25,822 bases of DNA. Origin: a virus. The position numbers and the translations under genes were made by a program. Shown piece by piece: positions 1 to 25,822 of this stretch. The DNA is taken from IMG/VR virus record IMGVR_UViG_3300017743_004330, positions 1-25,822 of that record; one strand, 5' to 3'. Within the stretch, counting starts at the first letter, position 1. The number at the start of each line of letters is the position of its first letter. The notes under the pieces are model-generated. The model saw nothing but the letters and a program-made list of their open reading frames with translations. It searched no databases and was not told the origin of the DNA.

Positions 1-362
1 ATTGCTTTATTAATTATTGAGTCTCCCGCTCTAATACCTAAATCTTTATCTATTATTTTGTAAATTAAATACCAGTCAACGTTTTTAATAGCAAACCCAT
101 TAACTAACTCAATTGCAGCATGACCTGTAGCTTCTCTATTAGTTAATTTATCTAACAACTCAAATAAAGTATAATCTGTGTAACTTACTTTATCACTATT
201 CTTTTTACAGGTTTTACTTGTAACATGATATTGTTTATAGGGATTATAAGTATATTCTAATACTTTATAAATAAATGGACCAGCATCCTTTATTATTTGA
301 ATTTTTTCTGTGCTACTACTTGTAGCACGCATTTTATCTATAAAATTTTGTAATTCTGTCAT
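1..362 (-). CDS. 30: ATP-dependent DNA ligase, N-terminal part (T4 gp30-like), cut by window edge
   Basis: The frame opens with ATG at 362 and runs off the window at position 1, giving about 120 residues with no stop. The N-terminal helical domain resembles that of T4-type DNA ligases: an early stretch with ATSSSTEKIQIIK, then FELLDKLTNREATGHAAIEL, then IIDKDLGIRAGDSIINKA. These correspond to the T4 gp30 segments around 'ATRKLTGNAAIEEL' and 'RDLECGASVSIANKV'. The adenylated lysine and nucleotidyltransferase domain would lie outside the window. The enzyme would seal nicks during phage replication, recombination and repair, using ATP. It follows a 79-aa unknown gene after 13 nt and is the last gene in the direction of transcription here. 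The family call rests on recalled similarity, not an alignment. Confidence 0.82.
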   Translation of the reverse strand, partial: MTELQNFIDKMRATSSSTEKIQIIKDAGPFIYKVLEYTYNPYKQYHVTSKTCKKNSDKVSYTDYTLFELLDKLTNREATGHAAIELVNGFAIKNVDWYLIYKIIDKDLGIRAGDSIINKA

Positions 363-375
363 AACAATTTTAAAT

Positions 376-615
376 TTATAATGAAACTATTCTATGAGTT
401 TTATTAGCACGATTTTTAAATTGCTTACCTCTGGTATTATTTCTACCATCTAAGACATTATAATTATTTTTAACTAATTCCTCTCTAAGTTGTTCAAATT
501 TACAATCACTAACATTCCAACCTCTGGATTTAACTTCTGTAATACCAGCAGACATTGTTTGAACTCTAAATTGATTGTTTCTTTTTAATTTTTGATTTTG
601 TACTTGGATAAACAT
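376..615 (-). CDS. Hypothetical protein, 79 aa, basic
   Basis: I do not recognise this protein. It is basic and rich in Asn, Arg and Lys, with a polar C-terminus (NNTRGKQFKNRANK) that could bind nucleic acid. It has no membrane segment or Cys/His cluster. The start at 615 is preceded by GGTTATATATG. The same GGTTATATAT leader occurs just before the 121-aa zinc-finger gene, and a TTCGTAT motif lies about 50 nt upstream, which supports this start. A later Met (residue 21, MSAGITEV) is an alternative. It sits between the SWIM protein and DNA ligase genes. Confidence 0.5.
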   Translation of the reverse strand: MFIQVQNQKLKRNNQFRVQTMSAGITEVKSRGWNVSDCKFEQLREELVKNNYNVLDGRNNTRGKQFKNRANKTHRIVSL

Positions 616-663
616 ATATAACCATTATTTAGTGCTGTAACTTCATTATCACAACATGGGGAA

Positions 664-677
664 GATACGAAAAATTA
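664..677 (-). promoter_or_regulatory. Copy a of recurrent TTCGTATATT-type motif (diverged)
   Basis: The minus strand reads TAATTTTTCGTATC, about 50 nt upstream of the 79-aa gene start at 615. It matches the TAnnnTTCGTATATTnAC consensus seen at five other gene starts, but with TATCTT instead of TATATT. The sequence just upstream (TTTTGCTTTTAA on the minus strand) resembles a T4 MotA box, though this could be chance in AT-rich DNA. Its function is inferred. Confidence 0.35.
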
Positions 678-702
678 CTTTAAAAGCAAAATTTCCCGCG
701 CA

Positions 703-1140
703 TTACTTTACTTTTTTTTCTAATGTTTTTATGTGTTTACATTTACCATCAAATGCTCTCCATCTACCTGGACAATTACAATGAAATTTACCTGAATCTG
801 GGTAATATACCGTTTTATACGTTTTATTTGCGTCACTACTACTAATAGTCATTACAACTATTGGTTGTTTTTTAACTTTAGGTTTGGGCTTAACCCAATT
901 AATATCTTCTAGTCTAGTTTCAGGTAATACCTCTTGCCAAGATGGAACAATATATGTCTTACCACCTAATTTTAATATTGCAGGTGGTAAAATTCCTTCA
1001 TAATCATATTTAAATAACCTATAATTAACAAATGGACCAAATCCATCTGGGTTGAATGATAGACTGGAGCTTTCTTTCCAAAATCTACGGGTTCTCATGT
1101 TTCCGTACTTGTTTAAATTTGTAAATTCTACTATTGGCAT
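703..1140 (-). CDS. SWIM-type zinc-finger protein, 145 aa
   Basis: The C-terminal third carries a CxC...CxH metal-binding pattern: Cys121, Cys123, Cys134 and His136 in HCNCPGRWRAFDGKCKHIK. The preceding TYKTVYYPDSGKF strand is the usual lead-in to a SWIM domain. SWIM fingers bind DNA or proteins and occur in transposase-, helicase- and Rad51-associated proteins. The N-terminal 90 residues contain a W- and P-rich region ending in a basic KPKPKVKKQP linker and match no family I know. ATG at 1140 follows AAAGG at a short distance, and a TTCGTATATT motif and a hairpin terminator lie just upstream, so this gene probably begins a transcription unit. The motif is clear; the biological role is not. 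Confidence 0.62.
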   Translation of the reverse strand: MPIVEFTNLNKYGNMRTRRFWKESSSLSFNPDGFGPFVNYRLFKYDYEGILPPAILKLGGKTYIVPSWQEVLPETRLEDINWVKPKPKVKKQPIVVMTISSSDANKTYKTVYYPDSGKFHCNCPGRWRAFDGKCKHIKTLEKKVK

Positions 1141-1150
1141 AACCTTTATT

Positions 1151-1306
1151 TTATACGTGAATATACGAAAAATAATTATGGGAACCTAATTGGTTCCCAT
1201 TTTTCTTATGTTTATCTTTTCTATAGTATTTTTTCTTATTCCTATGAGGACCAGGGGTCTTCATTGAATCGTACCATTCATGCTGTGTAAGTATAATCTT
1301 TTTCAT
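1151..1306 (-). CDS. Small basic hypothetical protein, 51 aa
   Basis: The protein is very basic, with a central KTPGPHRNKKKYYRKDKHKK stretch that suggests nucleic-acid or anionic-surface binding. I recognise no family. The start at 1306 (MKKIILTQ) is preferred over an upstream in-frame Met at 1366, which would run deep into the preceding gene. With the chosen start it still overlaps the end of the 49-aa gene by 29 nt. Its last codons overlap a perfect inverted repeat that looks like an intrinsic terminator, which is unusual and makes the exact 3' end uncertain. Confidence 0.42.
   Translation of the reverse strand: MKKIILTQHEWYDSMKTPGPHRNKKKYYRKDKHKKNGNQLGSHNYFSYIHV
1157..1174 (-). promoter_or_regulatory. 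Copy b of recurrent motif TATTTTTCGTATATTCAC
   Basis: The minus strand reads TATTTTTCGTATATTCAC, ending 17 nt upstream of the SWIM-protein start at 1140. It is identical at 17 of 18 positions to the copy at 3835-3852. TATATT could act as a -10 hexamer, giving a short leader that includes AAAGG before the ATG. It abuts the terminator hairpin, so one transcript could end and another begin here. Promoter function is inferred from recurrence and position. Confidence 0.5.
1178..1200 (-). terminator. Hairpin with T-run, probable intrinsic terminator
   Basis: A perfect 9-bp inverted repeat (ATGGGAACC / GGTTCCCAT) has a 5-nt loop and is followed on the minus strand by AATTATTTTTC. The stem has five G-C pairs in otherwise AT-rich DNA. 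It fits a Rho-independent terminator for transcripts moving toward low coordinates. It lies inside the last codons of the 51-aa gene and just before the copy-b promoter-like motif. Confidence 0.65.
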
Positions 1307-1427
1307 TACTTTGAGGTTGTAAATCAACTGATAGAGCCATACATAGATTATACATTTGACCTGCATTATGGATTGCTACAAAATCATCATCTGTCATGTG
1401 ATTAAATAGATCCATTGGCCTAAACAT
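1278..1427 (-). CDS. Hypothetical protein, 49 aa
   Basis: I recognise no family. The product is mildly acidic, with the segment NHMTDDDFVAIHNAGQMYNLC, which looks helical. ATG at 1427 was chosen because it falls 4 nt after the stop of the 44-aa gene and is preceded by GGTAGGTAG. Upstream in-frame Met codons at 1463 and 1511 would overlap that gene more heavily. Its end overlaps the 51-aa gene. It belongs to a string of tiny genes downstream of the lysozyme-like gene. Confidence 0.42.
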   Translation of the reverse strand: MFRPMDLFNHMTDDDFVAIHNAGQMYNLCMALSVDLQPQSNEKDYTYTA

Positions 1428-1431
1428 TTTA

Positions 1432-1566
1432 CTACCTACCCTGTCCCCTATAAGCTTTGACATAATTTTTACTATTTTTATTTTTTGAGGTACCATTTTT
1501 TGAATGAACACCTGGTCTTTTTTTTCTTGCTTTTAATCTATAAGAGCTTGTAACTATTCTTGCCAT
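1432..1566 (-). CDS. Small Lys/Arg-rich conserved phage protein, 44 aa
   Basis: ATG at 1566 opens 44 codons ending at TAG 1434-1432: MARIVTSSYRLKARKKRPGV, then HSKNGTSKNKNSKNYVKAYR, then GQGR. The pattern (RKKRPGVHSK, then TSKxKNSKNY, then YRGQGR) resembles a family of tiny basic proteins I recall from large phages, but its function is unknown to me. Net charge is strongly positive with no hydrophobic segment, so nucleic-acid or virion binding is plausible. It lies 12 nt after the lysozyme-like gene stop and 4 nt before the 49-aa gene. Confidence 0.65.
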   Translation of the reverse strand: MARIVTSSYRLKARKKRPGVHSKNGTSKNKNSKNYVKAYRGQGR

Positions 1567-1578
1567 TTTGTTTTTTAG

Positions 1579-2103
1579 TTATAAATATAAGTCATAACCT
1601 GAAAAACGTTGCATATAATTAGTTATTTTTACTCCATTACCATCTTTTTTTACTTTACCTGTTCTAAACCATTTTTTAACACTGCCTGCTCCTCCTAAAT
1701 GGGCGGCTGCTAATAAACCTGATTCTGTCACTAGTATACCATTTATAGTTTGACCATCAAACTTATCTATATAATTTTGTAATTTCTTTTTATTATATTT
1801 TAAAAGCTGTTGCATTGCATACTCTTGCAAATCAGGGCTATTTAAAAATGCTTCTTTAGTTACTTTAATTTTTAAAGTTTTTAATGTTGATTTACCAAAT
1901 TGGTATTTACCCATATAACCAAAACGGTTAACAATATTATATCTATTACCTGATTCTTTAAATCCTAAATCATGTAAAAATAACTCCATATTTTTAACAA
2001 CCTTTTTTTCTTCTGTTTCAATAGGTTCTATATAATAAGGTGGACTTGGATTAACCATAGTAGGTACAGATAATAACATAAAAATTGAAATTAATACTCT
2101 CAT
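1579..2103 (-). CDS. Exported lysozyme / lytic transglycosylase-like protein, 174 aa
   Basis: The N-terminus MRVLISIFMLLSVPTMVNPS has a basic start and a hydrophobic core of about 14 residues, consistent with a signal peptide or signal-anchor. From residue 44 the text LGFKESGNRYNIVNRFGYMG followed by KYQFG resembles soluble lytic transglycosylase or lysozyme-like folds. Glu50 in KESGNRYN is the likely catalytic acid, followed by the G-Y-x-G-K-Y-Q-F-G signature and an AAAHLGGAG segment near the C-terminus. It would cut peptidoglycan during infection or lysis. ATG at 2103 overlaps the upstream gene stop as ATGA; a longer frame upstream is rejected for that reason. No holin or spanin is recognisable next to it. 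An assembly or penetration role is possible instead of host lysis. Confidence 0.68.
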   Translation of the reverse strand: MRVLISIFMLLSVPTMVNPSPPYYIEPIETEEKKVVKNMELFLHDLGFKESGNRYNIVNRFGYMGKYQFGKSTLKTLKIKVTKEAFLNSPDLQEYAMQQLLKYNKKKLQNYIDKFDGQTINGILVTESGLLAAAHLGGAGSVKKWFRTGKVKKDGNGVKITNYMQRFSGYDLYL

Positions 2104-2417
2104 AATGATGATTTTAATTTTAAATAATTTATTGACTCTAATATTTTTTGGCAACGTTCATAATCTTCAAACCCTTCCATTATCTCTAAATTTTGTTCAA
2201 GGGTTTCTAACATATGATCAGGTTCACAATATATATCAAAAATTTGTCTTGTATCTTTTGCATGTATAGTAACAATAGGGATTGTTTTTTTACTATCTAT
2301 ATTTTCTATAGTTATATCAACAATTAAATTATGTAATCTTTTACTATTAGATTCAAATTCATCCTGAATCTCTTGTTCAGTTTCAAATACCCAATCATGT
2401 TCAAATTCCATTTCCAT
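2100..2417 (-). CDS. Hypothetical acidic protein, 105 aa
   Basis: I do not recognise this family. The protein is strongly acidic, opening MEMEFEHDWVFETEQEIQDEF. It has a predicted beta-rich middle (LIVDITIENI, IPIVTIHAKD) and a helical C-terminal half. There is no signal peptide or membrane segment. Its stop overlaps the lysozyme-like gene start by 4 nt (ATGA), so the two are probably translationally coupled. The 56-aa gene ends 1 nt upstream of its start. No function is assigned. Confidence 0.6.
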   Translation of the reverse strand: MEMEFEHDWVFETEQEIQDEFESNSKRLHNLIVDITIENIDSKKTIPIVTIHAKDTRQIFDIYCEPDHMLETLEQNLEIMEGFEDYERCQKILESINYLKLKSSL

Positions 2418-2418
2418 A

Positions 2419-2589
2419 TTAAAAATTTTTTAAAAAGTTACCTTTCATTGTTTTAGATTTTAACTGTTGTGCTTTTTCATCATTTTTATGTATTTTATCA
2501 GTTAACCTTTCTAGATGTTTACTTTTTTGTTTATCATAATCTTTAGTTATCTTATGATATTTTTTATCTATTGATCTTACTTTTTTCAT
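2419..2589 (-). CDS. Small basic coiled-coil-like protein, 56 aa
   Basis: A frame of 56 codons starts with ATG at 2589, overlapping the preceding stop as TAATG, and ends with TAA at 2421-2419. The product begins MKKVRSIDKKYHKITKDYDK, continues with KHLERLTDKIHKNDEKAQQL and ends GNFLKNF. It is about one-third Lys/Arg, lacks hydrophobic stretches, and its heptad-like spacing (I, Y, I, Y ... L, L, I) suggests a single amphipathic helix. It fills an otherwise empty 171-nt gap with tight junctions on both sides, which is the main support for it being real. Function unknown. Confidence 0.6.
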   Translation of the reverse strand: MKKVRSIDKKYHKITKDYDKQKSKHLERLTDKIHKNDEKAQQLKSKTMKGNFLKNF

Positions 2590-2825
2590 TATTTCCAGGG
2601 TAACATTGTTATACCTATTTTGTTAAATATAAATTCAAATATAATTACGAATGTGATTCCACCTACTATTTGCCAAGCCCAAAACTTCCATCCTGTTAAA
2701 CCCTCTTGCCATTTACGAAATCTAGACTTTTTAGCCCATTTATAAAGACCCAGTTTAGTATTGATTTTATCTGCCCACCAACCTATATCAAATAGATTGC
2801 CAAATATAATTAATAATTTTCTCAT
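2589..2825 (-). CDS. Small single-pass membrane protein, 78 aa
   Basis: The C-terminal half contains WAWQIVGGITFVIIFEFIF, long enough for one transmembrane helix, after a Trp- and Arg/Lys-rich amphipathic region (GWWADKINTKLGLYKWAKKSRFRKW). The basic residues before the helix suggest the N-terminus faces the cytoplasm. It overlaps the HNH gene upstream by 4 nt (ATGA) and the 56-aa gene downstream by 1 nt (TAATG). A holin or inner-membrane accessory role is conceivable because a lysozyme-like gene lies two genes downstream, but one TM segment and no family match make this speculative. Confidence 0.55.
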   Translation of the reverse strand: MRKLLIIFGNLFDIGWWADKINTKLGLYKWAKKSRFRKWQEGLTGWKFWAWQIVGGITFVIIFEFIFNKIGITMLPWK

Positions 2826-3439
2826 ATTCTACTAATATATTGGTTTACATCATCTTCTTCATCACCATCAAGTCCTAATTCTTTTAAACGTTGTAAATGA
2901 TAATCATCAACTTCCCATTCTATTTTATCACTAGTACCAGTGTGTTCTTGATGTGACTCTATTTGTTTAACATCCTTCTCAGTAAAAATATCTCCTACTG
3001 TAAGAAAATAATGATTATAACATAGTAACTCAATATTATCGCGTGTGTAATTTGATTTATTATTATCTTTAAAGTGTAACAATAGGGGCATTTTATAGTC
3101 GAGTACCCTACGTTCTTGAAAACCACACATTGAGCATTGCTCTGATAAATATCCCTCTTCTATTAAGCGATACTTAATTTTAGCAGGAGAGAAATGTGAT
3201 GCTGAAACTCTACCTTCAATTATATCTAAAAGGGCGGGTTCTTTGCCCGTTCCTTTTAAAAATTTAGGAATACCTTTACCACTTTGGTTTTTATGACTAT
3301 CAAAAAGTTTATACATTTTAGCATATTTCTTATAATGTTGATAAGAAACGTGTAAATATCTGGCGGCCGCCATATTTGATTTTGTATTTGCTTGGGCCGC
3401 CACTACCATCTCTTTTGATAGTGGTTTAGGTTTAGGCAT
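2822..3439 (-). CDS. HTH-HNH endonuclease-like protein, 205 aa
   Basis: Residues 8-45 look like a helix-turn-helix (KEMVVAAQANTKSNMAAARY and LHVSYQHYKKYAKMYKL). Residues 100-145 carry an HNH/zinc pattern: Cys102-x2-Cys105, then LLLHFKDNN with His122, then DNIELLCYNHYF with Asn135, Cys140 and His143. In HNH nucleases the first His and the Asn/His near the last helix position the metal and scissile phosphate, and the Cys pairs hold a structural zinc. It could be a free-standing homing-type nuclease or a DNA-binding regulator derived from one. It starts 8 nt inside the preceding zinc-finger gene. The acidic tail (GLDGDEEDDVNQYI) is unlike homing enzymes. The domain call is good; the substrate is unknown. 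Confidence 0.68.
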   Translation of the reverse strand: MPKPKPLSKEMVVAAQANTKSNMAAARYLHVSYQHYKKYAKMYKLFDSHKNQSGKGIPKFLKGTGKEPALLDIIEGRVSASHFSPAKIKYRLIEEGYLSEQCSMCGFQERRVLDYKMPLLLHFKDNNKSNYTRDNIELLCYNHYFLTVGDIFTEKDVKQIESHQEHTGTSDKIEWEVDDYHLQRLKELGLDGDEEDDVNQYISRI

Positions 3440-3797
3440 CTTTTTCTGGATTGATTATTTTAACAGGACCATGGAGATTTCTTTTATCCTCTTTATCAAA
3501 GTCTAATTTTTCAGCAGTATCGGATTTATCCAATTTTTTCTCTGCTTTTTCTTGAGCAACATATTGTTCATATTGTTCAGCATCCATAATTACTGTTTCT
3601 ACCCATGTATGGTCTCCTTCACCCATTAGTATGGGTATACCTTGTTTTCTTCCAGCACCTAAACCAGCTTCTGAACACTTAACACAGTAATTGTAACCAT
3701 ATTTAAGTAATCGTAATTCTGGCATGGGTTCACTACAAGATGAACAAGAAATCATTTTTAATTTCATTTTGTTTGGGGATTTTAAAGTCTGTAGCAT
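3432..3797 (-). CDS. Four-cysteine zinc-finger protein (DksA/TraR-like finger), 121 aa
   Basis: Cys18, Cys21, Cys38 and Cys41 form CSSCSEPMPELRLLKYGYNY followed by CVKCSEAG. This matches the CxxC...CxxC finger of DksA/TraR-type proteins, including the xPxxRL segment. Those proteins bind the RNA polymerase secondary channel through a coiled coil that precedes the finger. Here the finger is near the N-terminus and the C-terminal half is a charged helix (AEQYEQYVAQEKAEKKLDKS), so a canonical DksA role is uncertain. The start at 3797 is preceded by AAAAGG and a TTCGTATATT motif about 40 nt upstream; a second Met at 3767 is possible. It may head the accessory operon that follows the glycan island. 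Confidence 0.55.
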   Translation of the reverse strand: MLQTLKSPNKMKLKMISCSSCSEPMPELRLLKYGYNYCVKCSEAGLGAGRKQGIPILMGEGDHTWVETVIMDAEQYEQYVAQEKAEKKLDKSDTAEKLDFDKEDKRNLHGPVKIINPEKDA

Positions 3798-3834
3798 AAA
3801 TATATAACCTTTTAATTTTAAATAAAAATTTCAG

Positions 3835-3852
3835 GTGAATATACGAAGAATA
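3835..3852 (-). promoter_or_regulatory. Copy c of recurrent motif TATTCTTCGTATATTCAC
   Basis: The minus strand reads TATTCTTCGTATATTCAC, between the stop of the dehydrogenase gene (3855) and the zinc-finger gene start (3797). It matches copy b (1157-1174) at 17 of 18 positions. It sits at the junction between the glycan island and the accessory genes, where a new transcript would be expected. A -10-like TATATT lies inside. Promoter function is inferred. Confidence 0.5.
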
Positions 3853-3854
3853 TC

Positions 3855-4691
3855 TTACTCCTCCAACAAAGAAACGGCTCTTCCTTTATCTTTTTCCCAA
3901 TCTTTCTCGGGTCTAACTAATAAATTGGTTTTCCATCCCCCTTTTATAGTATTTAAATCTATACCATAATTTCTTTTAGCAAATTGAATAAAAGCATTTA
4001 CATCCTTAGGAAAACAAGTACCTCCATAACCTAATTTATTATCAGGTCCTGGTACATGCAGGTGGCTATCACCAACTCTACCATCGGATGAAAACCCATA
4101 TAATGCTGTTTTCCAATCTGCCCCAATAGCATCACTTACTAATTTAAACTCATTCATTATACTAACTTTAGTAGCAAAGAAAGTATTATTCATGTATTTT
4201 ATTAATTCAGCTGTGGTTGAATCGGTTTCAATAAAAGTACGATTCATAAACCTTTGTTCAAATAAATGTCTTATTTTTTTAGTTATCCATTTTTCACCAC
4301 CTAAAACAATTCTAGCTTGGGTAAGCATATCTAATTTGGCAGTACGTTCAGTTAAAAATTCAGGACTAAATGCAATAGCTAAATTATGATATTTTAAATT
4401 TAATCTTTTAGTAGTTCCAGGAGATACTGTTGATTTTAAAATATAAATTGGACCAAATTTAGCTTTTTCAAATACATTATCAATATATGATAAATCTTGA
4501 GTGCCATCTTTTTTCATTGGGGTTGGAACACATACAAAAACAAAATCACATTCATATATTTCTTCTAAAGTATTTAAACTTTTAAGAGGATCTATATCAT
4601 GAACTCTAACATCTGCTGTTGGTGAAAAAGCAAAAGCTTGGCTTTCACCTACAAACCCGTTTCCAATAATTCCTACTTTATATTTACTCAT
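3855..4691 (-). CDS. UDP-glucose/GDP-mannose 6-dehydrogenase family protein, short form, 278 aa
   Basis: The N-terminus VGIIGNGFVGES is the NAD-binding GxGxxG loop. VPTPMKKDG, STVSPGTT and SPEFLTER are family signatures. AELIKYMNNTFFATKVSIMN (Lys165) and GYGGTCFPKD (catalytic Cys226) match UDP-glucose dehydrogenases, which oxidise the sugar 6-hydroxyl twice to give a uronic acid nucleotide. The usual C-terminal UDP-binding domain is missing: the frame ends soon after the central domain at 278 residues against roughly 390-450 in the family. The nucleotide-sugar site at the dimer interface may therefore be incomplete, or supplied by a different quaternary structure. It closes the glycan island, overlaps the upstream GT2 gene by 4 nt (ATGA), and probably supplies a uronic acid precursor to the glycosyltransferases. 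Confidence 0.82.
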   Translation of the reverse strand: MSKYKVGIIGNGFVGESQAFAFSPTADVRVHDIDPLKSLNTLEEIYECDFVFVCVPTPMKKDGTQDLSYIDNVFEKAKFGPIYILKSTVSPGTTKRLNLKYHNLAIAFSPEFLTERTAKLDMLTQARIVLGGEKWITKKIRHLFEQRFMNRTFIETDSTTAELIKYMNNTFFATKVSIMNEFKLVSDAIGADWKTALYGFSSDGRVGDSHLHVPGPDNKLGYGGTCFPKDVNAFIQFAKRNYGIDLNTIKGGWKTNLLVRPEKDWEKDKGRAVSLLEE

Positions 4692-5872
4692 ATTTTTATT
4701 AAGTCTTTTTGATATTCATTTAGTTGAATAATTTCTACGTGTATATTACCTAACTTAAATTCTCCAATTTCTCCACTTTTTTTAATTATTTGACTTATCC
4801 TTTGAATATTAACATAATCACTATTGTTAAATAAATTACCATCTATTGTAATTAATATTTCACTATTCTTTTCATTATCAATAAGTTTAATCCTAGGAGG
4901 TAAATCTATAATGGTATTAACTTGTTCTTTAATTATATATTTTTCAATTTCCCTTTGATTCATATCACCAACATAAATTGTATCACACCAAGGTTCTAAT
5001 GCTTCTAATAATTGATCATTACAATTTTTAACTATTAAACCAATATTATATTTAGGAGGAACAATAGGTACTAAAGTTGGATCATGTAAAACCATATGAC
5101 CCCATTTACGGATAAAGTTACGAGTTGATCTTTGGTTTTGAGCTAGCCATTCTGGGCTATCTTCATATATGTTTTTAGCTTTATCTAGAGTATTTCTTCT
5201 ACTACCCCTACAAGTCATATGGTAAACAAATCCTTCCCATGTTTGAACGAATCTAACCTCATTTAATTGAAAGCGATTAAATATATCTGAATCTTCCTTG
5301 GATTGTGGGGCATATAAAGGATCGTGTCCACCTATTTCTTGAAAATCTTTTCTATAAAACGCCCAAGGTGCAAATATACCTCCTGTTATTTTTCTAAAAT
5401 CTACAAATTCAACTAATTTATCTAATAGTTCTTGTTCTTTAAACTCTTCAGGTTCTACTCCCCCATTCCATAATATTTTTTCAGGTCCCTTTGGGTGCAA
5501 TGGTGGTTCTATCCTAGTCAATGACACAATTGTTTTGGGTTCAATGTGTTTTTCAATTGCTGTTAACGCATTAGGACATAAATACATATCTGCATGATAA
5601 ATCATAGCTATATCTTTGGTAGCCACGTCATTTACCAGTGTATCATACAATATAGTATGACCTAATCTATTTGGACCTTCATTACGATGTGCCTTAAATA
5701 ATGGATCTTTATCCATCATTTCTAAACACCAGTCCCAAGTACCATCTGTTGAAGCATCATCTGCTATACAAATTTCAACTTCATGGTTGCCTTGATTTTT
5801 TCTAATAGAATTATAACTCCATTTAAGATACTTCAAGTTGTTTCTTGAAGGTTGAATTAAAGATATTTTCAT
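4688..5872 (-). CDS. GT2-family glycosyltransferase with C-terminal extension, 394 aa
   Basis: The N-terminal Rossmann-like GT-A fold shows SLIQPSRNN, the ICIADDASTDGTW motif (Asp38, Asp39) and a DxD-like YHADMYLCPNA near residue 95. A later acceptor-side segment GGHDPLYAPQSKEDSDIFNR follows. This is typical of GT2 inverting transferases using NDP-sugars. About 110 C-terminal residues beyond the catalytic domain are predicted alpha/beta (YNIGLIVKNCNDQLLEALEP) and are unassigned. ATG at 5872 (MKISLIQ) was chosen because it begins the GT-A fold. It lies inside the last 50 nt of the upstream glycosyltransferase gene, an unusually long overlap. The donor and acceptor are unknown. Confidence 0.82.
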   Translation of the reverse strand: MKISLIQPSRNNLKYLKWSYNSIRKNQGNHEVEICIADDASTDGTWDWCLEMMDKDPLFKAHRNEGPNRLGHTILYDTLVNDVATKDIAMIYHADMYLCPNALTAIEKHIEPKTIVSLTRIEPPLHPKGPEKILWNGGVEPEEFKEQELLDKLVEFVDFRKITGGIFAPWAFYRKDFQEIGGHDPLYAPQSKEDSDIFNRFQLNEVRFVQTWEGFVYHMTCRGSRRNTLDKAKNIYEDSPEWLAQNQRSTRNFIRKWGHMVLHDPTLVPIVPPKYNIGLIVKNCNDQLLEALEPWCDTIYVGDMNQREIEKYIIKEQVNTIIDLPPRIKLIDNEKNSEILITIDGNLFNNSDYVNIQRISQIIKKSGEIGEFKLGNIHVEIIQLNEYQKDLIKI

Positions 5873-6767
5873 GATAATATTGTTTGTAATTTTTAAGTGC
5901 TTGATTACTACATTCAAGGTAAAAATCAGCATCGTTATATAATGTATTAATAATTTTTCGTCCCTCCACTAAATCTCCTAATTCTATTGATAAAGATGGG
6001 TGACATATTTCTTGGGTATCTAAACCTTTATATCCTATACAAGGTATTCCTAAATAAGCGCAATTTAAAGCAAATGTGCCCGCAGCGTGTGTTCTCATAA
6101 GATGTACTCCAATTTTACAATCTGATAAAGCCGTAATCCATTGGTTCCATTGTAAATAAGGTAGTTGATTTATCCCTAATTGTTCTTCACCTGCTATTGC
6201 CCTTCCCATTTTAGGTGATTTAATATCTTTAGTTACAGAACTAGCTATTATAAAAGAATCAAATCCACCATACCAACTAACAAAATTTCCTCCTATCATA
6301 ATACCTTTTCTATCATTAATATGAGTTAAAGTATAGGTATCAATTGGGTCCTCTATCATTAGTGTAGGCATTATCCTTACATCTGGGTGGTTGGTGATAC
6401 CTTGATAATAATTTTTATCTGTTTTATTATGTACAAGTAATATATCAGCTTTCCTAATTGTATTGTAATACCATATTTGTTGATTCAATGGATAATCTTG
6501 GAAGCACCAGTTGGGGCCCTCTTGCATTATTGCTATTTTAGAGGCATATGTTCTTACTTTACTCAAAACATCATACTTAATCCACTTTTCAACTCCTACT
6601 TTAGGAATTATTACAATAGCTAAATCATAAGATTCTGATGGGGTTTCCGTACATGGTATGCAGTCCGCCTCTAAAGCACAAGGCCATGCCTGTTCAGTCC
6701 TCATCATTGGGTAATTACGAGGATATTTACCTCTATAACCCATCTCCGTTACATAACAAATTTTCAT
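5823..6767 (-). CDS. GT-B-like glycosyltransferase, 314 aa
   Basis: The protein opens MKICYVTEMGYRGKYPRNYP, a GT-B-like first strand and loop. The C-terminal domain contains ALSDCKIGVHLMRTHAAGTF followed by NCAYLGIPCIGYKGLDTQE, the nucleotide-binding half of GT-B enzymes, where a small region before 'LGIPCIG' replaces the classical E-x7-E. A central GIMIGGNFVSWYGGFDSFI marks the inter-domain start of the second Rossmann fold. It probably transfers a sugar from an NDP donor at the inner face of the membrane or in the cytoplasm. It overlaps the epimerase gene by 4 nt (ATGA) and the next GT2 gene by 50 nt. Family assignment is by fold pattern only. Confidence 0.6.
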   Translation of the reverse strand: MKICYVTEMGYRGKYPRNYPMMRTEQAWPCALEADCIPCTETPSESYDLAIVIIPKVGVEKWIKYDVLSKVRTYASKIAIMQEGPNWCFQDYPLNQQIWYYNTIRKADILLVHNKTDKNYYQGITNHPDVRIMPTLMIEDPIDTYTLTHINDRKGIMIGGNFVSWYGGFDSFIIASSVTKDIKSPKMGRAIAGEEQLGINQLPYLQWNQWITALSDCKIGVHLMRTHAAGTFALNCAYLGIPCIGYKGLDTQEICHPSLSIELGDLVEGRKIINTLYNDADFYLECSNQALKNYKQYYHENIFNSTFKKQLEVS

Positions 6768-7612
6768 ATATTTTCTATATAATTCATTATTTTATGTTTA
6801 GGATTATATCCTAAACGTTTTTGAGTAAAAGCAATATCAGCCAGCCCATTTGGTCTATCACCTGGTCTGGGAGGTATGAATTCATATGGGTGGTTAAATG
6901 CTTTAGCTATTTCTAATATACTAAATTCTTCTCCTGTTCCTAATTGGTATTCTTCATTATTAATATTTTCTCCAGCTAATATTAAACCTTGAACTATATC
7001 TTCTACATGAGTAAAATCTCTTTTTTGATTTCCCTCTCCTGTAATAGTTAAATTTTTACCTGATTGTTTTTGGTCTCTAAATATATTAATAACTGTTTGC
7101 CATTCATTAGCCCAAGTTTCAGTTCTAGGACCATAAACATTATAAAAATAACAAATATTGTATTTTAAACCATACCATTCAGATAATCCTTGAATTAATT
7201 TAGCAACTGTAGATTTAAAGAAAGCGTATGGGGAACCTAACTCACCAGGATAAGATAATCTAGTAGATGAACCTGCATATACAATAGGTATATTTTTCCT
7301 ACAGCATTCCATTAACAGTTTATAACTCCCCCTAATATTGTAATTAAAAGCATCATCAATTTCGTTAAATGAAGGAACTACTTTAGAATATTCTCCTAAA
7401 TGGTATACTAAATCAAATTTAAAATCAAATGCTCTTTTTGTATTAATTGTATCTCTTTTAAGATAAATAGCTCCTTCAATGTGGTTAGATTCTAAACCAG
7501 CAGAATAATTATCCCAACTAGTTACTTTATGTCCTAATTCTAATAACTTTTCAATTAAATTAGCACCCACACCTCCGGCACCACCTGTTACTAATATGTT
7601 TTTTTTACTCAT
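6764..7612 (-). CDS. NAD-dependent nucleotide-sugar epimerase/dehydratase (extended SDR), 282 aa
   Basis: ILVTGGAGGVGANLIEKL is the extended-SDR NAD(P) loop at residues 6-23, and SWDNYSAG follows the second strand as in UDP-sugar enzymes. The catalytic triad is seen as Ser115/116 in AGSSTRL, Tyr129 and Lys133 in YAFFK. FYNVYGPR and RDFTHVEDIVQGL are family signatures, and RPGDRPNGLADI near the end fits sugar-nucleotide 4-epimerases, 4,6-dehydratases or UDP-glucuronate decarboxylases. The exact reaction cannot be fixed by eye. With the dehydrogenase at 3855-4691, a UDP-glucose to UDP-glucuronate to epimer or pentose route is possible. ATG at 7612 was chosen over 7666 because it starts MSKKNILVTGG directly before the NAD loop. 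It overlaps the phosphodiesterase-like gene by 8 nt. Confidence 0.83.
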   Translation of the reverse strand: MSKKNILVTGGAGGVGANLIEKLLELGHKVTSWDNYSAGLESNHIEGAIYLKRDTINTKRAFDFKFDLVYHLGEYSKVVPSFNEIDDAFNYNIRGSYKLLMECCRKNIPIVYAGSSTRLSYPGELGSPYAFFKSTVAKLIQGLSEWYGLKYNICYFYNVYGPRTETWANEWQTVINIFRDQKQSGKNLTITGEGNQKRDFTHVEDIVQGLILAGENINNEEYQLGTGEEFSILEIAKAFNHPYEFIPPRPGDRPNGLADIAFTQKRLGYNPKHKIMNYIENI

Positions 7613-8036
7613 AATTAATAATATTATCACTACATATTCCAAGTAAATTATTTGGAATATTTCCATTAAACTCCTCTGGATGAACTGATATACTGTCAGG
7701 ACACCTTATTCCTGGGTATGCCCAAATGTATCCTTTAGATGTTATTGTAACTGAATCATTTTCATGCCAAAAATAATTTAAATTTGTTTCTTTTAATATT
7801 GTTAAAGCTTCAAGGTTTTTACAATGAATCCATAATTTATTTTTATGTTTTTCAAGCCAATCTAAGTTAACTGGGTATTGGGGAACATCATGTCCTAAAA
7901 ATAACCCATTTAATAAAAACCATAAGTCAATTTCAACATCAAATCCAGCAGTAATTGCTTCTTCAATGTAAGCAATCTTATTTTCCTTTTCGGGTTGGGC
8001 CCCATTTATATTACCCCTATGGGAAATTAATAACAT
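7605..8036 (-). CDS. Glycerophosphodiester phosphodiesterase-like protein, short form, 143 aa
   Basis: The start LLISHRGNINGAQPEKENK and the following GFDVEIDLWF...LFLGHD reproduce the GDPD signature. His6-Arg7, Glu35-x-Asp37 and His49 correspond to the two catalytic histidines and the metal-binding acid pair. GDPD enzymes hydrolyse glycerophosphodiesters to glycerol-3-phosphate. This protein is only 143 residues against about 230-300 for the family, so part of the TIM barrel is missing, or it is a minimal relative. WIHCKNLEAL and YFWHENDSV fit later barrel strands. It is placed 1 nt after the RuBisCO-like gene stop and just before the epimerase. It may act on a phosphorylated glycan substituent rather than phospholipid. 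Confidence 0.65.
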   Translation of the reverse strand: MLLISHRGNINGAQPEKENKIAYIEEAITAGFDVEIDLWFLLNGLFLGHDVPQYPVNLDWLEKHKNKLWIHCKNLEALTILKETNLNYFWHENDSVTITSKGYIWAYPGIRCPDSISVHPEEFNGNIPNNLLGICSDNIINYE

Positions 8037-8037
8037 A

Positions 8038-9186
8038 CTAAACTAGATTATCAATAGACTTTCTCATTTCTAAAGCACCAGCTAACGTTCCATCTTTATG
8101 GCCATGTATAGCACCCCCTACATTAGCCATGTAATTAGGACCTACTTTATCGGTTACCATTTGAGTTAATGATGAGTTAAAACCACAACTTAAAGCAGGC
8201 ATTACATTATATTCATGTAATATATTAACTGAGTCTAATACTTCTTTTTCATCCCATTTGTAGTAACCACCAATCATTCCAGCATGTATAAAATCAACAC
8301 CCATCATACCCGCTAATTGACACATTACTCTCCAATCAATATGAAAATCATGATTTTTATTAGTTAGTATTTTATCACCACTTTTCTGGAAATGAACGAA
8401 TATAGGTAGATCTAATTCACGTATTGCTTTGTACACTCCTAAACCACACCAAAAATTAACATGAACACCATTTCCTCCTAATTCATATACTTGTTTTACT
8501 CTATCTAAAATATAAGGGTAATCTGAGTGGATTGAAACACAATATACTACATTTTTATCTTTAAGATAATCCATTATTAATGGTACTCTTTTTTCAATAG
8601 GACAAAAACTAGGATCGGATAATATTTCATCTTCTTTAATAAAATTACAACCACCTTCAACTAATTCTTTTACCATTTCAAGCAATATCTCAGGTGTAAT
8701 GCCCGTTTTTGGTTTTACTATTGCTCCAAATAAAGGTTTATCTTTTACTCCTGTAAATTCTCTAATACCTGTTATCCCAAATTTAGGTCCTAGGAAACAA
8801 TCTTTAACAGACTGAGGGAATGTAATATCTAAAACATGACATTTATTAATATCATCAATATCCATTTGACCACCCATTATATTAACTAACATATGAGCAA
8901 TACCATCAGTTTTAAAATCAATATTAATTACAGGAAAAGCTATTTCAACAATACCTGATTTTGTTTTTAAAATAGATGGATCATCTGGTATTATAATTTT
9001 ACAGGAGTGGTTTTCAAATAATTCATCTGTTTCCCATTGGTTTCTAACCTTTGGATTACCTACACTTTGTCCTATAGATAAATTCCAAGCTGCATCCTCT
9101 AATGTTGTTCTAGACTCTAAATAATATTTTACTAAAAAATACTTATTTAAATCAATTTCATTTTTACTTCTTAAGATCGATAACAT
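8038..9186 (-). CDS. RuBisCO-like protein (RuBisCO large-subunit superfamily), 382 aa
   Basis: N-terminal alpha/beta domain (1-145) and C-terminal barrel are both present. By eye, GAIVKPKTG (Lys158, Lys160) aligns with spinach Lys175/Lys177, and FIKEDE (Lys184, Asp186, Glu187) with the carbamylated Lys201 and Mg ligands Asp203/Glu204. His265 aligns with His294, Ser333 with Ser379 and NVGG (Gly357-Gly358) with Gly403-Gly404. Two residues needed for carboxylation differ: the His294-Arg295 pair reads HF, and the loop-6 Lys334 position is Tyr in AGMIGGYYKWD. This is the pattern of form IV RuBisCO-like proteins, which enolise or isomerise phosphorylated sugar-like compounds, or decarboxylate them, rather than fix CO2. 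It lies between a cupin (23-nt overlap) and a GDPD-like gene in the glycan operon. Superfamily membership is strong; substrate and reaction are unknown. Confidence 0.88.
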   Translation of the reverse strand: MLSILRSKNEIDLNKYFLVKYYLESRTTLEDAAWNLSIGQSVGNPKVRNQWETDELFENHSCKIIIPDDPSILKTKSGIVEIAFPVINIDFKTDGIAHMLVNIMGGQMDIDDINKCHVLDITFPQSVKDCFLGPKFGITGIREFTGVKDKPLFGAIVKPKTGITPEILLEMVKELVEGGCNFIKEDEILSDPSFCPIEKRVPLIMDYLKDKNVVYCVSIHSDYPYILDRVKQVYELGGNGVHVNFWCGLGVYKAIRELDLPIFVHFQKSGDKILTNKNHDFHIDWRVMCQLAGMMGVDFIHAGMIGGYYKWDEKEVLDSVNILHEYNVMPALSCGFNSSLTQMVTDKVGPNYMANVGGAIHGHKDGTLAGALEMRKSIDNLV

Positions 9187-9496
9187 ATTTGTCTTTTGTG
9201 TTTGATGGAGTTTTAAGAATTAATATTTCACAATCTTTAATAAATTCTGGGTCTGCTATTTCATAGGGTGGAATAACAAATATATCTCCAGATTCTACTA
9301 TTTGATCTTGAATCCTCATTTTTCCTTTAATTAATAAATTTATTTCTGTTCCTTCTTTATGGTAATGGTAATCCCATATATCACCTTTAGGATGTACTTT
9401 ATAACATGCTTCAAATTCGGAGGTATTATAAGCCGAAGGATTAAAATTGCCTACAAACCATCCATCTTTCATATCTTTTAACTTATGTACTTTCAT
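9164..9496 (-). CDS. Cupin-fold protein, 110 aa
   Basis: The first cupin motif is present: His44-x-His46-x4-Glu51-x6-Gly in DYHYHKEGTEINLLIKGKM. The second motif (GDIFVIPPYEIADPEF) has the G and P but no metal-binding His, so metal binding may be partial or altered. Small single-domain cupins in sugar operons include ketoisomerases and epimerases, as well as regulators. It starts 14 nt inside the nucleotidyltransferase gene and overlaps the RuBisCO-like gene by 23 nt, so the three are probably co-translated and may work on the same sugar phosphate. Substrate not known. Confidence 0.75.
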   Translation of the reverse strand: MKVHKLKDMKDGWFVGNFNPSAYNTSEFEACYKVHPKGDIWDYHYHKEGTEINLLIKGKMRIQDQIVESGDIFVIPPYEIADPEFIKDCEILILKTPSNTKDKYVIDLKK

Positions 9497-10211
9497 TATA
9501 TATTTTATCTGTATATTTAATTAAATCTTCAGGTGTTCCTACAGCATTATGTTGTTCATTAGGTATATGATAAACTCCTATTTTTTTACCTAATTCTATT
9601 AAACTATTATAAGTAGGAGCTATATAAAATTCATTATTATATCTTTCATTACGGTTTACCATATTCTCAGCTGAATATACAAAATCTTTTCCGTGTTTCC
9701 AAAAGTGAATTCCATTTAATGAAATAGAACTTAATACTTCTTTTTCTGCTAATTTAATACCAAAACCTTCTCTATTCAATTTTATATAACTATTTTTAGG
9801 AGTATCTGATGTGTATGTTACTACAAACCCATCATATGGATAATTTTTTACAAATGTAGAAAATGATTTATCATCCCACCACATTACTTGATCACAATTA
9901 GTAATAATTAAAGGTGAATCATTATCGATGTATTTTTTAGCTAATAAAGCAGTACAAGCAGCTCCTTCTGTTATTTCATCTATTTCAATTACTTTACAAT
10001 TTGGATATATATTATATAAATGAAATGTTAGATTATGAGATTTTTGTGTAATAAAAATAAGATTACCCCTAACCCCTAAGGTATCTACAGCATGTTCTAT
10101 CATAGGTTTACCTTCAATAGGAATTAAAGGTTTTGGTAATGTATAACCTGATGTTTTAAATCTAGAACCCCTACCCGCCATAGGTATTAATATATTTAAT
10201 TCTTTACTCAT
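9483..10211 (-). CDS. Sugar-phosphate nucleotidyltransferase, 242 aa
   Basis: ILIPMAGRGSRFKTSGYTLP followed by KPLIPIEGKPMIEH (residues 7-40) is the glycine-rich nucleotide-binding and PKPLxPI signature of RmlA/GlmU/ManC-type enzymes. ITNCDQVMWW with Asp107 gives the metal-binding acid. These enzymes join a sugar-1-phosphate and an NTP to make an NDP-sugar and pyrophosphate. At 242 aa it is a single-domain version without the left-handed helix of GlmU. It overlaps the upstream GT2 gene by 4 nt (ATGA) and is followed directly by the cupin and RuBisCO-like genes. It probably activates the island's special sugar. Sugar and base specificity cannot be read from sequence. Confidence 0.85.
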   Translation of the reverse strand: MSKELNILIPMAGRGSRFKTSGYTLPKPLIPIEGKPMIEHAVDTLGVRGNLIFITQKSHNLTFHLYNIYPNCKVIEIDEITEGAACTALLAKKYIDNDSPLIITNCDQVMWWDDKSFSTFVKNYPYDGFVVTYTSDTPKNSYIKLNREGFGIKLAEKEVLSSISLNGIHFWKHGKDFVYSAENMVNRNERYNNEFYIAPTYNSLIELGKKIGVYHIPNEQHNAVGTPEDLIKYTDKIYNEST

Positions 10212-10834
10212 AAAGTACTATAATATTTATTTTGTTTTTCTTGCCTATCTATTTGTTTTGGGTGGTATAAACAAAAATGCTCATTTATAGGTAAAGCTGC
10301 ATAATGATTATATCCATCTAATACTTCATGTACTTTATTTACCCATTCAATTTCATTATTATTTTTATATATCCTCCATTGATAGTCTGGGAAGTTAACC
10401 CATCCCTTATTGTCTACTCTCCATCCCCATTTTTGGATATGTTCTTGAGTTAGACCCTCTACTGTGTTAATTCTAGGTACTGCTAAAACATCAACTTTTT
10501 CATTTTTATCTAAGATAATATGTAAATTTTTAACTAATGCTTCATTAGGAATTTCATCAGCATCTATTTGAAAAATATAATCACCCTTACAAAGTGTAGT
10601 TAAATAATTCTTCCAATCAGCAAAATGATGTTTAAATGTTTGAGCTTCTATTTTAATATTTGTATATTCTGATAGGCAAAATTGTAAATAAGACCAAACT
10701 TCAGCAGTTCCTCCTCCTTTGTCAAAAAGAACTACTATCTCATCTTCATCTCTTTTTATTTTAGATAAATTGTCTATAAGACGTCTTATTTCATCTAACT
10801 CATTACATACCGTTATTGCGTAACTTATTTTCAT
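10208..10834 (-). CDS. GT2-family glycosyltransferase, 208 aa
   Basis: MKISYAITVCNELDEIRRLI is a GT-A N-terminal strand and helix. DYIFQIDADEIP contains the DxD-type metal and nucleotide site. The following WRIYKNNNEIEWVNKVHEVL segment is common in lipid- or glycan-directed GT2 enzymes related to lipopolysaccharide core transferases. At 208 aa it is a compact catalytic domain. It follows the 147-aa conserved gene after 2 nt and overlaps the nucleotidyltransferase start. It would add one residue of the phage-encoded glycan. Confidence 0.78.
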   Translation of the reverse strand: MKISYAITVCNELDEIRRLIDNLSKIKRDEDEIVVLFDKGGGTAEVWSYLQFCLSEYTNIKIEAQTFKHHFADWKNYLTTLCKGDYIFQIDADEIPNEALVKNLHIILDKNEKVDVLAVPRINTVEGLTQEHIQKWGWRVDNKGWVNFPDYQWRIYKNNNEIEWVNKVHEVLDGYNHYAALPINEHFCLYHPKQIDRQEKQNKYYSTL

Positions 10835-10836
10835 GT

Positions 10837-11280
10837 TTATTCAGGTAATACTCCAATATATGAAAGTGCTTCTATATAATCACGTTCAACAAAATGTTTT
10901 AAAGTAGTCATATCAGCCCTATATTCTTTTCCTTTAAATTTTTCTTTTTCTTCTTCTGGTATTTTAACAGCTTTAGCAGCACCCCAACTCCAATTATTAG
11001 CTCCAGTTCCATCTGCGAAAACAATTCCCTTTTCTTCTACATTAACCATATTAGGTAACCATATAAAATCCGTTTTTGGGTCTGTCCAAGCTAAAGCTTT
11101 ATATAATTCCGGTAAAGTTTCTATTTGTTCATTATAAAATTTAGAACCTTCTGTCATTAAAGAATTAGTCCAAAAACCACAAGACAAACTATGAAAATTA
11201 GTTATATCTTTATTTATTTCTATTTTATAACATAAATCTCCCCCCGATTTAGGACAGTCTATAATTGTATCGTGTTGCAT
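10837..11280 (-). CDS. Conserved phage hypothetical protein, 147 aa
   Basis: I recognise the general pattern from other large marine-type phages but know no function. The N-terminus has Cys9 and Cys17 (DCPKSGGDLCYKIEINKD). Aromatic-rich segments follow: SCGFWTNSLM, TDFIWLPNMVN and TGANNWSWGAAKAV. The C-terminal part is helical and charged. There is no signal peptide, membrane helix or known catalytic motif. It is embedded in the glycan island between a GT4 gene (6 nt upstream) and a GT2 gene, so a role in the same pathway is possible but unproven. Confidence 0.65.
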   Translation of the reverse strand: MQHDTIIDCPKSGGDLCYKIEINKDITNFHSLSCGFWTNSLMTEGSKFYNEQIETLPELYKALAWTDPKTDFIWLPNMVNVEEKGIVFADGTGANNWSWGAAKAVKIPEEEKEKFKGKEYRADMTTLKHFVERDYIEALSYIGVLPE

Positions 11281-11286
11281 AATTAA

Positions 11287-12573
11287 TTAATTTATTTTTT
11301 CTAAAGTAGGTATATCTATTTCTGGTAGATCTAATCCTATTTGAGTTGGAAAATCAGGAATATTAGCATCTAATATGTTATCAGCCAATTCTTTCATTTT
11401 TTCAAAACTAAAATTTGATTTAGAATATTTAGCTTGATGTGTTGCTTTTAATTTATAATTTTTATAATTATCAAACATATCAATAAAAGCTTGACCTACA
11501 TTTCCTGGATTAGGTTGGAACCACTCTGCTTCCTTCATTATCCATTTATTTGCGGATGTAGGATGTACTTTTTCTAATTTACCAGGTAATAAAGTAGTAA
11601 ATGATTTATGTAAAAAATCAGTGTGACCCGACCATCCAGAGGCTATAATTGGTTTTTTAGTTAAGCTAAATTCTAATAAAGGTCTACCATAACCCTCACC
11701 TTTAGTCATACTAATCATAGCCTTTACTTTAGAATGATTGTATAACTGATTCATGTCTTCGTCACTGAATTTACCAGTTATCAAATATACATTGGGTATA
11801 TCTTTACTATTAATTGTTTTTTTAATTTTAATAATTCTATCTAATACCTCATTTCTACTCATATATGAATCAACACCAATTGATGTTTTTAAAATTAATG
11901 CTGGTTTTCGTTTTTTATTTTTAAACGTTTCATAAAATGATTTAATCATTAGACCAACATTTTTTCTATCATGTCCAATTGCTCCTTCCATCCAGTGGCC
12001 TACAAATAAAAACCCAAATGATTCTTTAATATTACTTAAGTCAAATGTATTTTTTTCTTTCAATGGTTTATATAGGTCTATATTAGCACCTTCAAACATA
12101 ACATGGATAGGTTTTGTACTTTTAACTACCCCCATGATTTGTCCCGTTTTTTGGTTCTTCTTTTCATAAGACATAGATTCAAATACACTTTTAGAATGTT
12201 TTGATGAAACCCAATTTATATCCATTCTATTTAAACCCTCAATCCATTCTGGTTGAGCAGATGTTGTTTCAATCCCAGCAGTACACCCTATATTATATTT
12301 CCCTATAGGTTGAAATTCACTAGGAATAGTTATTTGCATCCAAATATCGGGCTTTGTTTGTTGCCAATTTGGTTGAGCTATATGTTTATTTAAAAAAGCC
12401 CATTCGGGATGATCTTTACAAAAACCCCAAGTTGTAGAACCCCATTTTTGGGGTAATAATTCAACTTCATATTTATCAAGTTCTATTATAGCTTTAACTA
12501 CATCCCTAGCTCTAGCTCCATAACCTGAGTATGTGTCAAAAGGACACGAAATAACAAATCTTGGTTTATTCAT
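11287..12573 (-). CDS. GT4-type glycosyltransferase, 428 aa
   Basis: The protein begins with a GT-B N-terminal fold (RFVISCPFDTYSGYGARARD). GFLFVGHWMEGAIGHDRKN starts the second Rossmann domain. TKGEGYGRPLLEFSLTKKPI with IIASGWSGHTDF is the nucleotide-binding E-x7-E signature of GT4 retaining enzymes. It likely transfers a hexose or similar sugar from an NDP donor. It is joined to the upstream GT4 gene by a 1-nt TAATG overlap, so the two are probably translated together and may build consecutive linkages. Donor and acceptor are unknown; the acceptor could be a phage virion protein, modified DNA or host surface glycan. Confidence 0.82.
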   Translation of the reverse strand: MNKPRFVISCPFDTYSGYGARARDVVKAIIELDKYEVELLPQKWGSTTWGFCKDHPEWAFLNKHIAQPNWQQTKPDIWMQITIPSEFQPIGKYNIGCTAGIETTSAQPEWIEGLNRMDINWVSSKHSKSVFESMSYEKKNQKTGQIMGVVKSTKPIHVMFEGANIDLYKPLKEKNTFDLSNIKESFGFLFVGHWMEGAIGHDRKNVGLMIKSFYETFKNKKRKPALILKTSIGVDSYMSRNEVLDRIIKIKKTINSKDIPNVYLITGKFSDEDMNQLYNHSKVKAMISMTKGEGYGRPLLEFSLTKKPIIASGWSGHTDFLHKSFTTLLPGKLEKVHPTSANKWIMKEAEWFQPNPGNVGQAFIDMFDNYKNYKLKATHQAKYSKSNFSFEKMKELADNILDANIPDFPTQIGLDLPEIDIPTLEKIN

Positions 12574-14012
12574 TAGTATATTAATTTATGTTTTAAAACT
12601 CTACCTTTATATTCATTAGCATTAATTACTTCATATTTTTCTCTTGGTTTCCAAGTACTAAATAATTCATCAAATGCTTCCATAACTCTATTAGCTTGAT
12701 GTTTAGATGTAAATCCAGCTTCATCACCTAAAGCCCATTCTCTGCCTAAGTTACCTATTCTTTTTCTTTCTTTATCTCCCATACCATATGCCTTTTTTAT
12801 TTGATCGGCTGCATCTTCCCACTTACACCTATCATCAAATATATAAGGTGTTGGAGGTGATCCTTGAATTGATCTACTAGCAGGATAAACTGGTAGAACC
12901 CATTCACCATGTTCTGTATATGTACCTCTGTGATTTGATGGTACTTCTGGGTTTGGTGTGAACCATTCCCCCTTTTCATCAACAAATCTCATTTGATCTT
13001 GCATACCACCAGTTACATTAGCTATAAATGGTGTTCCAGTTAACATTGCCTCAGTTATAGTTAATCCCCATCCTTCATTAGAAGTTAATAATATCTGGAG
13101 GTCAGCTATATTATATAAGTAATTTAATTGAGGTTGAGATAATTTACTTGTTGAAAAAATTATATTATTGGCATAATCCTCTTCAAAGAAATATTCTCTA
13201 ACTGCTTCTAAATTTGTACCAGCATCCGTTGATAATTCAGTATGTAAAACAAAATAACAATCTTTTGCTTTTTCTTTGGGTAATGAATCTAAAAAGACTC
13301 TAAATGCTAACATAGCATCTGGTATTGCTTTTCTACGTATATTTCTTGAATTAAAGAATAAAACGAATTCGGGTTTTTTATTACCAAAAAGCAACTTTTT
13401 AAAATCATCAAAGTCTTTATCTTTTTTAGTAATAGGGAAATAAGTATTTGGATTTAAACCATGAGGTACGTATTTAAATACCTTATTTTTAGCTTTATCA
13501 TCTAATACTATTTTATTAATATTAACGGTTTGTTTAGATATACCCATTAATAAATCACATGCTTCATAATACCCATTATTATACATTGGGGCTGGGTAGT
13601 CATCCCAGATATTTAAATATGTAATAGGAACAGTTGTTCTGATTTCAGCCTCCATACTAAATAACCAAGTAAAATATCTTGGGTCAGTAATAAGCATAAT
13701 AGCATCTGGTTTTTCTATTGCTATTAGTTGTCTAACAATATCAGGACTACCATAACCATCAGATGGATATAAAAATACTGATGAATCTTCTATACCCATG
13801 GCTTCATCTGTAGTCTTACATAGATCTAACTTTTTACCTTTTTCTGGATGTTTTATTGCTCCTGCTATTTGTACCCAGTTAAAATGATGAGCTGTATGTA
13901 ATACAATTTCTTTAGCAACTGTGGCTACCCCAGAATGTACTCTAATATCATCACAAATCAAAAGTATTTTTTTTCTTTGATCTTTAGGAAGTGGTGGAAA
14001 TTTTTTATTCAT
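12573..14012 (-). CDS. GT4-type glycosyltransferase, 479 aa
   Basis: KKILLICDDIRVHSGVATVA is the N-terminal GT-B strand with a glycine-rich acceptor loop. ILFFNSRN-type text (VLFFNSRNIRRKAIPDAMLA) opens the second domain. TSNEGWGLTITEAMLTGTPF with IANVTGGMQDQ gives the E-x7-E nucleotide-binding motif of GT4 enzymes. ATG at 14012 (MNKKFPPLPK) is chosen. The frame can be extended 8 codons to a TTG at 14036, but that overlaps the RHH gene and lacks a better leader. It begins the run of glycan genes. Substrates cannot be predicted. Confidence 0.82.
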   Translation of the reverse strand: MNKKFPPLPKDQRKKILLICDDIRVHSGVATVAKEIVLHTAHHFNWVQIAGAIKHPEKGKKLDLCKTTDEAMGIEDSSVFLYPSDGYGSPDIVRQLIAIEKPDAIMLITDPRYFTWLFSMEAEIRTTVPITYLNIWDDYPAPMYNNGYYEACDLLMGISKQTVNINKIVLDDKAKNKVFKYVPHGLNPNTYFPITKKDKDFDDFKKLLFGNKKPEFVLFFNSRNIRRKAIPDAMLAFRVFLDSLPKEKAKDCYFVLHTELSTDAGTNLEAVREYFFEEDYANNIIFSTSKLSQPQLNYLYNIADLQILLTSNEGWGLTITEAMLTGTPFIANVTGGMQDQMRFVDEKGEWFTPNPEVPSNHRGTYTEHGEWVLPVYPASRSIQGSPPTPYIFDDRCKWEDAADQIKKAYGMGDKERKRIGNLGREWALGDEAGFTSKHQANRVMEAFDELFSTWKPREKYEVINANEYKGRVLKHKLIY

Positions 14013-14025
14013 TGGTCTTAACGAT

Positions 14026-14214
14026 TTATATTTCAAGATTAGTATGGTTGGTTATTTTCTTACGGAAATCTTCATCTGTTAGGAACAAATGAACAGATCT
14101 ATCAGCAAGTTTTTGGAAAGAAAATTTTCTTCTAACACATTCAACCTTAAAATTCTCGAATAAATCGCTTTTGACTTTAACACTAGTTAGTGTCATTGGT
14201 TTTTTGTTTGTCAT
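14026..14214 (-). CDS. Ribbon-helix-helix-like DNA-binding protein, 62 aa
   Basis: The pattern TSVKVKSDLFENFKVECVRR is a short strand followed by a helix, then a turn and KLADRSVHLFLTDEDFRKKI. This resembles the MetJ/Arc/CopG ribbon-helix-helix fold, which dimerises and inserts the beta strands into the DNA major groove. Similar small proteins occur in many T4-like marine phages, from memory. It lies directly upstream of the glycan operon, after a TATAAT-like motif at 14237-14248, so it could regulate that operon or its own promoter; this is inferred from position only. Confidence 0.62.
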   Translation of the reverse strand: MTNKKPMTLTSVKVKSDLFENFKVECVRRKFSFQKLADRSVHLFLTDEDFRKKITNHTNLEI

Positions 14215-14236
14215 AATCTTTATTTTTTAAAACGTT

Positions 14237-14248
14237 TATTATACATAT
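14237..14248 (-). promoter_or_regulatory. ATATGTATAATA motif, possible -10 element
   Basis: The minus strand reads ATATGTATAATA, containing a perfect TATAAT, 22 nt upstream of the RHH gene start. A weak TTTTGA lies 16 nt upstream of the hexamer. The identical 12-mer occurs at 20826-20837, upstream of the Hsp20 gene. It is the only sizeable intergenic gap (41 nt) before the glycan island, so it is a sensible promoter site for RHH plus the island. Confidence 0.42.
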
Positions 14249-14255
14249 ATAAGTA

Positions 14256-15251
14256 TTATTCAAAATGCGCTCCTGCCCCACATAATTCTTTATCTTCTCC
14301 ATAAGGACAAAACGTACAATTCCATTTAGAAGGGGATTTTAAATAATCTATTTCTTTAATTTTTCCACTTGAACTAAAACACTCATTAATAAAATCATTA
14401 ACTGCATTTTTAGCTCTATTTATTTTTATTTTACCACTAGGGGGCACAAATTGTTGTACCCTATAAGCTTGATGAGGAGACATAATTTTATCATCATCCC
14501 AATCTAATACTTTTCTTTTAACAATAAAAAATTCAATTTCAATTTTATCTAAAGGTATTCCATATTGTTCAGAAAAAAACTTTTTATATAATATTAATTG
14601 AAAATGTTTACTTTCATCTTTTTTAGCGAATTGGTTCCATCCTTTAGTACTGGTTTTAATGTCGATTATCTTGAATGTATCCGTTCTCTCGTTATATGTG
14701 ACAACATCTAAATACCCTGTATATAACACGTTATTTAACATTTTATTTGGTGCTATAGTAATGGGTATTTCACAACCAACTAAATATGTACCTTTTTTAG
14801 TAAAATATCTACTACGTTTTTTCTTAAACCAATCTAAAATTCCAACTCCATCTTCAAAAAATTCTCTCATTTCCTCTGCAGATGAAAAATGTTGATTATT
14901 ATTTTTTTTGTATTGTCCTTGATATTCACCTATAAACTTTTCTTGGAAATATTCTTTAATATCAATTTCTCTATCTGCGGCCGCAAATGATTTTTCATAA
15001 GCTATATCTAAATAATGTTGCATAGATTCATGAATTGCCGTTCCAAATACAGTATGAATAGATGAATTAAATCTTTTAATTTTATCCTTATATTGTAGTT
15101 TCCATCTATAGGCACAACTCCTAAAGATAGACATTTGTGAAAATGAAATGTTTTTTTGATAAGCATAATTCACTTCCTGAGGTGGATTATTTCTAATCTC
15201 CTTTACAATTTTTGGTATTTTTTTAGCCAAACTATTTTTTCCATTTATCAC
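14256..15251 (-). CDS. PD-(D/E)XK exonuclease with Fe-S cysteines (Cas4/AddB/RecB-like), 331 aa
   Basis: Residues 35-50 SFSQMSIFRSCAYRW carry Cys46, and the C-terminus has Cys312-x2-Cys315-x8-Cys324 (CTFCPYGEDKELC). Together these form the four-Cys 4Fe-4S clamp of Cas4, AddB and related nucleases. The nuclease core shows GTAIHE (His74), GYLDVV (Asp182), IIDIKTS (Asp197, Lys199) and QLILYK (Gln218), the full PD-(D/E)XK set. Such enzymes degrade single-stranded DNA ends in recombination and repair. The start is GTG at 15251, inside the end of the preceding Nmad1 gene, and is uncertain since no in-frame ATG precedes residue 40. No Cas genes are nearby, so a phage recombination role is more likely than CRISPR adaptation. 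Confidence 0.8.
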   Translation of the reverse strand: MINGKNSLAKKIPKIVKEIRNNPPQEVNYAYQKNISFSQMSIFRSCAYRWKLQYKDKIKRFNSSIHTVFGTAIHESMQHYLDIAYEKSFAAADREIDIKEYFQEKFIGEYQGQYKKNNNQHFSSAEEMREFFEDGVGILDWFKKKRSRYFTKKGTYLVGCEIPITIAPNKMLNNVLYTGYLDVVTYNERTDTFKIIDIKTSTKGWNQFAKKDESKHFQLILYKKFFSEQYGIPLDKIEIEFFIVKRKVLDWDDDKIMSPHQAYRVQQFVPPSGKIKINRAKNAVNDFINECFSSSGKIKEIDYLKSPSKWNCTFCPYGEDKELCGAGAHFE

Positions 15252-15675
15252 GTCCTACTAATAGGCCAATAATTCCATAATTAGCTATATCAATAAAAGT
15301 ATCTTCCATTCCTTCCCCTTTAACAAACGATCTACCATTTACTAATAAATTTTTTAAACGTGATATTTTATCAGTTAGTCTAATACATAATCCCGTTAGT
15401 GAAAATTTTTTATCATCACTATTATTGATAATATCTCCACCTAAAGCAATATTATTTAAACCATAATCCATATGTTTACGAGCAAACATTTCATACATTT
15501 CTTTTTGTATGTTTTGGAATTCTTCTGCTAATTCTGGATATTCTTCTTCAAAGATAGTAATAGTTTGGTTTACTTCATCATCCATATATTCTTGAATTTT
15601 TTTACTTGGACGTTTAGCATCCATAATTTCTCTATCGCTCATTTCTTCATGGTATTTAGTTATTGTATCACCCAT
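15232..15675 (-). CDS. DUF1599 / Nmad1-like nucleotide-associated protein, 147 aa
   Basis: The segments MFARKHMDYGLNNIALGGDI, LTGLCIRLTDKISRLKNLL and VKGEGMEDTFIDIANYGIIG match the DUF1599 family (nucleotide modification-associated domain 1). This family is thought to be related to MazG-type all-alpha NTP pyrophosphohydrolases. Acidic residues in KISRLKNLL...EDTFIDIANY are in place for metal binding. Phage members are linked in the literature with nucleotide or DNA-base modification. It overlaps the 77-aa gene by 8 nt and the nuclease gene by 20 nt. Whether this phage has a modified base cannot be told from these data. Confidence 0.78.
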   Translation of the reverse strand: MGDTITKYHEEMSDREIMDAKRPSKKIQEYMDDEVNQTITIFEEEYPELAEEFQNIQKEMYEMFARKHMDYGLNNIALGGDIINNSDDKKFSLTGLCIRLTDKISRLKNLLVNGRSFVKGEGMEDTFIDIANYGIIGLLVGRDKWKK

Positions 15676-15901
15676 TTACTTGTACCGGTCTATTAATGTT
15701 AAAATATTTATCTAATGTTTCTAATCTATCATTAGCATCGACTAATGTCATAAGTGCTTCTTCAGCATTTTTGTAAAAATCATCAGTTGAATGGTCTCCA
15801 ATACCAACTGCCTTATTACCTAATAATTCAAGTGATAATAATGCTTTAGCTTTATCTGCTTCAGCAGATGTTTTTAACATAGTGTATAATTCTTTTGTCA
15901 T
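15668..15901 (-). CDS. Conserved phage hypothetical protein, 77 aa
   Basis: A small acidic helical protein with KALLSLELLGNKAVGIGDHS and YKNAEEALMTLVDANDRLET. I recall similar short proteins from T4-like marine phages, without known function. There are no metal or membrane motifs. It overlaps the gp62-like gene by 4 nt (ATGA) and the Nmad1-like gene by 8 nt, so it belongs to the replication transcript. Confidence 0.65.
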   Translation of the reverse strand: MTKELYTMLKTSAEADKAKALLSLELLGNKAVGIGDHSTDDFYKNAEEALMTLVDANDRLETLDKYFNINRPVQVNG

Positions 15902-16317
15902 TTTAATAATAGTTTTATTTCTTTTTTATTTAAACCTATAGAATCCAATATACGACTTATTTCTGCAGAACCCAATATATTTATATATTCTTTTGCTTCC
16001 TTGCTAGAGCATTCAAAATATTCTTTAACATAATTTATTAAATCACTACTAGGTTGTTTAACCATAGATTTAATATATTTATTCCATTTTTTATTTATAG
16101 GAATAAATTCTTTATAAATGTTATATATTGCTACTTTTTCTTGTGGGGGATATTCTTGAACATAATTTACTATATCAAGGTAATCCATATTCATAGATAT
16201 AAACCTATGAATCATATAAGAATTAAACACCTCCCAATCTTTATCAGAAAATTTATGTGAAGGTGTTTTATACTGATTAATATGTTTTAACCAATCAAAT
16301 ATGTTAGCACAATTCAT
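15898..16317 (-). CDS. 62: Clamp-loader small subunit, gp62-like, 139 aa
   Basis: The features YMIHRFISMNMDYLDIVNYV and LINYVKEYFECSSKEAKEYI are typical of T4-type gp62 as seen in marine phages. gp62 is the non-ATPase subunit that, with gp44 in a 1:4 complex, opens and loads the gp45 clamp onto primer-template DNA. The C-terminal helix pair (EISRILDSIGLNKKEIKLLL) ends as in the family. Length is somewhat shorter than T4 gp62 (187 aa). It lies downstream of the gp44-like gene with an 80-aa gene between, overlapping that gene by 14 nt. The family is divergent, so context adds weight. Confidence 0.72.
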   Translation of the reverse strand: MNCANIFDWLKHINQYKTPSHKFSDKDWEVFNSYMIHRFISMNMDYLDIVNYVQEYPPQEKVAIYNIYKEFIPINKKWNKYIKSMVKQPSSDLINYVKEYFECSSKEAKEYINILGSAEISRILDSIGLNKKEIKLLLK

Positions 16318-16546
16318 CCTTTAACTCTTCTCTTAAGTCTTTAGGCACACATCCTTCTACTATTTTATTTGTTTTAACGTCATAAAATACAGGTATAGGT
16401 AATAAAGCATCTTCATCAGTTCCTGTAATAAATTTAGATACTTTTCTTAATAGTACTCCTTGTTGAAAAATTAAACCACCTTCAGAATTTTCTACTGCTG
16501 TGGTGTTTTTTAAATCAATTTGTGGTTGTTGAACTTGTTGTTCCAT
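16304..16546 (-). CDS. Conserved hypothetical protein, 80 aa
   Basis: The protein has a Gln-rich N-terminus (MEQQVQQPQIDLKNTTAVEN), then a beta-rich part (GGLIFQQGVLLRKVSKFITG) and PIPVFYDVKTNKIVEGCVPK. I recognise no domain. It lies between the gp44-like gene (2 nt after it) and the gp62-like gene (14-nt overlap), an arrangement that suggests a replication-linked role. A metal or nucleotide motif is not visible. Confidence 0.6.
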   Translation of the reverse strand: MEQQVQQPQIDLKNTTAVENSEGGLIFQQGVLLRKVSKFITGTDEDALLPIPVFYDVKTNKIVEGCVPKDLREELKDELC

Positions 16547-16548
16547 AA

Positions 16549-17502
16549 TTATTTATTGTTTATTAAATTTGAAATTAACGACATTATATTTATTTCCTTG
16601 TCGATTCGGAAATTAGCTTTATATTGATGGTCATTTATTAAAATTGCTGCTGTACCTTCTTTATTTAGAATATATTCAGATGCACGTTCATATAATGCTT
16701 TAAATAACTCATCAAAATCATCTACATTAGCATCGGCTATAATTTGACGTATATCGTTATAACAATCTATTTTGTTATGTTTAGATCCTTCTGATAATGC
16801 ATTAATAACTTTATCTATATAATTAGATGATACTAATATTGACTGGTCTAGACTAAGGTATAAATCATTTGCACCACCATCTAAAGTTGATAACTGTATA
16901 GTGTTAATACATTTACGTAAATCAGGATAATATTGATTAACTAAAGGTACTAAATCATTTATATCATGTTTAATAGACTCTTGTTGTAGTATCCAATTTA
17001 AATGTTTAGCAACATCTTTTTTAGTTGGGGGTACAATTTTAAGTACTTGACACCTAGATTGTAAAGGATCAATAATACGCTCTACAAAATTACAAGTCAT
17101 AATAAATCTTGTAGTACGTGAAAATGTTTCAATTATATTTCTAAGTGATGCTTGTGCTTGAATTGTAAGAAAATCTGCTTCATCTAAAATAACTACTTTA
17201 AGTGGTTTGAATGAAGCAACAGATGCAAAACTAGAAACTTTATCTCTAATAGTTTCAATACCACGTTCATCCGAGGCATTAATGTATAAATGATCACAAT
17301 CCAGACTATTGACAATAATCTTTGCTAATGTTGTTTTACCAGTTCCTGCAGGACCATAAAATATAAAATTTTGTATATCGTTTTGGTTTAAATAAGCAGA
17401 TATAGACTTTTTTATGTTTTCATTACCAACATAATTATTTAATGTTTTAGGTCTATACTTTTCTACTAATAAACTATTCTCCTGGTTCTGAGTATTCTCC
17501 AT
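16549..17502 (-). CDS. 44: Clamp-loader ATPase subunit, gp44/RFC-small-like, 317 aa
   Basis: AAA+ motifs are complete. LLVEKYRPKTLNNYVGNENI is the RFC box near residue 11-30, and FYGPAGTGKTTLAK is Walker A at 49-61. VVILDEADFL with Asp107-Glu108 is Walker B, sensor 1 is MTCNF, and PLQSRCQ carries the SRC arginine finger. This is the ATPase of the T4-type clamp loader that opens the gp45-like ring. Length matches T4 gp44 (319 aa). Its start overlaps the 95-aa gene by 29 nt. Clamp, polymerase and gp62-like genes are all within the window, giving a nearly full phage DNA polymerase holoenzyme. Confidence 0.92.
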   Translation of the reverse strand: MENTQNQENSLLVEKYRPKTLNNYVGNENIKKSISAYLNQNDIQNFIFYGPAGTGKTTLAKIIVNSLDCDHLYINASDERGIETIRDKVSSFASVASFKPLKVVILDEADFLTIQAQASLRNIIETFSRTTRFIMTCNFVERIIDPLQSRCQVLKIVPPTKKDVAKHLNWILQQESIKHDINDLVPLVNQYYPDLRKCINTIQLSTLDGGANDLYLSLDQSILVSSNYIDKVINALSEGSKHNKIDCYNDIRQIIADANVDDFDELFKALYERASEYILNKEGTAAILINDHQYKANFRIDKEINIMSLISNLINNK

Positions 17503-17761
17503 ATAACGAATAACGTTTTATTGGTTCTGGTTTGATTTCAATTTCTTCTGCATCAATAGCGTACAATTTACTTTTTAATGGTTCTAATCTATAATGTCCT
17601 TTAAACTGTGATTTATGCATATAAGCTTCTAAAGCATCAGTTATACTTGGGTAAATTTTACCATTTGGTTCATCCGCTAACCTCCACCTGTCTCCAGGTG
17701 GAACACGGTTTGCGATTAAAACGTTTTGTTCTACTACTTCTGTTTTTAATTTATTAGCCAT
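17474..17761 (-). CDS. Hypothetical protein, 95 aa
   Basis: I do not recognise this protein. It contains RVPPGDRWRLADEPNGKIYP followed by SITDALEAYMHKSQFKGHYR and an acidic C-terminal tail (DAEEIEIKPEP). The middle could be a small alpha/beta domain; there are no Cys/His motifs or membrane helices. The start at 17761 directly abuts a TTCGTATATT motif (TTTCGTATATTATG), so a leader would be extremely short if that motif drives it. It sits between the H1-like and gp44-like genes. Confidence 0.6.
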   Translation of the reverse strand: MANKLKTEVVEQNVLIANRVPPGDRWRLADEPNGKIYPSITDALEAYMHKSQFKGHYRLEPLKSKLYAIDAEEIEIKPEPIKRYSLYGEYSEPGE

Positions 17762-17775
17762 AATATACGAAACTA
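17759..17775 (-). promoter_or_regulatory. Copy d of recurrent motif, fused to a start codon
   Basis: The minus strand reads TAGTTTCGTATATTATG, where TAG is the stop of the H1-like gene and ATG is the start of the 95-aa gene. The TTCGTATATT core is intact. Because the ATG directly follows the core, a simple -10 interpretation would put transcription start inside the gene. This copy therefore hints at an operator or RNA-level element, or at a promoter for gp44 onward. Confidence 0.38.
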
Positions 17776-17940
17776 TTTCGACTCAGCCACAGATGCCTTT
17801 TTATAATCTGTAATTACTCGTTTAATAGCCTGTGCTGCTTTTCTAGCTCGTGCTTGGCTTGCTTTAGTAGTTCCATCGTTTTCAGCTGCTAAGATATTGA
17901 AATTTGTTTCAATAATCTCAAAAATTTCATTTTTTGTCAT
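17773..17940 (-). CDS. Histone H1/Hc1-like small basic protein, 55 aa
   Basis: ATG at 17940 opens 55 codons to TAG at 17775-17773. The product starts MTKNEIFEIIETNFNILAAE and continues NDGTTKASQARARKAAQAIK and RVITDYKKASVAESK. The pattern of an acidic N-terminal helix followed by KASxARARKAxQxIK is like the small Hc1/histone-H1-type proteins I know from Bacteroidota and some phages, which coat or organise DNA. The match is by pattern only. It lies 27 nt after the GroEL gene stop and ends where copy d of the recurrent motif begins. Confidence 0.62.
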   Translation of the reverse strand: MTKNEIFEIIETNFNILAAENDGTTKASQARARKAAQAIKRVITDYKKASVAESK

Positions 17941-17967
17941 TTGTTATTTTTTATTAGTTATTAATTA

Positions 17968-19931
<1,964 letters not shown>

Positions 19932-19954
<23 letters not shown>

Positions 19955-20252
19955 CTGTGTAATTTTTTATATTATTTTTAATTTGATTAAACTCATCCAA
20001 AAACTCAGATAAACCTTTATAATCTTTACGAGTATGTAATTTTTCTTCAGCTACTTTACGTAATGCTGATTCAAAATTAGGGTAATATCCTTGTGGTTTT
20101 GAATATTCTTTTCCTTTCCCATTTGATCTAAAATGATCTTCATTGGGAATAATTTTTTCGACTACTGTGTAACACATATCATCTTTAGCGATATAATAGG
20201 GTTCCATCAGTGGGTCTGAAATTGTTGTGATTGATTTTGCTTTTCTAGCCAT
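19932..20252 (-). CDS. Conserved phage hypothetical protein, 106 aa
   Basis: No function is recognised. The segments MEPYYIAKDDMCYTVVEKII, KGKEYSKPQGYYPNFESALR and KLHTRKDYKGLSEFLDEFNQ look like a small alpha/beta domain that I recall from other large phages. The frame stays open to an ATG at 20309, but the copy-e motif lies inside that extension, and the start at 20252 (MARKAKS) has the shared GTTATATATG leader, so 20252 is preferred. It overlaps GroES by 23 nt. Confidence 0.66.
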
Positions 20253-20273
20253 ATATAACTTATTTATTTGGGC

Positions 20274-20291
20274 GTAAATATACGAACAATA
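20274..20291 (-). promoter_or_regulatory. Copy e of recurrent motif TATTGTTCGTATATTTAC
   Basis: The minus strand reads TATTGTTCGTATATTTAC, 21 nt upstream of the 106-aa gene that leads into GroES and GroEL. It fits the TATTnTTCGTATATTyAC form of copies b and c. This would give the chaperonin genes a promoter separate from Hsp20. Function inferred. Confidence 0.5.
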
Positions 20292-20324
20292 TTGCGCTAG
20301 GACACGCATTTTTAGTAAAACCTT

Positions 20325-20744
20325 TTATTTAATTTTAATTGTTTTTGGCTTTTTAGATTCGGCAATAGGAATAAAAATATGAAGTAAGCCATCCTTCATT
20401 TCAGCAGTTAAACTTTCAAGTTCAAATTTAGCTGCTACTTTGTAACCTAAGTTAAAAGATCGTTTAGCTAATCCTTTATAGATGTAACCAGAATAATCTA
20501 ATTCTTCTTCTTTTGGTTTATCATAGATAATTTTTAAAAGGTCTCCATCTATTTCTAGTTGAATATCCTTTTTAGTTAGACCAGTACAGGCAATTTCAAA
20601 ATGAAGCCCTTCTTCGTCATAAAAAATATCTAGTGGGTGAGGTTGTTTGTTGTCAAACGTTGTTGGTTGAAAAGATCCGTCTGCTTTAAAAAAGTTTCGG
20701 AATAGTAAGTCGAACGGTGTACGTTCATTGAATAATGTACTCAT
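20325..20744 (-). CDS. Small heat-shock protein Hsp20, 139 aa
   Basis: The alpha-crystallin domain spans about residues 33-130. It shows PLDIFYDEEGLHFEIACTGL, the strand pair LDYSGYIYKGLAKRSFNLGY, and the consensus A-x-x-x-[D/N]-G-x-L as AEMKDGLLHIFIP near the end. The tail KPKTIKIK has the I-x-I motif that docks subunits in oligomers. It is an ATP-independent holdase that keeps unfolding proteins soluble. Phage-encoded Hsp20 genes are common in T4-like cyanophages. Here it lies between the clamp and the GroES/GroEL genes, making a three-part chaperone set. A TATAAT-like motif lies about 82 nt upstream. Confidence 0.9.
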   Translation of the reverse strand: MSTLFNERTPFDLLFRNFFKADGSFQPTTFDNKQPHPLDIFYDEEGLHFEIACTGLTKKDIQLEIDGDLLKIIYDKPKEEELDYSGYIYKGLAKRSFNLGYKVAAKFELESLTAEMKDGLLHIFIPIAESKKPKTIKIK

Positions 20745-20841
20745 ATCATTTAGTTTTGTGAGGCCGTAGCTCTCGGTTAATTTAATTTAAACATAACAAC
20801 GCGCCCTAGCTGCAATCTTATGTTCTATTATACATATGTGT
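20745..20841. other. 97-nt intergenic leader between clamp and hsp20
   Basis: This is the longest gene-free stretch in the window. On the minus strand it contains the ATATGTATAATA motif near the clamp stop, followed by a locally GC-rich run (GCAGCTAGGGCGCG) and ACCGAGAGCTACGGCCTCAC. I found only a weak 3-bp CCG/CGG stem, so no clear terminator or riboswitch. A conserved RNA leader for hsp20 is possible but not shown. Confidence 0.45.
20826..20837 (-). promoter_or_regulatory. ATATGTATAATA motif, possible -10 of hsp20
   Basis: This 12-mer is identical to that at 14237-14248 and contains TATAAT on the minus strand. It lies just after the clamp stop and about 82 nt before the Hsp20 start. No good -35 is visible at 16-18 nt. 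It may be a host-type or middle promoter giving an hsp20 transcript with a 70-75-nt leader. Confidence 0.4.
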
Positions 20842-21564
20842 TTACTCATTTCTCGCGATAAAATATTCACTATTTACTTCCTCTGAATGGAAGTTTAATT
20901 TTAACATTCCTTGTTCTGATAGTTTTAGTGTACCACTATCCATATCTTTATTAGAATTTAAAATATCTTTAAATACATCAGAATCAAAAGGTATTTCTAT
21001 ATCATTTTTAGTTACTTTACCTTGGATTTGATATGTAATTTTATTAGAAAACCCTGTATTATCACCAAATATAAATTCACAAATATTTGTACCATCCATA
21101 TCTGTGGTACTTGTAATTAACATATTGTTTACATCAGCTAATGCACTTTTAGCTTTAATTAAATGATCAATGTCTTCTCTGGTTAGATCAAGTTCCATTT
21201 CAAATGAATCGGGATCTTCATAATAAGTATTTTTACCTAAAATAAGAATATCAGCTAATGAATAAGTTAAATCAAAGTTAGCATCAGCAAAATGAATTTT
21301 AGTATAAACTGCTTTCATTTTTTCTAATGAAACCATCAAATCACCATTAGTAATAGATATTAATTTACTTAATTTATGTGTATCAAATACACCTAACTCA
21401 GCATCCTCTAATGGAAAATTATTATGTTCTATTTTACATACTCTACCTGATTCACCTGCGTAAATGGTAAGTTGATTATCTTTGATTCTCCATTTTACCT
21501 GGTTATTTAAACCATTTAAGTAATATTTGGAAATAACTGATGTGAGTGTACTCTTATTTATCAT
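20842..21564 (-). CDS. 45: Sliding clamp, gp45-like, 240 aa
   Basis: The N-terminal MINKSTLTSVISKYYLNGLN and the strand patterns GVFDTHKLSKLISITNGDLM and VKWRIKDNQLTIYAGESGRV are typical of T4-type processivity clamps of about 225-240 aa. Three such subunits form a ring that tethers the polymerase. Later segments (ELDLTREDIDHLIKAKSALA and EFIFGDNTGF) fit the second domain. It is encoded just after the polymerase thumb piece, as in T4-related phages where gene 45 lies near 44 and 62. A TTCGTATATT motif ends 5 nt upstream of its ATG. Confidence 0.85.
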   Translation of the reverse strand: MINKSTLTSVISKYYLNGLNNQVKWRIKDNQLTIYAGESGRVCKIEHNNFPLEDAELGVFDTHKLSKLISITNGDLMVSLEKMKAVYTKIHFADANFDLTYSLADILILGKNTYYEDPDSFEMELDLTREDIDHLIKAKSALADVNNMLITSTTDMDGTNICEFIFGDNTGFSNKITYQIQGKVTKNDIEIPFDSDVFKDILNSNKDMDSGTLKLSEQGMLKLNFHSEEVNSEYFIARNE

Positions 21565-21568
21565 AACT

Positions 21569-21585
21569 GTAATATACGAATTTTA
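21569..21585 (-). promoter_or_regulatory. Copy f of recurrent motif TAAAATTCGTATATTAC
   Basis: The minus strand reads TAAAATTCGTATATTAC, ending 4 nt before the clamp start codon (21564). With TATATT as a -10, the transcript would begin at or near the ATG and be almost leaderless. It overlaps the last region after the polymerase stop at 21588. Function inferred from repetition. Confidence 0.42.
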
Positions 21586-21587
21586 TT

Positions 21588-21932
21588 TTATATCTCAAAC
21601 GAACTTAACGCATTTGTATAAGGGTTTAAATCTAATGACCATTGTAAATCACTAAAAAACCCTTCTAATTTATTTAATAATATTGAATCAAATACTTTTT
21701 GTCTATCAGCATATCTATCTAAAAAATCTTGAACTTTTTCAGGAATATCATAATCAAAAAATGCTAATGCTTCTATCTTATATGGGTTATCTTTACAATA
21801 AATCCATTTAACTTTATCAGCCATTGTAATTAAATTATGTTTTCTATCTAATTTCCATAATTTTAATAAATCATTATAACGAATAGCCGCTCTTACAGGT
21901 GCGGGGGCACCTTTAAGTATTTCAGTAAACAT
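21588..21932 (-). CDS. 43: DNA polymerase thumb C-terminal fragment after an in-frame TAA, 114 aa
   Basis: The text GAPAPVRAAIRYNDLLKLWK and MADKVKWIYCKDNPYKIEAL matches the C-terminal thumb of T4/RB69-type DNA polymerases (VRAAI-YN followed by EKVKWIYL-NP). The segment from 21965 to 21933 is open in the same frame and reads KYQGTSARAGE, so the coding continues from the preceding polymerase fragment except for one TAA at 21966-21968. An ATG at 21932 is preceded by AGGTG 4 nt upstream, so separate translation is possible. The usual C-terminal clamp-binding peptide is not obvious in the last residues (YTNALSSFEI). It could be a third subunit of a split enzyme, the tail made by stop readthrough, or debris from a nonsense mutation. 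Confidence 0.8.
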   Translation of the reverse strand: MFTEILKGAPAPVRAAIRYNDLLKLWKLDRKHNLITMADKVKWIYCKDNPYKIEALAFFDYDIPEKVQDFLDRYADRQKVFDSILLNKLEGFFSDLQWSLDLNPYTNALSSFEI

Positions 21933-21965
21933 TTCACCTGCTCTAGCACTTGTGCCTTGATATTT

Positions 21966-21968
21966 TTA
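21966..21968 (-). other. In-frame TAA inside DNA polymerase thumb coding
   Basis: On the minus strand the frame reads ...GTT AAA AAG TTA TAA AAA TAT CAA GGC ACA..., so one stop interrupts continuous homology to gp43. No length change is needed to join the two sides, so this is a substitution-type interruption, not a frameshift. TAA is the ordinary stop of many genes here, so global reassignment is excluded. Confidence 0.85.
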
Positions 21969-22523
21969 TAACTTTTTAACTGCTGTTGGGTTACCTAATT
22001 TTGCTAATGGTATTTCTCCACCTAATATTTGTTTTTTAAATACTTTAATTTGATCAATTATATTAGATTTTTCTTCACCTTTAAGTACTTGTTGAAGAAT
22101 ATCATTAAAGAATTCTCCTAAAATAGGTGGGAAATTTGCTTTCATAAACTCTAAACCCTTAATGTCTAAAGTTTCTTTTTCAATACCCTCTTGTTTAGTA
22201 ATCCACTGTGCATAACGTCTAGTAGCTCTGAAGTAAGCCGATCTAATTACACATTCAGTTTTCATTTCAAGTCTATGTTCTGATACATTAAAACAATCTT
22301 TAGCTAAATTATCATAATGATCAGTAATAATATCTTGATATTTAAGTGCTACCTTTTCTAAAATATCATCCTTTTCTTTATCTGTAAATTCTTCAAAATT
22401 AGGATATAAATGGAATAATATAGGTTCAGCATTAAAATAATTAGAATCTGTGTCTACATAAGCACAATAATTTTCATCATTTGCATCACAAATCCACCAA
22501 GGTGTTTCTTCTAAATGTTTCAT
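21966..22523 (-). CDS. 43: DNA polymerase C-terminal palm fragment with motif C, 185 aa
   Basis: ENYCAYVDTDSNYF is family-B motif C with the catalytic aspartates (Asp24, Asp26). RLEMKTECVIRSAYFRATRR followed by YAQWITKQEG corresponds to the KKRY-type motif, and LDIKGLEFMKANFPP to the start of the thumb. This supplies the second metal-binding carboxylate pair that the 579-aa N-terminal fragment lacks, so the two must associate to make an active enzyme. Its ATG at 22523 follows an A-rich leader, 2 nt after the 88-aa gene. The frame ends at the unusual TAA. T4-related Aeromonas phages are known to have gene 43 in two parts, which supports a working split. Confidence 0.9.
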   Translation of the reverse strand: MKHLEETPWWICDANDENYCAYVDTDSNYFNAEPILFHLYPNFEEFTDKEKDDILEKVALKYQDIITDHYDNLAKDCFNVSEHRLEMKTECVIRSAYFRATRRYAQWITKQEGIEKETLDIKGLEFMKANFPPILGEFFNDILQQVLKGEEKSNIIDQIKVFKKQILGGEIPLAKLGNPTAVKKL

Positions 22524-22525
22524 TT

Positions 22526-22792
22526 TTAAAATTTACCGTCTTCGCCTGGTATTGTAATTATACCAACATCTTTGGTGCCATCTGATCTTGTTCTTGAATC
22601 TCTTTCAAGTTCAACCTCAAATTTAATGCCCTTTAATTTAAAATGCCCGCCTTGTTTTAACATTTTTCTAAAGAAGTTTTCTTGGGTTTCACTCCAATCT
22701 TCACTAATTGATATTAATTCTTCCTTAGAAATAATATCCCCATTAGCCGTGATATACATTCCTTTCCTTATTGATTGTTTTTTTAAAGCCAT
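22526..22792 (-). CDS. Hypothetical protein inserted between polymerase fragments, 88 aa
   Basis: I recognise no family. It has KGMYITANGDIISKEELISI followed by SEDWSETQENFFRKMLKQGG and HFKLKGIKFEVELERDSRTR, an apparent small alpha/beta domain without Cys clusters, and no homing-endonuclease motif (no LAGLIDADG, GIY-YIG or HNH). It sits between the cupin (2-nt gap) and the motif-C fragment, so it is part of the 0.6-kb insertion that splits gene 43. Confidence 0.6.
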   Translation of the reverse strand: MALKKQSIRKGMYITANGDIISKEELISISEDWSETQENFFRKMLKQGGHFKLKGIKFEVELERDSRTRSDGTKDVGIITIPGEDGKF

Positions 22793-22794
22793 AT

Positions 22795-23139
22795 TTATTT
22801 TCTTTTATAATCATCTTCGATTCTAACAATATCATCTTCTCCGAAATATGTCCCAGTTTGTACCTCTATAAATTGCACTACTTCATCAGTTTCATTCCAA
22901 GCTCTATGTTTATTTCCTAACCCTATTTTAATAGATTCCCCAGGACTTCTAAACACTTTTTCATCATCTAATATAATAGTAAGATTTCCTTTCACAACAG
23001 TCCAATTTTCTTTTCTTTTATGGTGGTATTGATACGATAATCTTTGTCCTGGAGATACTGTTATCTTCTTAACTTTACACTCAGGTGTATCAAGTAATAC
23101 TTCATAATGTCCCCATGGTCTAAAGTCTATTTCATTCAT
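22795..23139 (-). CDS. Mannose-6-phosphate-isomerase-type cupin, 114 aa
   Basis: The match to the C-terminal domain of type II phosphomannose isomerase/ManC is strong. It shows FRPWGHYEVLLD, KVKKITVSPGQRLSYQYHHK, RKENWTVVKGNL, GNKHRAWNE and IEVQTGTYFGEDDIVRIEDD. His39/His40, Glu44 and His78 are the likely metal ligands. These enzymes interconvert mannose-6-P and fructose-6-P, feeding GDP-mannose. The nucleotidyltransferase half of bifunctional ManC is absent here. It lies inside the split polymerase gene rather than in the glycan island, with a 4-nt ATGA overlap to the polymerase N-fragment and a 2-nt gap to the 88-aa gene. Confidence 0.84.
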   Translation of the reverse strand: MNEIDFRPWGHYEVLLDTPECKVKKITVSPGQRLSYQYHHKRKENWTVVKGNLTIILDDEKVFRSPGESIKIGLGNKHRAWNETDEVVQFIEVQTGTYFGEDDIVRIEDDYKRK

Positions 23140-24875
23140 ATTTCTAATTTTATTTCATTTCTAATAACCTTATTCATATGTCTATTAGCACATAGGGCTG
23201 ATTCTTGTATAATTCTATGCCCTGATAATGTTATTGCTTCACTTAATATTGAATGGTTCATACCATACCTAAATGAAGGTAATGCTGTAGCCCCATATAA
23301 ACTATTAAGCAAAATTTTCATTGTATACTGCATTAGATAATTATATTCACCTTTTTCTGTATCTTTAGCTTTATAAGCAGCTTTCATACGTCCCTTATAT
23401 AAAACACGTTCTTCAAACCATTTTTTTAATATAGTTGATAATACTGCTTCTTTATCTGTTCTAAACATTGAACCATTAGCCGCTACTGCTAAATCATTTT
23501 GTTTAATCATTTCAACTAACCTTCCAGCATTAACATAGGTTTGTTTTCGTTTTGCATTTTCTACTAATAATTTTTCTTCGGGATCACGTTCTTTTAAATC
23601 GTTAAGACCCAATCTATTATTACGGTCATCTGCATCTATAATACGGCCCACGAATGTTTCTTTACCAATGTTAATTGACATAATTATAGATGGATACAGC
23701 GATGTTAAATCCTCATCAAACATATACTTGTATAATCCCGCTTTAGGGCAAAAAAGATATCCTCCAGCATAACCATCTTTCTTTTGTGGTTTAGATTCTT
23801 TAGGAGGGGGTATTATATTTTGAGATAATAAATAAGCCGAAATAGCTCCGTCTTGAGTAACACTATTAGAATAAACTTCACTATAGTTATGTTTGCCTTT
23901 ATGAGATAAATTTTTAGTTAAAGCAATATATTGCAATTTTTCATCTAATTTTTTTAATATTTCAACATCAACAAAATTATATTGAATAAATTTTTGTATA
24001 TCGGTTTCAAATAATTGATCTAAGTTTCCTTCATATTCAACTTTATTCATACCAACATATTTTTCCCCAATAGCATCTAATTTCCAACTTGGTTCATCTT
24101 TCCAACTATATTTTTTATGTAAACGAATATAATCAAGTGATTCAACCCCCACAATATCTACAAACTGATTTCGTTTGTAGAAAAATTTAGAAAATTTCTT
24201 AGACTCTACTTTACCTAAAGGGGATAAATGATCAGCAAACTCTTTACCTATTGTATTACACATTCTGTAATATAAATAAGGTATATCAAAATAATCTGAA
24301 TTATAGCCAATTAGTATATCGGGGTCTATATCTCTAATTATTTCAATAAATTTAGCTAATAATTGACTTTCAGTACTACAAGGTATAATCTCTTTATTCC
24401 TAGCTTTAGTATGTTTAAGTTGATTTTTTTTATCAAGGATTAAAATATGCCAAGTGTCTGGTGTTTTATCCCACCATGCTATTGAAGTTATAGGCATTGG
24501 GGCACTTTCAATATAGTCTTCAGTTAAAGCTCCTCCAATTTCACACTCAATATCAAAAAATACTTCCCTATGTCCTGTAGAAGGTACATCATTAATCCCA
24601 TACCTCTCAACTAAGAATTTTTGATGAACTTTCATATCATGAAAATGAAGTCCAGGAGTATTTTTATCACTATAATTTGGGTTTTTTGAAAAATACCAAT
24701 TGTTAGTATGTTTTAAATACTCACCATTTAACCCAATATTAGTGTGATCTTCTTCCTTACATTCTTGATATGCTATATTTTCATAAGGGATAATTTGGTG
24801 TCCTTTTTCATCCCATAGATGCATTTCCCAAACATTATGACCTAATTTTTTACCTTGATAACATTTTTTATACAT
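23136..24875 (-). CDS. 43: DNA polymerase family B, exonuclease and palm fragment (gp43 N-part), 579 aa
   Basis: The N-terminal domain is followed by the 3'-5' exonuclease: ExoI FFDIECE (Asp108, Glu110), ExoII LIGYNSDYFDIPYL (Asn192, Asp197) and ExoIII YNFVDVEIL (Tyr299, Asp303). The polymerase begins with motif A EDLTSLYPSIIMSIN (Asp389) and motif B KILLNSLYGA (Lys520, Asn524, Tyr527, Gly528). The frame ends 51 residues after motif B, before motif C. With the 185- and 114-aa pieces plus 11 bridging codons the total is about 890 aa, close to T4 gp43 (898 aa). ATG at 24875 overlaps the MazG-like stop as TAATG, with AGGA 6 nt upstream. It replicates the phage genome and proofreads. Confidence 0.93.
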   Translation of the reverse strand: MYKKCYQGKKLGHNVWEMHLWDEKGHQIIPYENIAYQECKEEDHTNIGLNGEYLKHTNNWYFSKNPNYSDKNTPGLHFHDMKVHQKFLVERYGINDVPSTGHREVFFDIECEIGGALTEDYIESAPMPITSIAWWDKTPDTWHILILDKKNQLKHTKARNKEIIPCSTESQLLAKFIEIIRDIDPDILIGYNSDYFDIPYLYYRMCNTIGKEFADHLSPLGKVESKKFSKFFYKRNQFVDIVGVESLDYIRLHKKYSWKDEPSWKLDAIGEKYVGMNKVEYEGNLDQLFETDIQKFIQYNFVDVEILKKLDEKLQYIALTKNLSHKGKHNYSEVYSNSVTQDGAISAYLLSQNIIPPPKESKPQKKDGYAGGYLFCPKAGLYKYMFDEDLTSLYPSIIMSINIGKETFVGRIIDADDRNNRLGLNDLKERDPEEKLLVENAKRKQTYVNAGRLVEMIKQNDLAVAANGSMFRTDKEAVLSTILKKWFEERVLYKGRMKAAYKAKDTEKGEYNYLMQYTMKILLNSLYGATALPSFRYGMNHSILSEAITLSGHRIIQESALCANRHMNKVIRNEIKLEI

Positions 24876-25435
24876 TATATTCCTACACTTGCGTTATGAA
24901 ATTTTTGTAATTCATCTCCTGTAAAAAATTGATGTAAATCAGGTCTATAATAATTAATTGATTTCATTACTTTACGATCACGTGTTCTATATACTACAAA
25001 TCGGTCTTCGACCTGTTCAAAGTGACATGGCTCATCTTGTTCTTTAGAGCGGAGGGTGACAGTTTCCATGGCTTCCTTTTCAGTGCTACAAGACTTCGAC
25101 ATATTACTTCCTTGTACTTCTTGATATGCTGGCCATATCTTATCTTTAAGACCGTGTAACATAGTACCGTTCCCAAGGGAAACGTAAGCAATATCACACA
25201 AAGCATCCAAAATTTCCACGATGTCTCCGTTTTCGCAAGCCTGTCTATATTCTTCCAATTCTTCAAGTACAAAGTCGTATACGAATTGCCATTCCTTTTT
25301 TTCTGGTATTGTTGGCTCATAGTTATTTGGTTTTCCAAACGTACGATTAAAAGTTTCTACTTCCGATACAAACGGGACTTCATTAACCCATACAGGTAAT
25401 TCTTCTTCTGAAAATAGTTTTAATTGTTCGCTCAT
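24875..25435 (-). CDS. MazG-like NTP pyrophosphohydrolase, 186 aa
   Basis: The metal-binding helices read FVLEELEEYRQACENGDIVE followed by ILDALCDIAY, giving the E-x2-E/E ... E74-x2-D77-x3-D81 pattern of MazG-type all-alpha NTP pyrophosphatases. YQEVQGSNMSKS is a common phage MazG segment. These enzymes hydrolyse (d)NTPs to monophosphates, cleaning pools or altering ppGpp-like signals. The C-terminal 60 residues (RFVVYRTRDRKVMKSINYYR) extend beyond the minimal domain. It lies 1 nt after the phosphoribosyltransferase gene and starts the polymerase gene by TAATG, forming a nucleotide-metabolism/replication unit with the Nmad1-like gene further on. Confidence 0.8.
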   Translation of the reverse strand: MSEQLKLFSEEELPVWVNEVPFVSEVETFNRTFGKPNNYEPTIPEKKEWQFVYDFVLEELEEYRQACENGDIVEILDALCDIAYVSLGNGTMLHGLKDKIWPAYQEVQGSNMSKSCSTEKEAMETVTLRSKEQDEPCHFEQVEDRFVVYRTRDRKVMKSINYYRPDLHQFFTGDELQKFHNASVGI

Positions 25436-25436
25436 T

Positions 25437-25822
25437 TTATTTTATTTTATTTTGAAATTTCATAAATGATCCTTCTTTATCATTAGTTAATCCTCCTATG
25501 GTATGTAATTTACTATCTTCTTCTGACCATTCCACAGAATTGTCTTCCCTTTCAGCAAATTCCAAAAATTCATCTGACTGTAAATAATCTTGTTTAGCTG
25601 GGGCTTTAAAATCTTCCCAAGGAAATACTAACCATTCATCTCCTTCATGTAATTTAGAATATACATTTGGAGTAAAAATAGAAGTGTGAGGTTTATGAAA
25701 TAAAACTGCTGTCCATTGTCCAGGCATTTTATCCATAGTAACTCCACTATCTGTCATATCATCTACTACTAAAGTATTTTTACCTATTGTATCTACTAAA
25801 GGTAAACCCGTTGAATGTGATA
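25437..25822 (-). CDS. Phosphoribosyltransferase-like protein, 5' end outside window
   Basis: The frame is open to the window edge (about 127 residues seen). SHSTGLPLVDTIGKNTLVVD followed by DMTDSGVTM is the PRPP-binding loop of type I phosphoribosyltransferases (hydrophobic strand, Asp-Asp, then T/S-G-x-T). A Met within this loop (25757) would be a false start since it cuts the motif. The later EWLVFPWEDFK resembles the C-terminal end of hypoxanthine/xanthine transferases. It would join a base to PRPP in nucleotide salvage. The remaining tail (DNSVEWSEEDSKLHTIGGLT) is unusual. It directly precedes the MazG-like gene. Confidence 0.72.
   Translation of the reverse strand, partial: SHSTGLPLVDTIGKNTLVVDDMTDSGVTMDKMPGQWTAVLFHKPHTSIFTPNVYSKLHEGDEWLVFPWEDFKAPAKQDYLQSDEFLEFAEREDNSVEWSEEDSKLHTIGGLTNDKEGSFMKFQNKIK

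Follow-up and report, generated by a model that had tools for sequence, protein, structure and literature searches.

A RuBisCO-like protein in a probable viral nucleotide-sugar cassette, with phosphosugar isomerisation as its possible function

What does a protein of the RuBisCO superfamily do inside a phage glycan operon? The question is raised by a 25.8 kb IMG/VR virus record (IMGVR_UViG_3300017743_004330, positions 1 to 25,822, the whole of which is called the window below), which encodes such a protein as an ORF of 382 codons on the minus strand at 8038-9186; the plus strand across this interval has many stops. The initial annotation had described a RuBisCO-like protein (RLP) in this setting, and the ORF, its match to Pfam RuBisCO_large (E 6.5e-29), its neighbours and the phage families on the record all agree with that description. 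The top PDB match is the type III RuBisCO 8dht (E 1e-31 with phmmer, 5e-48 with the family profile). An AlphaFold2 model built with 23 relatives (pLDDT 89.4, pTM 0.88) superposes over nearly its full length on form III RuBisCO and RLP structures (Z 40.5-39, rmsd 2.4-2.9), the form III structure 2cwx_E giving Z 40.5 and rmsd 2.5 over 368 aligned residues. The structures 1tel and 2qyg also match; the DeepYkr, Photo and NonPhoto clades were covered as structures only and are absent from the tree described below. By domain and by two-domain fold, the protein belongs to the RuBisCO superfamily.

The genes of the region are as follows.

3855-4691, minus strand: short UDP-glucose/NDP-sugar dehydrogenase, 278 aa (Pfam UDPG_MGDP_dh, 7.2e-21)
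4688-5932, minus strand: family-2 glycosyltransferase (Pfam Glycos_transf_2, 9.6e-11)
5823-6767, minus strand: 314-aa protein of no named family (no Pfam or NCBIfam match; cluster U314, which recurs in a few relatives)
6764-7666, minus strand: SDR epimerase/dehydratase (Pfam Epimerase, 2.5e-34; start probably internal, near 7612)
7605-8036, minus strand: mini-GDPD-like phosphodiesterase, 143 aa (motif alignment, profile and fold)
8038-9186, minus strand: RLP, 382 aa (Pfam, PDB, structure model, tree and residue alignment)
9164-9496, minus strand: mini-cupin (CUP), 110 aa (weak Pfam Cupin_7/Cupin_2; profile matches to PDB cupins)
9483-10211, minus strand: sugar-phosphate nucleotidyltransferase (NTP), 242 aa (Pfam NTP_transf_3/NTP_transferase; PDB 4evw, E 3e-32 by profile)
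10208-10834, minus strand: family-2 glycosyltransferase (Pfam Glycos_transf_2, 2.2e-10)
11287-14036, minus strand: two glycosyltransferases, 428 and 487 aa (phrog_2170 glycosyltransferase, 1e-22 and 2e-21)

The neighbours first proposed for RLP (nucleotidyltransferase, cupin, GDPD-like protein, SDR and glycosyltransferases) were confirmed, and they overlap or abut, CUP sharing 23 nt with RLP and 14 nt with NTP. The 278-aa NDP-sugar dehydrogenase is without parts of the usual enzyme of about 410 aa, and similar short forms occur in loci L012, L074 and L084.

The GDPD-like label also held. The mini-GDPD has no Pfam match, and its profile finds the P. furiosus GDPD 7e0v (E 3e-4). Its AlphaFold2 model (pLDDT 96) aligns over its full length with GDPDs, with Z 10.6 to 1o1z (TM1621) and nearly all top rows being GDPDs; these were ranked first by VIA-align but not by Foldseek alone. 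The HRG, E-x-D and GHD residues of the catalytic motif are invariant in the alignment. Fold and motif are therefore those of a GDPD, whereas the full-length barrel of about 240 aa is not present, the whole barrel being shortened to 143 aa. In locus L063 (8206-9276) a mini-GDPD is fused to a DUF7796-like protein, which suggests joint action; Pfam gave this partner, termed c5, a weak DUF7796 match only. CUP is 106-110 aa long across cassettes, and its HxH...E metal motif is conserved while the His of the second motif is missing.

We then asked how far this arrangement is conserved. Among 64 distinct viral RLP loci flanked on each side by 4 kb or more, NTP is present in 62, GDPD in 60 and CUP in 52, with all three in 48, and the preferred gene order is NTP-CUP-RLP-(x)-GDPD. 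Neighbouring cassette genes mostly overlap or lie no more than 10 nt apart (NTP-CUP, 52 of 53; CUP-RLP, 46 of 53). An SDR occurs in about half of the RLP loci, and the flanking genes include methyltransferases, glycosyltransferases, WavE-type, aminotransferase and sialic-type genes. The conserved unit is thus the four genes NTP, CUP, RLP and GDPD, while SDR, glycosyltransferases and other glycan genes vary. Of the initially proposed order nucleotidyltransferase-cupin-RLP-GDPD-SDR, the first four members recur widely and the SDR, like the glycosyltransferases, is variable; homologues found always in unrelated contexts, which had been named as counting against the proposal, are not what we observed. 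CUP is not essential, since Legionella and some cassettes do without it. The RLP distance matrix correlates with those of NTP (r 0.48), CUP (0.40) and GDPD (0.26), values reached in 0 of 200 permutations; shared phage ancestry also contributes to these correlations, and the Fisher and permutation figures are descriptive because the sampled loci overlap through database redundancy and query-based selection.

A single-sequence search found 37 viral RLP loci, and an alignment-based search at least 345 (80 of which were kept) together with 22 cellular loci. By tblastn, GenBank phages gave no RLP relative, and a single-sequence scan of cellular genome contigs gave no RLP, the cellular relatives appearing only via the alignment. 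In one locus (L025, 580-1561) the RLP copy is split over two frames with an apparent internal deletion. The record in the window carries phage DNA polymerase, clamp-loader and chaperonin families, and the 14 long RLP contigs (113-294 kb) include a T4-type gp23 major capsid gene in 8 and a terminase in 6, which together point to a phage origin. The DNA polymerase of the window seems split (21588-24875, minus strand), since ORFs of 579 and 185 aa match successive portions of phrog_262 and are separated by two small ORFs; in the relatives L031 and L021 it is a single ORF of about 850 aa. The chaperonin is a phage GroEL-type protein of 540 aa (17968-19590, minus strand; phrog_5725, 8e-155).

Cellular carriers are rare and comprise SAR11 single cells, Legionella, Azospirillum oleiclasticum, an Elusimicrobia MAG, and Verrucomicrobia and DPANN MAGs. 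RLP was found in 4 of 22 Legionella species sampled, and across a sample of 398 genomes of the Legionella phylum a family-level score was reached for the Legionella centre only (309 bits, the next being 125). Azospirillum and Elusimicrobia have all four genes in the order GDPD-RLP-CUP-NTP, and NTP adjoins RLP in these two as well as in Legionella, SAR11, a nanoarchaeon and Verrucomicrobia. In SAR11 AG-447-F10 the module is part of a chromosomal island with pheST/lepA-like genes on one side and gyrB-like genes on the other, as judged from translations. The idea of a phage system therefore stands as far as the wide viral distribution is concerned but not as a phage-only one, given the full modules in A. 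oleiclasticum and the Elusimicrobia MAG and the RLP-NTP pairs in Legionella and SAR11.

Two bacterial neighbourhoods contain further genes. Downstream of the A. oleiclasticum module (L055, 6771-9568) lie cysD- and cysNC-like ORFs (from translations), a hint of sulfation that occurs in this single case. A LicD-family transferase (L056, 6934-7773, minus strand; Pfam LicD, 6e-44) lies divergent to the Legionella RLP-NTP pair, and the idea of a transferred phospho-sugar was set aside since LicD is not among the best 25 of 49 families for 111 viral neighbours.

The mosaic nature of the phage cassettes and their variable flanks would also suit a captured host gene carried as baggage without a role in glycan synthesis, but the NTP link holds across viruses, bacteria and archaea, and active-site residues stay conserved among members as low as 35% identity, and we regard this explanation as exceedingly improbable. 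Participation of RLP in a nucleotide-sugar pathway is highly probable.

A tree of 81 rows groups the RLP members of viruses and cells in one clade (45 rows, SH-aLRT 99), apart from RuBisCO forms I, II and III, MtnW and the OiaX-type RLPs; the tree was made by a quick method and its rows cover these forms, not DeepYkr, Photo, NonPhoto or IV-GOS, so the clade is new relative to the sampled forms. Profile bit scores leave a gap between the RLP family (at least 296) and the other RuBisCO homologues tested (at most 202). Several named identities were rejected on NCBIfam cut-offs: form III, MtnW (127.9 against 409 and 104.6 against 513.6 bits for the equivalogs) and OiaX (129.1 against 700 bits, E 1.9e-37).

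The active site was aligned across 46 family members, from phages to Legionella, with RuBisCO numbering used for the equivalents. In the RLP of the window these are:

K158 and K160: equivalent to K175 and K177
K184-E-D186-E187: K184, D186 and E187 equivalent to K201, D203 and E204
Q267 and K268: at the positions of H294 and R295
H301: equivalent to H327
Y308: at the position of the loop-6 K334
S333: equivalent to S379

The equivalents of K175, K177, K201, D203 and E204 are invariant in all 46 members, bearing out the metal site initially read as Lys184, Asp186 and Glu187, and D202 is replaced by Glu. The equivalents of H327 and S379 are invariant wherever the sequence extends that far, and the phosphate-loop glycines are retained. 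On the other hand, the K334 position is Tyr in all 45 members that are long enough, that of H294 is Gln in 46 of 46, and that of R295 is Lys in 45 of 46. The absence of the loop-6 lysine and of an Arg295 equivalent had both been noticed by eye, although the latter replacement is conservative. His265, also listed at that stage as kept, is present but aligns with H292, the first His of the form I H-x-H-R motif, rather than with the catalytic H294, and is Phe in 12 of 46 members. Two residues of the partner subunit, E60 and N123, correspond to Gly39 and Gly106, with less certainty as the N-terminal alignment is divergent and contains an insertion. Thus, relative to carboxylating forms I-III, the metal/carbamate site and K175/K177 are present, whereas K334, H294/R295 and E60/N123 are not. 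In RuBisCO chemistry, the residues kept here serve enolisation and the residues lost here serve CO2 addition; judged from the alignment, the family appears to have retained the enolisation machinery and to have lost that of carboxylation.

These changes bear on whether RLP might be a real carboxylase, either a carbon-fixation auxiliary metabolic gene or a maker of sugar acids. The metal site is preserved together with K175 and K177, the best-scoring solved relative is a type III RuBisCO, and viral rbcL genes are commonly read in this way, one with reported activity (PMC12615777). Nevertheless, K334, E60, N123, H294 and R295 are substituted, the clade is separate, neither a small subunit nor phosphoribulokinase was seen in the cassette, and no other RuBisCO was found in the Legionella genomes that carry RLP, which leaves a carboxylase very improbable. 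The family is very probably non-carboxylating, as its residues and tree position predict, and fits a form IV RLP in the broad sense of a RuBisCO homologue with substituted catalytic residues. This agrees with the form IV-like type first proposed; the opposite outcome then named, a place within the carboxylating forms with an aligned loop-6 lysine, is not what we found, as the family forms its own clade and has Tyr.

Non-carboxylating chemistry could take other directions. RLP could be a decarboxylase or C-C-cleaving enzyme acting on a phosphorylated 3-keto sugar acid, as in OiaX, the product, an unusual ketose phosphate or branched sugar phosphate, then being activated by NTP. Decarboxylation by an RLP has been characterised for OiaX (PMC6302742), the NCBIfam OiaX model gives the phage protein a comparable partial score, and some RLP cassettes include an NDP-sugar dehydrogenase, a source of sugar acids. 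Yet the OiaX score is far under its cut-off, the tree separates the two groups, OiaX has lost K177 but retains H294, R295 and K334 (opposite to the RLP family), and a tetronate-type kinase, present in the sampled OiaX-type loci, was not seen beside RLP. We consider a decarboxylase unlikely. Slightly less probable is another enediol reaction without net isomerisation, by an enolase or tautomerase (as MtnW), a C3 epimerase or an oxygenase: the Mg-carbamate and Lys175 equivalents are common to all of these, and MtnW structures match the RLP model about as closely as form III does (Z 39.4 against 40.5), but K177 is lost in MtnW and kept here, the MtnW cut-offs were not reached, and no methionine-salvage genes were seen in the cassette.

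A sister cassette provides a further line of evidence. GDPD and CUP are also found apart from RLP, together with other NTP fusions, and neither can serve as an RLP-specific marker. In the cyanophages Bellamy and SynMITS9220M01, CUP lies beside an NTP fused to LacAB_RpiB (Pfam LacAB_rpiB, 4e-33), and genes for a HAD phosphatase and a PfkB-type kinase are located upstream; a CUP-based scan recovered many such cassettes. Among 149 distinct viral CUP loci, RLP is present in 73 and members of the RpiB/PfkB/HAD set in 69, and the two never occur together. Pfam RpiB was found in 0 of 40 RLP virus records (5 of 5 controls were positive), and a PfkB domain in 2 of the 40, about 4 kb from RLP in L079 and far off in the other. 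A sugar-phosphate isomerase thus holds RLP's position elsewhere, which supports, without proving, isomerase activity of RLP; the argument is weakened as RpiB cassettes depend on a kinase and a phosphatase as well, which RLP cassettes lack. The NTPs of RLP cassettes group together and those of RpiB cassettes form a separate lineage, so the products may differ and RLP need not act as RpiB does; that RLP simply takes the place of RpiB and gives an identical product is less probable for this reason.

The cyanophage cassettes contain, in order, HAD phosphatase, PfkB-type kinase, NTP/RpiB fusion, cupin and mini-GDPD (L204, 4628-8513; L205, 5631-13149; L197, 3326-6474), and resemble a pentose analogue of the ADP-heptose route, with GenBank labels of phosphatase or hypothetical protein only. 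Across L124-L203, the most frequent neighbour of the mini-GDPD is a HAD-NTP fusion (450-470 aa), with neither RLP nor cupin present.

The best overall explanation, to which we give a probability of about one half, is that RLP is a Mg-carbamate phosphosugar isomerase feeding the nucleotidyltransferase, within a separate non-carboxylating RLP clade. From the residues and the gene context we infer enolisation chemistry, isomerisation in preference to other enediol reactions, the product and its use in a glycan. Carbamylated Lys184 with Mg2+ held by Asp186 and Glu187 would abstract the proton beside the carbonyl of a phosphorylated ketose, the substrate being bound by Lys158/Lys160, His301, Ser333 and the phosphate-loop glycines Gly335 and Gly357-Gly358. 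Reprotonation of the enediol at a different carbon would give the isomer by a 1,2- or 1,3-carbonyl shift. NTP would then add a nucleotidyl group to this sugar phosphate, the cupin may act on the sugar phosphate or the NDP-sugar, for example by epimerisation, and the mini-GDPD may cut a phosphodiester within the same pathway. The variable SDRs, methyltransferases and glycosyltransferases would tailor the product and attach it to a surface or virion glycan. On the narrower point of isomerase activity as such, the odds seem about even: RLPs are known to include decarboxylases and enolases too, which counts against it, and RLP1 of R. rubrum and R. palustris (DeepYkr) catalyses a 1,3-isomerisation in conjunction with a cupin (PMC5893883), a precedent that supports isomerisation with a cupin partner.

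Our literature search found no viral or Legionella RLP with a nucleotidyltransferase and no described pathway of this kind. It is possible, although we advance it tentatively, that viruses, for the most part, have put a branch of the RuBisCO superfamily to use in making a nucleotide-activated sugar, with a RuBisCO-fold isomerase where the related phage cassette has its conventional isomerase-kinase-phosphatase route, and that both branch and sugar nucleotide are new. If true, activated-sugar synthesis would be a new role for the superfamily. Viral rbcL genes have been reported as carbon-fixation AMGs (PMC12615777, PMC8506154), and one landfill viral RbcL was noted to group with RbcL-like proteins (PMC12607003). 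The RLP family may explain abundant viral rbcL-like matches that annotation pipelines can take for carbon fixation. Since the CO2-fixing residues are lost and the cassette is most likely one for an activated sugar, a viral RuBisCO gene of this kind is not to be counted towards carbon fixation without an assay, and rbcL annotations call for a look at loop 6, for Tyr, and at the neighbourhood, for NTP, CUP and GDPD. Because Azospirillum is in culture and has the full module, the pathway is open to testing, and the substrate of RLP can be approached through comparison with the RpiB-based cassette of cyanophages.

In comparison with known systems, form III RuBisCO (8dht, 2cwx, 1geh) gives the best PDB scores and shares K175, K177, K201, D203, E204, H327 and S379 with RLP, but K334, E60, N123 and the H294/R295 pair are changed. 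MtnW, the DK-MTP-1-P enolase, has the same fold, metal site and phosphate-binding glycines, and differs at K177 and in clade, gene context and NCBIfam scores. OiaX (3-oxo-isoapionate-4-P decarboxylase) and the RLPs linked to four-carbon-acid kinases share the fold and metal site, but have the opposite pattern at H294/R295/K334 and K177, an adjoining acid sugar kinase in the loci examined and a separate clade. Novel, unplaced RuBisCO homologue groups were reported by GOS in 2007 (PMC1821046), and a review names an IV-GOS clade of ocean sequences (PMC10173188). The RLP family could be this clade, which likewise comes from aquatic metagenomes, a comparison made by description and not between sequences; neither source describes a phage link or function for IV-GOS. 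The cyanophage cassette, likened above to the ADP-heptose route, surrounds an isomerase with the same CUP, GDPD and NTP families, but has RpiB, kinase and phosphatase where RLP stands and an NTP of a different lineage. Finally, DeepYkr RLP1, a 5-methylthioribulose-1-P 1,3-isomerase with a cupin methylsulfurylase, belongs to methionine salvage, has no nucleotidyltransferase or glycan genes described (PMC5893883) and is not in our tree, yet it resembles RLP in its non-carboxylating RuBisCO fold, its adjoining cupin and the enediol isomerisation that we propose.
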